From the NCBI GenBank assembly GCA_006739055.1, contig AP019702.1, forward strand, positions 2,567,388 to 2,631,387: a DNA stretch of 64,000 nt. Reading direction: 5' to 3'. This document shows positions 1 to 64,000 of this stretch, in pieces. The stretch comes from Allostella vacuolata. GTDB lineage: Bacteria > Pseudomonadota > Alphaproteobacteria > ATCC43930 > Allostellaceae. Under the pieces are notes generated by a model that was not told the origin of the DNA, ran no database searches, and worked only from the letters and a program-made list of their open reading frames with translations. The first letter of the stretch is position 1. Each line of letters opens with the position of its first letter. Both the position numbers and the translations under genes were made by a program.

Positions 1-125
1 TCCTGGCGTCCCTCCGGCTGATCTACACCGTCACCTTCCTGCCGAAGCTGCGGGAGCCGCTGGCGGCGATGATCAAGGACGTGCTGCTGCCGAAGATGCT
101 GGCGGCGGACAAGGCCGCAGGCTGA
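1..125 (+). CDS. C-terminal end of an unidentified protein (partial)
   Basis: An open frame enters from the left edge (codons begin at base 3) and ends at a TGA at 123-125. The 40 visible residues are Leu/Lys/Ala-rich, including IYTVTFLPKLREPLAAM and a final AADKAAG. They are too few to assign a family. The next gene starts 19 bases downstream after a GGAGG-like ribosome site, so the two could be co-transcribed. No function is proposed. Confidence 0.6.
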   Translation, partial: LASLRLIYTVTFLPKLREPLAAMIKDVLLPKMLAADKAAG

Positions 126-144
126 TCGCTGGAGGCGAGGCCGC

Positions 145-537
145 ATGGACCGGTTCACGGGCGGATGCCTGTGCGGCGATGTCCGCATCGTGGCATCGGG
201 ACGGCCGTTCAGGGTCGGACTGTGCCACTGCCTAGACTGCCGCAAGCACCATGGAGCCCTGTTCTACGCCGCCGCGGTGTTCCCCCGGGAGGCGGTCACG
301 ATCGCGGGGGAAACCCGGGACTATGCCGGGCGACATTTCTGTCCCCGCTGCGGCTCGTCGGTCTTCGCGCGCAGCGGGGACGAGATCGAGGTGCACCTCG
401 GATCCCTGGATGCCCCGGACCAGCTGCTGCCGACCTATGAAAGCTGGACCATCCGCCGCGAGTCCTGGCTGCCGCCGTTTCCCCTCGCAAGACGGTACGA
501 CCGCGACCGCGACGGCATGACCCGCTTCGAGGAGTAG
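145..537 (+). CDS. GFA-family (glutathione-dependent formaldehyde-activating-like) zinc protein
   Basis: The 130-residue protein has the cysteine layout of the GFA/CENP-V fold: GGCLCG near residue 10, CHCLDCRK near residue 30 and CPRCGSSVF near residue 67. These are the zinc-binding positions of the family. Members such as Gfa bind S-hydroxymethyl-glutathione, but most homologues have no proven substrate, so only the fold is assigned. The ATG follows GGAGGCGAGG. Length is normal for a single-domain member. Confidence 0.85.
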   Translation: MDRFTGGCLCGDVRIVASGRPFRVGLCHCLDCRKHHGALFYAAAVFPREAVTIAGETRDYAGRHFCPRCGSSVFARSGDEIEVHLGSLDAPDQLLPTYESWTIRRESWLPPFPLARRYDRDRDGMTRFEE

Positions 538-655
538 GGTGGACGGCGAACCCTCCGGCCTCGATCTGGCGCGGACATTGGGCAAAGTCCCAACCAAGCC
601 GGCCGAACGGTTAACGCACAGCCGCAAGAAAACCGCGTAGCCTATTGATATTAAA

Positions 656-732
656 TGGCGTCCCCGGCGAGATTCGAACTCACGACCCCAGGATTAGGAA
701 TCCTGTGCTCTATCCTGCTGAGCTACGGGGAC
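656..732 (-). tRNA. tRNA-Arg(CCT)
   Basis: The minus strand folds as a full cloverleaf of 77 bases. The acceptor stem GTCCCCG (732-726) pairs with CGGGGAC (666-660), the anticodon stem-loop CAGGA-TTCCTAA-TCCTG gives anticodon CCT, and the T loop is GTTCGAATC. CCA is encoded at 658-656 after discriminator G. It decodes AGG, a rare arginine codon in GC-rich genomes. Confidence 0.95.
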
Positions 733-743
733 AGGCCGGCGCC

Positions 744-749
744 CTTATA
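744..749 (-). promoter_or_regulatory. probable -10 element of the tRNA-Arg promoter
   Basis: On the minus strand TATAAG lies 11 bases upstream of the mature tRNA 5' end, an unusual AT-rich hexamer in this GC-rich context. A matching -35 is weak (TTCCGA at 18-base spacing), so only the -10 is called. Confidence 0.45.
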
Positions 750-924
750 GCAGGGGTCGGGGCGGGTTCGGAAGCCGGGTGTCGCGCGGCCCGGCCCGCG
801 GCGTATCGGAGCGGGCGAGAATTTCTCGGGGGCGGCGGGGCGGATGGCGGTGCCGCGGCCGGCGGGTTCGGCTAGTATCGTTCCCCAACATCAATCCACG
901 AAGCCAATCCGGGAGGATCCGAGA

Positions 925-3087
925 ATGTCGGTGCAGAGCGAGCGGGCCGCGGCGGTCGCCGCGACCGTCGCGCGGGTGCGTGCGATCGAGGCGACCCAGG
1001 GGACGGGGCGCCAGGCCCTGGACGCGATCGCGGCCGAGGTGACGGCGCTGGCAGCCCAGACCGCGCTGTTCCCGCCGGCGCACTTCGCGGTCGCCGGCGG
1101 CAAGGGCACCATCTACCGCCTGTCGGAGGATGCCGACCACCGCTTCGCCCTCTACGCCTCGGCCGGCGTACCCGGCAAGGCGCAGCCGCCGCACGACCAC
1201 ACCACCTGGGCGGTGATCAGCGGCGTCTACGGCGAGGAGCGCAACACCTTCTGGAAGCGCACCGACAACGGCGCCGAGGAGGGGGTGGCGACGCTGGAGG
1301 AGACGGGCGGATACACGGTCCGCCGCGGCAACTCGGTCAGCTTCGGGCCCGACGACATCCATTCCATCCATGTCGCCGGCAAGCAGCCCTCGCTCCACCT
1401 GCACATGTACGGCATGAGCCTGGAACACCTGCCGCAGCGCCGCGTCTTCGAGACGGCGTCCGGCACGTCCGCCATCTTCCCGCCGCCCGCGATCGTCAAG
1501 GCGCCGCTGGTCGAGGCGGCCGAGCTGAAGGCCATGCTGGGCGACGGCGGCGAGCTGGCCCTGGTCGACGTGCGCGAGGAGGGGCCGTTCAGCGACGGCC
1601 ACCTGTTCCTCGCCATCTCGGTCCCGCTCAGCCGCTTCGAGCCGCGCTTCGCCCCCGTGGTGCCGCGCCGGTCGACCCGGATCGTGCTGGTCGACGAGGA
1701 CGAGACGCTGGCCCACCGTGCCGCCGCCAAGCTGCAGCAGGCCGGCTATCGTGACGTCTCCGTGCTCGCGGGCGGGCAGGGGTCGTGGAAGGCCGCCGGC
1801 TACGAGATCTTCTCGGGCGTCAACGTGCCGAGCAAGGCGTTCGGCGAGATCGTCGAGCATGCCTGCGAGACGCCGCGGCTGGAGGCGTCCGAGATCCAGG
1901 CGCTGATGGATGCCGGCACCGACATGGTGGTGCTCGACAGCCGGCCCTGGCCCGAATACGTCAACATGAGCATCCCGACCGGCATCGACTGCCCGGGGGC
2001 GGAACTGGTCTACCGGGTCAACGACATCGTCCGGTCCCCGGACACGCTGGTCGTCGTCAACTGCGCCGGCCGCACCCGCAGCATCATCGGCGCGCAGTCG
2101 CTGATCAATGCCGGCCTGCCGAACCGGGTCGTCGCGCTCAAGAACGGCACCATGGGCTGGCATCTGGCCGGCCTGCAGGTGGACCGCGGCGCGGGCCGCA
2201 TGGCGCCCGCCCCCAGCGCGGAGGGCATCGCGCGCGCCCGGGAAATGGCCGCCGCCGTCGGCGCCCGGGTCGGCGTGCCGACCATCGACGAGGCGCAGCT
2301 TGCCGCCTGGCGGGCGGAGGAGGGGCGGACCACCTTCCTGCTCGACGTGCGCACGCCCGAGGAGTTCGAGGCCGGCCACCGCCCGGATTCGCGCCACGCC
2401 CCGGGCGGGCAGCTGGTGCAGGCGACCGACACCTATGTCGGCACCCGCGGCGCCCGCATCGTCGTGGTCGACAATGACGGGGTGCGCGCGACCATGACCG
2501 CGTCCTGGCTGATCCAGATGGGCTGGGAGGCGGCCGTGCTGGCCGACGGGCTCTCGGGCCGGGCCCTGGTCGCCGGGCCGGCGCCGATGGAGATCCTGGG
2601 CGGGCTGCCCGAGGTGCGCGAGGTGACGTCCACCGAGCTGCAGGCGCTGCTGGCCGAGGGCCGGGCGACCGTCGTCGACATCGATACCAGCCTGCGCTAC
2701 CGCGCCGGCCACATCCCAGGCTCCTGGTTCGCCGTGCGCTCGCAGTTCGCCGCCTCCCTGCCCAAGGTCCCCGCGGCCGAGCTGGTGGTCGTCACCTCGT
2801 CCGACGGGATGTTCGCCAGACTGGCCGCACCGGAGGCCGCCCGCATCCTGGGCCGGCCGGCGGCGGTGCTGGCCGGCGGCACCCGCGGCTGGAAGGCGGC
2901 CGGTCTGCCGCTCGCCAAGGGCTTCGAGAACATGGCCGACGAGCCGCGCGACGTATGGTACCGCCCCTACGATCGCGACACCGGGATCGAGGAGGCGATG
3001 CACCAGTACCTGACCTGGGAAGTCGACCTGGTCGCCCAGGTCGAGCGCGACGGCGACGCCCGCTTCCGCGTGGTGACCGCGGCCTGA
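925..3087 (+). CDS. cysteine-dioxygenase-like cupin fused to four rhodanese domains
   Basis: The 720-residue protein starts at the ATG preceded by GGGAGGA rather than at an upstream in-frame ATG at 844. Residues about 60-190 form a thiol-dioxygenase-like cupin with PPHDHTTW (H90, H92) and a later DIHSIHV histidine, the 3-His iron site of cysteine dioxygenases. Four rhodanese-like repeats follow at about 195-297, 318-418, 452-548 and 567-662. Only the second has a catalytic-type cysteine (C380 in VVNCAGRTRS); the others have Asp or Ser there. The arrangement suggests thiol oxidation coupled to sulfane-sulfur handling, with three repeats being structural. The neighbour metC-like gene starts 52 bases downstream, supporting a sulfur amino acid role. 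The substrate is not determined. Confidence 0.85.
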   Translation: MSVQSERAAAVAATVARVRAIEATQGTGRQALDAIAAEVTALAAQTALFPPAHFAVAGGKGTIYRLSEDADHRFALYASAGVPGKAQPPHDHTTWAVISGVYGEERNTFWKRTDNGAEEGVATLEETGGYTVRRGNSVSFGPDDIHSIHVAGKQPSLHLHMYGMSLEHLPQRRVFETASGTSAIFPPPAIVKAPLVEAAELKAMLGDGGELALVDVREEGPFSDGHLFLAISVPLSRFEPRFAPVVPRRSTRIVLVDEDETLAHRAAAKLQQAGYRDVSVLAGGQGSWKAAGYEIFSGVNVPSKAFGEIVEHACETPRLEASEIQALMDAGTDMVVLDSRPWPEYVNMSIPTGIDCPGAELVYRVNDIVRSPDTLVVVNCAGRTRSIIGAQSLINAGLPNRVVALKNGTMGWHLAGLQVDRGAGRMAPAPSAEGIARAREMAAAVGARVGVPTIDEAQLAAWRAEEGRTTFLLDVRTPEEFEAGHRPDSRHAPGGQLVQATDTYVGTRGARIVVVDNDGVRATMTASWLIQMGWEAAVLADGLSGRALVAGPAPMEILGGLPEVREVTSTELQALLAEGRATVVDIDTSLRYRAGHIPGSWFAVRSQFAASLPKVPAAELVVVTSSDGMFARLAAPEAARILGRPAAVLAGGTRGWKAAGLPLAKGFENMADEPRDVWYRPYDRDTGIEEAMHQYLTWEVDLVAQVERDGDARFRVVTAA

Positions 3088-3139
3088 CCGTCTCAATCTT
3101 CAAACCAAGAAACCCACCCCGCAGAACGAGGGTCCGTTC

Positions 3140-4348
3140 ATGGACAAGGAACACCAGGCGAGGATGCGTCGGGACACGCTGCTGACGCATCTCGGCAGCC
3201 ACCCGCGCGACAATCACGGCGCGGTCAACCCGCCCGTCTACCACGCCTCCACCATCACCTTCCCGACCGTGGCGGCGCGCGAGGCCGCGCGTGCCAAGAA
3301 GTTCGAGGGCGTGACCTACGGCCGTTCCGGCACGCCCACCATCTTCGCGCTGGAAGAGGCGCTGGCCGGCATCGAGGGCGGCTACCGCGCGATGCTGGTC
3401 TCGTCCGGCCTGGCGGCGATCACGGTGGCCATGCTGGCCTTCGTCTCGGCCGGCGACCATGTGCTGGTGGCCGACACGGTCTATGGGCCGACCCGCAACC
3501 TGTGCGACAAGGTGCTGAAGCGCTTCGGGGTCGAGGTCACCTACTACGACCCGCTGATCGGCGGCGGCATCGCCGGGCTGATCCGGCCCAACACCAAGGT
3601 CGTCTATTGCGAGAGCCCGGGCTCGCTCACCTTCGAGATCCAGGACATCCCGGCGATCGCGGCGGCCGCGCACGCCCGCGGCGTCAAGGTGCTGCACGAC
3701 AACACCTGGGGCACGCCCTACTTCTTCCCGTCGTTCGAGCGCGGCGTCGACGTCTCCATCCACGCCGCGACCAAGTACATCGTCGGCCATTCCGACGCGA
3801 TGCTGGGCGCCATCGTCACCAACCAGGAATGCTTCCTGCCGGTGCGCCAGTCGATGGCCGACCTCGGCTACTGCGCCGGGCCCGACGACGTCTATTTCGG
3901 CCTGCGCGGCCTGCGCACCATGGCGGTGCGCCTGAAGCAGCACCAGGAGAGCGCGCTGCACATCGCGGCCTGGCTGCGCGACCGGCCGGAGGTGGCCGAG
4001 GTGCTCTATCCGGCCCTGCCCGGGGCGCCCGGCCACGAGTTGTGGAAGCGCGATTTCCTCGGCGCCTGCGGGCTCTTCTCGATGGTGCTCAAGCCCGCTG
4101 CCAAGCCCGGGGTGGACGCGTTGCTGGACGGCATGCGCCTCTTCGCCATGGGCGCCAGTTGGGGCGGGTTCGAGAGCCTGATCCTGCCCTCCCACCCCGA
4201 GGACCTGCGCACCGCCACCCGCTGGGCCGGCGCCGGCCCGGTCCTGCGCCTGCATATCGGCCTGGAGGATCCGCAGGACCTGATCGAGGACCTGGCGGAC
4301 GGTTTCGACCGCATGGCCGCGGTCAACCGCGCGGCCGCGGCGGAATAG
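3140..4348 (+). CDS. metC: cystathionine beta-lyase (PLP, Cys/Met metabolism family)
   Basis: The 402-residue protein belongs to the trans-sulfuration PLP family. Visible landmarks are YGRSGTPT, a glycine-rich SSGLAAI segment, and the Schiff-base lysine K212 in IHAATKYIVGHSD. FGL-type residues near the C terminus (MGASWGGFESL) fit beta-lyases, which cleave cystathionine to homocysteine, pyruvate and ammonia. Related enzymes can desulfhydrate cysteine, so the exact substrate is inferred. Its position directly after the cupin-rhodanese gene links the two. Confidence 0.85.
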   Translation: MDKEHQARMRRDTLLTHLGSHPRDNHGAVNPPVYHASTITFPTVAAREAARAKKFEGVTYGRSGTPTIFALEEALAGIEGGYRAMLVSSGLAAITVAMLAFVSAGDHVLVADTVYGPTRNLCDKVLKRFGVEVTYYDPLIGGGIAGLIRPNTKVVYCESPGSLTFEIQDIPAIAAAAHARGVKVLHDNTWGTPYFFPSFERGVDVSIHAATKYIVGHSDAMLGAIVTNQECFLPVRQSMADLGYCAGPDDVYFGLRGLRTMAVRLKQHQESALHIAAWLRDRPEVAEVLYPALPGAPGHELWKRDFLGACGLFSMVLKPAAKPGVDALLDGMRLFAMGASWGGFESLILPSHPEDLRTATRWAGAGPVLRLHIGLEDPQDLIEDLADGFDRMAAVNRAAAAE

Positions 4349-4357
4349 AGGGAAGGC

Positions 4358-4385
4358 GGCCGCCGGAACGCATCGTCCGGCGGCC
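4358..4385 (+). terminator. hairpin terminator after metC
   Basis: A perfect 10-bp stem (GGCCGCCGGA / TCCGGCGGCC) with an 8-base loop begins 10 bases after the metC stop. The following TCTATCC is only mildly T-rich, so it may act as a stalling or 3'-end hairpin rather than a textbook intrinsic terminator. Confidence 0.6.
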
Positions 4386-4396
4386 TCTATCCTCAG

Positions 4397-4455
4397 ATAT
4401 GGAATGAGATATTATTCGCAATATATTGATTTATATAGATAAATTATAAATGAAA
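4397..4455. other. AT-rich patch beside repeat element
   Basis: About 59 bases are dominated by A and T (for example TATTATTCGCAATATATTG), in sharp contrast to the GC-rich surroundings. It holds no gene. It lies between the metC hairpin and the structured repeat. It could be a promoter-like or nucleoid-protein-binding segment or the remnant of inserted DNA. Confidence 0.6.
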
Positions 4456-4472
4456 GCGGGACGCTGCCCATC

Positions 4473-4591
4473 GGCCAAAGCGTCCCTCGACTACGCTCGG
4501 GATGAGGGCCGTCTCGATCGGCGGAAGCACTCGTGGATAAAGGAAATTTCCTCACCCTGAGCGCAGTCGAAGGGCGCTTTAGCCGTCGGCC
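4473..4591 (-). repeat. structured interspersed repeat, copy 1 (about 119 bp)
   Basis: Two imperfect inverted arms (4473-4507 and 4550-4591) share the core AAAGCG-CCCTCGACT-GCTC-GGATGAGG and flank a 42-base loop. The same element, in the opposite orientation, occurs at 45206-45326. After reverse-complementing copy 1, the 22-base loop segments 4525-4546 and 45245-45266 match at 19 positions. The loop conservation shows a real repeat family rather than two chance hairpins. A partial third arm lies at 4654-4677. It resembles the REP/palindromic families common between alphaproteobacterial genes. Confidence 0.8.
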
Positions 4592-4653
4592 AGTACTCCA
4601 TTCGGTGGCCGCCGGCGATTTCATTCCCGGCGGATCGGGCCGACCGGTGGGAA

Positions 4654-4677
4654 CTCATCCCGAGCCTGATCGAGGCA
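4654..4677. repeat. isolated repeat half-arm
   Basis: CTCATCCCGAGCCTG followed by ATCGAGGCAC matches the right arm of the element at 45286-45310 (CTCATCCCGAGCCTGGTCGAGG) with few changes. No partner arm is visible nearby, so it is a solitary or decayed half-element. Confidence 0.6.
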
Positions 4678-4701
4678 CATTCCTGCCGATGTCCGGCGCG
4701 C

Positions 4702-5463
4702 CTACTGATCCGTCTCCCGCTCCGCCAGCATGGTGCGCGCCACGCGCTCGACCGGCGGGCCCTCGGCGTCGGCGATCTCGCGCAGCAGCTTCTGCAGGAT
4801 GGCGTTGGGGAATGCCTGGGCCTCGGTGGCGACGATCAGGAAGCTGTTCGGCCCGCCCACCACATGGTCGCGGTAATACTCATCGAGCGGCGGCTCCGGC
4901 GGCCAGGTCCAGGCCGGCTTGGGGCGCATGATGGCCAGCCCGTTGACGGTCACCCCGGCCGCGACCGCCGCGTCGCGGGCGGCGGCCGGCAGGCGGCCAT
5001 GGTTGTTGACCCCGTCGCCCGACACGTCGATCACCTTGCGCTGCCCCTCGAAGGCGTTGCCTTCGATCAGGATCACCCCGGCATCGATGGCGGCGCCGAT
5101 CGCGGTCCAGCTCTGCGACACCCGCGGCTGCGCCCACAGGCGCGCGGCGAAGCCGTCGGCCGCCTCCTTGCCGTCGATCTGCGACCAGCCGACCACCACC
5201 CGTTGGTACTCGGCTGCCGACCACTCGACATAGGTGACGGCGATGCTCCCGGTCCGGCCGGAGCGGATGGCATCGACGATGCGCGGGTCGCGGAAGGCGC
5301 GGGCATAGCCCTCGCGCTGCAGGCGCCCGTCGGCCTCGTCGATCGAGTGCGAGACGTCGACCGCCAGCACCAGCTCCAGGTCGACCGGCACGCCGTCGGC
5401 CCGCGCCGCCCCCGCGGCCAGCAGGGCTGCCAGGACCCCCAGCGCATGGGCCGTCCGGCGCAT
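4702..5463 (-). CDS. secreted DUF1194 / von Willebrand factor A-like protein (paralogue 2)
   Basis: The 253-residue protein has an N-terminal signal peptide (hydrophobic residues about 7-18, cleavage likely after ARA). A VWA-like domain follows, with a metal-ion-dependent adhesion site DVSHS near residue 36 and the family motif VIDVSGDGVNNHGR near 143. DUF1194 proteins are exported and have no established biochemical role; the MIDAS motif suggests divalent-cation-dependent protein binding. It starts 5 bases after its paralogue upstream and the two clearly arose by duplication. Confidence 0.85.
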   Translation of the reverse strand: MRRTAHALGVLAALLAAGAARADGVPVDLELVLAVDVSHSIDEADGRLQREGYARAFRDPRIVDAIRSGRTGSIAVTYVEWSAAEYQRVVVGWSQIDGKEAADGFAARLWAQPRVSQSWTAIGAAIDAGVILIEGNAFEGQRKVIDVSGDGVNNHGRLPAAARDAAVAAGVTVNGLAIMRPKPAWTWPPEPPLDEYYRDHVVGGPNSFLIVATEAQAFPNAILQKLLREIADAEGPPVERVARTMLAERETDQ

Positions 5464-5468
5464 GCGCC

Positions 5469-6200
5469 TCAGCCACCGCCTGGAAGCGCTGGAATATCAG
5501 TCTGGTCGGCGATTTCCTTGAGAAGCTTGTTGAGAACCGCCTCGCCGAACGCCTCGAAATCCTCGGCCACCGCCAGGAAGGCGCCGGGGCCGCCGATCAC
5601 GTTCTCGCGGTACCAGGCATCGAGCTCGCGGTCGGGCGGCCGGCCGAAATTGGTCCGGTCGTTCATGATGGCGAGCCCGTTGATGGTGATGCCCTTCGCC
5701 ACCGCCTCGTCGCGGGCGGCGGCGGCCGGGCGTCCGGAATTGTTGCGGCCGTCGCCGGAGATGTCGATCACCTGCCGCGTGCCCTCGAACGCCTGGCCGA
5801 ACAGCGGGACCGAGAAGTCGATCGCGCCGGAGACCGAGGTCCAGCCCCAGGACTGGCGCGGCGATGCCGCCAGCCGGTCGGCGAAGGCGCGCGCGCTGGC
5901 CTCGTCCTCGATCAGCGTCCAGCCGATGATGTGGCGCTGGAAATCGACCGCGGCCCATTCGACGTAGGTGACGCCGATGCGGCCCAGCGGGCCGTTGGCG
6001 ATGGCGCGGATGATGCGCGGGTTGCGGAACGCCTCCACATAGCCCTGGCGCTGCAGCTGCGCCTCGACCTCGTCGACCGAGCGCGACACGTCGACCGCCA
6101 GCACCAGCTCGACATCGACCGGCTCGATCGCCAGCGCCGCGGGCGGCGTCGCGCCGACGACCAGGAACGCAGCCAGAATCGACCGAGTCAGCACGCCCAT
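5469..6200 (-). CDS. secreted DUF1194 / von Willebrand factor A-like protein (paralogue 1)
   Basis: The 243-residue protein has a signal peptide (ILAAFLVVGATPPAALA), the MIDAS DVSRS near residue 36, and VIDISGDGRNNSGR near 142. It parallels the downstream paralogue along its whole length, including the WAAVDFQ/WSAAEYQ and NGLAIM segments. The gene lies 9 bases downstream of the EamA transporter gene on the same strand, so the three are probably one transcript. The function is unknown; a periplasmic or surface binding role is inferred from the VWA fold. Confidence 0.85.
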   Translation of the reverse strand: MGVLTRSILAAFLVVGATPPAALAIEPVDVELVLAVDVSRSVDEVEAQLQRQGYVEAFRNPRIIRAIANGPLGRIGVTYVEWAAVDFQRHIIGWTLIEDEASARAFADRLAASPRQSWGWTSVSGAIDFSVPLFGQAFEGTRQVIDISGDGRNNSGRPAAAARDEAVAKGITINGLAIMNDRTNFGRPPDRELDAWYRENVIGGPGAFLAVAEDFEAFGEAVLNKLLKEIADQTDIPALPGGG

Positions 6201-6209
6201 GAAGGAAGA

Positions 6210-7130
6210 CTAGCGCGTCGGCAGGCGCGCGTCCCGTCTCGTCTTCGCTTCCCGCCAGGCGATGTAGACGGTGGAGGCGAAGATCACCGTGCCGCCGATC
6301 CAGGTCCACAGGTCCGGCACCTCGCCGAACAGGGTGAAGCCGAGCGCGGTCGCCCAGATCAGCTTCAGGAAGTCGAACGGCAGCACCACGGTCGTGTCCG
6401 CCTCGCGGAACGACTGGGCCAGCGCCACCTGCCCGATGGTGCCGAGCGTGGACAGGCCGAACAGGATCAGCAGCTGGCCCGGGTCCGGCCAGGTCCAGTA
6501 GGGCAGGGCGCAGAGGAGTGCGAGCGGCGACATCACCAGCGCCATGTAGAGGGTGATGGTGATGCTGGAATCGGTGCGCGACTGCACCTTGATGATCAGC
6601 ATCGCCATCGCCCACAGGGCCGCCGAGGTGAGGGCCAGCAGTGGCCCGGTGCCGACCTCGGCCAGGCCCGGGCGCAGGATGACGAGGGTGCCGACGAAGC
6701 CGGTGCCGATCGCCAGCCAGCGGCGCAGCCGCACCTTCTCGCCCAGGAACAGGATCGCCCCGAGCGTCGCGAAGAGCGGCGCGGTGAAGGACAGGGCCGT
6801 CACCTGGGCGAGCGGCGTGATCGACAGGGCCATGAAGTTGCACAGCATCGACACGGTGTTGATGGCGCCGCGGAACAGGTGGACGCGGGGCCTGGCGGAT
6901 TTCCAGGCGCGCGACCCCATGCGCAGCACCCAGGGCGCCAGCACCACCAGGGCGAAGACGGTGCGGAAGAAGGCGACGACGAACGGGTGCAGCTCGCCCG
7001 TCATGTGGCGGATGCCGGCCTGCATCGACATGAAGGCGGCCGTTGCCACCAGCATGAAGAGGATGCCGCGCAGGACCGACGGCGGGCGTGCGGCGGCTGG
7101 CGATGGGGTACTCTTGGGGGAAGCTGCCAT
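6210..7130 (-). CDS. EamA/DMT-family membrane transporter
   Basis: The 306-residue protein is almost entirely hydrophobic, with about ten predicted membrane spans arranged as two EamA repeats, typical of drug/metabolite transporters. Conserved family features include GELHPFVVAFFRTVFALVVL in repeat 1 and the C-terminal LWTWIGGTVIFAST span. Substrates in this superfamily range from amino acids and nucleotides to riboflavin and cannot be predicted here. It leads a probable operon with the two DUF1194 genes and is divergent from the deformylase-like gene, 46 bases away. Confidence 0.85.
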   Translation of the reverse strand: MAASPKSTPSPAAARPPSVLRGILFMLVATAAFMSMQAGIRHMTGELHPFVVAFFRTVFALVVLAPWVLRMGSRAWKSARPRVHLFRGAINTVSMLCNFMALSITPLAQVTALSFTAPLFATLGAILFLGEKVRLRRWLAIGTGFVGTLVILRPGLAEVGTGPLLALTSAALWAMAMLIIKVQSRTDSSITITLYMALVMSPLALLCALPYWTWPDPGQLLILFGLSTLGTIGQVALAQSFREADTTVVLPFDFLKLIWATALGFTLFGEVPDLWTWIGGTVIFASTVYIAWREAKTRRDARLPTR

Positions 7131-7176
7131 GAACTGCCGCCGAGCCTAGCACCCTGCCGCCGGAGATGTCGCCCGA

Positions 7177-7698
7177 ATGACCGTCCGCCCGATCGTTCCC
7201 TATCCCGATCCCGGGCTGCGCCGGGCCTGCCGTCCGGTCGAGGCGTTCGACGCGGCGCTGCGGGACCTGGCCCGCGACCTGGTCGACACGATGCGCGCGG
7301 CACCGGGCATCGGCATCACCGCCGCCCATGTCGGCGTGCCCCTGCGCCTGGCCGCGATCGAGCTCGATCCGGCCGCCGGACCGCGCTTCTATGCCAACCC
7401 GGTGGTCGAATGGGCGTCGCCCGAGCGGGCCCGCCATCCGGAAGGCAGCGTGTCCATGCCGGGCGTCCGCGACGAGGTCGAGCGTCCGGCGCGGGTCCGC
7501 GTGCGGTTCCAGGGGCTGGACGGGGCCGAGGCGGTGGAGGAGGCGGACGGGCTCCTCGCGGTCTGCCTGCAGCACGAGATCGACCAGCTCGACGGGATCT
7601 TCTGGATCGAGCGCCTGTCGCGGCTGCGGCGCGACCGCCTGGTCCGGCGGTTCGAGAAGCAGGCGCGCGCGATCGGGCCCGCGCCCGGGCGCGCCTGA
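7177..7698 (+). CDS. peptide deformylase-like protein with altered metal site
   Basis: The 173-residue protein aligns over the length of peptide deformylases, but all three signature motifs are changed. Motif 1 reads GIGITAAHVG, with His where the catalytic Gln is expected. Motif 2 reads EGSVSMPG, with S91 replacing the metal-binding Cys of EGCLS. Motif 3 reads HEIDQLDG, so H133 is kept but the second metal-binding His is Q137. Two of the three metal ligands are therefore missing, and ordinary deformylase activity is doubtful. It heads a run of genes with an oxidoreductase, a TSUP carrier and an Ldh-type enzyme. A divergent catalytic mechanism or a non-enzymatic role are both possible. Confidence 0.8.
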   Translation: MTVRPIVPYPDPGLRRACRPVEAFDAALRDLARDLVDTMRAAPGIGITAAHVGVPLRLAAIELDPAAGPRFYANPVVEWASPERARHPEGSVSMPGVRDEVERPARVRVRFQGLDGAEAVEEADGLLAVCLQHEIDQLDGIFWIERLSRLRRDRLVRRFEKQARAIGPAPGRA

Positions 7699-7797
7699 TG
7701 CCCGCGCCTGATGCCGGTGCGGACGATCTGGTTTAGCGGGCGCCCCGCGGCTAGAGTGCCGGCCGACCATCCACCATCCGGGCCTTCGTTCATCATC

Positions 7798-8901
7798 ATG
7801 GAATCCCTCGACTGCGTCGTGATCGGCGCCGGCGTCGTCGGCCTTGCCGTCGCCCGGGCCCTGGCGGAGGCCGGCCGCGAGGTCGTCGTCCTCGACCGGG
7901 CGGAAGCGATCGGCACCGAGACCAGCTCGCGCAACAGCGAGGTCATCCACGCCGGCATCTACTACCCGACCGGCAGCCTGAAGGCGCGGCTGTGCGTGGA
8001 GGGCAAGCAGCGCCTCTACGCCTATTGCCGCGAGCGCGCCGTGCCGTTCCTGGACTGCGGCAAGCTGATCGTGGCGACCGACGACGGCCAGGTGCCGTAC
8101 CTGCACGCGCTCCAGGCCAAGGCGGTCGCCAACGGCGTGCCGGACCTGGTGATGATGACCCCGGCCGAGGTCAGCCGCATGGAGCCGGCGGTGCGCTGCA
8201 CGGCGGCGCTGTTCTCGCCCTCGACCGGGGTGATCGACAGCCACTCCTTCATGCTGGCGCTGCAGGGCGATGCCGAGGCGGCGGGGACGATGATCGCCTT
8301 CCACACCCCGGTCCTGCGCGGGCGGGTGGACGGCGACGGCATCGTGCTGGAGGCGGGCGGCGAGGAGCCGATGACGGTGCGCTGCCGGGCGGTCGTCAAC
8401 TCGGCCGGCCTGCACGCCCCCTCCGTGGCGGCCGCGATCGCCGGCGTGCCGAGCCAGAGCGTGCCGCCGCAGCTCTACGCCAAGGGCAACTACTTCTCCC
8501 TGGTCGGCCGCCAGCCGTTCGGCCGCCTCATCTACCCGATCCCGGACAAGCATGGGCTCGGCGTCCACGTCACCATCGACCTCGGCCGCCAGGCCCGCTT
8601 CGGTCCGGACGTGGAGTGGATCGACGAGATCGACTACGATGTCGATCCGCGGCGCTGCGAGGGCTTCTACGCGGCCGTGCGGACCTACTGGCCCGACCTG
8701 CCGGACGGGGCCCTGGCACCGGCCTACAGCGGGATCCGCCCCAAGATCTCCGGCCCCGACCAGCCGGCCGCCGACTATCGCATCGACGGGCCGGAGGTGC
8801 ACGGCATCGCCGGGCTGGTGAACCTGTTCGGGATCGAATCGCCGGGCCTGACCGCGGCACTGGCCATCGCCGACCGGGTGCGCGACCTGTTGCCCCGATG
8901 A
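7798..8901 (+). CDS. FAD-dependent oxidoreductase, L-2-hydroxyglutarate oxidase (LhgO)-like
   Basis: The 367-residue DAO-fold protein begins with the dinucleotide-binding motif [17 protein letters not shown] and continues with [15 protein letters not shown], the conserved flavin-contact segment of L-2-hydroxyglutarate oxidases. A C-terminal [14 protein letters not shown] closes the FAD fold. The start is the ATG at 7798, chosen because the FAD motif begins six residues later; an upstream in-frame codon adds 29 unlikely residues. Its stop overlaps the next gene's start (ATGA). The substrate is probably an L-2-hydroxy acid. Confidence 0.8.
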
Positions 8902-9623
8902 CCCTCGTCATGGGCCTGTTCCTGCTGGGAGCAGGCCTGGCGGGCTTCGTGTCGGGGCTGGTCGGCTTCGCCTTCGCGCTGGTCGCGGCGCCCATCTGGC
9001 TGCGCGTGCTGGATCCGCTGGAGGTGATCGGCCTGGTCGTCTGCTTCGGCGTCCTGACCCAGGGCTATGCCCTGTGGAACATGCGCCGGGAGATCGACCT
9101 GCGGCCTTCGCTGCCCTTCATCGCTGGCGGGCTGGTCGGGGTGCCGCTCGGGGTGTGGATCGTCCGTTCCCTCGATCCGCACGCCTTCCAGTTCGCGATC
9201 GGCATCTTCATGATCGCCTATACGGGCTTCCTGCTGCTGCGCCCGGACAATGGCGGGCGGATCCGCGGCGGCGGCCGGCCGGCCGATGCCGGCATCGGCT
9301 TCGTCAGCGGCGTGCTGGGCGGGATGACCGGCTTCAGCGGGCCGATCGTCACCCTGTGGTGCGCGCTCCGCCCCTGGAACAAGTACGAGCAGCGGCAGGC
9401 CTACCAGCCCTATCTGCTGGTCATGCATCTGACGACGATCGCCTCCCTGGCCGCGGCGGGCACCCTCGAATGGCGCACCGGCGAGATGTTCCTGATCGGC
9501 ACGCCGATCGTGGTGGCCGGGCTGTGGGCGGGCTTCCGCCTCTATCGCCTGGTCGACGACCAGGCCTATCGCCGGATCGTGCTGTGGCTCCTGCTCGCGT
9601 CCGGCTTCTCGCTGCTGTGGTGA
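8898..9623 (+). CDS. TSUP-family (TauE/SafE) membrane carrier
   Basis: The 241-residue protein has about seven to eight hydrophobic spans and two glycine-rich repeats, [17 protein letters not shown] near the N terminus and [16 protein letters not shown] in the middle, the hallmark of TauE/SafE anion exporters. Family members move sulfite, sulfoacetate or organic acids. It starts within the stop of the FAD oxidoreductase (ATGA overlap), so translation is coupled, which suggests it exports or imports a substrate or product of the neighbouring enzymes. Confidence 0.85.
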
Positions 9624-9634
9624 AGGGATAACCG

Positions 9635-10633
9635 ATGGCCCAGGTCCCGCTCGACGGACTGCGTGAACTGGCGGCGGCCGTGCTGCGCCGCGCCGGCACC
9701 GGCGACGCCAATGCCGCCGTCGTCGCCGCGGCGCTGGTGGCGGCCGATGCCGACGGGATCGCCTCGCACGGCGTCGCCCGGCTGCCCGCCTATGCCGACC
9801 AGGTCCGCTCGGGCAAGGTCGACGGGCGCGCGCAGCCGGTAGTGCGGCAGACCGCGGCGGCCACGCTGTCGGTCGATGCCGCCGACGGCTTTGCCTTCCC
9901 GGCCGTGCGGCTGGGGCTCGACCGGGCGGCGGCGCTGGCGCCCGAGACCGGCATCGTCGCGGTCGGGGTGCACCGCTCGCACCATTTCGGGGTGGCCGGG
10001 CACCATGTCGAGCGGCTGGCGGCGGCGGGGCTGGTCGGCCTCGCCTTCACCAACTCGCCGGCGGCCCTCGCCCCCTGGGGCGGGCACCGCGCGCTCTACG
10101 GCACCAACCCGATCGCGTTCGCCTGCCCGCGGGCCGGCGGGCCGCCGCTGGTCGTCGACCTGTCCCTGTCCAAGGTGGCGCGCGGCCGCATCATGGTCGC
10201 GGCCCAGAAGGGGGAGGCCATTCCCGAAGGCTGGGCGGTCGATGCCGAGGGGCGGCCGACGACCGACGCCAAGGCGGCGCTGGCCGGCACCATGCTGCCG
10301 CTGGGGGACGCCAAGGGGGCGGCGCTGGCGCTGATGGTGGAATTGCTGGCGGCCGGGCTGACCGGGGGCAACTACGGCTACGAGGCCGGGTCGTTCTTCA
10401 CCGCCGACGGACCGAGGCCGCGCATCGGCCATCTGTTCCTCGCCATCCACCCGCCGGCACTGGCCGGGCCCGGCTTCCTCGACCGGGTGGCGGTGCTGCT
10501 GGCGGCAGCGGCGGGGCAGGACGGCGTCCGCCTGCCGGGCGACCGCCGGCTCGCCGCCCGGGCCCGGGCAAGCGAAGAGGGCGTCGGGGTGCCCGACGCC
10601 CTCCTGGCCGATCTGCGTGCCCGCGCCGGCTGA
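9635..10633 (+). CDS. Ldh2-family NAD(P)-dependent malate/L-lactate dehydrogenase
   Basis: The 332-residue protein is of the YlbC/ComC type, not the Rossmann-fold lactate dehydrogenase. Landmarks are DADGIASHGVARLPAY near residue 34, the catalytic-region VHRSHHFGVAGHHVER near 113, and the NAD-binding YGTNPIAFACPR near 157. Known members reduce 2-oxoacids such as pyruvate, oxaloacetate, ureidoglycolate or delta-piperideine carboxylate, so the substrate is open. It lies 11 bases after the TSUP gene and ends the operon. With the LhgO-like oxidase it suggests 2-hydroxyacid metabolism. Confidence 0.85.
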   Translation: MAQVPLDGLRELAAAVLRRAGTGDANAAVVAAALVAADADGIASHGVARLPAYADQVRSGKVDGRAQPVVRQTAAATLSVDAADGFAFPAVRLGLDRAAALAPETGIVAVGVHRSHHFGVAGHHVERLAAAGLVGLAFTNSPAALAPWGGHRALYGTNPIAFACPRAGGPPLVVDLSLSKVARGRIMVAAQKGEAIPEGWAVDAEGRPTTDAKAALAGTMLPLGDAKGAALALMVELLAAGLTGGNYGYEAGSFFTADGPRPRIGHLFLAIHPPALAGPGFLDRVAVLLAAAAGQDGVRLPGDRRLAARARASEEGVGVPDALLADLRARAG

Positions 10634-10636
10634 GCC

Positions 10637-11107
10637 TCAGATCTCTCCGCGGCTGCCGGAGTCGCTGCGCCGTGAGGTGTTGAACTTGCCGATATTGCCG
10701 ATCAGCTGCTCGACGAAGCCCAGCTCCTTGCCGACCGAGGGGGTCTGGCGGGCGACGTTCTCGACCGGCTGGGCGTCGCGCAGGTCGAACTGGCGCACGC
10801 CGGTGACGACTCCGCCGCCATCGAAGTCGATGGCGATCGACTGCTGGTCCTCGGTGCTGGGCGCGAAGAACGCGACCTGCGAGGTGCGCCGGCTGACATA
10901 GTACCAGCTGCCGTCGTTGAAGGTGGAGAGCGTCGAGGGGGAGCCCAGGATGCGCCGCACCTCGTCCTTGGTGGTCGTGCCCGGGCGGATCTCCGCCAGC
11001 TTCTCGGAGGCCACGAGATGGCCGTGCTGGTTGACGATCGGCGAGCAGGCCGAGCCGAGCAGGCCCGCGCAGAAGAGAGCGGCTAGGATCCTCGTCGGGA
11101 CGGTCAT
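10637..11107 (-). CDS. bamE: outer-membrane assembly lipoprotein BamE
   Basis: The 156-residue protein has a lipoprotein signal ending LLGSAC and the SmpA/OmlA domain: IRPGTTTKDEVRRILGSPS, WYYVSRR and the beta strands that follow. BamE stabilises the BamA complex that folds outer-membrane proteins. The ATG at 11107 is favoured over one nine codons upstream because it has an AGAGG ribosome site and gives a short signal n-region. The C-terminal extension beyond about residue 110 is typical of alphaproteobacterial members. It is divergent from the cytochrome c chaperone gene. Confidence 0.9.
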   Translation of the reverse strand: MTVPTRILAALFCAGLLGSACSPIVNQHGHLVASEKLAEIRPGTTTKDEVRRILGSPSTLSTFNDGSWYYVSRRTSQVAFFAPSTEDQQSIAIDFDGGGVVTGVRQFDLRDAQPVENVARQTPSVGKELGFVEQLIGNIGKFNTSRRSDSGSRGEI

Positions 11108-11278
11108 CTTGCGGCCTCTGCGAAAAAGGGGCATGGGCAGGGCGACCCGTGGAACGGCCGGGCAGCGGGCACCCGTTGACCCGGCGTTCCCCGATTACCA
11201 TGCTCTGGGCAGCCGGAACGTGCCGCCGTCGTGGCCGGCTGTCAATATTGTAGCAAACGGCGCATCGCGAGGGAGTGG

Positions 11279-11851
11279 ATGGCACTGGGGCGTTGGTTCG
11301 CGCGCAGGGAGGGGCCGGAGGTGGCGGCCGCCCATCTTTATGTGGCGGTGGTGGAGCAGGCACGCCGGCCCGAATTCTACCTGCGCCACGCGGTGCCGGA
11401 TTCGGTGGACGGGCGGTTCGAGCTGATCGCGCTGCACGCCTTCCTCGTCCTGCACCGGCTGGCGGGCGAGGGGGAGAGCGCCCGCGAGCTGGCCCAGGCG
11501 CTGTTCGACCGGCTGTTCGCCGACATGGACCGCAGCCTGCGCGAGATGGGCGCCGGCGACATGGGGGTCGGCAAGCGCATCCAGCACATGGCGCAGGGCT
11601 TCTACGGCCGCATGGCCGCCTATCGCGAGGCGCTGGCCGGCGACGATCCCGGGCTGGAGGCAGCTCTGCGCCGCAACCTCTATGGCACCGTTCGGGAGGG
11701 GGCGGTGCCGACCGCGAGGCTGGCGGCCTATGCGCGCCGGGTCGTGGCCGATCTCGCCCGCCAGCCGACCGCCGCCATCGCCGCCGGGCAGGTCGCCTTC
11801 CCCGCGCCGCCGCCCTCCCCGAGCCCCATCGCCGAAGGCCAGGCATCATGA
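11279..11851 (+). CDS. ubiquinol-cytochrome c chaperone (Cbp3-like) family protein
   Basis: The 190-residue protein matches the Cbp3 family: HLYVAVVEQARRPEFYLRHAVPDSVDGRFELIALHAFLVLHRL-type sequence near residues 20-60, then DMDRSLREMGAGDMGVGKRI. In mitochondria Cbp3 helps cytochrome b enter the bc1 complex; a similar role in the bacterial respiratory chain is inferred. The start ATG follows GAGGGAG; an upstream in-frame start has no ribosome site. Its stop overlaps the DUF177 start. Confidence 0.88.
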   Translation: MALGRWFARREGPEVAAAHLYVAVVEQARRPEFYLRHAVPDSVDGRFELIALHAFLVLHRLAGEGESARELAQALFDRLFADMDRSLREMGAGDMGVGKRIQHMAQGFYGRMAAYREALAGDDPGLEAALRRNLYGTVREGAVPTARLAAYARRVVADLARQPTAAIAAGQVAFPAPPPSPSPIAEGQAS

Positions 11852-12432
11852 CCACCAACCCGCCCGTCCCGGAATTCTCGCGCCTGGTCGCCGTCGAGCG
11901 AATCGACCGCCGCGGCCTCGCCCGGACGATCGCGGCCGACCCGGACGAGCGCGCGGCGCTCGCCCGGCGCTTCGACCTGATCGCCATCGACAGCCTGGAG
12001 GCGTCGATCCGCCTCAAGGCGGTCAATGGCGGAACCGCCATCCGCCTCGACGGCCACATCGACGCCCGGGTGACGCAGCGCTGTGTGGTGACGCTGGAGC
12101 CGGTGCCGCAGACGGTCGAATCGGACTTCGTGCTGCTCTTCACCCGGGAGCAGGACGGAGAGGAGGTCGACCTCGCCTTCGAGGACGAGGTGGTCGAGGT
12201 GCTGGAAGGCAGCGACATCGACATCGGGGAGGCGGCGGCGCAGGAACTGTCGGTCGCGCTCGACCCCTATCCGCGCGCCGCCGGCGCGCAGCTGGAGGTG
12301 GAAGGGCTGGCCGATTCCGTGGAATCCCTTGACGGCGAGGCCGGGGGGCTGCAAGAAACGGCCGGACCGGAGAAGCGCCCGTCAGCCCAATCCGCGCGCC
12401 CGCGTCCCTCGCGGCGGGATCGCGACTACTGA
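11848..12432 (+). CDS. DUF177 (YceD-like) protein
   Basis: The 194-residue protein has the DUF177 core: a beta-rich half ending in GHIDARVTQRCVVTLEPVPQ and an acidic DEVVEVLEGSDIDIGEAAAQELSVALDPYPR segment. YceD-family proteins lie next to rpmF in bacteria and chloroplasts and are linked to 23S rRNA accumulation. The gene overlaps the chaperone stop by four bases and sits 78 bases before rpmF. The Arg/Pro-rich C-terminal tail is lineage-specific. Confidence 0.85.
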   Translation: MTTNPPVPEFSRLVAVERIDRRGLARTIAADPDERAALARRFDLIAIDSLEASIRLKAVNGGTAIRLDGHIDARVTQRCVVTLEPVPQTVESDFVLLFTREQDGEEVDLAFEDEVVEVLEGSDIDIGEAAAQELSVALDPYPRAAGAQLEVEGLADSVESLDGEAGGLQETAGPEKRPSAQSARPRPSRRDRDY

Positions 12433-12510
12433 TTGCACGCCCGTATCGGATCGGATACAACGCCCGGCCTTTCGCGCCGCCTACCCGTTTGCCTCTAGGA
12501 AAGCAGTATC

Positions 12511-12693
12511 ATGGCCGTCCCGAAGAGAAAGACTTCCAAGTCCCGCCGCAACATGCGCCGTTCGCATCATGCGCTGACGCCGTCGGCACACGCCGAGTGC
12601 GCGAACTGCGGCGAGCTGAAGCGCCCCCATCACGTGTGCGGCGCCTGCGGCCATTACGATGGCCGCGAAGTGGTGGCAGCGGCCGGCGCCTGA
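12511..12693 (+). CDS. rpmF: 50S ribosomal protein L32
   Basis: The 60-residue protein begins [20 protein letters not shown], as nearly all L32 proteins do. It carries the zinc ribbon [18 protein letters not shown] with four cysteines. It is a structural component near the peptidyl-transferase region of the large subunit. Placement between DUF177 and plsX is the standard bacterial order. Confidence 0.97.
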
Positions 12694-12724
12694 TCCGGCA
12701 CGGGAGGCGAGGGGCGGGGCGGCG

Positions 12725-13774
12725 TTGGGCGAGCGCCTGACCATCGCTCTCGACGCGATGGGCGGCGACAACGCGCCGGACATCGTGATCGATGGCGCGA
12801 ATCTGGCCCTTACCCGCTTCCCGCAGGTCGATTTCCTGCTGTTCGGTCCCGAGCCGAAGCTTTCGGCGATGCTGGAGAAGCTGCCGAAGCTGAGGGACCG
12901 TGCGCGGATCGTCCACACCGACGCGGTCGTGGCCGGCGATGCCAAGCCGTCGATCGCGCTGCGCAACGGCCGGCAGTCGAGCATGCGCCTGGCCATCAAC
13001 GCGGTTCAGGAAGGCCACGCGGCGGGCGTCGTGTCGGCCGGGAACACGGGCGCGCTGATGGCCATGGCCAAGCTGGTGCTGCGCACCTTGCCCGGCATCG
13101 ACCGTCCGGCGATCTGCTCCTTCTTCCCGACGCTCCGCGGCGAGAGCGTGATGCTCGACCTCGGCGCCAACATCGACTGCGACGCGGACAATCTGTTCCA
13201 GTTCGCGGTGATGGGCGAGGTCTTCTCGCGCACGGTCCTGGGGCTGGCCCGTCCCACGGTCGGCCTGCTCAATGTCGGGGCCGAGGACCAGAAGGGCCAC
13301 GAGAGCATCCGCGTCGCGGGCCAGCGGCTCCGCGATGCCGGCCTGCCGATCGCCTTCCACGGCTTCATCGAAGGCAACGACATCGCCGCCGGTACGGTGG
13401 ACGTGATCGTCACCGACGGCTTCACCGGCAACGTCGCCCTGAAGACCGCCGAAGGCACCGTCAAGCTGTTTTCCCAGTCGCTCCGCAGCGCTTTCCAGAG
13501 TTCGCCCTTGGCTTCCATCGGATATTTCTTCGCCCGCCCGGCGCTGCACAAGCTGCGCCGCCGGCTCGATCCGCGGCGCTACAACGGCGCGGTCTTCCTC
13601 GGCCTCAACGGCATCGCCGTGAAGAGCCATGGCGGTGCCGACGCGCTGGGCTTCGCCAACGCGATCGGGGTGGCGGTCGACATGGCCCTGCACGGTTTTC
13701 TCGACAAGGTCCGCGAGGAGTTCCAGCACCTCCATCCGAGCTTCGGCAGCACGCCGGCCGTGGTCGCGCCGTGA
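12725..13774 (+). CDS. plsX: phosphate acyltransferase PlsX
   Basis: PlsX makes acyl-phosphate from acyl-ACP for phospholipid synthesis. The signature [15 protein letters not shown] lies at the N terminus, and [21 protein letters not shown] and [17 protein letters not shown] follow. A TTG start at 12725 behind a GGCGAGGGG site gives 349 residues, the normal length. An ATG at 12659 would add 22 residues and overlap rpmF, so it is less likely. The stop overlaps the fabH GTG start. Confidence 0.92.
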
Positions 13775-14751
13775 GCCGGCTGCGTTCCGTCGTCGCCGGC
13801 TTCGGCTCGGCCCTGCCGCGCGCGCGGGTCACCAACGACGACCTGGTCGCCCGCGGCGTCGAGACATCGGACGAATGGATCCGCCAGCGCACCGGCATCG
13901 CCGGCCGCTACATGGCCGACGCGGACGAAACCACCGTCTCCCTGGCGACATCGGCGGCCCGGGCTGCGCTCGACCGGGCGGGCATGGGGCCGGACGACGT
14001 CGACCTGATCGTGCTCGGCACGACCACCCCGGACGATACCTTCCCGGCCTCGGCCACCCAGGTCCAGGCGGCGCTGGGCATCCACCACGGCTTCGCCTTC
14101 GACGTGCAGGCGGTCTGCTCGGGCTTCGTCTATGCGCTCGCCATGGCCGACAACTGCCTGCGGCTGGGCCAGGCGCGGGCCGCCCTGGTGATCGGGGCCG
14201 AGACTTTCACCCGGCTGCTCGACTGGGAGGACCGGACCACCTGCGTCCTGTTCGGCGACGGCGCGGGCGCGGTCGTGCTGCGGGCCGAAGAGGGCACCGG
14301 CACCAATGCCGATCGCGGCATCCTGACGACCCATCTCCATTCCGACGGCCGCCACCGCGACGCGCTCTACGTCGATGGCGGGCCGTCCACCACCGGCACC
14401 GTCGGCCATGTCCGGATGAAGGGGCAGGAGGTCTTCCGCCACGCCGTCAACCGCCTGGCCGAGGTGGTCGACGAGGCGCTGACGGCGACCGGCATCCGCC
14501 CCGACGAGATCGACTGGCTGGTGCCGCACCAGGCGAACCGCCGGATCATCGACGCCATGGGCCGCAAGCTCGGCCTGCCGCCCGAGAAGGTGGTGGTGAC
14601 GGTCGACCGCCATGCCAACACCTCGGCCGCATCGATCCCCCTGGCCCTGGCGGAGGCGGCCGCGGACGGGCGCATCCAGCCGGGCCAGCTGGTGCTGATC
14701 GAGGCCATGGGGGGCGGATTCACCTGGGGTTCCAGCCTTATCCGGTGGTAG
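13771..14751 (+). CDS. fabH: beta-ketoacyl-ACP synthase III
   Basis: The 326-residue enzyme starts fatty acid synthesis by condensing acetyl-CoA with malonyl-ACP. The catalytic triad is visible: C116 in VQAVCSGF, H253 in PHQANRR and N283 in [10 protein letters not shown]. The GDGAGAVVL loop is also conserved. A GTG start overlaps the plsX stop by four bases, implying translational coupling. Confidence 0.96.
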
Positions 14752-14815
14752 GCTCGGGGCGCCGACCGCGCATCCGGGACGGCGACAAGTCGTTGCAAAT
14801 CATGGTGATGGCGGA

Positions 14816-14844
14816 TTGACGCCTATGCGTCGGTCTGCTTAGGT
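14816..14844 (+). promoter_or_regulatory. tentative promoter for ihfA
   Basis: TTGACG is followed after 17 bases by TTAGGT, 35 bases before the ihfA start. The -35 is good and the -10 poor, as often in alphaproteobacterial housekeeping promoters, so the call is tentative. ihfA could also be read from the fabH transcript. Confidence 0.3.
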
Positions 14845-14879
14845 GATGCGAGGAACCGCGCAGCGTAGCCGGGGGGCGG

Positions 14880-15206
14880 ATGGCCGGGCGGACAATCACA
14901 CGAGCGCATCTGAGCGAAGCGGTCTACCAGGAGGTCGGCCTTTCCCGGAACGAGTCAGCGGCACTGGTCGAGCGGGTTCTCGACGAGGTGGTCGTGGCGT
15001 TGACGCGCGGCGAGATGGTGAAGATATCCTCGTTCGGCAGCTTTTCGGTCCGGCAGAAGGGCCGACGCGTCGGCCGGAACCCGAAGACCGGCGACGAGGT
15101 GCCGATCCTGCCGCGCCGGGTGCTGGTCTTCCGGGCGTCGCATGTTTTGAAGAATCGCATTAACGGAATTATCGAACCCGTTGATTCCGATCAGGAAGAT
15201 AACTGA
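14880..15206 (+). CDS. ihfA: integration host factor alpha subunit
   Basis: The 108-residue HU/IHF-fold protein has [25 protein letters not shown], the beta-arm and DNA-kinking region with conserved Pro-bearing tip, and [12 protein letters not shown] near the C terminus. With IhfB it bends DNA at promoters, origins and recombination sites. The assignment to alpha rather than beta rests on [21 protein letters not shown] and on the fixed order with the MerR gene, which is found beside ihfA. Confidence 0.93.
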
Positions 15207-15217
15207 GGGGATCGTCG

Positions 15218-15730
15218 ATGACGGTGTCATCCGGGGATGAAGCGGTTCCCGCGCGCCGCCCGAAGTCGGCGGCTGCCTTTCGCACCATCAGCGAGGTCGC
15301 GGAGGAACTCGACATCCCTCAGCACGTCCTGCGTTTCTGGGAGACGAAGTTCGGCCAGATCCGGCCGTTGAAGCGCGGTGGCGGCCGGCGCTACTACCGG
15401 CCGGAGGACGTGCTGCTGCTGCAGCGCATCCGGCGCCTGCTCTATGACGAGGGCTACACCATCAAGGGCGTCCAGCGCCTCCTGCGCGATGGTGTGAAGG
15501 CCGGCAAGGCGCCGGCCGCGCCGACGCCGCCGACGCCCGGCGCGAAGCCGGAGACGGGGGCCGAGGCTGCGGCCTCGATCGAGGACGACGCGCTGGAAGA
15601 GGCCAACGACGAAATCAGCGCGCTGCGCGCAGCGCTCGAGGAGGCGCTCAACGAGCTCGTCGTGCTGCGCGCCATCCTGAAGACCGTCGAGAAGCGCGTG
15701 CCGAAAAAGATGGGGCCGGCCGAGGGATAA
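15218..15730 (+). CDS. MerR-family transcriptional regulator
   Basis: The 170-residue protein has a winged-helix DNA-binding domain at about residues 22-90 ([22 protein letters not shown], then [22 protein letters not shown]). A proline-rich linker and an acidic C-terminal coiled coil (about 120-155) follow. It lacks cysteine ligands for metal sensing, so the effector is unknown. It lies 11 bases after ihfA, an arrangement widespread in Proteobacteria. Confidence 0.88.
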
Positions 15731-15744
15731 ATCGGTCTTCCGGT

Positions 15745-15773
15745 TTGCAACCGGCGGCCTGCCTCAGTATAGT
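15745..15773 (+). promoter_or_regulatory. promoter of tRNA-Pro
   Basis: TTGCAA and TATAGT are separated by exactly 17 bases and end 43 bases before the mature tRNA. Both hexamers stand out in the GC-rich background. Confidence 0.55.
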
Positions 15774-15816
15774 CCCGCTCCCTTGAGGCGGCCGCTCGGT
15801 CGTGTTCGAGGCCGGT

Positions 15817-15893
15817 CGGAGCGTAGCGCAGCCTGGTAGCGCATCAGTCTGGGGGACTGGGGGTCGTCGGTTCAAATCCGGCCGCTCCGACCA
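15817..15893 (+). tRNA. tRNA-Pro(GGG)
   Basis: The 77-base cloverleaf has acceptor CGGAGCG pairing with CGCTCCG, anticodon arm TCAGT-CTGGGGG-ACTGG with anticodon GGG, T loop GTTCAAATC and an encoded CCA. It decodes CCC and CCU. Confidence 0.95.
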
Positions 15894-16021
15894 TTTCGCT
15901 TCCCGCGGCATCGGCCCGCGGAACAGGCGGCAAATCCATGGCATCGCATTGACATCGCCGACGGCGGCAGCGATAGCTCGCCGGAGCGGCGCGATGTGTG
16001 CTGCTCCATCGGAGATCTGCA

Positions 16022-16189
16022 ATGGCTGAAGACGACCTGGGTCGCGAACTTGCCGCGGTATCGATCCTTTTGACCGCGCCGGGCCTCGTCGGCTTTCGCG
16101 CCGATGGGCAGGGCCTCACGCGTGCCACAAAGGCCAAGGTCGGCAAGCACGAGCCGCCGCCGCCGCCGCCGGCTCCGCCGCGGATCTGA
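16022..16189 (+). CDS. possible small proline-tailed protein (55 residues)
   Basis: An ATG eight bases after GGAG opens a 55-codon frame, MAEDDLGRELAAVSILL..., ending in a run PPPPPPAPP. No family is recognised and antisense frames of similar length exist, so coding is uncertain. It occupies part of the 414-base stretch between tRNA-Pro and the DUF952 gene, where I otherwise see nothing. Confidence 0.35.
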   Translation: MAEDDLGRELAAVSILLTAPGLVGFRADGQGLTRATKAKVGKHEPPPPPPAPPRI

Positions 16190-16307
16190 TCGGCCGACGC
16201 GGAGCGCTCGGCCATGACAGGCGCTTCGAGGACGTAGGAAGCGGCCCCTTGCGCCATGGCCGGCGTGCGGCCGGCCAGGCAGCGACATCGTCCCGGAAGA
16301 GACCCCG

Positions 16308-16667
16308 ATGGAAGCGACCGCGTACAAGGTGCTCACCGCCAGCCAGATGGCGGAGTTCCTGGATGGCCGCTTCGTCGGGGCGCCGGTCGACATCGCCGAC
16401 GGGTACGTGCACCTGTCGACCGCCGGGCAGCTGACGGAGACGGTCGACCGGCATTTCGCCGGGCAGGACGGCCTCAGCCTCGTCGCCGTCGACCTGACGG
16501 CCCTGGGGGCGGCGATCCGCTGGGAGCCGTCCCGCGGCGGCCAACTCTTTCCCCATCTCTACGGCCGGCTGACCCTCGATGCCGTGCGTGCCTATGGCCC
16601 GCTGCAACGGGGCGATGACGGCCGGGTCCGGCTGCCGGAGACGCGCCCGCCGCCGCCGGCCCGCTGA
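16308..16667 (+). CDS. DUF952 family protein
   Basis: The 119-residue protein matches the short DUF952 family: YKVLTASQMAEF at the start, DGYVHLSTAGQLTETVDRHF near residue 30 and FPHLYGRLTLDAV near 80. The family has an ADP-ribosyltransferase-like compact fold but no established function. The usual partner pyrD is not next to it here. Confidence 0.85.
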   Translation: MEATAYKVLTASQMAEFLDGRFVGAPVDIADGYVHLSTAGQLTETVDRHFAGQDGLSLVAVDLTALGAAIRWEPSRGGQLFPHLYGRLTLDAVRAYGPLQRGDDGRVRLPETRPPPPAR

Positions 16668-16678
16668 GGACGGGCGCC

Positions 16679-16708
16679 GGGACGGCTCGCCGGGTGGCGG
16701 GCCGTCCC
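16679..16708. terminator. hairpin between convergent genes
   Basis: GGGACGGC and GCCGTCCC form an 8-bp stem around a 14-base loop that itself can pair. It lies between the ends of the DUF952 gene (plus) and the hydrolase gene (minus), so it could end both transcripts. Confidence 0.5.
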
Positions 16709-16728
16709 TCGCGATCAACGCGTTCCCG

Positions 16729-17400
16729 TCAGCGCGTTCCGGCGGCCGCGCGGGCCGGGGCCGAGGCGATGGCCTCGTCGACATAGAGGTCGACGACCCG
16801 CACGAGCTCGTCGACCTTGTCCTTGTAGAAATGGTCCGCGCCCTTGATCGACTTCAGGGTGACGGTGATGTCGCGCTGGCTGTTCAGCTTGTTGGACAGC
16901 TTCAGCACCGCTTCCTCGGGCACCAGGGTATCGAGGTCGCCATGGACGATCAGCCCCGAGGAGGGGCAGGGCGCCAGGAACGAGAAGTCGAACATGTTGG
17001 CCGGGGGCGACACGGAGACGAAGCCCGCGATCTCCGGCCGGCGCATCAGCAGCTGCATGCCGATCCAGGCGCCGAACGAGAAGCCGATGACCCAGCAGCT
17101 CGGCGCGTTCGGATTGTAGGTCTGCAGCCAGTCCAGCGCCGACGCGGCATCCGACAATTCGCCTTCTCCGCGATCGTAGGCGCCCTGCGAGCGGCCGACT
17201 CCCCGGAAGTTGAAGCGCAGCGTCGAGAAGCCTCGGCGGACGAAAGCCTGATACAGGTTGTAGACTATTTTGTTGTTCATCGTCCCGCCGTGCTGCGGGT
17301 GCGGATGCAGCAGGAGGGCGACCGGCGCATTGGGCGTGCGCGCGTGGGAATAGCGGCCTTCCAGGCGGCCTTCCGGGCCGTTGATGATGACTTCCGGCAT
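16729..17400 (-). CDS. alpha/beta hydrolase
   Basis: The 223-residue protein has an alpha/beta-hydrolase fold with oxyanion-region LLHPHPQHGGTMNN near residue 30, the nucleophile elbow GFSFG near 105, an acid residue in HGDLDTLVP near 162 and the catalytic His in GADHFYKDK near 195. This subfamily of short hydrolases (YsgA/CocE-like) has no agreed substrate. The ATG at 17400 has a GAGGAG ribosome site; a longer upstream frame lacks one. It is divergent from cysE, sharing the intergenic region with the IscR operator. Confidence 0.85.
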   Translation of the reverse strand: MPEVIINGPEGRLEGRYSHARTPNAPVALLLHPHPQHGGTMNNKIVYNLYQAFVRRGFSTLRFNFRGVGRSQGAYDRGEGELSDAASALDWLQTYNPNAPSCWVIGFSFGAWIGMQLLMRRPEIAGFVSVSPPANMFDFSFLAPCPSSGLIVHGDLDTLVPEEAVLKLSNKLNSQRDITVTLKSIKGADHFYKDKVDELVRVVDLYVDEAIASAPARAAAGTR

Positions 17401-17451
17401 CGCTCTCCTCGGATAACGGCGTGGCGACGTCCAGGCAGGGGGCGTCGCGCT

Positions 17452-17476
17452 AAACTTGACTGAATTAGTCGGAAAA
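17452..17476 (+). promoter_or_regulatory. predicted IscR type 1 operator
   Basis: The core GACTGAATTAGTCGG at 17458-17472 fits the IscR type 1 consensus GACT-RWWWY-AGTC-RR without mismatch, and the left flank AAACTT fits apart from one base; the right flank AAAA is degenerate. [2Fe-2S]-IscR represses from such sites in enterobacteria. Here the operator overlaps the -35 of the promoter driving cysE-iscR and the ISC genes, so negative feedback by cluster status is expected. Confidence 0.7.
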
Positions 17477-17484
17477 CCTATATG
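17456..17484 (+). promoter_or_regulatory. promoter of the cysE-iscR-isc operon
   Basis: TTGACT, 17 bases, TATATG, ending 61 bases before the cysE ATG. The -35 lies inside the IscR site, the geometry expected of a repressed promoter. Confidence 0.65.
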
Positions 17485-17545
17485 TCCGGCATCGGCTCTC
17501 CGGCTGGTCCCGGACCACAAAGCCGCAGCTAACATAGTGGGATCG

Positions 17546-18274
17546 ATGGTCTTTACCAACCTTCGCGATGATATCGCCGCCGTGATGGCCCGCGACCCCG
17601 CGGCCCGGTCCCGGCTGGAAGTCCTGCTGTGCTATCCCGGCATCCATGCCCGGATCTTTCACCGCTGGTCGAGCGCGCTGTGGCGCCGCCGCTGGTGGAC
17701 GATGGCGCGGTTCGTCTCGCACCTCGGCCGGGTCGCGACCGGGATAGAGATCCATCCCGGCGCCAAGCTGGGACGCCGGGTCTTCATCGACCATGGCATG
17801 GGCGTGGTGATCGGCGAGACGGCCGAGGTCGGCGACGACGTCACCCTGTACCAGGGAGTGACGCTGGGCGGCACCTCGCTGGAGAAGGGCAAGCGCCACC
17901 CGACGCTGGGGCGCGGCGTCATCGTCGGAGCGGGGGCCCAGGTCCTGGGCCCGCTGACGATCGGCGACGGTGCGCGCATCGGCTCCAACGCGGTGGTGCT
18001 GAACGACGTGCCCAACTGCACCTCGGTGGTCGGCATCCCGGCCCGGGCGGCCAAGGCCAAGGGCCCCGCCGCCGAGGGCCCGGCGGTGCCGGGGCCGTTC
18101 GCGGCCTACGCCAACACCCCGGGCGAGGTGGTCGATCCGGTGGCCCGCGCCCTGGCCGACCTGCGCGACGAGGTGTCCCGGCTGCGCTCCCGGGTCGCCG
18201 AGCTGGAATGCGCCAGCGACGATCATCGCAAGGCCGCCGAGGCCGCGATGCGGATGGAAAGGGTGGAGCCGTGA
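17546..18274 (+). CDS. cysE: serine O-acetyltransferase
   Basis: The 242-residue enzyme makes O-acetylserine for cysteine synthesis. An N-terminal helical part is followed by the left-handed beta-helix of hexapeptide repeats: [25 protein letters not shown], then [19 protein letters not shown] with the catalytic-site residues. The ATG at 17546 gives a normal bacterial length for the short EpsC/NifP type; an earlier start at 17456 would fall inside the promoter. The C-terminal tail has a coiled-coil-like stretch. First gene of the ISC operon, so cysteine supply is tied to cluster assembly; its stop overlaps iscR. Confidence 0.92.
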
Positions 18275-18732
18275 AGCTCAGCACGAAGGGCCGATACGCG
18301 GTGATGGCGATGGTCGACTTGGCCACCCATTGCACCGGGCGGCCGGTGGCGCTGTCGGACATTGCCGACCGGCAGGAAATCTCGCTGTCCTATCTGGAGC
18401 AGCTGTTCGCCAAGCTGCGGCGCGGCGGGCTGGTGCGCAGCGTGCGCGGGCCGGGCGGCGGCTACCTGCTGGCCCGCGCGATGGCGGAAACCCGCGTGTC
18501 CGACATCATCCTGGCGGTCGACGAGCCGATCCGGGCGACCCGCTGTACCCCCGGGGTCTCGCGCGGCTGCCACGCCGACAAGAGCCGGTGCCTGACCCAC
18601 GATCTGTGGGCTGAGCTCGGCAACCAGATCCATCTGTTCCTGAGCGCGGTCACCCTGGCCGACATCTGCGAGCGCCGCGTGCTCGGCACCAGCGGCATCA
18701 CCCACCACCGCGCGCAGGTCGCGGCGGAGTAG
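18271..18732 (+). CDS. iscR: Rrf2-family iron-sulfur regulator IscR
   Basis: The 153-residue protein begins with a GTG ([18 protein letters not shown]) overlapping the cysE stop. The winged helix includes [16 protein letters not shown] and the wing [12 protein letters not shown]. Three cysteines in [20 protein letters not shown], spaced x7 and x6, are the expected [2Fe-2S] ligands; E. coli IscR has x5 and x5, so the loop is longer here. It probably represses this operon from the operator at 17452-17476. Confidence 0.93.
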
Positions 18733-18747
18733 CCGGGAGGATCCGGA

Positions 18748-19854
18748 ATGATGGCGTATCTCGACCACAACGCGACCTCGCCGCTGCGCCCGGCGGCGCG
18801 CGATGCGATGATCGCGGCCCTGGCCGAGTGCGGCAACCCGTCCTCGCCGCATGCCGCCGGCCGCGCCGCCCGGGCCCGGGTGGAGGCTGCGCGCCGCACC
18901 CTGGCGCTCGCCTTCGACTGCGCGCTCGATTCGGTCATCTTCACCAGCGGCGGCACCGAGGCGAACAACCTGGCCGTCCGCGGCACGGGTGCCGCCACCG
19001 TCCTGGTCTCCGCGGTCGAGCATGATTCGGTGCGCGAGGCCGAGCGGCGGGCGGAAGTCATCCCCGTCGACGGGAACGGCATCGTCGACCTGGAATGGCT
19101 GGAAGCGCGGCTGGCCCGCGGCGGGGTGGGCCTGGTGTCGGTGATGCTGGCCAACAACGAGACCGGCGTCATCCAGCCGATCGCCGACGTGGTCCGGCTG
19201 GCCCACGCCGAGGGCGCCCTGGTCCATACCGACGCCACCCAGGCGGCCGGGCGCATCCCGCTCTCCTTCGAGTCGCTCGACGTCGAGCTGATGACGGTCT
19301 CGGCCCACAAGCTGGGCGGCCCGCCGGGCGTGGGCGCGCTGCTGGTCCAGGAGGGCTTTCCCTTGCGGCCGCTGCTGCGCGGCGGCCGGCAGGAGGACGG
19401 GCGGCGCGCCGGGACGGAGAACGTGCCGGCGATCGCGGGCTTCGCCGCGGCGGTCGAGGCGGCCCTGGCGACGGCCGACGGCACCCGGGCCCTGCGCGAC
19501 GGGCTGGAGGCGCGCCTGCTGGCGTCGGCTCCCGGCGCGCGCATCCTGGGCGCCCTGGTCGACCGGCTGCCCAACACCACCTGCATCGCCATGCCGGGGG
19601 TTGCGGCCGAGACGCAGGTCATGGCGCTCGACCTGGCGGGCATCGCGGTCAGCGCCGGTGCCGCCTGCTCGTCGGGCAAGGTTCGGACGTCGCCGGTCCT
19701 GGCGGCGATGGGAGTGGACGCGGAGCTGGCCCGGTCGGCGATCCGCATCAGTCTGGGTTGGAACAGCACGGCCGACGACGTCGGGCGGTGCGCCGAAGCC
19801 TGGTGGGCGCTGTGGGCGCGCACCCGCGGGCGCAAGACCGTCCAGGCGGCATAG
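18748..19854 (+). CDS. cysteine desulfurase family protein (second NifS/IscS paralogue)
   Basis: The 368-residue PLP enzyme has [14 protein letters not shown], the Schiff-base lysine K188 in [16 protein letters not shown] and the reactive loop cysteine C307 in [15 protein letters not shown]. All parts needed to remove sulfur from cysteine are present. It lies 15 bases after iscR and 29 before a second, larger desulfurase. In alphaproteobacterial suf/isc operons such a paralogue often follows iscR. Whether it feeds IscU or another acceptor is unknown. Confidence 0.9.
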
Positions 19855-19883
19855 GGCCAGTGGAAATCTCGAGGAGCACGAAC

Positions 19884-21128
19884 ATGCCCGAAGGCAGCGC
19901 GATCGAACGGAACGACACCGGCTATCCCATCTACCTGGACTACCAGGCGACGACGCCGACCGACCCGCGCGTGGTCGAGGCGATGCTGCCCTACTTCACG
20001 GAGCGTTTCGGCAACCCCCATTCGCGCAACCACCGCTATGGCTGGGAGGCCGAGGACGCGGTCGAGACGGCCCGCGCCCAGGTGGCATCGATCATCGGCG
20101 CCGACCCGAAGGAGGTGATCTTCACCTCCGGGGCGACGGAATCGAACAACCTGGCGCTCAAGGGCGTCGCCCATTTCCATCGCGACAAGAAGCGCCACAT
20201 CGTCACCGTGGTGACCGAGCACAAGTGCGTGCTGGACAGCTGCCGCTACCTCGAGGAGGAGGGCTTCCGGGTCACCTACCTGCCGGTGCAGCAGAACGGC
20301 CTGCTCGACCTGGACCAGCTGCGCGCCGCGATCGAGGACGACACCGTCATCGTGTCGGTGATGGCGGTCAACAACGAGATCGGCGTGATCCAGCCGCTGG
20401 CGGAGATCGGCAAGATCTGCCGCGAGCGCGGGACCTATTTCCACACCGACGCGGCCCAGGCGGTGGGCAAGATCCCGCTCGACGTCAACGCGATGAACAT
20501 CGACCTGCTCAGCATCTCGGGCCACAAGATCTACGGGCCCAAGGGCATCGGCGCGCTCTATGTCCGGCGCAAGCCGCGGGTGCGCCTGCAGCCGCTGATC
20601 ACCGGCGGCGGCCAGGAGCGCGGCCTGCGCTCGGGCACCCTGCCGACCCCGCTCTGCGTCGGGCTGGGCGAGGCCTGCGCGATCGCGGAGCGCGAGATGG
20701 CCGGGGAGGCGGCGCGGCTGGAAGCGCTGCGCGCCCGCTTCTACGAGCAGATCACCGCCCGCCTGCCGGAGGTCTATCTCAACGGCGACACCACCCATCG
20801 CATCCCGGGCAACCTCAACCTCAGCTTCGCCTATGTCGAGGGCGAGGGGCTGATGATGGGGATCAAGGGCCTGTCGGTGTCGTCCGGCTCGGCCTGCACC
20901 TCCGCCTCGCTGGAGCCGTCCTACGTGCTGCGCGCGCTGGGCGTGGAGGAGGAGATGGCCCACACCTCGCTGCGCATCGGCCTCGGCCGCTACACGACCG
21001 AGGCGGAGGTGGATGCCGCGGTCGAGCAGATCGCCGCCAACGTCTCCAAGCTGCGGGCCATGAGCCCGCTGTGGGAGATGGTCCAGGAGGGCGTCGACCT
21101 GCGCTCGATCCAGTGGGCGGCCCACTGA
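19884..21128 (+). CDS. iscS: cysteine desulfurase IscS
   Basis: The 414-residue enzyme opens with [17 protein letters not shown] and has K215 in [19 protein letters not shown] and the mobile-loop cysteine C338 in [19 protein letters not shown]. This loop and the C-terminal LREMSPLWEM-like helix are diagnostic of group I (IscS/NFS1) desulfurases. It supplies persulfide to IscU and, in known systems, to MnmA for tRNA thiolation; mnmA is in the same gene run. The ATG has GAGGAG upstream. Confidence 0.95.
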
Positions 21129-21186
21129 TCGGTTGCGCCGCGCCCCGCCAGGGGCCACATCCCGTACAAGGACCGAGGAGAAGCAG

Positions 21187-21588
21187 ATGGCTTACAGCGA
21201 CAAGGTCGTCGACCATTACGAGAACCCCCGCAACGTGGGGACGCTCGACAAGAATTCCGGCGATGTCGGCACCGGCCTGGTGGGCGCACCCGCCTGCGGC
21301 GACGTCATGAAGCTGCAGATCAAGGTCGGCGCCGGCGGGCTCATCGAGGACGCCAAGTTCAAGACCTTCGGCTGCGGTTCGGCGATCGCGTCCAGTTCGC
21401 TGGCGACCGAATGGATCAAGGGCAAGACGCTCGACGAGGCGGCCTCGATCCGCAACACCGAGATCGCGCAGCACCTGTCCCTGCCGCCGGTCAAGATCCA
21501 TTGTTCGGTTCTCGCCGAGGATGCTATCAAGGCCGCCGTCGCGGACTATCGCGCCAAGCAGCCGAAGACCAGCCAGGCAGCGGAGTAG
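21187..21588 (+). CDS. iscU: iron-sulfur cluster scaffold IscU
   Basis: The 133-residue scaffold has its three cluster cysteines C37 (PACGD), C63 (FGCGSA) and C106 (KIHCSVLAEDA), Asp39 next to C37, and the LPPVK chaperone-recognition motif at 99-103. It accepts sulfur from IscS and iron, and releases the cluster with HscA/HscB. The ATG at 21187 has an AGGAG site 8 bases upstream. Confidence 0.97.
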   Translation: MAYSDKVVDHYENPRNVGTLDKNSGDVGTGLVGAPACGDVMKLQIKVGAGGLIEDAKFKTFGCGSAIASSSLATEWIKGKTLDEAASIRNTEIAQHLSLPPVKIHCSVLAEDAIKAAVADYRAKQPKTSQAAE

Positions 21589-21647
21589 GCCGGCGTCCGG
21601 CAGAGCGACGCCGCCCGGAACCGACGAACCCATTGGGAGCCAAGCGA

Positions 21648-21986
21648 ATGGCGCGACCGCAGGCCATGTTGATCACGGATGCCGCCGCCGAGCGCGTGAA
21701 GGCGCTGCTCGACCGGCGTGGCAAGCCGTCGGCCGGCATCCGCATCGGCGTGCGCACGAAGGGCTGCTCCGGCCTGTCCTACACGCTGGAGTATGCCGAC
21801 GAGGCGAACAAGTTCGACGAAGTGGTCGAGGACAAGGGCGTCCGGATCCTGATCGATCCCAAGGCGACCATGTTCATCCTCGGCACGGAGATGGATTTCG
21901 TCGACGGCAAGCTCGAATCCGGTTTCGTGTTCAAGAATCCGAACGAGAAGGGGCGCTGCGGCTGCGGCGAATCCTTCCACGTCTGA
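21648..21986 (+). CDS. iscA: A-type iron-sulfur carrier IscA
   Basis: The 112-residue carrier has the C-x(n)-C-x-C set: C in TKGCSGLSYTLEY and the pair in GRCGCGESFHV. It receives clusters or iron and passes them to apoproteins. The order iscU-iscA-hscB supports IscA over ErpA. The ATG has GGGAG upstream. Confidence 0.94.
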   Translation: MARPQAMLITDAAAERVKALLDRRGKPSAGIRIGVRTKGCSGLSYTLEYADEANKFDEVVEDKGVRILIDPKATMFILGTEMDFVDGKLESGFVFKNPNEKGRCGCGESFHV

Positions 21987-22073
21987 GCGCGACCGGACCC
22001 CTTTCCTGCACGACGGAGTGAACGTCGAGGCCGCCCGGTGACCCGTCGCCGTGCGGCCCGGCCGGCATGAACC

Positions 22074-22739
22074 ATGGCGATACAAGCGATCCCGAACGCG
22101 GCCCGGAGCGCGCCTGCCGGCGATAGCGGCCCTGTCCCGGTCCGGCCATGCTGGTCGTGCCGCGGGCCGGTCGTCGACGAGGCCGCGTTCTGCGCCACAT
22201 GCCAGGCGGTGCAGCCGCCCGGCCAGGCGGATCATTTCGCGCGCCTGGGCCTCGATCGCCGATTCGACCTCGACCCGGCGACGCTCGACCGCGCCTATTT
22301 CTCCCGCCAGCGGCAGGTCCACCCCGACCGCTTCGCCGGCCGCTCGCCGCGCGAGGGGGCGATCGCCGAGGGCCGCTCGGTCTCGCTCAATGCCGCCTAC
22401 GAGACCCTGCGCGATCCGCTTCGCCGCGCCGCCTACCTGCTGGAACTGGCCGGCCACCCGATCGCCGGCGACGGCGCGACCATCGCCGACCCGGAGCTGC
22501 TGGCGGAAGTGATGGAGCGCCGCGAGGCGCTGATGGAGGCGACGTCGGCCGCGGAGGTGGCGGCGATCGCCGCCGATACCCGCGAGCAGGCGCGCGGCGC
22601 CACCGGGGCCCTGGCGGCGGCCTTCGCGGTCGGCGACTATCCGGCCGCCAACCGCCATGCCACCCGCCTGCGCTACCTGGCCAAGATCGGTGACGAGGCG
22701 CGCCGCCGCGGCGTCCGCCTGGAAGGGCGCGCCGCATGA
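22074..22739 (+). CDS. hscB: co-chaperone HscB with an N-terminal zinc-finger extension
   Basis: The 221-residue protein has a J domain at about residues 53-125 with the HPD motif ([12 protein letters not shown]) and an HscB C-terminal three-helix domain that binds IscU. An added N terminus carries CWSC (26-29) and CATC (40-43), a tetracysteine module like that of mitochondrial HSC20 and absent from E. coli HscB. The stop overlaps hscA by four bases, so the chaperone pair is translationally coupled. Confidence 0.93.
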
Positions 22740-24637
22740 TGCTGCTGCAGATCCATGAGCCGGGCGAGACGCCCTTGCCGCACGAGGAGCGGGGGGCGGC
22801 GGTCGGCATCGACCTCGGCACCACCAACTCCGTGGTCGCGGTTGCGACCGACGGCCGCCCGGCGGTGCTGCGCGACCCGGCCGGCCGCGGGCTGGTGCCG
22901 TCGGTCGTCGCCTATGGCGAGGATGCCGAACCGCTGGTCGGCGAGGCGGCGCGACACCGGCTCCTGGATGCGCCCGAGCAGGTGGTGTCGTCGATCAAGC
23001 GGCTGATGGGCCGCGGCGCCGGCGACCTGAAGGCGCTGGCCGGAACCCTGCCCTATCGCCTGGCCGAGGCCGAGCCGGGCGAGGGCGGCATGGTGCACCT
23101 GCTGGTGGGCGGCCGCCGTCTCTCCCCGGTGGAAATCTCCGCCGACATCCTGCGCGCGCTCAAGGCCCGGGCGGAGGCGTCGCTCGGCCGCGCGGTCGAT
23201 CGCGCGGTGGTGACGGTCCCGGCCTATTTCGACGATGCCGCCCGCACCGCGACCCGGGACGCCGCCCGCGTCGCCGGGCTCGAGGTTCTGCGGCTCGTCA
23301 ACGAGCCGACCGCGGCGGCGCTTGCCTACGGGCTCGACCAGGGGGCGGAGGGGCTGTACGCCGTCTATGACCTGGGCGGCGGCACCTTCGACCTGTCGGT
23401 CCTGCGGCTGGAGAAGGGGGTCTTCCAGGTCCTGGCGACCGGCGGCGACGCGGCACTGGGCGGCGACGACTTCGACCATGCGGTGGCCGAGCACTTCCTG
23501 GCGGCGCTGGGCGCCGATGCCCCGAGCGAGAGCGAGGCCAAGCTGGCGCTTGCCACCGCCCGGCTCGCCAAGGAATGCCTGACGACCCGGGAATCCGGGG
23601 AGTGGGCGGTCGAACTGGGCGGCGCGAGCCGGCGGGTGCCGCTCGACCGCCCGACCCTCGACCGGTTGATCCGCCCGATGGTCGATCGCACCATGGACAT
23701 CTGCCGCGACGTGCTGGCCGAGGCCGCGATCGCCCCGCCGGAGATCCAGGGCGTGGTCCTGGTCGGCGGCTCCACCCGGGTCCCGCTGGTGCGGGCCACG
23801 GTCGAGGCGATGTTCGGCCGCCCGCCGCTGGCCGACATCGACCCGGACGAGGTGGTGGCGCTGGGGGCCGCCCTGCAGGCGGAGGCGCTGACCGTCGGGT
23901 CCGACACGCTGCTGCTCGACGTGACGCCGTTGTCGCTCGGCATCGAGACGATGGGCGGGATCGTCGAGAAGGTGATCCCGCGCAACACCCCGATACCGGT
24001 GTCGCGCGGGCAGGAGTTCACGACCTACCAGGACGGCCAGAACGGCATGCTGTTCCACGTCGTCCAGGGCGAGCGGGAGACCGTCGATGAGTGCCGGTCC
24101 CTGGCCCGCTTCGAGCTGCGCGGAATCCCGGCGATGACCGCCGGTGCCGCCCGCGTCCTCGTCACCTTCGCGGTCGATGCGGACGGGCTGCTGACGGTAT
24201 CGGCGGAGGAGAAGACCACCGGCGCGCGCCAGGAGGTGGCGGTCAAGCCATCCTACGGCCTGGGCGACGACGAGATGATGCGCATGCTGCGCGACAGCAT
24301 GGAGCATGGCGCCCGCGACATGGAGCGCCGGCTGCTGATCGAGGCCCGGGTAGAGGCGCGCCGGGTGCTGCTGGCCCTGGCGGCGGCCCGGGCGACCGAT
24401 GCCGCCCTGCTGCCGGCCGACGAGGCCGCCCAGCTGGACGAACAGGTGCGCCTGCTCGAATCCCTCTTGCCCGGGGACGATCGGGACGCCATCAACGGCG
24501 CGGTCGAGGATCTGGAGCGCCGCTCCCAGGCCTTCGCCCAGCGTCGCATGGACAAGGCGATCCACCTCGCCCTGGCCGGCCGCTCGATCGACGAGGTCGG
24601 GGCCGATCCGGTCGGCGCCCCTGCCCGAGAACCTTGA
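22736..24637 (+). CDS. hscA: Hsp70-type chaperone HscA
   Basis: The 633-residue Hsp70 has the ATPase phosphate loops [18 protein letters not shown] and [19 protein letters not shown], the connect region ILVGG-like [11 protein letters not shown], the interdomain linker [19 protein letters not shown] and a short C-terminal helical lid. This length and the operon place it as HscA, which releases clusters from IscU by recognising LPPVK. Confidence 0.96.
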
Positions 24638-24686
24638 CCCTGAAACCGCGAACCCTGACCCGAACGCGAAATACGGAACCCAGCCG

Positions 24687-25025
24687 ATGCCCAAGATGAC
24701 CTTCGTCGACACCGATGGAACCGCGCGCGAAGTCGACGCCCCGGTCGGCCTCTCGGTGCTGGAGATCGCCCACCGCAACAACATCGACCTGGAAGGCGCC
24801 TGCGAGGGGTCGCTCGCCTGCTCGACCTGCCACGTCGTCATCGACCCGGAATGGTTCGAGCTGCTGCAGGAGCCGACCGAGGACGAGGAGGACATGCTCG
24901 ACCTCGCCTTCGGCCTGACGCACACCTCGCGGCTCGGTTGCCAGATCATCATGCGCGACGAGCTGGACGGGCTGAAGGTCAAGCTGCCGTCCGCCACCCG
25001 CAACATGATGGTCGACAAGCGCTGA
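24687..25025 (+). CDS. fdx: ISC [2Fe-2S] ferredoxin
   Basis: The 112-residue ferredoxin has the adrenodoxin-type cluster motif [13 protein letters not shown] and a fourth cysteine in RLGCQIIM. It provides electrons for cluster assembly. In the 49 bases upstream there is a short degenerate direct repeat of GAACC-TGACCC, with no promoter seen. Confidence 0.94.
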
Positions 25026-25038
25026 AGGGCCGGCAGCC

Positions 25039-25245
25039 ATGGCCCGCAAGCTGCGCTGGACCGACGTCGCCGACATCGCGATCGAGCTGGAGGAGGCGCG
25101 TCCCGACGCCGACGTGGTGAACCTGCGCTTCACCGACCTGTGGCGCTGGGTGCAGGGGCTGCCGGACTTCGCCGACGACCCGCAGAAGTCCAACGAGAAG
25201 ATCCTGGAGGCCATCCAGATGGCCTGGCTCGACGAGCGCAGCTGA
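25039..25245 (+). CDS. iscX: iron-sulfur assembly protein IscX
   Basis: The 68-residue acidic protein contains LRWTDVADIAIELEE and the family end LEAIQMAWLDERS. IscX binds IscS and iron and tunes its activity. It begins 13 bases after fdx, the standard order. Confidence 0.94.
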   Translation: MARKLRWTDVADIAIELEEARPDADVVNLRFTDLWRWVQGLPDFADDPQKSNEKILEAIQMAWLDERS

Positions 25246-25255
25246 GGGGCGGGCG

Positions 25256-25948
25256 ATGGCGGATGTCGTGATCGGACCCGAGGGCGGGCTGCTGCAGCAG
25301 CTGCGCGGCGCCTGCATCGAGGACTGGCGGGCCTATACCCGCCATCCCTTCGTGCTGGAGCTGGCCGCGGGCACCCTGCCGGAGGAGAGTTTCCGGCACT
25401 ACCTGATCCAGGACTATCTGTTCCTGATCCAGTTCGCCCGCGCCTATGCGCTGGCCGCCTACAAGGCCGACGACGTGGCCGACATCCGCCAAGCGGCGAA
25501 GTCCCTGTCGGCCATCGTCGACGGCGAGACCAGCCTGCATGTCCGCTTCTGCGCCCGCTGGGGCATCCCCGAGGCCGAGATCCTGCGCGCGCCGGAAGCG
25601 ACCGCGACCATGGCCTATACCCGGTATGTGCTGGAGCGCGGCATGGCCGGGGACCTGCTCGACCTGCTGGTCGCGCTCGCCCCCTGCATCGTCGGCTATG
25701 CCGAGATCGCCCGCGAGCGGATGGCCGACCCGGCGACGGTGGTCGAGGGCAACCCCTACCGGGAATGGCTGGAGATGTATGCCGGCACCGACTACGGCGC
25801 GGTGGCCGAAGGGGCGGCGACCGCGCTCGACCGCCACTTCGCGCGCCGCGGCGGGGCCGGACGCCGGGCCGGGCTGGAGGACACCTTCCGCGCTGCGACC
25901 CGGCTGGAGGGACAGTTCTGGCAGATGGGCCTGACCCGGGCGACGTGA
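25256..25948 (+). CDS. tenA: TenA-family thiaminase-2-like protein
   Basis: The 230-residue helical protein has the TenA core: [28 protein letters not shown], then [13 protein letters not shown] with the catalytic-type cysteine near residue 143 and [10 protein letters not shown]. TenA_C enzymes salvage 4-amino-5-aminomethyl-pyrimidine for thiamine. It lies 10 bases after iscX. Thiamine thiazole synthesis also uses IscS sulfur, which may explain the place. The ligand here is not proven. Confidence 0.85.
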
Positions 25949-25964
25949 TGGGACGCACCTCGGC

Positions 25965-27095
25965 ATGATCGACCTCGGCATCCCCAAGCCGCGCGCGGCG
26001 ACCCGGGTGGTCGTCGCCATGTCGGGCGGGGTCGACAGCTCGGTCACGGCCGGCCTGCTGAAGGAGGCGGGCTACGACGCGGTCGGCGTCACCCTGCAGC
26101 TCTACGACCATGGGGCGGCCGTCGCCAAGGCCGGCGCCTGCTGCGCCGGGCAGGACATCCGCGACGCCCGCCGGGTCGCCGACCAGATCGGCATGCCGCA
26201 CTACGTGTTGGATTTCGAGGAGCGGTTCCGCCGCGCGGTGATCGACGACTTCGCCGATTCCTATGCCGCGGGCGAGACGCCAATCCCGTGCGTGCGCTGC
26301 AACCAGCGGGTCAAGTTCCGCGACATGCTCGACGTCGCCCGCGACCTCGGTGCCGACGCGCTGGCGACCGGGCACTATGTCCGCCGCACCGTCGGACCGG
26401 GCGGGGCGGAGCTGCGCCAGGCGAGCGACGCCAGCCGCGACCAGAGCTATTTCCTGTTCGCGACCACGCCCGAGCAGCTCGATTTCCTGCGCTTCCCGCT
26501 GGGCGCCATGGACAAGGATGAGACCCGCCGGCACGCGGCCCGCCTCGACCTGGCCGTTGCCGCCAAGCCCGACAGCCAGGACATCTGCTTCGTGCCGACG
26601 GGCGGCTATGCCGCGGTCGTCGAGCGGCTGCGGCCGGGCGCGGTCGAGCCGGGCGACATCGTCCATGTCGACGGCACCGTGCTAGGCCGCCATGACGGCG
26701 TCATCCGCTATACCGTCGGCCAGCGTCGCGGGCTCGGCATCGGCGGGCGCTCGGACGCCGACGAGCCGCTGTTCGTCGTGCGCCTGGATGCCGAGCGCCA
26801 TCGCGTCGTCGTCGGGCCGCGCCAAGCGCTGGCCGTCGACCGGGTCGAGGTGCGCGACGTCTCCTGGCTGGCGCCGCCGCCGGCCGGCCCCCTGCCGGTC
26901 ATGGTCAAGCTGCGCTCTGCCCAGGCGCCGGTCGCGGCCCGGGTCGAGGCGGCCGGCGCCGGGCGCGCCGCCATCCATCTGGAGGTTCCCCAGTTCGGCG
27001 TGGCGCCGGGCCAGGCGGCCGTCTTCTACGATGGCGACCGGGTGCTGGGCGGCGGCTGGATCGCCGGCACGGGCGCGGCCGCGCCCAGCCGGTAG
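25965..27095 (+). CDS. mnmA: tRNA-specific 2-thiouridylase MnmA
   Basis: The 376-residue enzyme has the PP-loop [16 protein letters not shown], the first catalytic cysteine in [13 protein letters not shown] and the second in [13 protein letters not shown]. It adds sulfur at position 2 of wobble uridine in Lys, Glu and Gln tRNAs, using persulfide from IscS through Tus proteins or directly. Its position at the end of the ISC run shortens that link physically. Confidence 0.95.
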
Positions 27096-27142
27096 CCGCA
27101 TCGCGTCGGCCGTGTCACCGGCGGCGGTCGCTCGGTCCGCCC

Positions 27143-27196
27143 GCGACGGAGACGGGCTTCGCGACGGAGACGGGCTTCGCGACGGAGACGGGCGTG
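27143..27196. repeat. three tandem copies of an 18-bp unit
   Basis: GCGACGGAGACGGGCTTC occurs at 27143-27160 and 27161-27178, with a third copy ending in variant bases at 27179-27196. It lies between the mnmA stop and the tRNA-Met promoter, does not continue a reading frame, and may be a strand-slippage expansion. Confidence 0.85.
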
Positions 27197-27202
27197 CTTT
27201 TC

Positions 27203-27232
27203 TTGACAGGCGGGATGCCGACCCCCTATATC
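27203..27232 (+). promoter_or_regulatory. promoter of tRNA-Met
   Basis: A consensus -35 TTGACA is followed after 18 bases by TATATC (or after 17 by CTATAT), 18 bases before the mature tRNA. Confidence 0.65.
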
Positions 27233-27249
27233 CCCCTCCCGACTGCGGC

Positions 27250-27324
27250 GGCGGAGTAGCTCAGCGGTAGAGCAGGGGAATCATAATCCCTTGGTCGGCG
27301 GTTCAAATCCGTCCTCCGCTACCA
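27250..27324 (+). tRNA. tRNA-Met(CAT), elongator type
   Basis: The 75-base cloverleaf has acceptor GGCGGAG with CTCCGCT, anticodon arm GGGGA-ATCATAA-TCCCT giving CAT, T loop GTTCAAATC and encoded CCA. The initiator-specific GGG/CCC anticodon stem is not clean and position 1 pairs with 72, so it is not the initiator. A CAT tRNA-Ile (lysidine-modified) cannot be excluded by sequence reading alone but the body resembles elongator Met. Confidence 0.88.
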
Positions 27325-27352
27325 GTCGAAATCCTTCAATATCAAAGACTTA

Positions 27353-27383
27353 GGGGCGCCTTGGCCAGTCAGCCGGGCGCCCC
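27353..27383. terminator. hairpin terminator after tRNA-Met
   Basis: GGGGCGCC and GGCGCCCC form an 8-bp stem followed by TTCGTGTT. It lies 28 bases past the tRNA and 46 bases from the end of the convergent GGDEF/EAL gene. Confidence 0.65.
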
Positions 27384-27428
27384 TTCGTGTTGCAAGGTGT
27401 TACGCGCGTTTCCCAGGTTCACCGGGCT

Positions 27429-30400
27429 TCAGCGCGCCTGCGGCGCGCTCTGGATCGCCTGGCCGTCCTCCCGGGGCGGGGGGGCGCCCGCGGGGCGCCC
27501 GTGGGCCTCGCCCGGCGATCGTTCGAACAGGGTCTCGATCGGCTGCGGCTCGTCCAGGTGGTAGCCCTGGGCCATGTCGATCCCCATCTCGCGCACCGCC
27601 TGCAGGGTCGCCGCGTCCTCGACGCATTCGGCCACCGTCGTCACCCCGAGGGCATGGCCGACATCGTTGATCGATTCGACGATGCGGCGGTCGACCGCGC
27701 TGTGCTGGAGGTTGCGCACGAATGACCCGTCGATCTTCAGGTAGTCGATCTCGAACTGCTTCAGGTACGAGAAGGAGCTGAGGCCGCTGCCGAAGTCGTC
27801 CAGGACGATCCGGACCCCGGCGGCGCGGACCGCGGTCACGAACTGCACGGCGATCGCGAAGTTGTTGATGATCGCGGTCTCGGTGATCTCGAAATGCAGT
27901 CGGTCCGGCGCGATGCCTGCCTCCCGCAACTCCTCCAGCACGAACGGCCAGAGCAGGGGGTCGCTCAGGGAGTTGGCGGACAGGTTGATGGCGAGCGCGA
28001 TGTCGGGTGCCGCCTGCAGCGCCGCGCGATGGGTGCGCAGCACCGCACCGATGACCCAGCGATCGATGCTGCCCATCAGGTCGTAGCGCTCGGCGGCGGG
28101 GATGAAGCCGGAAGGGCTGGTCAGCTCGCCGCGCTCGTCCACGAGGCGCAGGAGAATCTCGAAGTGCCGGCGCCCGTCCGACGGCCGGCGAAGGTCGTGG
28201 ATCTGCTGGGCGTAGAGTCGGAAGCGGTTGGCCTCGATCGCCGCCCGGATCCCCGACGCCACCTGGATTTCGCGATGGTAGCGATCGGCGTCGCCGTCGT
28301 GCGCGGAATAGACCGACAGCCGGTTGCGGCCGCCGGCCTTGGCGGCATAGCAGGCGACGTCGGCCTCCTTCAGCAATTCCTCATAGGACGGCGACCAGTC
28401 GCTGATGCCGGTCAGGCCGATGCTGGCGCCGATGTCGTAGACCCGGCCTTCCCACGGAAAGCGCACGCTCTTGATCGCCTCGATCACGCGCTGGGCGATC
28501 GTCGTGCCCTCCTCGACCGGGCAGTCGCGCAACAGGATGCCGAACTCGTCGCCGCCCAGGCGGGCCACCAGGTCTTCGGGCCGCACGCTGGCCCGGATGG
28601 TGCGACCGATCAGGCGCAGCAGGGCGTCGCCCGCGGCGTGGCCGGCGCTGTCGTTGACGATCTTGAACCGGTCCAGGTCGAGAAAGCACAGCGTCGCCTG
28701 AGACTGGCTGCCGGCGATGACCTGCCGCAGCTCCTGCAGCGCGTGCTCGAAGGCGGGGCGATTGGGCAGATCGGTCAGCGCGTCGTGCAGCGCCGAGTGG
28801 GTCAGCTGCTTCTGCAGCTCGTGCGCCCGGGTGATGTCCTGGAAGACCAGCACCGCGCCGATGATCTCGCCCGATGCGGTGCGGACCGGCGCGGCCGAAT
28901 CCTGCACGTTCAGCCGGTCGCCGCCGCGGCTGACCAGGACGGCCCCGTCCTGGAGATAGAACGGCCGCATGTGCAGCAGGCATTCCTCGACCGGGCTGGT
29001 GATCGGCTCCCCGGTGTGCTCGTCGACGATGTGGAACACTTCGGTCAGAGGCCGATGCTCGGCCTCGCTCATCGGCCAGCCGGTCAGCTGCTCGGCGATC
29101 GGGTTCATGAAGGTCACCCGCATCCGGGCGTCGGTGCTGATGACCGCGTCGCCGATCGAATAGAGGGTGATGCGCAGCCGTTCCTTCTCCTCGTAGAGGG
29201 CGTCGGTCAGGCGGCGCTGCTCGGTCACGTCCCAGTGCGTGCCGATGATGCGGGCGGACTGGCCGAGCTCGCGCACCACCCGGCCCAGCGTGCGCATGTG
29301 GCGGACCGTCGAATCGCGGCGAACGATGCGGAACTCGGTATCGTAGGGCGCGTCGACGGCAAGGGCCTGGTCCAGTTCACGGCGGACCCGCACCCGGTCG
29401 TCGGGGTGCACGCAGTGCTCCCAGTCGGCCCGGGTATGGCCGAAGCTTTCCGGCGTCACGCCGTACAGCTCGTGCATGCGCAGGTCCCAGCTCAGGCGCT
29501 CGGTCGACAGGTCCATCTCCCAGATGCCGACGCCGGACGCCTGCACCGCCAGCTGGGTGCGCTCGGCCAGCACCTGGAACGCCTCCTCGGCCTGCTTGCG
29601 CTGGGTGATGTCGGTGTGGGTTCCGATGATGCGCAGCGCCCGGCCGGCTTCGTCGTGGTGGGCGATGCGGGCCCGGTTGTGGACCCAGATCCAGTGCCCC
29701 TCGCGGTGGCGCATCCGGAATTCGGCCTCGAACATGTCGGCCTCGCCTTCCACGCACTGACGGTCGAGGGCCAGGATCCGGGCCCGGTCGCGCGGGTGCA
29801 GGAAGGCCTCCCAGGTCCGGCTGTCGTGGCCGATCTCGTTCGCCTCGTACCCCAGCATCGCCTTCCAGGTACGTGAGTAGTAGGTCCGCCTGGCCATCAC
29901 GTCGCGGTCCCACACGCCCTGGCCGGCGGTCTCGAGCGCGAACTGCCAGCGGGTCTCGCTTTCCTTCAGCCGGGCTTCGGCGCGCTTGCGCTGGTCGATA
30001 TCCTCGATCTGGACGATGAAGCAGCGCGGCTCGCCGGTCGCCTCGTCATGGATGGCCGATATCGCCACCAGCGCCCAGACGATGCGCCCGTCCTTGCGGA
30101 CGTAGCGCCGCTCGGCCCGGTGGTTCGGTCGGCTGCCGTCCAGAATGCCGGCCAGGGCGTCCAGGTCCCGATGGCGATCCTCGGCATGGACGATATCGTC
30201 GAGGCTCCGGCGCATCATCTCGGCCGGGGTATAGCCGAGCATCCGGGCGGCGGCGGCGTTGACCCGGATCCAGCGCCCGTCCAGCCCGAGCAGGGCCATG
30301 CCGACGGCGGATTCATCGATCGCCCGGCGAAAGCGCGCCTCGCTCGCCATCAGCCCGTCCTTGAGCACGGCGATGACGAACGGTGGCAGCGTGATCAGGG

Positions 30401-31310
30401 CGACGGCGAAATGCTGGTGGAGCCAGAGCTCCGACCGTCCGGTGCGCAGCGCCCCGATCTCGATGGCGAGCAGGATCCACGCCACCGTCGCGGAGGTGAG
30501 GAGCGCCGTCCGCGGTCCATCCAGGCGCAGCACCGCCAGGATGAGCGGGAACGCCATCACGACGTAGGGATAGCGCAGGTGCATCAGCGCCAGCAGGGTG
30601 ACGGCCAGGGTCAGCCCGACCAGGCCCGCGAACTCGAGCGCGTAGGACAGGCGCCGGAACCGGGCGATCGCCCGCCGGTTGAGGGTGAGCGCGCAAGGCA
30701 GGATGAGTGCTGCCCCGGTCGCGGATGCGATCCACCACAGCCCGCACGCCGTCAGGTAGGACGTCCCATGCGCCCAGGCGAGCACGGCCCCCGCCACGGG
30801 TGCCATGACGGCGGGTGCCAGGATCCCCGCGCCCAGCATCGTGCCGATGATCCGGTGTCCGTCCGGCCGATCGCCGGCCGTCAGCCGGCGGGCCATGGCC
30901 ATGGCCAATCCCACCTCGGCCGCGCGTGTCGCCGCCAGCGCAAGGGCCGGGGCAGGGCCGGACCCGGTCAGCAGGTCGGCCGTGGTCGAGGCCGCGGCGA
31001 CGGCCGCCAGGCCGGGAAGCAGCCGCTGTCCCGGCCGATCCAGCAGGAAGGCGATGGCCGCGGCATTGGCGAGCCAGAGGGTGGTGCCGATGTCCGGCAG
31101 ACCGGTGAGCAGGGTGCACGCGCTCGCGAGCAACAGATATCCGGCCGCCAGCGCTGCCAGGTCCGTCCCGGCGGCAGCCCGCGTCGGTGCAGCCGGGTTC
31201 CGGGCGGCGGCCGGTGGCGGAGGGCTTTGAGCGGAGGACAAGTCCGGCCGGATGCCTCGTGTCGGTGTGTCCCGTTCCCGTGTCCGGCGTCGACACCAGC
31301 GTCGGACCAT
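27429..31310 (-). CDS. MASE1-PAS(x4)-GGDEF-EAL cyclic-di-GMP signalling protein
   Basis: The 1293-residue membrane protein has an N-terminal MASE1-like multi-span sensor (about 50-315), four PAS/PAC units (about 325-445, 450-570, 575-700, 705-830), a GGDEF domain with intact RLGGDEFG at 919-923, and an EAL domain (about 1010-1260). The EAL signature reads FEILLR, i.e. E1051-I-L, yet the downstream DDFGSG and ECVED metal motifs are kept. Diguanylate cyclase activity is expected; phosphodiesterase activity is possible. The start is the only ATG before the membrane region and could lie later at a non-ATG codon. Confidence 0.9.
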   Translation of the reverse strand: MVRRWCRRRTRERDTPTRGIRPDLSSAQSPPPPAAARNPAAPTRAAAGTDLAALAAGYLLLASACTLLTGLPDIGTTLWLANAAAIAFLLDRPGQRLLPGLAAVAAASTTADLLTGSGPAPALALAATRAAEVGLAMAMARRLTAGDRPDGHRIIGTMLGAGILAPAVMAPVAGAVLAWAHGTSYLTACGLWWIASATGAALILPCALTLNRRAIARFRRLSYALEFAGLVGLTLAVTLLALMHLRYPYVVMAFPLILAVLRLDGPRTALLTSATVAWILLAIEIGALRTGRSELWLHQHFAVALITLPPFVIAVLKDGLMASEARFRRAIDESAVGMALLGLDGRWIRVNAAAARMLGYTPAEMMRRSLDDIVHAEDRHRDLDALAGILDGSRPNHRAERRYVRKDGRIVWALVAISAIHDEATGEPRCFIVQIEDIDQRKRAEARLKESETRWQFALETAGQGVWDRDVMARRTYYSRTWKAMLGYEANEIGHDSRTWEAFLHPRDRARILALDRQCVEGEADMFEAEFRMRHREGHWIWVHNRARIAHHDEAGRALRIIGTHTDITQRKQAEEAFQVLAERTQLAVQASGVGIWEMDLSTERLSWDLRMHELYGVTPESFGHTRADWEHCVHPDDRVRVRRELDQALAVDAPYDTEFRIVRRDSTVRHMRTLGRVVRELGQSARIIGTHWDVTEQRRLTDALYEEKERLRITLYSIGDAVISTDARMRVTFMNPIAEQLTGWPMSEAEHRPLTEVFHIVDEHTGEPITSPVEECLLHMRPFYLQDGAVLVSRGGDRLNVQDSAAPVRTASGEIIGAVLVFQDITRAHELQKQLTHSALHDALTDLPNRPAFEHALQELRQVIAGSQSQATLCFLDLDRFKIVNDSAGHAAGDALLRLIGRTIRASVRPEDLVARLGGDEFGILLRDCPVEEGTTIAQRVIEAIKSVRFPWEGRVYDIGASIGLTGISDWSPSYEELLKEADVACYAAKAGGRNRLSVYSAHDGDADRYHREIQVASGIRAAIEANRFRLYAQQIHDLRRPSDGRRHFEILLRLVDERGELTSPSGFIPAAERYDLMGSIDRWVIGAVLRTHRAALQAAPDIALAINLSANSLSDPLLWPFVLEELREAGIAPDRLHFEITETAIINNFAIAVQFVTAVRAAGVRIVLDDFGSGLSSFSYLKQFEIDYLKIDGSFVRNLQHSAVDRRIVESINDVGHALGVTTVAECVEDAATLQAVREMGIDMAQGYHLDEPQPIETLFERSPGEAHGRPAGAPPPREDGQAIQSAPQAR

Positions 31311-31364
31311 GGGACTTTAGACCGGGTCGGGCTTGGCTGCTACATGATTGGAATCAGCCATACA

Positions 31365-31991
31365 TCACTCCTGCGCCCAGGCCGCGACGAAGCGCCGGGC
31401 GCGCTCGCCGACGACCGCGGCGTCGTCGCCCGGCTTGTAGAGGGCGGAGCCGAGGCCGAACCCCGCGGCGCCGGCCTGGCGATAGGCCTCCATGTTGGCG
31501 ACCTGGATGCCGCCCACCGGCAACAGCCGGGTGCCGCGCGGCAGCACGGCGCCGAGCGCCTTGACCACCGGCGGGGGCAGCGCCTCGGCGGGGAACAGCT
31601 TGACCGCGTCGGCCCCTGCCGCCAGGGCGGCAAAGGCTTCGGTCGGGGTGGCAGCGCCCGGCACGGTGGTCATGCCCTGGGTCTTGGCCGCCCGGATCAC
31701 CGCCGGGTCCGAGTGCGGGCTGACGATCAGGGTCCCGCCCGCCCCGCGCACGGCCGCCACCTCGCCGACCGTGGCGACCGTGCCGGCGCCGACGACGGCG
31801 CGGCCGGAGAAGGCGTCGGCCAGGGCGGCGATCGAGCGCAGCGGGTCCGGCGAGTTGAGCGGGACCTCGATCAGCGTGAAGCCGGCCTCGACCAGGGCGG
31901 CGCCGATCGCGACCACCTCGTCGGGCCGGACTCCGCGCAGGATGGCGACCAGCGGGCAGCGCCGGAACGCGGTTTCGAACTCGAACGGCAT
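31365..31991 (-). CDS. dgoA: 2-dehydro-3-deoxy-6-phosphogalactonate aldolase
   Basis: The 208-residue KDPG/KDPGal-type aldolase has LVAILRGVRPDEVVAIG with the conserved Glu/Arg region, the Schiff-base lysine in DAVKLFPAEALPP and the C-terminal LPVGGI motif. It splits KDPGal to pyruvate and glyceraldehyde 3-phosphate, the last step of De Ley-Doudoroff galactonate breakdown. The start at 31991 has AGGAAGG upstream. It directly follows the kinase that makes its substrate. Confidence 0.9.
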   Translation of the reverse strand: MPFEFETAFRRCPLVAILRGVRPDEVVAIGAALVEAGFTLIEVPLNSPDPLRSIAALADAFSGRAVVGAGTVATVGEVAAVRGAGGTLIVSPHSDPAVIRAAKTQGMTTVPGAATPTEAFAALAAGADAVKLFPAEALPPPVVKALGAVLPRGTRLLPVGGIQVANMEAYRQAGAAGFGLGSALYKPGDDAAVVGERARRFVAAWAQE

Positions 31992-32005
31992 GGCGCGCAA
32001 TCCTT

Positions 32006-32039
32006 CCTGGGACAGACTCAGGCCTGGGACAGACTCAGG
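32006..32039. repeat. perfect 17-bp tandem duplication at the dgoK end
   Basis: CCTGGGACAGACTCAGG occurs twice without gap at 32006-32022 and 32023-32039. The dgoK stop codon lies in the copy nearer the gene, so the second copy is a duplicated stop region within the dgoK-dgoA spacer. Confidence 0.85.
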
Positions 32040-32946
32040 CGTGCAGCAGGCCGGCGCGCCGCGCCAGGGCCAGGTGCCCGGCGCGGACGCAGGCCGGCGG
32101 CGCGACCTCGACCGGGATGCCGAGCCGTGCGGCGGCACGGTCATAGCGGTCCACGAGCGCCTCACCGCCGATCAGCGTCACCATCTTGCCGGGCGACGGC
32201 GCATCGGCCAGCTCCGCCCCGATCAGCAGGCCCGACAGGTAGTCGGCCGCCTCCTTCTCCGGCAGTTCGTCGAAGAGGCGCAGCGTCCGGGCAGCGAAGA
32301 TCGCGTGCAGGAGCCCGCCGGCGCCGGAGATACCGCGCACGGCATCGACCCCGCGCTCGAAGCCCGAGCCGTCGCCGGGCTCGGTGCCCATCAGCCGGCC
32401 GAGGATGGTGTGGTGGCGCAGGGCGGCGAAGGCCTCGCCGGTCATGTAGGTGCGGAAGCCCGTGATGCGGCCGTCGGCGACCTCGACCCGCTTGGAATGG
32501 GTGCCGGGCAGCAGGAAGCGGCCGTCGCGGCGGCCGGACAGGGCGAGCGCGCCGACCACCTGGCATTCCTCGCCCCGCATCACGTCCGGCACCCCGTCGG
32601 GCCCGCGGACGGTCACCCCGGGCGCCAGCAGCACCGGCCCGAAGCCCTCGACCGGGATCGGGGTCAGGTGTCGGGCGAGCGTGTCGCCGTCGACGGGGCA
32701 GGGGAGGTAGGGGGCCTCGATCCAGCCCTGGCGGCTGCCGATCATGCCGGACAGCATGGCCGGCAGCGGGCCATGGCGATCGAGCCAGGGGCGGCACACC
32801 GCCTCCAGTGCCGCGGCGAAGCGCCCGTCGCCGATGTTCATGATGCCGAGCGGGGCTTCCCGCTCGTCGTCGATGGTGCCGTCCGGCGCCAGGAGATAGA
32901 CGCGGAGCGACGATGTGCCCCAATCGACGCTGAGCAGGGCCGGCAA
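32035..32946 (-). CDS. dgoK: 2-dehydro-3-deoxygalactonokinase
   Basis: The 303-residue kinase opens with LLSVDWGTSSLRVYLL, the phosphate-binding loop of the DgoK family, and contains LPAMLSGMIGSRQGWIEAPYLPCP and RGEECQVVGAL. It phosphorylates 2-keto-3-deoxygalactonate. A TTG start is used, 9 bases after GGGAGGA. No galactonate dehydratase, transporter or GntR regulator is nearby. Confidence 0.9.
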   Translation of the reverse strand: MPALLSVDWGTSSLRVYLLAPDGTIDDEREAPLGIMNIGDGRFAAALEAVCRPWLDRHGPLPAMLSGMIGSRQGWIEAPYLPCPVDGDTLARHLTPIPVEGFGPVLLAPGVTVRGPDGVPDVMRGEECQVVGALALSGRRDGRFLLPGTHSKRVEVADGRITGFRTYMTGEAFAALRHHTILGRLMGTEPGDGSGFERGVDAVRGISGAGGLLHAIFAARTLRLFDELPEKEAADYLSGLLIGAELADAPSPGKMVTLIGGEALVDRYDRAAARLGIPVEVAPPACVRAGHLALARRAGLLHA

Positions 32947-33035
32947 GCGGAGATCCTCCCAAGACTTTTCTTGGGGGGCATCCTAGCCCGGCTGGCGCCG
33001 GGCCGTGCAAGTCTTCGCGAACCGGCGGTCCGGCT

Positions 33036-33461
33036 TCAGGCGACCAGTCGGACGTCCAGCAAGGGTGCGCTATCGATGATGGCCTTGCCGGAACGGGTCT
33101 CGCCCATCAGTTCGACATCGTCGATCGAGTAGGCGAAGAGCGGTTCGGCATAGCCGACCGCGAGCAGGGTGGCGCCGTCCGCTGCGAGGCCGATCGGCTG
33201 GCCGACGACGATCTGCACCCGGCGCTGCTCGGCGCGGGCGGCGGCCAGCGCGCGCTCGGCTGCGGCAAGGTCGATCCCGTCGGTCAGGATGCGGATGCGG
33301 CCATCCTCGAAGATCGCCTCGTAGCAGGCCGCACCGCCGCTCTCGCCGCGAAGCACCGGCTCGCTGTCGGGAAGCTCGCCCAGGTGGATGAACTGGACCC
33401 GCTGGCTCTGGCTCGCCGTCCGGATCTGCTGCTGGTCGAATATCGCCGCCTTGCCCGCCAT
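33036..33461 (-). CDS. hypothetical protein (141 residues)
   Basis: I do not recognise the family. The protein is soluble, acidic and without signal or membrane segments. It has a central alanine-rich helix (DLAAAERALAAARAEQRRVQ) and a C-terminal FAYSIDDVELMGETRSGK part suggestive of a small beta-sheet domain. The ATG at 33461 has GGAGG 8 bases upstream. It sits alone between dgoK and a glutathione S-transferase on the same strand. Confidence 0.65.
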   Translation of the reverse strand: MAGKAAIFDQQQIRTASQSQRVQFIHLGELPDSEPVLRGESGGAACYEAIFEDGRIRILTDGIDLAAAERALAAARAEQRRVQIVVGQPIGLAADGATLLAVGYAEPLFAYSIDDVELMGETRSGKAIIDSAPLLDVRLVA

Positions 33462-33602
33462 GTTCGCCACCTCCGCTCGCATCCCGTCCAGGGGCCAACT
33501 GGCCGCGGCACGGAAAGTTCCGGGGGCAGGGGAATAATTGCGTCGGGTCGGACGTAGGCCGGGTCGGCCGGCGATCGATGCCGGCCGATCCGCTTCGGCT
33601 CG

Positions 33603-34223
33603 TCAGACGAGCGGGTTCATCACGTGGGTACGATAGCCGGCGCGCTCGCCCAGGCGGTCGTACCAGGCCTTGAGGTTGGGCAGGTCCGGGCGTTCGATGG
33701 GGAACCAGAACCAGCGGTAGGTCTGGATCGCCGACGGGATGTCGGCCAGGGTGAAGCTGTCGCCGGCGAGATAGGGCCGGCCCGCCAGATGCCGGTCGAG
33801 CAGGGTCAGCGCCTCCGCCGTCTTCTGGCGGGAGGATTCGATCAGCTTCGCGTCCTGGTCCGGCTTGGGCGTGCGCACGATCTGCAGGAACATCGGCGTG
33901 ATGGCCGGCCCGGCGACGGTGGCGCCCCAGTCCATCCAGCGGTCGATGTCCGCGCGCCGCCGCAGGTCCGCGGGCCACAGCGCCTCCGCGCCATGCTTGG
34001 CGGCGAGGTAGCGCATGATGGCGTGGGATTCCCACAGGACGAAGCCGTCATCGTCGATGGTCGGCACCAGCCCGTTGGGGTTGAGCGCCAGGTATTCCGG
34101 ATCGCGGTTGCGTCCGTAGGGGCCGCCGATATCCTCGCGCTCGAACGGGAGGCCGAGTTCGGTGCAGAGCCACAGGACCTTCTGGACGTTGGACGAGGTC
34201 TTGCGGCCTAGGATCTTGAGCAT
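33603..34223 (-). CDS. glutathione S-transferase family protein
   Basis: The 206-residue protein has a thioredoxin-like N domain ([20 protein letters not shown], then [28 protein letters not shown] with the conserved cis-Pro and ES glutathione contacts) and a helical C domain with [18 protein letters not shown]. The substrate is unknown. The ATG is preceded by GGAGGA. Confidence 0.9.
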
Positions 34224-34312
34224 GGGGGGTGTTTCCTCCGGACCGATGCGCCGTTGCGCGGGCGGCCGGATGCTAGCGCCGCCGACCGGCAATCCCAAGG
34301 GGAGAGAGCAGC

Positions 34313-34480
34313 ATGGCCCGTGACGACGACCGACTGGCGGCGGCGCTGCGTGAGAATCTCCGCCGCCGCAAGGCCCAGGGCCGAGCCCGGGCCGACCAGG
34401 ATCGAGAAACGCGTCCCGACGCGGATTCCGTGGATCCGGCCGTCGCCACCGCAATCGACGAGCGGCGCGGGATCGACTAG
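34313..34480 (+). CDS. small basic protein before dcd (55 residues)
   Basis: An ATG with GGGGAGAG upstream encodes [20 protein letters not shown] followed by an Arg/Ala/Gln-rich region and an acidic end. Short proteins with a [11 protein letters not shown] core are common in alphaproteobacteria and have no known function. It lies 37 bases before dcd. Confidence 0.65.
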
Positions 34481-34517
34481 AACAAGGCGACCTTCAATCG
34501 GTCGCCGGATTCCGTCC

Positions 34518-35069
34518 ATGCCCGTGATGCCCGACACCTGGATCCGCGAGAGCGCGGGGAAGGGGATGATCGAACCCTTCGTCGAGCGGCAGACCCGCGA
34601 GGGGGTGATTTCCTACGGACTGTCGTCCTATGGCTACGACGCCCGGGTCTCGCGCGAGTTCAAGATCTTCACCAACGTCGACAATGCCATCGTCGACCCG
34701 AAGAACTTCTCGCCCTCGAGCTTCGTCGACCGCGAGCTGGACGTGTGCATCGTCCCGCCCAACAGCTTCGCGCTCGGCCGCACGATGGAGTATTTCCGCG
34801 TGCCGCGCGACGTGCTGGTGATCTGCCTCGGCAAGTCGACCTATGCGCGCTGCGGCATCATCGTCAACGTGACCCCGCTCGAGCCGGAGTGGGAGGGGCA
34901 TGTGACGATCGAGATTTCCAACACCACCCCGCTGCCGGCCAAGATCTATGCCGGCGAGGGGATCTGCCAGTTCCTGTTCTTCCAGGGGGCCGGTCCCTGC
35001 GAGACCTCCTATGCCGACCGGGCCGGCAAGTACATGCGCCAGCAAGGCGTGACCCTGCCGCGTCTCTGA
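34518..35069 (+). CDS. dcd: dCTP deaminase
   Basis: The 183-residue enzyme turns dCTP into dUTP and belongs to the trimeric dUTPase fold. Visible motifs are [25 protein letters not shown] and the catalytic segment [17 protein letters not shown]-like [13 protein letters not shown] with the conserved glutamate. The start [11 protein letters not shown] matches the family N terminus. Confidence 0.95.
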
Positions 35070-35267
35070 TTTCCGCTCTGCCCCCCAGTTCCGGCCCGCC
35101 TCGATCCGAAACCGCCGCCGATCCGACGTTCGTCCGTCACGGCGGCGCCACGGAGGAGGGGTCCATTTCCATGTGTGAAACCAGAATATATGTTCCTTTC
35201 CGCCATCCCCGCCCCTGCCATCCGCCCGGATGGGGGGGCAGAGCCCGATTCGAGGTTCCAGCCACCC

Positions 35268-36557
35268 ATGGACAAGATCCGCATACGCGGCGGCCGGACG
35301 CTGCGAGGCACCTTGCCGATCAGCGGCGCCAAGAACGCGACCCTGCCGCTGATGGCCGCCTCGCTGCTGACCGACGAGACGCTGACGCTGGCCAACGTGC
35401 CGCATCTGGCGGACATCGCCACCATGGCCAGCCTGCTGGCGCAGCACGGCGTCTCGGTCGGCATCGACGGGGCGGCGCCGGGGGGCGGCCACACCGGGCG
35501 GGTCATGGCCCTGCGCGCGGGTGAGATCACCAGCACGCTTGCGCCCTATGACCTGGTGCGCAAGATGCGGGCCTCGGTCCTGGTGCTGGGGCCGCTGGTC
35601 GCGCGCGAAGGCCGGGCCAAGGTGTCGCTGCCGGGCGGCTGCGCGATCGGTACGCGGCCGGTCGACCTGCACCTGAAGGGGCTGGAGCGGCTGGGCGCCA
35701 AGGTCGACCTGACCGCGGGCTACATCGAGGCGAGCGCGCCGGGCGGCCTGGTCGGGGCGGAGATCGTCTTTCCCTTCGCGTCGGTGGGGGCGACCGAGAA
35801 CCTGCTGATGGCGGCGACGCTCGCTCGCGGCGAGACGACCCTGGTGAACGCCGCCCGCGAGCCGGAGATCGTCGACCTGGCTCGCTGCCTCGTCGCCATG
35901 GGCGCGGACATCGAGGGCGCCGGCACCGACCGCATCCGCATCCGCGGCCGCGACCGGCTGCACGGCGCCAGCCACACCGTGATCCCCGACCGCATCGAGA
36001 TCGGCACCTACATGATGGCGGTCGCCATGACCGACGGCGACGTCGAACTGCTCGGCGCCAGGCTCGACCTGGTGGGGGCGGTGGCCGATGCCCTGGCGCC
36101 GGCCGGCGTCACCACCGAGGCGACCGAGCGCGGCATCCGGGTGCGCCGCACCAACGGGCGGCTGGCCGGGATCGACGTGATGACCGAGCCCTATCCGGGC
36201 TTCCCGACCGACCTGCAGGCGCAGCTGATGGCGCTGATGACGATGGCGGACGGGGCGGCGATGATCACCGAGACGATCTTCGAGAACCGCTTCATGCATG
36301 TGCCCGAGCTGACGCGCATGGGGGCCAACATCAACGTCCACCATGCGACGGCCCTGGTCCGCGGCGTGCCGCGGCTGACCGGCGCGCCGGTGATGGCGAC
36401 CGACCTGCGCGCCTCGGTGTCGCTGGTGCTGGCGGGGCTCGCGGCGGAGGGCGACACCATCCTCAACCGGGTCTATCATCTCGATCGCGGCTACGAGCGG
36501 GTCGAAGAGAAGCTCGCGGCCTGCGGTGCCGAGGTGGAGCGCATCCGCGAGTCCTGA
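35268..36557 (+). CDS. murA: UDP-N-acetylglucosamine 1-carboxyvinyltransferase
   Basis: The 429-residue enzyme commits UDP-GlcNAc to peptidoglycan. [18 protein letters not shown] near the start, the reactive C125 in [16 protein letters not shown] and the C-terminal [16 protein letters not shown] are all present. The fosfomycin-binding cysteine is kept, so it is of the sensitive type. The 198 bases upstream hold only a possible -10-like TATATG near 35190 and no gene. Confidence 0.96.
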
Positions 36558-36574
36558 CGGCAGGGAGAACCGGG

Positions 36575-37006
36575 ATGGCTGCCAGGCTGAAGCTGCGTGC
36601 GGTCGATGCGGAGGATCTGAGCGTCATCTCCGCCTGTCTGCAGGACGCCATCGTCGCGGCCGTCGACATGGCATGGGAGCCGGCCGAGGGCCGCTTCCTG
36701 CTGGTCGCCAGCCGCTTCTGCTGGGAAGGCTGCCGCGACGCCGAGGGCGCGCTGCTGGAGCGGGTCCATGCCGGCCTCTGCTTCGACGGCGTATCCGCGG
36801 TGCGCCATCGCGGCATCGACCGCTCGCAGCGCGACGCCCTGCTGTCGCTGCTGGCGCTGCGCCCGGTCGAGGGCGGAATCCATCTCGACTTCGCCGGCGG
36901 CGCCACGATCCGGCTGGAAGCGGAGCGGATCCTGTGCCATCTACAGGATCTCGACGAGCCATGGCCCACCCAGTGGCGGCCGTCGCACCCGCTCGAAGAA
37001 GGGTGA
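36575..37006 (+). CDS. DUF2948 family protein
   Basis: The 143-residue protein matches the alphaproteobacterial DUF2948 family: [31 protein letters not shown] and [19 protein letters not shown]. It has no known function. It regularly lies between murA and hisG/hisD, as here, 17 bases after murA. Confidence 0.88.
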
Positions 37007-37067
37007 CCCCGCGGCCGGCGGGCCGATCCGCCGCCCCCGCATGCTCATGGAACCAGGGAGTTTTCCG

Positions 37068-37742
37068 TTGCCGGCGAACGATGTCCTCGTGCTCGCGCTG
37101 CCCAAGGGCCGCATCCTCAAGGAGGTGATGCCCATGGTCCGCCGTGCCGGGATCGAGCCGGAGCCGGCCTTCGACGACCCCGACGACCGCCAGCTCCGCT
37201 TCAAGACCAACCGCCCCGAAATCGACATCATCCGCGTCCGCAGCTTCGACGTCGGCGCGTTCGTGGCCTTCGGCGCGGCCCATCTGGGCGTCGCCGGCAG
37301 CGACGTGCTGATGGAGTTCGACTATCCGGAGATCTATGCGCCGCTCGACCTCAAGATCGGCCATTGTCGCCTGATGGTGGCCGAGCCGGAGGAGCTGTCG
37401 GCCTCCGACGATCCCTCGCGCTGGAGCCATGTCCGGGTCGCCACCAAGTACCCGATGCTGACCCGCCGCCACTTCGCCGCCCGCGGCGTCCAGGCGGAAT
37501 GCATCCGCCTGCATGGCGCGGTCGAGCTGGCGCCGCGCATCGGCCTGTGCCGGCGCATCGTCGACCTGGTGCAGACCGGCTCCACCCTGAAGGCGAACGG
37601 CCTGGTGGAGATCGAGCACATCGCCGACATCTCCTCGCGCCTGATCGTCAACCGCGCCGCGCTGAAGACCCGGCCCGACGAGGTGCAGGGCTGGGTCGAC
37701 CGCTTCCGCGCGGTGACCGAGGCCCCGGCGACCCGGCACTGA
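37068..37742 (+). CDS. hisG: ATP phosphoribosyltransferase, short form
   Basis: HisG catalyses the first step of histidine synthesis. [18 protein letters not shown] at the start and [27 protein letters not shown] with the PRPP site are diagnostic. The TTG at 37068 has AGGGAG at 7 bases and gives 224 residues; ATG codons at 37041 and 37047 lack a ribosome site but cannot be excluded. It is of the short, HisZ-dependent type; hisZ is not in the window. Confidence 0.93.
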
Positions 37743-37744
37743 CC

Positions 37745-39043
37745 ATGGTCCGCCGACTTTCCACCGCCGATCCCGCCTTCGAGGACGCCTTCGCCGCCCT
37801 GCTCGCCGAGAAGCGGGAGGCCGACGAGGACGTCGACCAGACGGCGGCCGCGATCATCGCCGACGTGCGGGCCCGCGGCGACGCGGCGGTGGCGGACTAC
37901 ACCCACCGCTTCGACCGGCTCGACACCGCCGCCATCGGCCTGCGCATCCCGGCCGCCGAGGTGCAGGCCGCGGTCGATCGCTGCCCGCCCGCGACCGTTG
38001 CGGCGCTGCGCCTGGCGGCCGCCCGCATCGAGGCCTTCCACCGCCTGCAGCTTCCGGCCGGCATCGACCATGTGGACGCGGCCGGGGTGCGGCTCGGCAT
38101 GGTGTGGCGGCCGATCCCCGCGGTCGGGCTCTACGTCCCGGGCGGGCTCGCCGCGTACCCGAGCTCGGTCTTGATGAACGCCCTGCCGGCCAAGGTGGCG
38201 GGGGTGCCGCGGGTCGCGGTGACCGTGCCGACGCCGGACGGCGTGCTCAACCCGCTGGTGCTGGCGGCGCTCGCCGTCGCCGGGGTCGACGAGGTCTATC
38301 GCATCGGCGGCGCCCAGGCAGTGGCGGCCCTCGCCTACGGCACGGCGACCATCGCGCCCGTCGACAAGATCGTCGGCCCGGGCAACGCCTATGTGACGGC
38401 CGCCAAGCGCCGGGTCTTCGGCAAGGTCGGCATCGACATGATCGCCGGCCCGTCGGAGATCCTGGTGGTGGCCGACGGGGCCAACGACCCGGAATGGATC
38501 GCGGCCGACCTGCTGTCCCAGGCCGAGCACGACAGTGCCGCGCAATCGATCCTGCTGACCGACGATGCCGCCTTCGCCGACCGGGTGGTGGCGGCGGTCG
38601 AGGCCGAGCTGGCGGTCATGCCACGCCGCGACATCGCCGGGGAGAGCTGGGCGCGCTTCGGCGCCGTCATCCTGCTCCGCGACCTGGACGAGGCACCGGC
38701 CCTGGTCGACCGGCTGGCGCCGGAGCACCTGGAGCTGGCCGTGGCCGAGCCGGAGGCGATGGCCGGGCGCATCGGCAATGCCGGGGCGATCTTCCTCGGC
38801 CGCCACACGCCGGAGGCGGTCGGCGACTATGTGGCCGGCCCCAACCACGTCCTGCCGACGGCGCGCAGCGCGCGCTTCTCGTCGGGCCTGGGCGTGCTCG
38901 ACTTCCTGAAGAGGACGACCTTCGTCGCCTGCGACGCCGCCAGCCTGGCCCGGATCGGCCCGGCGGCGGTGACGCTGGCCGAGGCGGAGGGGCTCCATGC
39001 CCACGCGCGGTCGGTCGCGATCCGGCTCCGGCCCGCGGGCTGA
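37745..39043 (+). CDS. hisD: histidinol dehydrogenase
   Basis: The 432-residue enzyme makes the last two oxidations to histidine. It has GLYVPGGLAAYPSSVLM, the IVGPGNAYVTAAKR NAD site, IDMIAGPSEILVVAD and LLSQAEHDSAAQS with zinc-site Gln and His. It starts two bases after hisG. Confidence 0.96.
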   Translation: MVRRLSTADPAFEDAFAALLAEKREADEDVDQTAAAIIADVRARGDAAVADYTHRFDRLDTAAIGLRIPAAEVQAAVDRCPPATVAALRLAAARIEAFHRLQLPAGIDHVDAAGVRLGMVWRPIPAVGLYVPGGLAAYPSSVLMNALPAKVAGVPRVAVTVPTPDGVLNPLVLAALAVAGVDEVYRIGGAQAVAALAYGTATIAPVDKIVGPGNAYVTAAKRRVFGKVGIDMIAGPSEILVVADGANDPEWIAADLLSQAEHDSAAQSILLTDDAAFADRVVAAVEAELAVMPRRDIAGESWARFGAVILLRDLDEAPALVDRLAPEHLELAVAEPEAMAGRIGNAGAIFLGRHTPEAVGDYVAGPNHVLPTARSARFSSGLGVLDFLKRTTFVACDAASLARIGPAAVTLAEAEGLHAHARSVAIRLRPAG

Positions 39044-39548
39044 GCCGCCGCGGGCCGACGACGGGACGGGGGACGGAGCCCCGTCGGGGCGCATCGCGCG
39101 CGTGACGCTCGACGAGCACACCGTGCTCCGGCGCAACCCGGACGTGGAGCACGAGCGCGCCGTCGCCCTGTTCGACCTGGTGGAGGAGAACCGCTTCCGC
39201 CTGGTCGACGGGCCGGACGGCCCCTACCACCTGCATCTCGCGATCGCCGAGAGCCGGCTGCGGCTGCTGGTGCGCGACGAACGGGACGAGCCGCTGGTCG
39301 ACATCCTGGTGCCGCTGCTGCCGTTCCGGCGCATCGTGCGCGACTATTTCCTGATCTGCGAGAGCTACTACGCCGCGATCCGGCGCTCTTCGCCCTCGCA
39401 GATCGAGGCGATCGACATGGGCCGCCGCGCGCTGCACGACGAAGGCTCAACCCTGCTGCGCGAGCGCCTGGCCGACCGGGTGGCGATCGACCACGGCACC
39501 GCCCGGCGCCTCTTCACCCTGGTCTGCGTCCTGCACATCCGAGGCTGA
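38997..39548 (+). CDS. UPF0262 family protein
   Basis: The protein matches UPF0262 from RIARVTLDEHTVLRRNPDVE onward, with FRRIVRDYFLICESYYAAIR and IDMGRRALHDEG. No function is known; the family always lies beside hisD in alphaproteobacteria. The start is uncertain: the ATG at 38997 overlaps hisD by 47 bases and adds a low-complexity N terminus, while a GTG at 39102 would lose the first conserved residues. Confidence 0.85.
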   Translation: MPTRGRSRSGSGPRAEPPRADDGTGDGAPSGRIARVTLDEHTVLRRNPDVEHERAVALFDLVEENRFRLVDGPDGPYHLHLAIAESRLRLLVRDERDEPLVDILVPLLPFRRIVRDYFLICESYYAAIRRSSPSQIEAIDMGRRALHDEGSTLLRERLADRVAIDHGTARRLFTLVCVLHIRG

Positions 39549-39553
39549 TCCCG

Positions 39554-39994
39554 GTGCGTCGCCCCGCCAGCGTGCTCTTCGCCTGCACCCAGAACTCCGT
39601 GCGCTCGCCCATGGCCGAGGCGATCCTCAAGCAGCTGCAGCGATCGCGGATCTTCGTCGATTCGGCGGGTCTGCGCTCGGAGCCGATCGACCCGTTCGCG
39701 ATCGTCATCATGGCCGAGATCGGGCTCGACCTGTCGCGCCACCGCTCCAAGAGCTTCGACGAGCTGGAGGACACCTCCTTCGATCTCATCGTCACCCTGT
39801 CGCCGGAGGCGCACCACCGGGCGCTGGAGATGACCCGGACGATGGCGGTCGATGTCGAGTACTGGCCGACCTTCGACCCGACCATCGTCGAGGGCAGCCG
39901 CCCGGTGCGGCTGGAAGCCTATCGCGCGGTCCGCGACGGCCTCTGGGACCGCATCGCCGCCCGCTTCCCGGGCCTGCCGACACCGGCGCCGTAG
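39554..39994 (+). CDS. low-molecular-weight phosphatase/arsenate-reductase-fold protein
   Basis: The 146-residue protein has the P-loop CTQNSVRSPMAE (C-x5-R) at residues about 10-21 and a later YWPTFDPT carrying the general-acid Asp region of LMW phosphotyrosine phosphatases. Arsenate reductase activity is less likely because the extra cysteine pair is absent. A GTG start lies 5 bases after UPF0262. In relatives the next gene is infA, but here it is a toxin-antitoxin pair. Confidence 0.85.
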   Translation: MRRPASVLFACTQNSVRSPMAEAILKQLQRSRIFVDSAGLRSEPIDPFAIVIMAEIGLDLSRHRSKSFDELEDTSFDLIVTLSPEAHHRALEMTRTMAVDVEYWPTFDPTIVEGSRPVRLEAYRAVRDGLWDRIAARFPGLPTPAP

Positions 39995-40001
39995 GCCGCC
40001 C

Positions 40002-40394
40002 TTACTGGAGAAGGAGGATCGGCCCAGGGTAGCGGCCGACCAGCGGGTCGCTGGTCACCAGCAGCACGCCTTCAGCGATCGCCTGTGCGATCAGCATCCG
40101 ATCGAACGGATCGCGATGGATCGGCGGCAATTGTGCAACGGTCGCCGCGTGGTCGCTCGTCATCGCCAGCTCGACGTAGCCGGCGTTGGCCAGCCCGCGA
40201 CGGAGCCGGTTTGGCTCGATCTGGAAGTCGTCGCGACCTTGGCCATGCTTTATCGCAACCTCCCAGATGGAGACTGCGCTGAACAGCAGCGTGTTCGTCG
40301 GATCGAGTATGAGGTTCCGGCCTGCGGCCGGCAACCGGTCGGGCTCGTTGGCGGCCCACAGCAGGAGATGGGTGTCGAGGATTAACGAACTCAT
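40002..40394 (-). CDS. PIN-domain toxin (VapC-like)
   Basis: The 130-residue protein has the PIN fold: LILDTHLLLWAANEP with D7, SAVSIWEVAIKHGQG with the conserved Glu, and RDPFDRMLIAQAIAEG, LLVTSDPLV with the remaining acidic residues. These form the Mg-dependent RNase site. It overlaps the antitoxin by four bases (ATGA), the normal toxin-second order. Confidence 0.9.
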   Translation of the reverse strand: MSSLILDTHLLLWAANEPDRLPAAGRNLILDPTNTLLFSAVSIWEVAIKHGQGRDDFQIEPNRLRRGLANAGYVELAMTSDHAATVAQLPPIHRDPFDRMLIAQAIAEGVLLVTSDPLVGRYPGPILLLQ

Positions 40395-40636
40395 TTCCCC
40401 TCATGGAAAAGGCGCTCGATCTCCTCGCGGCCCATCTCGTCAAAGTCTTCCGGTATGCGAAGCTCGCCCTTCAGGAAGCCGAGACGGCGGCCGGTATCCG
40501 TCTCCGACAGCTCCAAGGGAACGACCTTGACGATCGCCTTTCCCGCCTTCGCGATGATGAAGGCCTCCCCACGAGCGGCCTGCTCGACGAGGCGGGACAA
40601 GTGCGTCTTGGCTTCGTGAATGTTGACGGTTCGCAT
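40391..40636 (-). CDS. Phd/YefM-type antitoxin
   Basis: The 81-residue protein starts MRTVNIHEAKTHLSRLVEQA, the DNA-binding half of Phd-family antitoxins, and ends in the toxin-binding RIPEDFDEMGREEIERLF. The ATG at 40636 is preferred to a TTG three codons earlier because it starts at the conserved domain edge. Direct repeats upstream look like its operator. Confidence 0.9.
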   Translation of the reverse strand: MRTVNIHEAKTHLSRLVEQAARGEAFIIAKAGKAIVKVVPLELSETDTGRRLGFLKGELRIPEDFDEMGREEIERLFHEGK

Positions 40637-40648
40637 GGCATTCAACTC

Positions 40649-40671
40649 AACTTAGTCTGGAGAACTTAGTC
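40649..40671 (-). promoter_or_regulatory. direct-repeat operator candidate of the toxin-antitoxin pair
   Basis: GACTAAGTT is repeated exactly at 40671-40663 and 40657-40649 on the minus strand, 14 bases apart, starting 12 bases before the antitoxin ATG. Phd-type antitoxins repress their own promoters at repeated sites. The motif is AT-rich compared with its surroundings. Confidence 0.55.
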
Positions 40672-40709
40672 CAACTCGCGCTGACAAGCCAGACCTGATC
40701 TGCGTGCGG

Positions 40710-41690
40710 TCAGCGGGCAAGCTCCCCAAACTCGTGCGTGTACTCCTGCTCCTCGAACCGCCCGATCCGCTGCGTGACGGTCCGGCCCGGCCAGACATAG
40801 TCGACCCGTCCCTCGGCCGGCCGGTAGATCGCGGTGTAGGCGGTGGCGGAGCTGGCGCGGCGGGAAAAGACCGGCGGCGCCAGGAAGCGGCGGGCCAGCT
40901 CGGGCAGGGTCATGGCGGGGTCCTCCAGCGCATGCAGCACCGTCTCCTGGCGGAGAAGCGAGCAGCGCATGGCGGCCGACGCCTGTGGCGGGATCCGGTC
41001 CTGGTGGTTCGTGCACACCGGCAGCCGCGATACCGCCGGTTCGCGCCCGGGGCCGAGGAAGACGGTCGCATAATCTCCGGTGCGGTCCAGCAGGGTCACG
41101 TTCTGGGACAGGGCGATCGGGATGCGGACGAGGGCGGCGATACCCTCGTCGACCCTCCGGCAGGTCTCCAGCACGTAGCGCAGGATCAGGATCACGGCGA
41201 AGCCGAGGCCCTGCTCGGTGCCGCCGCCGGCGGTCAGGCTGGCGACCAACCCGTCCGCGTTCATGCCGTCGATGCAGCCGCCCCAGGGCCGCTGCGCCTT
41301 GGCGATCACCTCGCGGCCGAACCAGCGGGTCGCCTCGAAGCGGTCGGAGACGAGGTCGAGCGGGAAGTCGTAGTTGCGCACCAGCGCCGGGCCGCCATCG
41401 CCCAGCCACACCGCCTGGCTGCAGCCATGGAGGACGGGGGCCGGCCGGTACTGGCTGAGGACGCAATGGGCGAGCGGGTCGTCGCCGACCAGCCCGCATG
41501 CCCGGTCGTAGACGTCCAGCAGTTCCGGCATGTGCCGGGCCAGCGCGGTGCGGCATTCGGCGGCGGCCGGCGGCTCGCCGCGGCCGGTCCCCTGGTACCA
41601 GCGCCGGGCGGCCTCGCGTCCCGCGGTGAAGCGCGCCAGCCAGTCGGCGCCCGGCTGGTCCTCGCGCGCGAAGAGGAAACGCTTGTGCAT
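40710..41690 (-). CDS. C45-type (acyl-CoA:6-APA acyltransferase-like) Ntn hydrolase
   Basis: The 326-residue protein has the central HGCSQAVW with the expected nucleophile cysteine of C45/linear-amide hydrolases, followed by LVRNYDFPLDL, which resembles the R-N-x-D loop in choloylglycine-type Ntn enzymes. A further GGCIDGMNADGLVASLT lies near 137. Family members self-cleave at that Cys and act on amides; this one's substrate is unknown. No signal peptide is seen. It follows the glycosyltransferase gene on the same strand. Confidence 0.8.
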   Translation of the reverse strand: MHKRFLFAREDQPGADWLARFTAGREAARRWYQGTGRGEPPAAAECRTALARHMPELLDVYDRACGLVGDDPLAHCVLSQYRPAPVLHGCSQAVWLGDGGPALVRNYDFPLDLVSDRFEATRWFGREVIAKAQRPWGGCIDGMNADGLVASLTAGGGTEQGLGFAVILILRYVLETCRRVDEGIAALVRIPIALSQNVTLLDRTGDYATVFLGPGREPAVSRLPVCTNHQDRIPPQASAAMRCSLLRQETVLHALEDPAMTLPELARRFLAPPVFSRRASSATAYTAIYRPAEGRVDYVWPGRTVTQRIGRFEEQEYTHEFGELAR

Positions 41691-41700
41691 GCGGTGGACA

Positions 41701-42867
41701 CTAGACGATGCGCGGCGCCACTTCCCGCATCAGGTTGAGCCAGGGCGGCATGCAGCGGGCGAGGTCGTAGCGGGCGATCGCCGTCTCGCGGGCGGCGCGC
41801 GCCAGGTAGGCGAAGGCCGGCGGATCACGCAGCACGTCGGCAACGCGGGCGGCCAGGTCGTTGGGATCGGAGGCGTCGGCGAGCAGGCCGTTGTAGCCAT
41901 GCTCGATCACCTCCTCGACCGCGGGGTTGCGGGCGCCGACGATGACCGCGCCCAGCGACATCGCCTCGATCAGCGACCAGGACAGCACGAACGGCCGCGA
42001 GGAATAGACGTGGGCGGTAGTCACCTGCATCAGCCGGATGAAGTCCGCATAGCGGATGCGGCCGAGGAAATGGACCCGCGGGTCGTTGAGGCCCATGTCG
42101 CGGACCAGGGCGGCGCGGTGGCTGCCGCCGCCCTCCGGCTCCGGTCCGTACTGCGCGCGCTCGCCGCCGACCACGACGATCTTCGCGTCCGGCACCTGCG
42201 ACAGGATGCGCGGCACGGCGTGCAGGAATTCCGGGAAGCCGCGGATCGGCTCCAGCCCGCGGGCGACGTAGGTCACGACCTTGTCCTTCGCCGACAGCAT
42301 GGTCAGGTCGGGCAGCTCGAAGCGGGCGAGCGGGTCGGGGTGCAGGCGACGGGTGTCGACCCCGTCATGGATCGTGCGGATCTTCGGCTGGTAGGCGAGG
42401 GGGAAGGTGCCGCGCTGCCATTCCGTCGGCGACACCCCGGCCGCGGACTGGTCGAGTGCCGCCTGCAGGTGCCAGGTCGCGAGCGCATCGGTGGTGCTGG
42501 CGCCGCCGCGGAAGAACTCGCAATAGGCGATCATCGGCACGTCGGGGAAGACCTCGCGCACCGGCAGGGCGCCGCCCCAGCCGGCATGGGCGATGACCAG
42601 GCGCGGCTGCAGCCCCTCGTCGGCCAGCTGGCGCAGCCTGCGGCCGGCGGCTCGGGCATGCCCCAGCAGGCCGGCCACCGGCTGCAGCGCCCGGTCGCCG
42701 GGCGTGCCGACCGGGTCGGGCTTGTAGAAGTGCTTGTCGACCAGATTGAATGCGGCGTTGTCCTGCACCGAAAGGAACACGCTGCGCGGCCGCACCCGCG
42801 GGGCCAGGTGCTGGATCAGGTTCAGGAACTGCCCAGGGACGCTGTGATGGATGTAGAGGATCGCCAT
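41701..42867 (-). CDS. glycosyltransferase family 4 protein
   Basis: The 388-residue protein has a GT-B fold. The C-terminal donor domain contains KDKVVTYVARGLEPIRGFPEFL, KIVVVGGERAQYG and the nucleotide-sugar loop SWSLIEAMSLGAVIVGARNPAVEEVI with the E-x7-E motif. The N terminus, MAILYIHHSVPGQF, is the acceptor domain. Donor and acceptor are unknown and no polysaccharide cluster surrounds it. It lies 10 bases upstream of the C45 gene. Confidence 0.88.
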   Translation of the reverse strand: MAILYIHHSVPGQFLNLIQHLAPRVRPRSVFLSVQDNAAFNLVDKHFYKPDPVGTPGDRALQPVAGLLGHARAAGRRLRQLADEGLQPRLVIAHAGWGGALPVREVFPDVPMIAYCEFFRGGASTTDALATWHLQAALDQSAAGVSPTEWQRGTFPLAYQPKIRTIHDGVDTRRLHPDPLARFELPDLTMLSAKDKVVTYVARGLEPIRGFPEFLHAVPRILSQVPDAKIVVVGGERAQYGPEPEGGGSHRAALVRDMGLNDPRVHFLGRIRYADFIRLMQVTTAHVYSSRPFVLSWSLIEAMSLGAVIVGARNPAVEEVIEHGYNGLLADASDPNDLAARVADVLRDPPAFAYLARAARETAIARYDLARCMPPWLNLMREVAPRIV

Positions 42868-43104
42868 TCGTCCCGATGCGTTCCCGAGTGAGAGGATAGG
42901 GTACGACCCTGCACCGGACCGTGCACATTATTCTACCCCGGATCTGGCCTCATCGGGAGGGGTGATGACCACGAAGAATGCCATTATCGGACCAATGCGG
43001 CCCCGTCATGCAGGGCGTGCTCGACAAGGATGGCAGCCTGCTGGCACACAGCGCCGGGGCGATCGTCACATTCGCCGTTCCTTTCCCCTTTCCGAAGGTA
43101 GCCA

Positions 43105-43707
43105 GTGTCGCAATCTCCAGCCTCCCATGGGGGGGGCCTGATCCTGGCCTCCGCCTCGCCGCGCCGGCTCGAGCTGCTGCGCCAGGTCGGGCTGGAGCCG
43201 GCGGCGGTGGATCCGGCCGATATCGACGAGACGCCGCGCCCGCGCGAGCTGCCGGCGGACCATGCGCGCCGGCTGGCGGCGGAGAAGGCCAGGGCCGTCG
43301 CCGTCCGCCACCCGGGCGCCTGGGTGCTGGCGGCGGACACGGTGGTGGCAAGCGGCCGGCGCATCCTGCCCAAGGCCGAGGACGAGCGGACCGCGCGCGC
43401 CTGCCTGGACCAGCTCTCGGGCCGCCGCCACCGCGTCTATGGCGGCGTCGCCCTGGTGGGGCCGGACGGCCGGCTGGCGGTGCGGCTGGTGCAGACGGCG
43501 GTGCTCTTCAAGCGCCTCACCGCCGATGAGATCGCGGGCTACCTGACGCTCGGCGAATGGCGGGGCAAGGCCGGCGGCTATGCGATCCAGGGGCGGGCCG
43601 CGCTGTTCGTCCGCGGCATCGTCGGATCCTATTCCAACGTCGTCGGCCTGCCGCTGTTCGAGACCGCGTCGCTGCTCGGCGGCCGCGGCTTCCCGCTGTC
43701 GCCATGA
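43105..43707 (+). CDS. maf: Maf-family nucleoside-triphosphate pyrophosphatase
   Basis: The 200-residue protein has LILASASPRRLELLRQVGL, the ADTVV strand and EWRGKAGGYAIQG. Maf proteins hydrolyse non-canonical or excess nucleotides (dTTP, UTP or m7GTP by subtype). A GTG start is used with GAAGGTA upstream. In relatives infA lies just before it; here the 237 bases upstream hold no gene I can support. Confidence 0.92.
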   Translation: MSQSPASHGGGLILASASPRRLELLRQVGLEPAAVDPADIDETPRPRELPADHARRLAAEKARAVAVRHPGAWVLAADTVVASGRRILPKAEDERTARACLDQLSGRRHRVYGGVALVGPDGRLAVRLVQTAVLFKRLTADEIAGYLTLGEWRGKAGGYAIQGRAALFVRGIVGSYSNVVGLPLFETASLLGGRGFPLSP

Positions 43708-45077
43708 ACCCCGGCGCATCGACCGTGATCGACCATGTCCTGGTCGACCGGGTGCCGGGGGAGACCCGGGTGGCGGCGCTGGCCGGGACCCGCCTGGTCG
43801 ACCTGCACATCGTCCGAGGCGACCGGCACTTCGCCGTCGGCTCGATCCATCTCGGCCGGGTGGCGCAGGTGGTGGCGGGCTTCGACGGCGCCTTCGTGGA
43901 CATCGGGCTGGAGCAGGCGGCCTTCCTGCGGCTCGGCGACGCGCCGGCTCCGCCCCGGCCGGGCGACGCGCTGGTGGTCCAGATCGTCCGCGCCGCGGGC
44001 GGCGAGAAGGGGCTGGGGGTGACCGCCCGGCCGCGCCTCGCCGGGCGCCACCTCGACTGGCTGGTGGGACGCCCCGGCCTGCGGGCCGGGCGCGGCGTGC
44101 CGCTGCTGCCGGGGCTGGCGCTGGCGGCGGAGGAGGGGGCGGAGCTGAAGCCGGCAGCGGTCGATGCCGACACGGCGCTGGTGGCGGCCGAACTGGCGCG
44201 CCTGCGCCAGCAATGGGCCGGGCTGGTCGCAGAGGCGGCTCGCACGCTCGCACCGGCCCCGCTGCTGGCGGCACCCGAGCCGTGGCTCCCGCTGCTCCTC
44301 CAGCCCACGGCCGCGGTCGCGCGGATCTCCTTCGCCGACCGGGCGACGCACATGGCGGCCCGGGCCGATGCGGCCCGCCGCTTCCCCGACCTGGCCGATC
44401 GGCTTGTCCTCGACCAGGCCGGCTGGCGCCTGTTCGACGAGGCGGGGGTGGAGGAGCAGGTGGCGGCCGCGCTGGCCCGCCGGGTGCCGCTGCCGGGCGG
44501 CGGCGAGCTGGTGATCGACGAGGGCGAGGCGGCGACGCTGATCGACGTCGATGCGGGCGCCTCGCGGGCCGGCCCCGGCACCATCAACCGCAAGGCGGTG
44601 CCGGCGATCGCGGCGGCACTGCGCCTGCGCGCCATCGGCGGGCAGATCCTGGTCGACTTCGTCCATGAGGGCGGGGCCAAGGCGCGCGATGCCCTGGCGG
44701 CCGTGGTGCGCGAGGCGGTCGCGGGCGACCCCGAGCCAGTGGAGATCGCCGGCTGGTCGCGCCTGGGCTTCCTGGAGATGACGCGGCGGCGCGCGCGGCC
44801 ATCGCTGTCGAGCCTGCTGGCGGCGCCGGTCGCCGACCGGGCGCCGTCGGCGCTGGCCCGCGGCTACGATGCGCTGCGGGCGGCCGCGCGGACGGCGGCC
44901 GGGCCGGCCGTGGTCGCGATCGCCATCGAGGCCGGCCGGGAGGTCGAGGCGGTGCTGCGCGGGCCGCTCGCGGCCGACCTTGCCGTCTTGGCCGAGGCCG
45001 CCATCGTCACCATCCGCATCGCGCCGGCCCCGGCCCTGGCGGCGGCCGAGTTCCGCATCGCCCCCGGCCGGCCCTGA
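43704..45077 (+). CDS. rng: ribonuclease E/G-type endoribonuclease
   Basis: The 457-residue protein has an N-terminal S1-like region (VDLHIVRGDRHFAVGSIHLGRV, GAFVDIGLEQAAFL) and the catalytic domain with TLIDVDAGA and GGQILVDFVHEGG bearing the Mg-binding Asp residues. It lacks the long C-terminal scaffold of RNase E. The S1 region and catalytic core are rich in Ala and more divergent than usual. The start overlaps maf by four bases. Confidence 0.88.
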   Translation: MNPGASTVIDHVLVDRVPGETRVAALAGTRLVDLHIVRGDRHFAVGSIHLGRVAQVVAGFDGAFVDIGLEQAAFLRLGDAPAPPRPGDALVVQIVRAAGGEKGLGVTARPRLAGRHLDWLVGRPGLRAGRGVPLLPGLALAAEEGAELKPAAVDADTALVAAELARLRQQWAGLVAEAARTLAPAPLLAAPEPWLPLLLQPTAAVARISFADRATHMAARADAARRFPDLADRLVLDQAGWRLFDEAGVEEQVAAALARRVPLPGGGELVIDEGEAATLIDVDAGASRAGPGTINRKAVPAIAAALRLRAIGGQILVDFVHEGGAKARDALAAVVREAVAGDPEPVEIAGWSRLGFLEMTRRRARPSLSSLLAAPVADRAPSALARGYDALRAAARTAAGPAVVAIAIEAGREVEAVLRGPLAADLAVLAEAAIVTIRIAPAPALAAAEFRIAPGRP

Positions 45078-45205
45078 AGGCGCCGCTCAGATGGGATGCC
45101 CAACCGCCAGATCGGCCCTCGGCGGCGCTCGGATGAGTTGCCACCGCAGCAGGCGACCCGCCGGGGAAGGTGGAGGCTGCCGGGGAGAAGGGCGCGCTGG
45201 ACATT

Positions 45206-45326
45206 GGCCAAAGCGTCCCTCGACCGGGCTCGGGATGAGGATTCTTTCCTGTTTCCACGAGCGCTTGTGCAAAGCGAGAAGTGCCCTCATCCCGAGCCTG
45301 GTCGAGGGACGCTACGACCGTCGGGC
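45206..45326 (+). repeat. structured interspersed repeat, copy 2 (about 121 bp)
   Basis: Arms 45206-45240 and 45285-45326 are inverted and flank a 44-base loop. The arms carry AAAGCGTCCCTCGACC and CTCGGGATGAGG. The loop segment 45245-45266 matches the reverse complement of 4525-4546 at 19 of 22 positions, so the two elements are the same family in opposite orientation. It fills most of the rng-yacG gap; apparent short reading frames across it, ending in a P-x-VEGR peptide, are products of the repeat. Confidence 0.8.
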
Positions 45327-45356
45327 AGCGCCCGGTTTCCAGTAGGAGCATCCGCC

Positions 45357-45578
45357 ATGTCCAAAGCCGTCTCGCCCGGATGCGCGATCTGCGGCCGGCC
45401 CGTGGTCGCCGAGCACCGGCCGTTCTGCTCCGCCCGCTGCCGGCGGGTCGACCTCGGCCGGTGGCTCGGCGAATCCTACCGCATTCCGGCGGCCGAGACC
45501 GACGACCCGGACGAGGACGACGAGCTTCCGCGTCCGGACGGGCCGGGTCCGGACGGGCCGGAGCGGGACGAGCGCTGA
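45357..45578 (+). CDS. yacG: DNA gyrase inhibitor / zinc protein YacG
   Basis: The 73-residue protein has the C-x2-C-x11-C-x3-C zinc finger (CAICG at 9-13, FCSARC at 23-28), then [15 protein letters not shown]. YacG binds GyrB and inhibits gyrase in E. coli. The C-terminal Asp/Pro/Gly tail is low complexity. The ATG has AGGAG at 45344. It normally follows rng directly; here the repeat lies between. Confidence 0.92.
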
Positions 45579-45581
45579 CCT

Positions 45582-46370
45582 TCAGACGTTCATCGCCGCC
45601 GCGCGCAGCGATTCCTCGCGGATCGCCTCGGTCAGTTCCTCCTCGATCGCCGCGAACTCGGGCGTGGTCTTCATCCGCCAGTGGCGCGGGTGGGGCAGGG
45701 GGACCGCCACCTCCTTCTTGATGCGGCCGGGCCTCGCCGTCATCACCAGGACGCGGTTGGCCATGAACACGGCCTCCTCGATGTCGTGGGTGACGAAGAG
45801 GACCGTCTTGCGGTCCGCCTCCCACACCTGCAGCAGCAGTTCCTGCATGAGCGCGCGGGTCTGGTGGTCGAGCGCGCCGAACGGCTCGTCGAGCAGCAGG
45901 ATGGCGGGATCGTTGGCGAGCGCCCGGGCCAGCGCCGTGCGCTGCTGCATGCCGCCCGACAGCATGCGCGGGTAATGGTCCGCGAAGCCGGTCAGGCCGA
46001 CCTGCTGCATCAGCCGGTCGGCGATGCGCCGGCGCTCCGCCTCCGGCACGCCGCGCTCGCGCGGGCCGAAGCCGATGTTCTCGCGCACCGTCAGCCAGGG
46101 GAAGAGGGTGTAGGACTGGAACACCATGCCGCGGTCGGCGCCGGGCCGGGTGACCTCGCGCCCGCCGACCAGGACCCGGCCCTCGGTCGCCTGGTCGAGG
46201 CCGGCGACGATGCGCAGGAGCGTGGACTTGCCGCACCCCGACGGCCCCAGGATGGCGACGAAGTCGGTATCGGCGACGGCGAGGTCGAGCGGCTCCACCG
46301 CCCGGGTCGGCTTGCCGCCGCGCAGGCCGGGGAACTCCCGCCCGACGCCCTCGATCGAAACTGCGGCCAT
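45582..46370 (-). CDS. ABC importer ATPase (SsuB/TauB/NrtD type)
   Basis: The 262-residue ATPase has Walker A GPSGCGKST, signature LSGGMQQR, Walker B ILLLDEPFGALD and the switch His in FVTHDIEEAVF. Sequence and neighbours place it with nitrate/sulfonate/taurine importers. It lies 4 bases after the permease gene and ends 3 bases from yacG. Confidence 0.92.
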   Translation of the reverse strand: MAAVSIEGVGREFPGLRGGKPTRAVEPLDLAVADTDFVAILGPSGCGKSTLLRIVAGLDQATEGRVLVGGREVTRPGADRGMVFQSYTLFPWLTVRENIGFGPRERGVPEAERRRIADRLMQQVGLTGFADHYPRMLSGGMQQRTALARALANDPAILLLDEPFGALDHQTRALMQELLLQVWEADRKTVLFVTHDIEEAVFMANRVLVMTARPGRIKKEVAVPLPHPRHWRMKTTPEFAAIEEELTEAIREESLRAAAMNV

Positions 46371-46374
46371 GGGG

Positions 46375-47196
46375 CTAGCGTCCGAGCTGCCAGGGGAAGA
46401 GGAGGCGGTTGGCGGCGCGGAAGCCGAGGTCGGTGACCAGGCCGATGGCGCCGATGAGGAAGATGCCGAAGATCATCTGCCCGGTGTCGAGGAAGCGCTG
46501 GCTGTCCATGATCATGTGGCCGATGCCGGAATCGGCGCCGATCAGCTCGGCGACGATGACGTAGGTCCAGGCCCAGCCGAGCACCAGGCGCAGCGTCTCG
46601 GCGATCTGCGGGGCGGCGTAGGGCAGCATGACGCGCAGGACGATGCCGCGGCTGCCGGCCCCCAGCGTATAGGCGGCCTCGACCAGGTCGCGCCGGGTCT
46701 CGCCGATCATCACCGCGATCATCAGGACGATCTGGAAGAAGGCGCCGATGAAGATGACCGCCAGCTTCTGCGCCTCGTCGACGCCGAGCCACAGGATCAG
46801 CAGCGGGATGAAGGCGGACGCCGGCAGGTAGCGGGCGAAGGACACGAAGGGCTCGAAGAACGCCTCGACCGGCTTGAAGGCGCCCATGGCGATGCCGAGC
46901 GGCACCGCCACCGCCGCCGCGATGACGAAGCCGCCGACCACCCGGCTGACCGTGATGGCGACGTCGCCGATGAAGCCGAACTCGGCGAAGAGGCGCCAGC
47001 CGGCGGCGAAGGTCCTGGCCGGGTCGGCCAGGAACAAGGGCTTGACCAGCCCGCCCCAGGTGACGCCGCCCCACAGGGCGAAGAAGCAGACGAAGAACGC
47101 CACCCCGAGCGCGACCCGCGCCCGGGGGGTGATCGCGACCAGGGGTTCGAACGGCGAGCGGCCCTGCCTGTGGCCCGGGACCGGCGCACGGCTCAC
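46375..47196 (-). CDS. ABC importer permease (SsuC-like)
   Basis: The 273-residue protein has six hydrophobic spans and the EAA-like loop AAYTLGAGSRGIVLRVMLP that contacts the ATPase. It starts with a GTG overlapping the stop of the binding-protein gene (GTGA). Confidence 0.92.
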   Translation of the reverse strand: MSRAPVPGHRQGRSPFEPLVAITPRARVALGVAFFVCFFALWGGVTWGGLVKPLFLADPARTFAAGWRLFAEFGFIGDVAITVSRVVGGFVIAAAVAVPLGIAMGAFKPVEAFFEPFVSFARYLPASAFIPLLILWLGVDEAQKLAVIFIGAFFQIVLMIAVMIGETRRDLVEAAYTLGAGSRGIVLRVMLPYAAPQIAETLRLVLGWAWTYVIVAELIGADSGIGHMIMDSQRFLDTGQMIFGIFLIGAIGLVTDLGFRAANRLLFPWQLGR

Positions 47197-48155
47197 GACA
47201 GGAAGCTCGCGTCCATCAGCTTCTTCAGGTCGGGCCGGGTGCGGATGATGCCGGCTTCCATCTGGATGTCGGTCGCCGTCTCCATGAAGGGCAGCAGCTC
47301 CTTCTCGAAATAGGCCTTGTTCTCGGCCTTGGTCTGCCAGGCGACGAACTGCGCCGATGCCTTGAACTGCTCGGGCGTCTGGTTGACGCGCGCGCCCATG
47401 ATCTTGTTGCTCTCGTCGGGCTGCGCCTTGATCATCTCCAGCGCCTCGTTCCAGCCGGCGATGAAGGCGGTGATGGCGGGCCGGTTCTTCGCGATGTAGG
47501 CGGGGCTGAAGGACAGCGAATCGACGATGCAGGGATAGTCGATGGTGGTTGCCAGGATCCGGCCGGCCTTGGGGTCGTCGCGGATCACCGACAGGTAGGG
47601 CTCGTAGCTGGCCGCCCCGTCATACTGCCCGGCGACGAAGGCGTTGGCCGCGTCCTTGGGCGACAGGGTGGCGAGCTTCAGGTCCTTCACGGTCATGCCG
47701 TTCTTCTTCAGCATCCAGACCAGCATGAAATAGGGGGCCGAGCCCGCGCCGTCGCAGGCGATCGTCTTGCCCTTGAGGTCGGCGAAGCCGTTGATGGCGC
47801 CGCGCACCGCCAGCCCGTCGCCGCCCTTGGAGACGTCGAGGATCAGCACCTGGGTCAGCTCGATGCCGGCCGCCACGTAGCTGATCTGGCTGTTGACCAC
47901 GGTGGTGATCGCCTGGATGTCGCCCGACGCGAAGGCGAGGTGGCGGTCCTTCTGGGGGATGAACTTGGTCTCGACCTCGACCCCGTGCTTCTTGAAGAGA
48001 CCGGTCTTCTCGCCCAGCGTGATCGGCGCGAAGCCGGTCCAGCCGCTCATGCCGACGACGATCTTCGGCATCGACTGGGCCCGCGCCCGGATCGGCAGGG
48101 CGGCCCCGACCGCGCCGGCGGCCAGGAAGCCCAGGGTCTTGCGTCGCGTGAACAT
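47193..48155 (-). CDS. ABC importer periplasmic binding protein (SsuA/NMT1-like)
   Basis: The 320-residue protein begins MFTRRKTLGFLAAGAVGAAL, a twin-arginine-type signal, cleaved after RARA. The mature part has the NMT1/SsuA fold with VGMSGWTGFAPITLGEKTGLFKKHG. Ligands of this family include aliphatic sulfonates, taurine, nitrate, bicarbonate and thiamine precursor; none can be chosen here. First gene of the operon. Confidence 0.9.
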   Translation of the reverse strand: MFTRRKTLGFLAAGAVGAALPIRARAQSMPKIVVGMSGWTGFAPITLGEKTGLFKKHGVEVETKFIPQKDRHLAFASGDIQAITTVVNSQISYVAAGIELTQVLILDVSKGGDGLAVRGAINGFADLKGKTIACDGAGSAPYFMLVWMLKKNGMTVKDLKLATLSPKDAANAFVAGQYDGAASYEPYLSVIRDDPKAGRILATTIDYPCIVDSLSFSPAYIAKNRPAITAFIAGWNEALEMIKAQPDESNKIMGARVNQTPEQFKASAQFVAWQTKAENKAYFEKELLPFMETATDIQMEAGIIRTRPDLKKLMDASFLS

Positions 48156-48252
48156 CGAAACCTCCTTCGATTCGCCGGCGGGCGCCCGCCCGATCGTCCA
48201 TCAGAAGCAACTTCCAGGCCGGCGGTCGATGACGAAATTGCCCTTGCGACGC

Positions 48253-48281
48253 TGGACAGGCGGGGGGAAGTTTTCTATAAG
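48253..48281 (+). promoter_or_regulatory. promoter of tRNA-Phe
   Basis: TGGACA, 17 bases, TATAAG, ending 39 bases before the tRNA. Both hexamers match sigma70 consensus at five of six positions. Confidence 0.65.
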
Positions 48282-48319
48282 CCCCGTCTCGCGCGGGACC
48301 GACCAGTCCCCGCCCCGGT

Positions 48320-48395
<76 letters not shown>

Positions 48396-48427
48396 TCTTC
48401 CATCCATAGAAATCGATGGTTTGAGAG

Positions 48428-48451
48428 GGATCGACGCGATTGCGTCGATCC
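48428..48451 (+). terminator. hairpin after tRNA-Phe
   Basis: GGATCGACGC and GCGTCGATCC form a perfect 10-bp stem with a GATT loop, 33 bases past the tRNA. The downstream bases are not T-rich. Confidence 0.55.
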
Positions 48452-48531
48452 TGCCGCGGCAGCAGCGCCCCTCTTGATGCGCGAAGGCATTCTGCGTTTA
48501 CTGGAGTGCATTCGCGTGCGACGGGGGCTCG

Positions 48532-48873
48532 ATGAGGCGCTGGATCGTGGCGGCCATGGTGTCGGTCGGCTCGCTCTTCGGCGGCGGTGCGTCCGCCTAC
48601 GACGTGATCGTCCATAACTGCACCGCCGAGACGCTGCGCGTCATCACGTTCGACCAGGACGACCTCGTCCGGATGGTCCCCTACGCCGAGTATGACATTC
48701 CCTCCCTCGGTGCCGCCGTGACGCAATGCGTCGGCCGCACGGAATGCTACGTCCGCGTCTTCTATGGCGGCTATAGCGGCCCCGGGGAGGGCTTCCAGAC
48801 CGGCGGGCCCCTCTATATCCGCTACAGCGGCCTGATCGGTCTGTACAAGGTACCGTCCTGCCAGTTCTCGTGA
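48532..48873 (+). CDS. small secreted protein with four cysteines (113 residues)
   Basis: The protein has a clear signal peptide (AAMVSVGSLFGGGASA, cleavage before YDVIV) and four cysteines in the mature part (VIHNCT-like VHNCTAET, TQCVGRTECYV, PSCQFS), which could form two disulfides in the periplasm. It is rich in Tyr and Gly and probably beta-strand. I recognise no family. It is isolated between tRNA-Phe and a short uncharacterised gene. Confidence 0.7.
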   Translation: MRRWIVAAMVSVGSLFGGGASAYDVIVHNCTAETLRVITFDQDDLVRMVPYAEYDIPSLGAAVTQCVGRTECYVRVFYGGYSGPGEGFQTGGPLYIRYSGLIGLYKVPSCQFS

Positions 48874-48934
48874 GCCTGGCGGGGCGCCACGGCCTGGCCG
48901 GCCGAGCCATGACAGGCACCGACCCGGAAACTGC

Positions 48935-48946
48935 GGGGGGGGGGGG
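48935..48946. repeat. run of twelve G residues
   Basis: An uninterrupted G12 lies in the 189-base gap after the small secreted protein. Such tracts slip during replication. Nothing else is seen in the gap. An assembly length error is also possible. Confidence 0.8.
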
Positions 48947-49062
48947 CGCCTCCGGCGACGATGCAATTCGCCATCGCCCCGGGGTCTGAGCAAACCGCAT
49001 GCGGCCGAACGGGTCCGGACCTGCTATCCTGATGCATCCGCGATCCAGATGGTGGGCTTGCC

Positions 49063-49392
49063 ATGCCTCTCACCTTCGATCCCGTCGAGGCCATGTACGC
49101 GCCCGACTGCGACGGCGAACCGGGCGCCACCTTCCGTGCCCACGCCGCCGGAGTCGAGCCGAGGGAACTGGTCGCCTGCCGCGTGCAGAAGGCGGCGCTC
49201 GACGCGCTCCTGGACGAGGCCAGCGGCGATGGGCCGATCGAGGGCGAATCCGCCCTCCAGGCCGCCGCGGAGCGCTTCCGGCCGATCATCCTGGCGGTCG
49301 CGGACGCCAAGTTCGACCGCGGCGACTGGATGCTGGACGGCATCCGCAAGGTGGTCGTGGTGCGCCTGGACGACGTGCTGACGGCCGGGTGA
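49063..49392 (+). CDS. DUF1488-like small protein (109 residues)
   Basis: The protein has no signal and begins MPLTFDPVEAMYAPDCDG. The order of an N-terminal PLTF strand, a middle VACRVQKAALDALLD helix and a C-terminal IILAVADAKFDRGDW resembles the DUF1488/YrdB family, which has no known function. The match is by eye and may be wrong. It precedes the penicillin acylase gene by 116 bases. Confidence 0.6.
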   Translation: MPLTFDPVEAMYAPDCDGEPGATFRAHAAGVEPRELVACRVQKAALDALLDEASGDGPIEGESALQAAAERFRPIILAVADAKFDRGDWMLDGIRKVVVVRLDDVLTAG

Positions 49393-49508
49393 GGCGGCGG
49401 CGGGGCGATCCCGCTCCGCCGTGACAAGCCGGCCGGTCCGGTCTAGCCTTCCGGTTCCCGTCGCGGGCCTGTCTCCCGCGGACCCCCTTCCCATTCCACG
49501 GATCCGCC

Positions 49509-51833
49509 ATGACCATCCCTGAATCCGCGCTCCTCGCCGCCCTCGGCGGGGCCGAGCCGCCCGAGGCCGTCTGTGCGGCGAGCGGCATCACCCCGGAGCA
49601 GCTGGCCGCCGCCCGCGACGCCTTCCTGGCAAGCCGGGCGTCGATCGGCGACGCATCGGTGACGGCCGCCGTCGACGGCAAGGTCGAGATCCTGCGCGAC
49701 CGGGCCGGGGTGCCGCACATCCATGCCGGCACCACCGCCGACCTCTATTTCGGCCTCGGCCTCGCCATGGCCGAGGACCGGCTGTGGCAGATGGACCGGC
49801 TGCGCCGGCGCGCGCTCGGCCGCCAGGCGGAGATCCTGGGGCCGAAATACCTGGCCGCCGACATCGCCCACCGCACGGTCGGCATCGACCGGATCGCCGA
49901 GCGCGAGCCGGCGCTGATGGACGGCGCCACCTACGCGACCGTGGCGGCCTTCGTCGCCGGCATCAACCGGCAGATCGAACGCTTCGGCGCCGACCTGCCG
50001 GTCGAATTCCGCCTGCTCGGCTATGCGCCGGAGCCGTTCACCGTCGGCTGCGTGGTGGCGATCGCGCGTGGCTTCTGGTGGTCGCTCAACGGCCGCATCG
50101 ACCGGCTGATGGCGGCCGAGGCGGCGAACCTGCTGCCCGAGGCGGTGCGCGAGGCCTACCTCACACCCGAAGGGTCCGACAGCCTGGTCCTGCCGACCGG
50201 CCAGTCGCTGGCCGCCGGCAGTGACGACCAGACCGGAAGCAACAACTGGGCGGCGGCCGGTTCCATCACCCCGCACGGCAAGGCGCTGATGGCGGGCGAC
50301 CCGCACCAGCCCTTCTGGGTGCCGTCGAGCTGGTACGAGTACGGCCTGCATGGACCGGAAGAGGATGCCGCCGGCTGCGGCCACCCGGGCTTCCCCGGCC
50401 TGTGGTGGGGCAGCAACGGCACCATCTGCTGGAGCATCACCAACAACATGGCCTCGACCCGCGACCTCTATCGCGAGGAGGTCGACCCGGCCGACGCCGG
50501 CCGCTACCGCGACGGCGACGTCTGGCGCCGGTTCGAGGAGCGCCGGGTGGAGATTCCGGTGCGCGGCGGCGCGGCCCACGCGCTCACCATCCGCTCGACC
50601 GTGCGCGGGCCGATCGTCAACGCGCTGGTGCCGGCATTGGCCGAGGCCGGCGACCCGCCGCTGTCGCTGCGCTGGGTCGGCCACGAGCACCTGGACGACC
50701 TGCGCGCCAGCATCGCCATCGCCCGGGCCCGCGACTGGAACGGGTTCCGCCGCGCGCTGCGCGACTGGTCGGTCGCGGTCTTCAACTTCGTCTATGCCGA
50801 CGCCGTCGGCAATGTCGGCTACCAGATGGCGGGCCGCGTGCCGGTGCGCGGCCGCATCACCTACGGGGTGCGCGACGCCAACAACCCCGCCGACCGGTGG
50901 ACCGGCTACGTCCCGTTCGACGGTCTGCCGCACGCCTACAACCCGCCGCGCGGCTACGTCGCCAGCGCCAACCAGCGGATCGTCCCGGCCGACTATCCGC
51001 ACCCGATCTACGGCGCCTATTCCCAGGGGCACCGGGGCATCCGCATCGACCAGGTCTTCGCGGGCGGTCCGGCGAACCTGGCGGCGACCGTGGGGCTGCA
51101 GAACGACATCAAGAACATCCGCGCCGAGCGCTGCTGCCCCGGCATCCTGGCGCTGCTCGCCGGCCAGGACGACGCGGCCGCGCGCACGCTGGCCGGTATC
51201 CTCGCGGGCTGGGACCATCGCTACACGCTGGACAGCGCGGCGCCGACCGTGTTCGAGACCTTCATGTTCCACTGGCAGCGCCGGGTGCTGGGCGTGCATG
51301 TACCGCCCCGCCTCCTCGACCTGACCTCGCAGCAGACGGGGCTCGCCGTCCACCTGCTGGAGCGGCCCGAGCTCGACTATTTCCCGGCCGGCACCGTGGC
51401 CGCCGCGGTGGCCACGGCCGGGGATGCCGTGGCGGCGCTGGGCGCGCGGCTGGGCGAGAACCCCGAGGGCTGGAACTGGGGCCGCGTGCACCTGGCACAC
51501 TGGGCCCACCCGCTGTCGAACGACGCCAGCGCGGCGGCCTTCGACATCGGCCCGGCGCCGGTCGCGGGCGGCTCGCACACGGTGTGCAACACGGGCGGCG
51601 AGCTGCCGCCGCACGCGGCCTCCTCGGGGGCCGAGTACCGCATCGTCGTCGACTTCGCCGAGCCGCGGTCGTTCCGCGCGGTGCAGAACATCGGCAACTC
51701 CGGCGTGCCCGGCAGCCCGCACTACCGCGACCAGTTCGAGGACTGGCGGACCGGTCGCTACCACACGGTTCATCTGGATCGGCCGGCGATCGAGGCCGAC
51801 CTGGAGAGCCGGACCGAGATCCGCCCGGCGTAG
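49509..51833 (+). CDS. penicillin acylase family Ntn hydrolase
   Basis: The 774-residue protein has the family N domain (ILRDRAGVPHIHAGTTADLYFGLGLAMAEDRLWQMD) and the autocatalytic site TGSNNWAAAG with nucleophile Ser244, which becomes the N terminus of the beta chain. AGDPHQPFWVPS and the Asn in SITNNMAS follow the expected pattern. Substrates may be beta-lactams, acyl-homoserine lactones or other amides. No Sec signal is visible, which is unusual for a family usually exported. Its 3' end has a strong hairpin. Confidence 0.9.
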   Translation: MTIPESALLAALGGAEPPEAVCAASGITPEQLAAARDAFLASRASIGDASVTAAVDGKVEILRDRAGVPHIHAGTTADLYFGLGLAMAEDRLWQMDRLRRRALGRQAEILGPKYLAADIAHRTVGIDRIAEREPALMDGATYATVAAFVAGINRQIERFGADLPVEFRLLGYAPEPFTVGCVVAIARGFWWSLNGRIDRLMAAEAANLLPEAVREAYLTPEGSDSLVLPTGQSLAAGSDDQTGSNNWAAAGSITPHGKALMAGDPHQPFWVPSSWYEYGLHGPEEDAAGCGHPGFPGLWWGSNGTICWSITNNMASTRDLYREEVDPADAGRYRDGDVWRRFEERRVEIPVRGGAAHALTIRSTVRGPIVNALVPALAEAGDPPLSLRWVGHEHLDDLRASIAIARARDWNGFRRALRDWSVAVFNFVYADAVGNVGYQMAGRVPVRGRITYGVRDANNPADRWTGYVPFDGLPHAYNPPRGYVASANQRIVPADYPHPIYGAYSQGHRGIRIDQVFAGGPANLAATVGLQNDIKNIRAERCCPGILALLAGQDDAAARTLAGILAGWDHRYTLDSAAPTVFETFMFHWQRRVLGVHVPPRLLDLTSQQTGLAVHLLERPELDYFPAGTVAAAVATAGDAVAALGARLGENPEGWNWGRVHLAHWAHPLSNDASAAAFDIGPAPVAGGSHTVCNTGGELPPHAASSGAEYRIVVDFAEPRSFRAVQNIGNSGVPGSPHYRDQFEDWRTGRYHTVHLDRPAIEADLESRTEIRPA

Positions 51834-51841
51834 CCGACAGG

Positions 51842-51870
51842 TCCGGGCCCGGTCGTCGACCGGGCCCGGA
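51842..51870. terminator. bidirectional hairpin terminator
   Basis: TCCGGGCCCGGTC and GACCGGGCCCGGA make a perfect 13-bp stem with loop GTC, exactly between the penicillin acylase stop (plus) and the EAL gene stop (minus). It is symmetrical and can serve both strands. Confidence 0.7.
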
Positions 51871-51877
51871 TGCCCCG

Positions 51878-52933
51878 TCACGCGCGGTGGATGTCCTCGG
51901 GGATATAGGGACGGCCGAGCAGGTAGCCCTGCAGCAGGTCGACCCCGGCGCAGGTCACCCATTCCATCTCGGCCTCGGTCTCGATGCCTTCCGCGACCGA
52001 AAGCGCACCGACGTCCCGGGCGATGCCGATCAGGTGGCCGACCACGCTCTGGCGGTAGGGGTCCTGCTCGATGCCGCGGATCAGCTGCATGTCGATCTTG
52101 ATCACGTCCGGCCGCACCTCGAGCAACATGCTGAGCCCGGCGAAGCCCGCGCCGACATCGTCGAGCGCCACCCGGAATCCCGCGTCGCGGTAGAAGCGCA
52201 GGATCCGGCGCAGATGGTCGTGGTCGCGCACCTCGCCGCTCTCCGTCACCTCGAACACGATGTCCTGCGGGCGGAGGCCCAGTTGGCGCACATAGGCCTC
52301 CGTATCCCGCAGGCAGAAGGTGGGATCGTAGATGCTGCCCGGGTCGAAATTGACGAAGATCACGCCCTTGCCGACGCGCGCCGCCGCATCGAGCGCCAGC
52401 CGGCGGGCGATCATGTCGACGGTGAAGAGCAGTTCGGTCTCCGCGGCGGCCGCGAAGAGGGGCCCCGCGGGAATGATCCTGCCGTCGATCTCGCGCCCGC
52501 GCAGGAGCGCCTCGTGGCCGTACAGCATGCCGTCCGGCCGGAAGATCGGCTGCAGGGCCGAGAAGAGGCGGTCGCCTTCGATCAGTTCGACCAGGCGCAA
52601 CCCGTCGACCACGGCGACCAGCTGCGCGATCGACAGCGCGCCCAGATACTCCCCCAGCGTCGGCTCGTCGTCCGCCGGCAGCACCAGCGCCCGCGAATGG
52701 GCCCGCTCCTTCGAACTGAGCTGGTCGGCGAACCGCGCACACAGGCGGCGCAACTCGTCCGGAGTCGCCTGGAAGCTGACGCAGCGCGGGCCGGGGCCGG
52801 TGTCGTGGGCGAGCCCGCCGTCGCGGATACCGCTGAGGGCCTTCTCGTAGGTGAAGCTGGTCGGAAACGAAAGGTAGACGCGGTTGCGATCCCGCACGAT
52901 TTCCCGGATTCGTTCACACTCCACGCACTGCAT
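51878..52933 (-). CDS. EAL-domain cyclic-di-GMP phosphodiesterase
   Basis: The 351-residue protein has a short N-terminal region beginning MQCVECERIREIV (with a C-x2-C pair) and an EAL domain from about residue 125. EALLRG (E141), VNFDPGS, VFEVTESGE, DDVGAGFAGLS and EGIETEAE are all intact, so it is likely active. It lies 96 bases downstream of the hybrid kinase gene on the same strand. The ATG at 52933 is preferred; an earlier one at 53026 lacks a ribosome site. Confidence 0.87.
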   Translation of the reverse strand: MQCVECERIREIVRDRNRVYLSFPTSFTYEKALSGIRDGGLAHDTGPGPRCVSFQATPDELRRLCARFADQLSSKERAHSRALVLPADDEPTLGEYLGALSIAQLVAVVDGLRLVELIEGDRLFSALQPIFRPDGMLYGHEALLRGREIDGRIIPAGPLFAAAAETELLFTVDMIARRLALDAAARVGKGVIFVNFDPGSIYDPTFCLRDTEAYVRQLGLRPQDIVFEVTESGEVRDHDHLRRILRFYRDAGFRVALDDVGAGFAGLSMLLEVRPDVIKIDMQLIRGIEQDPYRQSVVGHLIGIARDVGALSVAEGIETEAEMEWVTCAGVDLLQGYLLGRPYIPEDIHRA

Positions 52934-53029
52934 CAGGTCCGTGTTCCTCTCCAGGGTAGGATCATAACCTGCACGTGGCGTTTGGCATCCCTCGAGTGAT
53001 GATCGTGCTCGCCCATCTTCGTGCATCGG

Positions 53030-55168
53030 TCAACGCCGCTGGGGCGCCGGATGGTTCCCTTCGCGTGCGGCCCGGATCAGGTGGGCCAGGGTCTTGTCCA
53101 GCTCTGCCCAGGAAATGGGCTTGTCGACGCATGCGCTCATGCCGGCGGCGAGATAGGACTGGCGTGCGCCGGTCAGGACGTTGGCGGTCAGCGCGATGAT
53201 CGGGACGTCCCGTTCCGGCCCGGGCAGCGCACGGATGCGCCGGGTTGCCTCGACACCGTCCATCACCGGCATCTGCACGTCCATCAGCACGGCGTCGAAG
53301 CGATTGGCCGAGACCGCCGCCACGGCCTCGGCGCCGTCGCAGACCATGGTCAGGCGGTGGCCCTTGGCCTCCAGCATGGTGCGGATGAGATCGCGGTTGA
53401 TGTCCACATCTTCGGCGACCAGCAAGGTCAGTCGGGCTGGCTCCACGTCGGCCTCCGGAGCGGTCTCGACCAGGGGGCGAGAAGCGGGTTCGAGGGGAAT
53501 GTCGAAGTAGAAGCGGCTGCCGCCATCCAGAATGCTGTCGACCGAGACGCTGCCGCCCATCGTCTCGACGAGCCGGCGGCAGATGGCGAGACCCAGTCCC
53601 GACCCGCCGAAGCGCCGTGCCATCGAGGTGTCCGCCTGGCTGAAGGGCTGGAACAGGCGGCCGATGCGGTCCGACGCAATCCCGATCCCGGTGTCCTCCA
53701 CCGTGAAGCGCACGAAGCCCGCATGGCCGTCGGCCGCGGCGACCGTCAGCGTGATGCCGCCCCGCTCGGTGAACTTGACCGCGTTGCCGACGAGATTGAG
53801 CAGGATCTGCCGGATCCGGTTGGGATCCCCCATCAGGTCGGGCCCGGGCGCGCGCTGCGCGTCGATCGACAGGGCCAGCCCCTTGTCGTGCGCGGCCGGA
53901 CCCATCGTCGACCGCACTTCCTCCAGGAGGGCGGGCAGGGAGAAGGCGATCCGCTCCAGCTCGATGCCGCCCGCGCCGAGCCGGGTGAAGTCCAGAACGT
54001 CGTTGACGACCGACAGCATCTGACGGCCGCCGGTGCGGATCGCCTGGACCTGGCGCCGCTCCATGTCGTCCAGCCTGGCCGTGGCCAGCAGTTCGGCCAT
54101 GCCGATGATGGCGGTGAGCGGGGTGCGGATCTCGTGCGACATGACCGCCAGGAACTCGGTCTTGGTGCCGTCGGCGATGACGGCGCGTTCGGCCGCCGCC
54201 CGGGCTGCCAGGGTAGAGGCGCGCTCATGGGCGGCGAGGCGGAGGATGACGATGGTGAAGCCGCCGAGGAGCAGGACGATCACCAGGATGAGGGCGCCGA
54301 TGGTCAGGGTTCGCGTTGTCCACTGCCGCAGCATCTCCTCCTCGGTCGCGCCCAGGATCACGGTCAGGCCGGTGTCCCCGATCTTCCGTGCCGCCAGGTG
54401 CCAGGTGCCGGTGATCCCATCGACCGTCGCGTTCGCGACGATGGCCGTACGGCCGCCGGCCGCCGCGGCCTGAACGATGGACTGGGGGATGCTGACGTGA
54501 CGCTGCAGCCGGTCGGCGCCGAGGGTCGCCCCTGCGGCGGAGACGAGCGCGACGAAGCTGTCCTCGGTGTCGCGGTAGTTGAAGAGGACCCGCGAAAGCA
54601 CCTCTTGCGACAGGCTGGCCCACAGCACGCCCGCGAACTCGCCGCCCGGCCCCTGGATCGGCCAGCTGACCGGCAGCCGGCGCTGGCCGGGCACGATGCG
54701 CGAGGACACCGGCTCGCCGATCCACATGCCGAGGCGGGGGCGTTTGCGGTGCACGGTGAAGTAGTCGCGGTCGCTGACGTCGACGCCGACGACTCCGGTC
54801 ATCAGGCTGTGCCGGATGCGCCCGTCCGGGCCGAGGATCGAGAGCCCGTCCAGCGCCAGCAGCGAGCGGCTGATCCGCCGCTCGGCGTCGCTGATCGACA
54901 GGAACAGCTGATCGAGCGGCGCGCGCGCCACCTGCCAGTCGGCGATTGCCTGCGAGAACAGGATGTCCATGGTGCCGAGGATGCGGTTGATCGTGTCGGC
55001 TGCCGCGTTGGCGCTGTAGGCGCGCAGGTCGCTGAAGCTCTCCAGGGCACTCGACCGGTCCCGCGATTGCAGCACCACCGCCAGGCTGCCCATTGCCAGC
55101 GTGGCGAATATCCATGTCGCGATGGCCATGCGGCCGATGGGCAGGCGCCAGGCCGCGATCAAGTTCAA
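53030..55168 (-). CDS. hybrid sensor histidine kinase / response regulator
   Basis: The 712-residue protein has a first membrane span (about 14-35), a periplasmic dCache-like sensor (about 40-275), a second span (about 283-308), HisKA with H345 in SHEIRTPL, HATPase with the N, G1 and G2 boxes (LVGNAVKFTERG, DTGIGIA, GSGLGLAICRRLVE) and a receiver with phospho-acceptor D630 in LMDVQMPVMDG. TTG start with AGAGG upstream. The partner output may be the adjacent EAL protein. Confidence 0.93.
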   Translation of the reverse strand: MNLIAAWRLPIGRMAIATWIFATLAMGSLAVVLQSRDRSSALESFSDLRAYSANAAADTINRILGTMDILFSQAIADWQVARAPLDQLFLSISDAERRISRSLLALDGLSILGPDGRIRHSLMTGVVGVDVSDRDYFTVHRKRPRLGMWIGEPVSSRIVPGQRRLPVSWPIQGPGGEFAGVLWASLSQEVLSRVLFNYRDTEDSFVALVSAAGATLGADRLQRHVSIPQSIVQAAAAGGRTAIVANATVDGITGTWHLAARKIGDTGLTVILGATEEEMLRQWTTRTLTIGALILVIVLLLGGFTIVILRLAAHERASTLAARAAAERAVIADGTKTEFLAVMSHEIRTPLTAIIGMAELLATARLDDMERRQVQAIRTGGRQMLSVVNDVLDFTRLGAGGIELERIAFSLPALLEEVRSTMGPAAHDKGLALSIDAQRAPGPDLMGDPNRIRQILLNLVGNAVKFTERGGITLTVAAADGHAGFVRFTVEDTGIGIASDRIGRLFQPFSQADTSMARRFGGSGLGLAICRRLVETMGGSVSVDSILDGGSRFYFDIPLEPASRPLVETAPEADVEPARLTLLVAEDVDINRDLIRTMLEAKGHRLTMVCDGAEAVAAVSANRFDAVLMDVQMPVMDGVEATRRIRALPGPERDVPIIALTANVLTGARQSYLAAGMSACVDKPISWAELDKTLAHLIRAAREGNHPAPQRR

Positions 55169-55414
55169 TACCAGCCTCTTGCCTCGACCATACCGAGGTT
55201 CCCCGACCGCCTCGGCCGGGCCCGATCCGCCGATCCGGCCCCCTCCGATTTCGCAGTGCGGCCCGCATCGTCGCAGATGCTATGATGTGCGGGTGCCGCG
55301 ACCGGCATGCCCGATCCTCCTGCAGCCGCCTCCGCGCGTCGCGCGGGATGTCTCGGCGCCTTCCTGGCTAGGCTATCGTCACCGTTCGGTCATTTGCAAT
55401 CGCGCGATAAGGGC

Positions 55415-56176
55415 ATGGTCCGGCTGCCGCAGCTTCGCCGCCTGGGTGCGGCCGTCGCCCTGTCGCTCGCGCTGGCGGCCGGCCCGGCCGTGGCGCAGGG
55501 GGCCGCCGCCGCGGACGGCGGCTGGCTCGATCGCTACAACCGCATGGTCTTCGCGTTCAATTCGGTCGTCGACGAGGGTTTCGCGGCGGGCGCGGCCTGG
55601 TTCGCGCCGCCCGCCACCCAGGTGCCGCGCCGCCGGGTCCGCGGCGGGCTGGGCAACATGATGTCGAACCTGGTGAACGAGCCGCTGACCATCGTCAGCA
55701 GCCTGGCGGTGGCCGACCTGCCTACCGCCTGGACCGCGACGCAGCGCTTCGCCGTGAACTCCACCGTCGGCTTTCTCGGCTGGTACGACCGGGCGAGCGG
55801 CTACGGCATACCGCCCATCCACGCCGATCTCGGCCTGGCGCTGTGCCGGTACGGCGTCGGCGAGGGCGGCTACCTGATGGTGCCGTTCATCGGACCGCGC
55901 ACCGTGCGCGACGCGGTCGCCGACGTGGTGCTGGTCAACGCGATCCTGTGGACCTCGCTGGCGGCCCTGCTCGGTACCGGCGCCAGCATCGAGACGATCC
56001 TGATCGCCGAGGCGGTCGAGATCGCGGCCGATGTCGTGGCGACGCGGCAGATCGATCCCAAGGCGCGGGGCCGGGGCCTGGGCCGCGACTTCGCGGCGGT
56101 GCGCGAGGATTATCTGCGCCAGCGGCGGCAGCGCTGCGGCAATCCGGTCGCTTCCGCGCCGGAAGCGCCGCTATGA
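55415..56176 (+). CDS. MlaA/VacJ-like protein without lipobox
   Basis: The 253-residue protein has a signal peptide ending AVAQG and the VacJ/MlaA core: DRYNRMVFAFNSVVDEG, LGNMMSNLVNEPLTIVSSL, RFAVNSTVGFLGWYD and GYLMVPFIGPRTVRDAV. MlaA removes misplaced phospholipids from the outer membrane. Canonical MlaA is a lipoprotein, but there is no lipobox cysteine here, so it is probably periplasmic or porin-held. No mla transporter genes are nearby. Confidence 0.85.
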   Translation: MVRLPQLRRLGAAVALSLALAAGPAVAQGAAAADGGWLDRYNRMVFAFNSVVDEGFAAGAAWFAPPATQVPRRRVRGGLGNMMSNLVNEPLTIVSSLAVADLPTAWTATQRFAVNSTVGFLGWYDRASGYGIPPIHADLGLALCRYGVGEGGYLMVPFIGPRTVRDAVADVVLVNAILWTSLAALLGTGASIETILIAEAVEIAADVVATRQIDPKARGRGLGRDFAAVREDYLRQRRQRCGNPVASAPEAPL

Positions 56177-56222
56177 TTGCGATAACATCCATATCGCCGC
56201 CTCACATTCCGGAGACCGCCCG

Positions 56223-57557
56223 ATGAGCAGCGCCTCGATCTTCGCCGAGGGTTTCAAGACCGCGCCCTGGTGGTGGGAATGGGCCCCGCCGACCGCGGAC
56301 GGCGCCGTGGCGCCGCCGAAGGAGACCGAGGTCGCGATCATCGGCTCCGGCTATGGCGGCCTGTCCTGCGCGCTGGAGCTGGCGCGGTCCGGCGTGCAGG
56401 CGCACGTCTTCGAGGCGGAGCCGGTCTTCGGCGCCGGCGCCAGCACCCGTAACGGCGGCGGCGTATCGCCCGGCACCAACCTCGGCAAGGGCCGGGCCGG
56501 CTACGGCAAGAGCACGCTGGAGCAGCGGCTGGGGGCCGAGCACGCCGCCGCCATGCTGGCCGAGGCGGCCGAATCCTTCGGCCACCTGGAAGAGCTGATC
56601 CGCCGCGAGGGCATCGAATGCCACTACTGGCCGACCGGACGCTTCGTCGGGGCAGCCGTGCCCAAGCACTATGACCGCCTGGCGCGCTCGGTCGAGAAGC
56701 TGCAGAAGGGGACCAACGCCGGCGTCAGCATGTTGCCGCGCGAACGCCAGCACGAGCAGATCAAGACCGACGCCTTCCATGGCGGCATGCTGGTCGAACG
56801 CTCGGGCCGGCTGCACCCGGCGCTCCTCCACAAGGGCATCCGCGACGCGGCACTGCGCGCCGGGGCGACCATGTCGGTCAACGCCAAGGTGACCTCGGTC
56901 ACCCGCCAGGGCGGCGGCTTCGTCCTGCAGACCCCGTCGGGCGAGGTCCGCGCGCGGGAAGTGGTGGCCACCACCAACGGCTATACCGGGCCGGAGCTCG
57001 GCTGGTTCCGCCGCCGGCTGGTGCCGGTGCGCAGCTACATCATCGCGACCGAGGAACTGCCGGAGGATCAGGTCCGCGCCCTGGTGCCGAACGGCCGGAC
57101 CATCGCCGACACCAAGCGGGTGCTGTCCTATTTCGGGCAGTCGCAGGACCGCCGCCGCATCCTCTATGGCGGCCGCGCCAGCTTCGCCGGCGACACGCCC
57201 GAGAACACCGCCCGCACCCTGCACGGCATGATGACCGAGGTCTTCCCCGAACTGGGCTCGACCCGGATCACCCATGGCTGGACCGGCTACGTCGCCTTCA
57301 CCTTCGACGCCCTGCCGCACTTCGGCCAGCATGACGGCATCCACTACGCGATGGGCTGCAACGGCTCCGGCGTCGTCACCATGACCTGGCTCGGAACCCA
57401 GCTCGGCCGCAAGATCGCCCGCACCCAGAACCGCCCGTCCGCCTTCGACGGCGTCGACTTCCCGACCCGGCCCTTCTACACGGGCCGGCCCTGGTTCCTG
57501 CCGGCGGTCGGCGAGTGGTACCGCTTCCGCGACCGGATGGACCGCTGGCTCGGCTGA
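56223..57557 (+). CDS. DAO-family FAD-dependent oxidoreductase
   Basis: The 444-residue protein has the FAD motif VAIIGSGYGGLSCALELAR near 40, GASTRNGGGVSPG near 75, and a C-terminal GCNGSGVVTMTWLGTQLGRKIA, typical of GlpD/DadA/PuuB-like amine and amino-acid oxidases. An N-terminal WWWEWAPPTADG precedes the FAD fold as in gamma-glutamylputrescine oxidase-like proteins. The substrate is unknown. It starts 46 bases after the MlaA-like gene and leads the run with an aminotransferase and an amidase. Confidence 0.87.
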   Translation: MSSASIFAEGFKTAPWWWEWAPPTADGAVAPPKETEVAIIGSGYGGLSCALELARSGVQAHVFEAEPVFGAGASTRNGGGVSPGTNLGKGRAGYGKSTLEQRLGAEHAAAMLAEAAESFGHLEELIRREGIECHYWPTGRFVGAAVPKHYDRLARSVEKLQKGTNAGVSMLPRERQHEQIKTDAFHGGMLVERSGRLHPALLHKGIRDAALRAGATMSVNAKVTSVTRQGGGFVLQTPSGEVRAREVVATTNGYTGPELGWFRRRLVPVRSYIIATEELPEDQVRALVPNGRTIADTKRVLSYFGQSQDRRRILYGGRASFAGDTPENTARTLHGMMTEVFPELGSTRITHGWTGYVAFTFDALPHFGQHDGIHYAMGCNGSGVVTMTWLGTQLGRKIARTQNRPSAFDGVDFPTRPFYTGRPWFLPAVGEWYRFRDRMDRWLG

Positions 57558-57667
57558 TCCGTCGGCACCTGGCGGCCCGGGACGCGCTCGCGCGGCCCGG
57601 GCACTCGTGCTAGGTTTCGCGCCTCTCCTCCAGCCCCCCACCATCAGCTTCCGAGAGGACCCCACCC

Positions 57668-58846
57668 ATGCCCGTGCAGCGCGGCCGCATGTTCTTCATG
57701 AACCCTGGTCCGACCAACATCCCGGATCGGGTGCTGCGGGCGATGCATCGTCCCGCCCTCGATTTCGCCCAGAAGGAATTCAAGGCGATCGCCGCGGAGT
57801 GCTTCGACGGCCTGAAGAAGGTCTTCAAGACCGAGCAGATCATGCTGACCTACGCCGCGTCGGGCCATGGCGCCTGGGAATCGGCGGTCGTCAACCTGTG
57901 CTCGCCGGGGGACGTGGTGCTGGTGCCGGAGACCGGGCACTTCTCCCAGTCCTGGAGCCAGATGGTCCATCACTACGGGGTCAAGACCGAGACGGTGGCG
58001 GCCGACTGGCGCCGCGGCACCGACCCGGCGGCGGTGGAGGAGCGGCTGCGCGCCGACACCGAGCACAGGATCCGCGCCGTGCTCCAGGTCCACAACGAGA
58101 CCTCGACCGGCGTCGCCCATCCGGTGGCCGCCGTGCGCAAGGCGATCGATGCGGCCGGGCACCCGGCGCTCTACCTCGTCGACACCATCTCCTCGCTCGG
58201 CTCGTTCGACTTCCGGATGGACGAATGGGGTGTCGACGTCGCCGTCGGCGGCTCGCAGAAGGGGTTGATGCTGCCGCCCGGCATGTGCTTCACCGGCGTC
58301 AGCCGCAAGGCGCTGGCGGCCAGCCAGTCCGCCACCCTGCCGCGCGAATACTGGGACTGGCGGCGGATGCTGGACGGCGAGCGCCAGGCCCGCTTCGCCG
58401 GCACCGCGCCGGTGCACCTGATGTTCGGCCTGCAGGAATCGCTGCGGATGATCGAGGAGGAGACGCTGGACGGCGTCTTCGCCCGCCATGCGCGGCTGGG
58501 TGCTGCCGCCCGGGCCTGCGTCGGCGCCTGGAGCGCCGGCGGCGGGCCGGAGCTCTTCTGCACCAACCCCGATCTCGTCTCCAACTCCGTCACCGCCGTG
58601 CAGCTGCCGGAAGGCCACGATGCCAACCGCCTGCGCGAGATCTGCGGCGACCGCTTCAACGTCTCGCTGGGCGGGGGCCTGAGCCGGCTGAACGGGCGGG
58701 TGTTCCGCATCGGCCATATGGGCGACCTGAACGAGCCGATGCTGATGGGCGCCCTGACGGCCATCGAGATGGGCCTGGACCTGGCCGGCATTCCGCACGG
58801 CACGGGCGGGGTCGAGGCGGCGATGCAGTCGCTCAAGGCGGCCTGA
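57668..58846 (+). CDS. alanine/serine/aspartate-glyoxylate aminotransferase family protein
   Basis: The 392-residue class V PLP enzyme opens MFFMNPGPTNIPDRVLRAM, has YAASGHGAWESAVVN at the cofactor site and the Schiff-base lysine in AVGGSQKGLMLPPG. The family includes serine-glyoxylate and aspartate-glyoxylate (BhcA) enzymes, the latter in the beta-hydroxyaspartate cycle, but bhcBCD are not here. The amino donor is unknown; glyoxylate as acceptor is inferred. Confidence 0.87.
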   Translation: MPVQRGRMFFMNPGPTNIPDRVLRAMHRPALDFAQKEFKAIAAECFDGLKKVFKTEQIMLTYAASGHGAWESAVVNLCSPGDVVLVPETGHFSQSWSQMVHHYGVKTETVAADWRRGTDPAAVEERLRADTEHRIRAVLQVHNETSTGVAHPVAAVRKAIDAAGHPALYLVDTISSLGSFDFRMDEWGVDVAVGGSQKGLMLPPGMCFTGVSRKALAASQSATLPREYWDWRRMLDGERQARFAGTAPVHLMFGLQESLRMIEEETLDGVFARHARLGAAARACVGAWSAGGGPELFCTNPDLVSNSVTAVQLPEGHDANRLREICGDRFNVSLGGGLSRLNGRVFRIGHMGDLNEPMLMGALTAIEMGLDLAGIPHGTGGVEAAMQSLKAA

Positions 58847-58879
58847 CCCGCGCAACCAACCATTCGAGGACAGACGGCC

Positions 58880-59740
58880 ATGGCGCGGCAGCGAACCGTA
58901 TCGGCGATCCAGGTAACGACGAACGATGCCGACAAGGAGGGCACGATCGTCCGCGCCCTCGATCTGATCGACGAGGCCGGCCGGCGCGGCTCGACCCTGG
59001 TGGTGCTGCCGGAACTGTGGACCGGGATCGGCTTCGGCGGCGAGGACGGCCATGTCCGCATCGCCGAGGAGATCCCGGGCCCGACCACCCGCCGCCTGTC
59101 CGAGCGGGCGCAGCGATGGGGCATGACCATCATCGGCTCCATGTACGAGCGCCACGGCAACCTCCACTACAACTCCGCCCCGGTCATCGGCCCGGACGGC
59201 GAGGTGGTGGGCAAGTACTGGAAGACGCATCTGTTCGATGCGCCGAACCGGCCGGACATTCCGCCCGGCTATGTCGAATCGAAGAAGGTGGCGGCCGGGA
59301 CCGAGCTGCCGGTCTTCCCGACCGCCTTCGGCCCGGTCGGCGTCTCGGTCTGTTCCGACCTGCGCTTCCCCGAGGTCTATCGCGAGCTGGCCCTGAAGGG
59401 GGCCGAGGTGATCGTCTGCGCGTCGGCGTTCCTGTCGCCGCGCTTCGATCATTGGGAGTTCTTCCTGCGGGCGCGGGCGACCGAGAACCAGTGCTGGGTG
59501 GTGGCATCCGGCCAGGTGGGGCAGGAGCCGACCTCGGGCCTGGCCTTCGTCGGCCGCAGCATGATCGTCGACCCGTGGGGCGTGATCGTCGCCCAGGCGC
59601 CCGACACCGAATGCTGCCTGACGGCGATCATCGACCTCGACCATATCGGCGAGGTGAAGCGGCGCTATCCCCTGATGGACCAGCGCCGCCCCGAACTCTA
59701 CCAGACCATCGGCCAGCCCAAGGCAGGCCTGCCGGCCTGA
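58880..59740 (+). CDS. carbon-nitrogen hydrolase (nitrilase superfamily)
   Basis: The 286-residue protein has the complete Glu-Lys-Cys triad: E45 in LPELW, K115 in YWKTHLFD and C158 in SVCSDLRFPE. Such enzymes hydrolyse N-carbamoyl or omega-amide bonds. It is 33 bases after the aminotransferase gene and so is probably co-transcribed. No signal peptide, so cytoplasmic. With the two upstream genes it suggests breakdown of an amide- or carbamoyl-bearing amine. Confidence 0.9.
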   Translation: MARQRTVSAIQVTTNDADKEGTIVRALDLIDEAGRRGSTLVVLPELWTGIGFGGEDGHVRIAEEIPGPTTRRLSERAQRWGMTIIGSMYERHGNLHYNSAPVIGPDGEVVGKYWKTHLFDAPNRPDIPPGYVESKKVAAGTELPVFPTAFGPVGVSVCSDLRFPEVYRELALKGAEVIVCASAFLSPRFDHWEFFLRARATENQCWVVASGQVGQEPTSGLAFVGRSMIVDPWGVIVAQAPDTECCLTAIIDLDHIGEVKRRYPLMDQRRPELYQTIGQPKAGLPA

Positions 59741-59744
59741 CGCT

Positions 59745-59969
59745 TCAGTCCTGCACCCGCCGGCGCAGGCCGAGCCGGTGCAGGACCTCGTCCCAGCCCA
59801 GCCTGGCCGCGGCACTTCGCAGGTGCCGCTGCGCCAGACGTTCCTTGTCGGCGTCGGTCAGCTCCGACCACAGCCGCACCCGGCCGATGCCGGCATCGCG
59901 CCACTGATCCGTGGCGCCGGCCACGCGCGCGCGCTCGCTTCGATGGGGTGAATTCGACCGCCGTTCCAT
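59745..59969 (-). CDS. hypothetical protein (74 residues)
   Basis: The protein starts MERRSNSPHRSERARVAG after GGAGGAGAGG, and has a charged central helix (ELTDADKERLAQRHLRSA) and a basic C terminus. I recognise no family. Its end lies 4 bases from the nitrilase stop. The ribosome site and helix pattern support coding. Confidence 0.55.
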   Translation of the reverse strand: MERRSNSPHRSERARVAGATDQWRDAGIGRVRLWSELTDADKERLAQRHLRSAAARLGWDEVLHRLGLRRRVQD

Positions 59970-60072
59970 GTCCTCTCCTCCGCGCAGTCGCACCCCGGGC
60001 GTGGGGCGCGGCGGTCGGGAGGGAAGGGGCCTCAGCCCCTGGGCGGTCTCATGCCGCTCAGATGGAGCGGCG

Positions 60073-60098
60073 CCGGGCGGGTTGCAAGGCCCGCCCGG
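60073..60098 (-). terminator. hairpin terminator of tyrS
   Basis: CCGGGCGGG and CCCGCCCGG form a 9-bp stem with an 8-base loop, just past the tyrS stop. The 137-base gap to the next gene holds nothing else I can support. Confidence 0.55.
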
Positions 60099-60106
60099 GC
60101 ATCCGA

Positions 60107-61360
60107 TCAGACGATGCGCACGATGGCGTGGCGCTTGCGGCCGGCTGAGAGCTTGATGCGGCCGTCGGCATCCAGATCGGCCGGAGTGACGATCCGCTGC
60201 TCGCTGTCGATCGGCTGGTCGTTGAGGCGGGCGCCGCCGCCCTTGACCAGGCGCCTCGCCTCGCCGTTGGAGGCCGCCAGGCCCGCCTGGCGCATCAGCT
60301 CGTAGGCGGGGATGCCGGCCTCCAGTTCAGCCCGGCCGAGGTCGAGGGTCGGCAGGGCGTCGCCCGCCACGCCTTCTTCGAAGGTGCGGCGTGCCGTCTC
60401 GGCGGCGGCGTTCGCAGCCTCCTGCCCGTGGCACAGCGCGGTCGCCGCGGTCGCCAGGATCTTCTTCGCCTCGTTGACGTCGGCACCCGACAGGGCTTCC
60501 AGCCGGGCGACCTCGTCGAGCGGCATGTCGGTGAAGAGGCGCAGGAAGCGGCCGACATCGGCGTCCTCGGTGTTGCGCCAGAACTGCCAGAAGTCATAGG
60601 GCGACAGGCGGTCGGGGTTGAGCCAGACGGCGCCGGAGGCGGTCTTGCCCATCTTGGCGCCGGACGCGGTTGCGATCAGCGGCGTGGTCAGGCCGAACAG
60701 CTGCCGCTCGTCGATGCGCCGGCCGAGGTCGATGCCGTTGACGATGTTGCCCCACTGGTCGGAGCCGCCCATCTGCAGCACGCAGCCGTAGCGCCGCGAC
60801 AGCTCCAGGAAGTCGTAGGCCTGGAGGATCATGTAGTTGAACTCGAGGAAGGTCAGCGGCTGGTCCCGCTCCAGCCGCAGGCGGACGCTGTCCATCGTCA
60901 GCATGCGGTTGATCGAGAAGTGCCGCCCGACGTCGCGCAGGAACGGGATGTAGGCCAGCCGGTCCAGCCATTCCGCGTTGTCGGCCATGATGGCGTCGGT
61001 CGGGCCGTCGCCGAAGGTCAGGTAGTTGGCGAAGGTCTTCTGGATGCTGGCCTTGTTGGCCGCGATGTCGGCATCCGACAGCAGGCGGCGGGTCTCGTCG
61101 CGCCCCGAGGGATCGCCGACCTTGGTGGTGCCGCCGCCCATCAGCACGATCGGCTTGTGGCCGGTGCGCTGGAACCAGCGCAGAGTCATGATCTGCATCA
61201 GGTGGCCGACATGCAGGCTGTCGGCGGTGCAGTCGAAGCCGATATAGGCGACCACGACCCCCTTGCTGCAGCGCTCGTCCAGGCCGGCGGCGTCGGTCAT
61301 CTGGTGGATGAAGCCGCGGTCCTGCAGGGTGGCGACGAAGTCGGACTTGGGTCGGGTCAT
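60107..61360 (-). CDS. tyrS: tyrosyl-tRNA synthetase
   Basis: The 417-residue class I synthetase has [17 protein letters not shown] with the HIGH-like HVGH, the tyrosine-binding region [25 protein letters not shown] for KMSKS, and a C-terminal S4-like RNA-binding domain ([20 protein letters not shown]). It is divergent from anmK. Confidence 0.96.
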
Positions 61361-61450
61361 GCTGGGCTTTCCGAAGGGCGGTCACGCAGCCGGGCGTGGG
61401 TGGGGCTTGCCGCGGGCGTCGCCCTTTAGCACACTCGGCCCCACCCGCAA

Positions 61451-62548
61451 ATGACGCCCGAACCCGGATTTCCCCCCGTCCTCGCCATCGGCCTGATGAG
61501 CGGGACCTCGCTGGACGGCGTCGATGCCGCCCTGATCGAAACCGACGGCGTCGGGGTGCGCCGCACCGGCCATGCCGTGACGGTGCCCTACGCACCCGAT
61601 TTCCGCGAGCGGCTGCGCGCCGTCCTGGGCGACCGGGGCGATGTGGCGGGTGCGGCACGCGAGCTCACGCTCCGCCATGCCGAGGCGGTGGGGCGGCTCC
61701 TGGAGGCGGCCGGGGTCGCGGCCGCGGCCGTGGCCGTGGCGGGCTTCCACGGGCAGACCATCCTGCATCGCCCGGCCGAGCGCCTGACGCGCCAGATCGG
61801 CGACGGCGCCCTGCTGGCGGCGGCGACCGGCATCGCCGTGGTCGACGACTTCCGCTCCGCCGACGTGGCCGCGGGCGGGGAGGGGGCGCCGCTGGTGCCG
61901 GTCTATCACCGCGCCCTGGCGGCCGGTCTGGAGCGGCCGCTGGCCGTCCTCAACATCGGCGGCGTCGCCAACGTCACCTGGATCGGCCCGGACGACGACC
62001 TGGTCGCCTTCGACACCGGGCCCGGCAACGCGCTGGTCGACGACTGGGTGCTGGCGACCACCGGCCGCCCCTTCGACGCGGGCGGCGCGCTGGCCGCGAC
62101 GGGCCGTGTGGATGCAGCCGTGCTGGGACGGCTGCTGGCCTATCCCTATTTCGCCCGGCCGGCGCCCAAGTCGCTGGACCGCGACGAGCTGGGGCGGCGG
62201 GAATGGGCGCACCTGTCGCCGGCCGACGGGGCGGCGACGCTGGCCGCCTTCACGGTCGAGGCGGTGGCCGCCGGCCGCGACCTCGTGCCGTCGGCGCCGC
62301 GGCGCTGGCTGGTGGGCGGCGGCGGCCGCCACAACGCGGCCCTGCTCGACGGGCTGCGCGGCCGGCTCGGCGTGCCGGTCGACCCGGTCGAGGCGGTCGG
62401 CTGGGACGGCGACGCGCTGGAGGCGGAGGCGTTCGCGTTCCTGGCCGTGCGCGCGCTGCGCGGCCTGCCGCTCAGCCTGCCGGGGACGACGGGCGTGCCG
62501 CAGCCGATGACCGGCGGGCGCGCCTGGGCGGTGCCGGGCCGCGGCTGA
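61451..62548 (+). CDS. anmK: 1,6-anhydro-N-acetylmuramic acid kinase
   Basis: The 365-residue kinase has AIGLMSGTSLDGVDAALIETDG at the start, GFHGQTILHRP near 100, LNIGGVANVTWIG and FDTGPGNALVDDWV in the middle and WLVGGGGRHNAALLDGL near the end. It opens the anhydro ring and phosphorylates the sugar in cell-wall recycling. It ends 6 bases from the convergent phosphotransferase gene. Confidence 0.95.
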   Translation: MTPEPGFPPVLAIGLMSGTSLDGVDAALIETDGVGVRRTGHAVTVPYAPDFRERLRAVLGDRGDVAGAARELTLRHAEAVGRLLEAAGVAAAAVAVAGFHGQTILHRPAERLTRQIGDGALLAAATGIAVVDDFRSADVAAGGEGAPLVPVYHRALAAGLERPLAVLNIGGVANVTWIGPDDDLVAFDTGPGNALVDDWVLATTGRPFDAGGALAATGRVDAAVLGRLLAYPYFARPAPKSLDRDELGRREWAHLSPADGAATLAAFTVEAVAAGRDLVPSAPRRWLVGGGGRHNAALLDGLRGRLGVPVDPVEAVGWDGDALEAEAFAFLAVRALRGLPLSLPGTTGVPQPMTGGRAWAVPGRG

Positions 62549-62554
62549 ACGATC

Positions 62555-63553
62555 TCAGCAGGGCGGGACGAAGCCCGCGGCGGTGGCGCAGACATGGGCC
62601 TTGAGCTGGGGCAGGTCCATGGACGGGGTCAGTTCCGGGCGCTGGTGGTACCAGCCGATCGAGGCCAGGCTGCGGATCAGCAGGAACATGGGCAGCAGGG
62701 CCAGGTCCTGCTCGGACAGCGCGCGGACGGAGCGGTACCCGGCGATGCAGGCGTCGCGGATGGTGGGGAACGCCGGCTGCCGCTGGTAGGCCGCAAGTGC
62801 GGCCGCCAGATCGTACTGGTGCCAGCCGAAGGCCGCATCGTCGAAGTCGATGACCGCGGTGCGCGCCCCGTCGACCAGCACGTTGCGCGCGTGCAGGTCG
62901 GAATGGATCATGCTGAAGGCATGGCCGGCCTTGCCGTAGCGGGTCAGCGCCGCATGCAGCCTGTCGCGGGTCGCCAGCAGCAGGCTGCGTTCGTCCGGCG
63001 ACAGCAGCCCATGCTCCCAGAAGGGGCCCCAGAACGGGGCAGGGCCCATCAGTCCGTCGGCATCGAGCGCGTGCCGCCGGAAGCCGGGCGGGGGCGTCCA
63101 GCCGGCCGCCTGGTTGTGCACCGCCGCCATGATCGCGCCGAGCCGGGCGAAGTGTGCGGCCGTCGCCTCGTGATCGGCCTCCCGCGCCAGGACCTCGGAC
63201 AGCAACTCGCCTTCCACCCAGCGGGCGAGGCCTGCCCAGCGCTGTTCGTCCATGGCCGGGATGTCGACCTGGACGAACTCCTCCCCGTCCGCCGTCCGCA
63301 GCGGGACCGGCACCGAGACCCCGGCCTCGAGCAGGGCGCGGGTCCACAGATGCTCGGATTTCAGCGCGGCGATGTCGTGATACCAAGGGCGGTGCAGCCG
63401 CAGCACGAACCGCGACCCGTCCCGCGGGTCGGTCGCCCGGAAGGTCACGTTCTCGCTCATCAGCACGAAGCGGAGCTCAGCCCCTTCCAGGCCGAACCGG
63501 GCCAGCGCCTGCCGCGCCGCCGCCTCGTAGGCGGCCCCCGCCCCCGCCGTCAT
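62555..63553 (-). CDS. aminoglycoside-phosphotransferase-like small-molecule kinase
   Basis: The 332-residue protein has a protein-kinase-like fold with the APH Brenner motif IHSDLHARNVLV and the DFDD metal motif (VIDFDDAAFGWHQYDLAAAL). It is closest in type to homoserine kinase II / hydroxylysine kinase-like proteins. Its start overlaps the stop of a class III aminotransferase (ATGA), a pairing seen for kinase plus phospho-lyase enzymes. Its substrate is probably an amino alcohol or hydroxy amino acid. Confidence 0.87.
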   Translation of the reverse strand: MTAGAGAAYEAAARQALARFGLEGAELRFVLMSENVTFRATDPRDGSRFVLRLHRPWYHDIAALKSEHLWTRALLEAGVSVPVPLRTADGEEFVQVDIPAMDEQRWAGLARWVEGELLSEVLAREADHEATAAHFARLGAIMAAVHNQAAGWTPPPGFRRHALDADGLMGPAPFWGPFWEHGLLSPDERSLLLATRDRLHAALTRYGKAGHAFSMIHSDLHARNVLVDGARTAVIDFDDAAFGWHQYDLAAALAAYQRQPAFPTIRDACIAGYRSVRALSEQDLALLPMFLLIRSLASIGWYHQRPELTPSMDLPQLKAHVCATAAGFVPPC

Positions 63554-64000
63554 GCCATCAGTTCGGCGACGGTCTCGTCCCAGGCGACCAGGAACTCGGC
63601 CGCGTTGTCGTGCGAGAAGACGAGCGGCGGCCGGATCTTGACGACGTTGTTGTGGGCCCCGGCATTGCTGGTCAGGAAGCCCTTGTCCTTGAGCCGGTTG
63701 ATGGTCCGCTTCGCGAGCGCGACGTCGGGCGACCCGTCCGCTGGATCGACCAGCTCGACGCCGATGAACAGGCCGTGGCCGCGCACGTCGCCGATCGCCG
63801 CGCTCGCCCCCTTGCGCTGGGCCAGCCGCTCCTTCAGCCCGGTGCCGACCGCCGCCACGTTCGCGCGCAGGTCGCGCTGCTCGATCTCGTCCAGCACCGC
63901 CATCCCGACCGCCGCCTGCAGCGGCGAGGAGGCGAAGGTGTTGAAGTAGCGGGTCCGGGCGCGGAAGCCCTCGACCAGCGCCCGGCTGGCCGCGGTCGCC
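63550..64000 (-). CDS. class III aminotransferase (C-terminal part)
   Basis: About 150 residues are visible; the N terminus and catalytic lysine lie beyond the right edge. RYFNTFASSPLQAAVGMAVLD and VGHG-type DVRGHGLFIGVELVD then IRPPLVFSHDNAAEFL match class III (AGXT2L-like) aminotransferases. Fused or adjacent kinase-aminotransferase pairs act as phospho-lyases on phosphoethanolamine or phosphohydroxylysine in known systems; this is inferred for this pair. Confidence 0.88.
   Translation of the reverse strand, partial: ATAASRALVEGFRARTRYFNTFASSPLQAAVGMAVLDEIEQRDLRANVAAVGTGLKERLAQRKGASAAIGDVRGHGLFIGVELVDPADGSPDVALAKRTINRLKDKGFLTSNAGAHNNVVKIRPPLVFSHDNAAEFLVAWDETVAELMA

Follow-up and report, generated by a model that had tools for sequence, protein, structure and literature searches.

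The window and its two repeat copies

The window, the whole 64,000-nt stretch of DNA analysed here, belongs to the star-shaped bacterium Allostella (formerly Stella) vacuolata, whose genome (G000) is a single contig of 5,834,761 bp. It holds two copies of an interspersed repeat, the first adjoining a strongly AT-rich tract of ~55 bases (4395-4450) in a genome of ~71% GC, and the second lying in the gap between an RNase E/G family gene and yacG. Elsewhere in the window, two adjacent DUF1194 genes (4705-5463 and 5472-6200, minus strand) share DNA blocks of 72-76% identity and constitute a tandem duplication, and two stretches ~1.2 kb apart at ~18430-20615, with blocks that are 79-85% identical, are probably a paralogous gene pair. 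At the gathering score, Rfam matched only four tRNAs in the window and nothing in the repeat.

Each copy consists at its core of two inverted arms that face each other across a spacer of 42 or 44 nt, and the two copies lie in opposite orientations; on all of these points our coordinates and alignment agree with the first-pass annotation. Also borne out is its proposal that the loop is conserved along with the arms: segment 4525-4546, when reverse-complemented, matches 45245-45266 at 19/22 positions, against a best of 16/22 in 2000 spacer shuffles. This conservation is explained in part by the spacer itself, since that of copy 2 is an imperfect palindrome, agreeing with its reverse complement at 18/22 positions. 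The homology extends well past the 120 bases originally described, to ~255 bp of local alignment in opposite orientation (score 199 reverse-complemented, 111 forward), and no inverted pairs anywhere in the window are longer than the two that join the copy 1 and copy 2 regions. What had been taken for a lone arm at 4654-4677 is indeed an arm but not a solitary one, being the third arm of copy 1. The features are as follows.

4451-4708, minus strand: copy 1, full homology with copy 2 by local alignment; interval nearly missing in three relatives
4451-4479, no strand: A-end module of copy 1, TGAAAGCGGGACGCTGCCCATCGGCCAAA, from an alignment of 35 copies
4480-4507, minus strand: copy 1 arm of the standard type, 0 mismatches to consensus
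4508-4549, no strand: copy 1 spacer, 42 nt
4550-4577, plus strand: copy 1 arm with both compensated pairs, CCTCACCCTGAGCGCAGTCGAAGGGCGC (T-A to C-G at 6/25, C-G to T-A at 9/22)
4578-4652, no strand: B module of copy 1, agreeing at 87% with the consensus for this module (genome positions 2571975-2572045)
4653-4680, plus strand: third arm of copy 1, 5 mismatches; several other copies have an arm at the equivalent position
45087-45339, plus strand: copy 2, full homology with copy 1 by alignment; gap between flanking genes longer than in S. humosa (279 nt vs 12 nt)
~45116-45137, minus strand: decayed third arm of copy 2, from the alignment by eye
45138-45212, no strand: C-type module of copy 2, from alignments
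45213-45240, minus strand: copy 2 arm of the standard type
45241-45284, no strand: copy 2 spacer, 44 nt, imperfectly palindromic
45285-45312, plus strand: copy 2 arm of the standard type
45313-45342, no strand: A-end module of copy 2, TACGACCGTCGGGCAGCGCCCGGTTTCCAG, from an alignment of 35 copies

A multi-copy family built on hairpin arms

The first-pass annotation had considered a defined element, a view that few further copies would have contradicted; the S. vacuolata genome in fact carries at least 40 doublets, aligning to copy 2 at 80-100%, and 121 exact matches to the 24-base arm, the reversed-pattern control giving 0. A degenerate, near-consensus arm has 150 matches. These counts are based on whole-genome pattern searches together with one 400-kb stretch, in which a profile HMM found 10 doublets, and the extrapolated doublet total is accordingly ~75-80 from the arm counts or ~145 from that stretch. 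A full copy runs from an A end (GATAGAAACYGGGCATTGCCC...GGTCGTA) through arm, spacer and arm to a B or C module (TTTGACCGG...GGTTTCATTCCCGGCGGGTCGGGCCAACCGGTGGGAACT), often with a third arm. The head-to-head dimers (n=35) have spacers that are alike in both length and sequence. As the orientation of the spacer relative to the ends varies among the S. vacuolata copies, the spacer may flip via recombination between the arms. At two of the extracted loci, the spacer of one (L104 2197-2371) resembles the reverse complement of that of the other (L099 2569-2743) with the ends keeping their order, as if flipped.

The exact arm has 0 matches in S. humosa (ATCC 43930, 5,832,650 bp), 58 in Stella sp. 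ATCC 35155 (AP019701.1, 5,339,096 bp) and 38 in one genome from another family of the same order; among the matches listed, it also occurs in Polymorphobacter, Pacificimonas and Rhodospirillales MAGs. Of 385 genomes sampled from the class, 8 carry the degenerate arm. Spacers and end modules differ from species to species; in other genera the arms come with other spacers and in other arrangements. In Polymorphobacter (L116 1049-1116, L124, L154), for instance, arms starting GCTC stand tail-to-tail, 41 bases start to start, which is not the principal layout observed in Stella. In the literature searched we found no description of this specific family; the papers returned by a sequence-string search dealt, to judge by title and abstract, with unrelated work.

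Each arm is a REP-like hairpin of 27-28 nt (CTCAYCCYGAGCNNNGTCGARGGRCGC), with a 4-bp stem YCCY/RGGR at positions 6-9/22-25, beyond which come a tandem G-A mismatch and a single G-C pair; positions 5/26 are A-C. It begins with the tag CCTC in most S. vacuolata arms, of which only CTC is constant, because the first base is G, A or T in many others. For the covariation proposed in the first-pass annotation we employed a profile HMM and direct pair counts in place of a covariance model. Among 236 arms, positions 6/25 are T-A in 213, C-G in 14 and T-G in 3, and positions 9/22 are C-G in 220 and T-A in 10. Fisher tests of these true within-arm pairs give P values of 8e-23 (6/25) and 6e-15 (9/22), with the reservation that copies within one genome are not independent; crossed pairs of positions associate more weakly (P 4e-8 and 2e-5), and do so because the arm variants are partly linked. 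The argument for pairing therefore rests on compensation: arms that depart from the standard on both sides are C-G in 14/18 cases at 6/25 and T-A in 10/11 at 9/22, all four combinations of the two pair types occur, and unrelated or distant genomes show the same compensated variants, with one exception among those listed. The second arm of window copy 1 (4550-4577) carries both compensated pairs.

Between the two arms the situation is quite different. The RNAalifold covariation term is 0.01, and in doublets with one departing arm the partner is of the standard type in 6/6; no long-range covariation from arm to arm was found. The loop triplets of doublet partners agree in 8/29 cases against 3.0 expected (P 0.004). 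A single isolated arm folds no better than shuffled sequence, and the doublet folds very stably as RNA (z ~ -9 and ~ -6 for the two window copies). Compensatory changes are thus present, within each arm and not between the arms, which is elsewhere than the first-pass annotation expected. Its statement that the repeat is "not just REP-like palindromes" is too strong, since the covariation makes each arm behave like a REP. In our view it is the arm that is conserved as a unit, and the long hairpin follows from two copies standing face to face.

Empty sites, end modules and transposases

The mobility suggested in the first-pass annotation is supported, both window sites being empty in sister species and further empty sites occurring at other copies. 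The interval with copy 1 is almost absent from three relatives, the RNase E/G family gene-yacG gap that contains copy 2 shrinks from 279 nt in the window to 12 nt in S. humosa, and for two further S. vacuolata copies the clean empty site is found in S. humosa. A reproducible target duplication was not seen at the S. vacuolata copies inspected by eye, and their ends are variable. With a rough codon-usage gene caller, 15 of the classified copies lie between convergent genes, 11 between tandem ones, 1 between divergent ones and 1 inside a called gene (7 are unclassified), compared with a convergent:tandem:divergent ratio of 60:182:59 for all gaps; this caller missed yacG, and its individual gene calls are unreliable. 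The copies are hence enriched between convergent genes and depleted between divergent ones, lying mostly 3' of genes. In S. vacuolata the element is a non-coding mobile repeat whose insertion is shown by its empty sites.

In Stella sp. ATCC 35155, arms identical to these lie within a 174-bp element with termini TACCAAATCCG and a different, shorter doublet spacer, mostly 30 nt. Of 14 exact termini found in that genome, 13 lie at arm doublets by their coordinates, and many of the 28 extracted doublets have no recognisable termini. Nine aligned copies share a single polarity, with identity up to 98.3%. The target is CTNAG, and 7/10 copies having both termini with at most 3 mismatches are flanked by identical TNA, of which the agreement at N carries the information, T and A being preferred. 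Within the G000 and S. humosa stretches compared, the copies show no clean empty sites; a search with the joined flanks of the first four sites, however, produced one good empty site, that of a copy at a TGA stop codon, which is empty in both G000 and a further genome, G003. Short, non-coding, bounded by terminal inverted repeats and accompanied by a target duplication and an empty site, the ATCC 35155 element is a MITE.

A candidate for its mover is found in S. humosa, in an IS with six pairs of termini (five at 1172 bp, one interrupted) and matching TNA flanks at 6/6 pairs, five of which were read out. Two of its frames code for HTH_33 and DDE_3 domains, which we take to be of the IS630 type. 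The end TACCAAGTCCG-N8-TGACTCA is common to this IS and to the type-2 end of the ATCC 35155 MITE, so that the two match in their termini, in one subterminal motif at equal distance and in the TNA duplication; apart from the ends, BLAST finds only short chance matches between them. IS630 elements generally duplicate TA, and in this respect the TNA of the Stella elements is different. The shared ends suggest that an IS630 transposase moved the MITE, although the MITE and this transposase never occur together in the genomes examined: the S. humosa transposase was not found in ATCC 35155 or G003, and in G000 only as a fragment. This link holds for the sister strain only, the copies in the window genome having other end modules; it may be, more speculatively, that the S. 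vacuolata family spread in the same way as the MITE. As for the REP-associated tyrosine transposase that the first-pass annotation had thought worth seeking, the Y1_Tnp domain (PF01797) was not detected in G000 even at E 10, and control genomes did match.

S. vacuolata has in addition a 1137-bp IS (DDE_Tnp_1_5/DDE_Tnp_1) in three copies (L228, L230 and L229, at 660144-661154, 1323233-1324243 and 3264442-3265452 of the G000 contig, C1), all of them within the spacer of the element. Its 9-bp duplications fall at one fixed spacer position, ~3 bp from an arm. Two pairs of arms separated by 1.22 kb, at 660033 and 1323095, raised the possibility of a parental IS with the arms as its termini; we reject this reading, since what lies between the arms is an IS that has ends of its own and is flanked, within the spacer, by 9-bp duplications. 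Insertion sequences that target REPs are already known (Tobes and Pareja 2006, PMC1525189). The 1137-bp IS resembles them in that its copies are all in the repeat (3/3), and differs in its DDE_Tnp_1_5/DDE_Tnp_1 transposase and in the placing of its duplications; it adds a new case of an IS that targets REPs.

Relationships and origin of the family

Among the nearest described systems are the CGTC REPs, which have an unpaired tag CGTC (or TGTC, CCTC), an 8-9 bp stem starting with A-T and a tail that is mostly CCA; found mostly in Alphaproteobacteria and 3' of genes, they occur predominantly as head-to-head dimers, in which the conserved spacer measures 20-100 bp (PMC3733652). No RAYT is linked to them and no dedicated transposase is known, the mover having been left open (Di Nocera et al. 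2013, PMC3733652). The Stella arms are similar in being short hairpins in head-to-head dimers with a conserved spacer, 3' of genes and with no dedicated transposase known, and the CCTC of the S. vacuolata arms is a known tag variant. They differ, however, in their 4-bp stem with a tandem G-A mismatch, in the A-C that replaces the first A-T pair, in a tail that is CGC rather than CCA in nearly all arms, in a tag whose first base varies, and in being embedded in a longer unit that has end modules and frequently a third arm. REPINs, inverted REP doublets around a spacer that form a long hairpin and are extragenic and of high copy number (Bertels and Rainey 2011, PMC3116915), share with our family its two inverted REP-like arms around a spacer, its capacity to fold as a long hairpin, its high copy number and its extragenic location, but a RAYT domain was not detected in G000 and the sister-strain unit has DDE-type termini and target duplications. 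Finally, the ATCC 35155 form is like an IS630-family MITE in its 174-bp length, its lack of coding capacity, its terminal inverted repeats, its TNA duplications and its S. humosa IS ends, and unlike one in that its core is a REP-like doublet; these ends are not seen in the S. vacuolata form. The family thus works like CGTC REPs and REPINs and can be filed as neither, since the doublet and spacer features agree and those of stem, tail and RAYT do not. REP doublets, CGTC-tagged REPs and REPINs being already described, the Stella family is a variant of this kind, and there is evidence, from the sister strain, that a DDE-transposase MITE carries it.

The explanation we favour, and consider probable, is that of a mobile repeat, non-coding and non-autonomous, with a REP-like arm doublet as its basis; it would be of the IS630-MITE type in the sister strain, with a similar spread for the window family. 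Each arm would fold alone as a small hairpin, the two facing each other across the 42-44 nt spacer, and a single strand of the doublet could also form one long hairpin. Spread has been by insertion into intergenic DNA just 3' of genes. For the ATCC 35155 MITE, the likeliest mover is an IS630-family DDE transposase acting in trans and making 3-bp TNA duplications at CTNAG, in some cases where the gene upstream has its stop codon. The S. vacuolata family, with the same arms and other end modules, would have spread similarly, in a genome where no RAYT was detected and the IS630 transposase survives only as a decayed fragment, and any use of a DDE transposase by the window family is something we infer. 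Whether alphaproteobacterial CGTC/CCTC-like REP doublets in general are cargo of IS630-mobilised MITEs rather than of HUH/RAYT systems, with end modules repeatedly swapped around the arm doublet, is a proposal that we make tentatively, as a possibility rather than an expectation.

A rival origin would make the doublet a genuine REPIN or a REP dimer of the CGTC type, which a tyrosine (HUH) transposase, now lost, moved in trans; an IS630-derived MITE would then have captured it secondarily in the sister strain. The doublet layout, the conserved spacer and the 3' location do match REPINs and head-to-head REP dimers (PMC3116915, PMC3733652), the arms are conserved as individual hairpins, and the S. 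vacuolata copies are without reproducible target duplications; furthermore, the arms must be older than the MITE, as they are present in other genera with other spacers and arrangements. Yet no Y1_Tnp domain was detected in G000 even at E 10, and CGTC REPs have not been tied to any RAYT (PMC3733652); we regard this origin as rather unlikely.

It seems distinctly improbable that the repeat is instead a functional RNA or DNA structure (a 3' hairpin, a terminator or a protein-binding site) kept by selection and spread only incidentally. The folding stability of the doublet (z ~ -9 and ~ -6), the arm covariation and the preference for convergent over divergent genes would all suit such a role, but promoter avoidance alone would yield an identical gene context, Rfam has no match, both window sites are empty in sister species, the exact arm is wholly absent from S. 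humosa, and the spacers and end modules are not common to the species. As for a chance match between GC-rich palindromes, the composition of the genome is all that speaks for it, and against 121 exact 24-base arms (0 for the reversed pattern) and a loop match unreached in 2000 shuffles its probability is negligible; chance similarity of the two window intervals is in any case refuted by the doublet and arm counts.

On the IS630-MITE reading, the match between the sister-strain MITE and an intact IS630-family element provides a testable candidate class of transposase for alphaproteobacterial REP doublets. It suggests how repeats without a known mover may spread, a question that Di Nocera et al. 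(2013) left open for the CGTC REPs (PMC3733652). Moreover, that the hairpin arms are conserved individually while the spacers and outer modules change bears on what constitutes the unit of spread in REP-like families.
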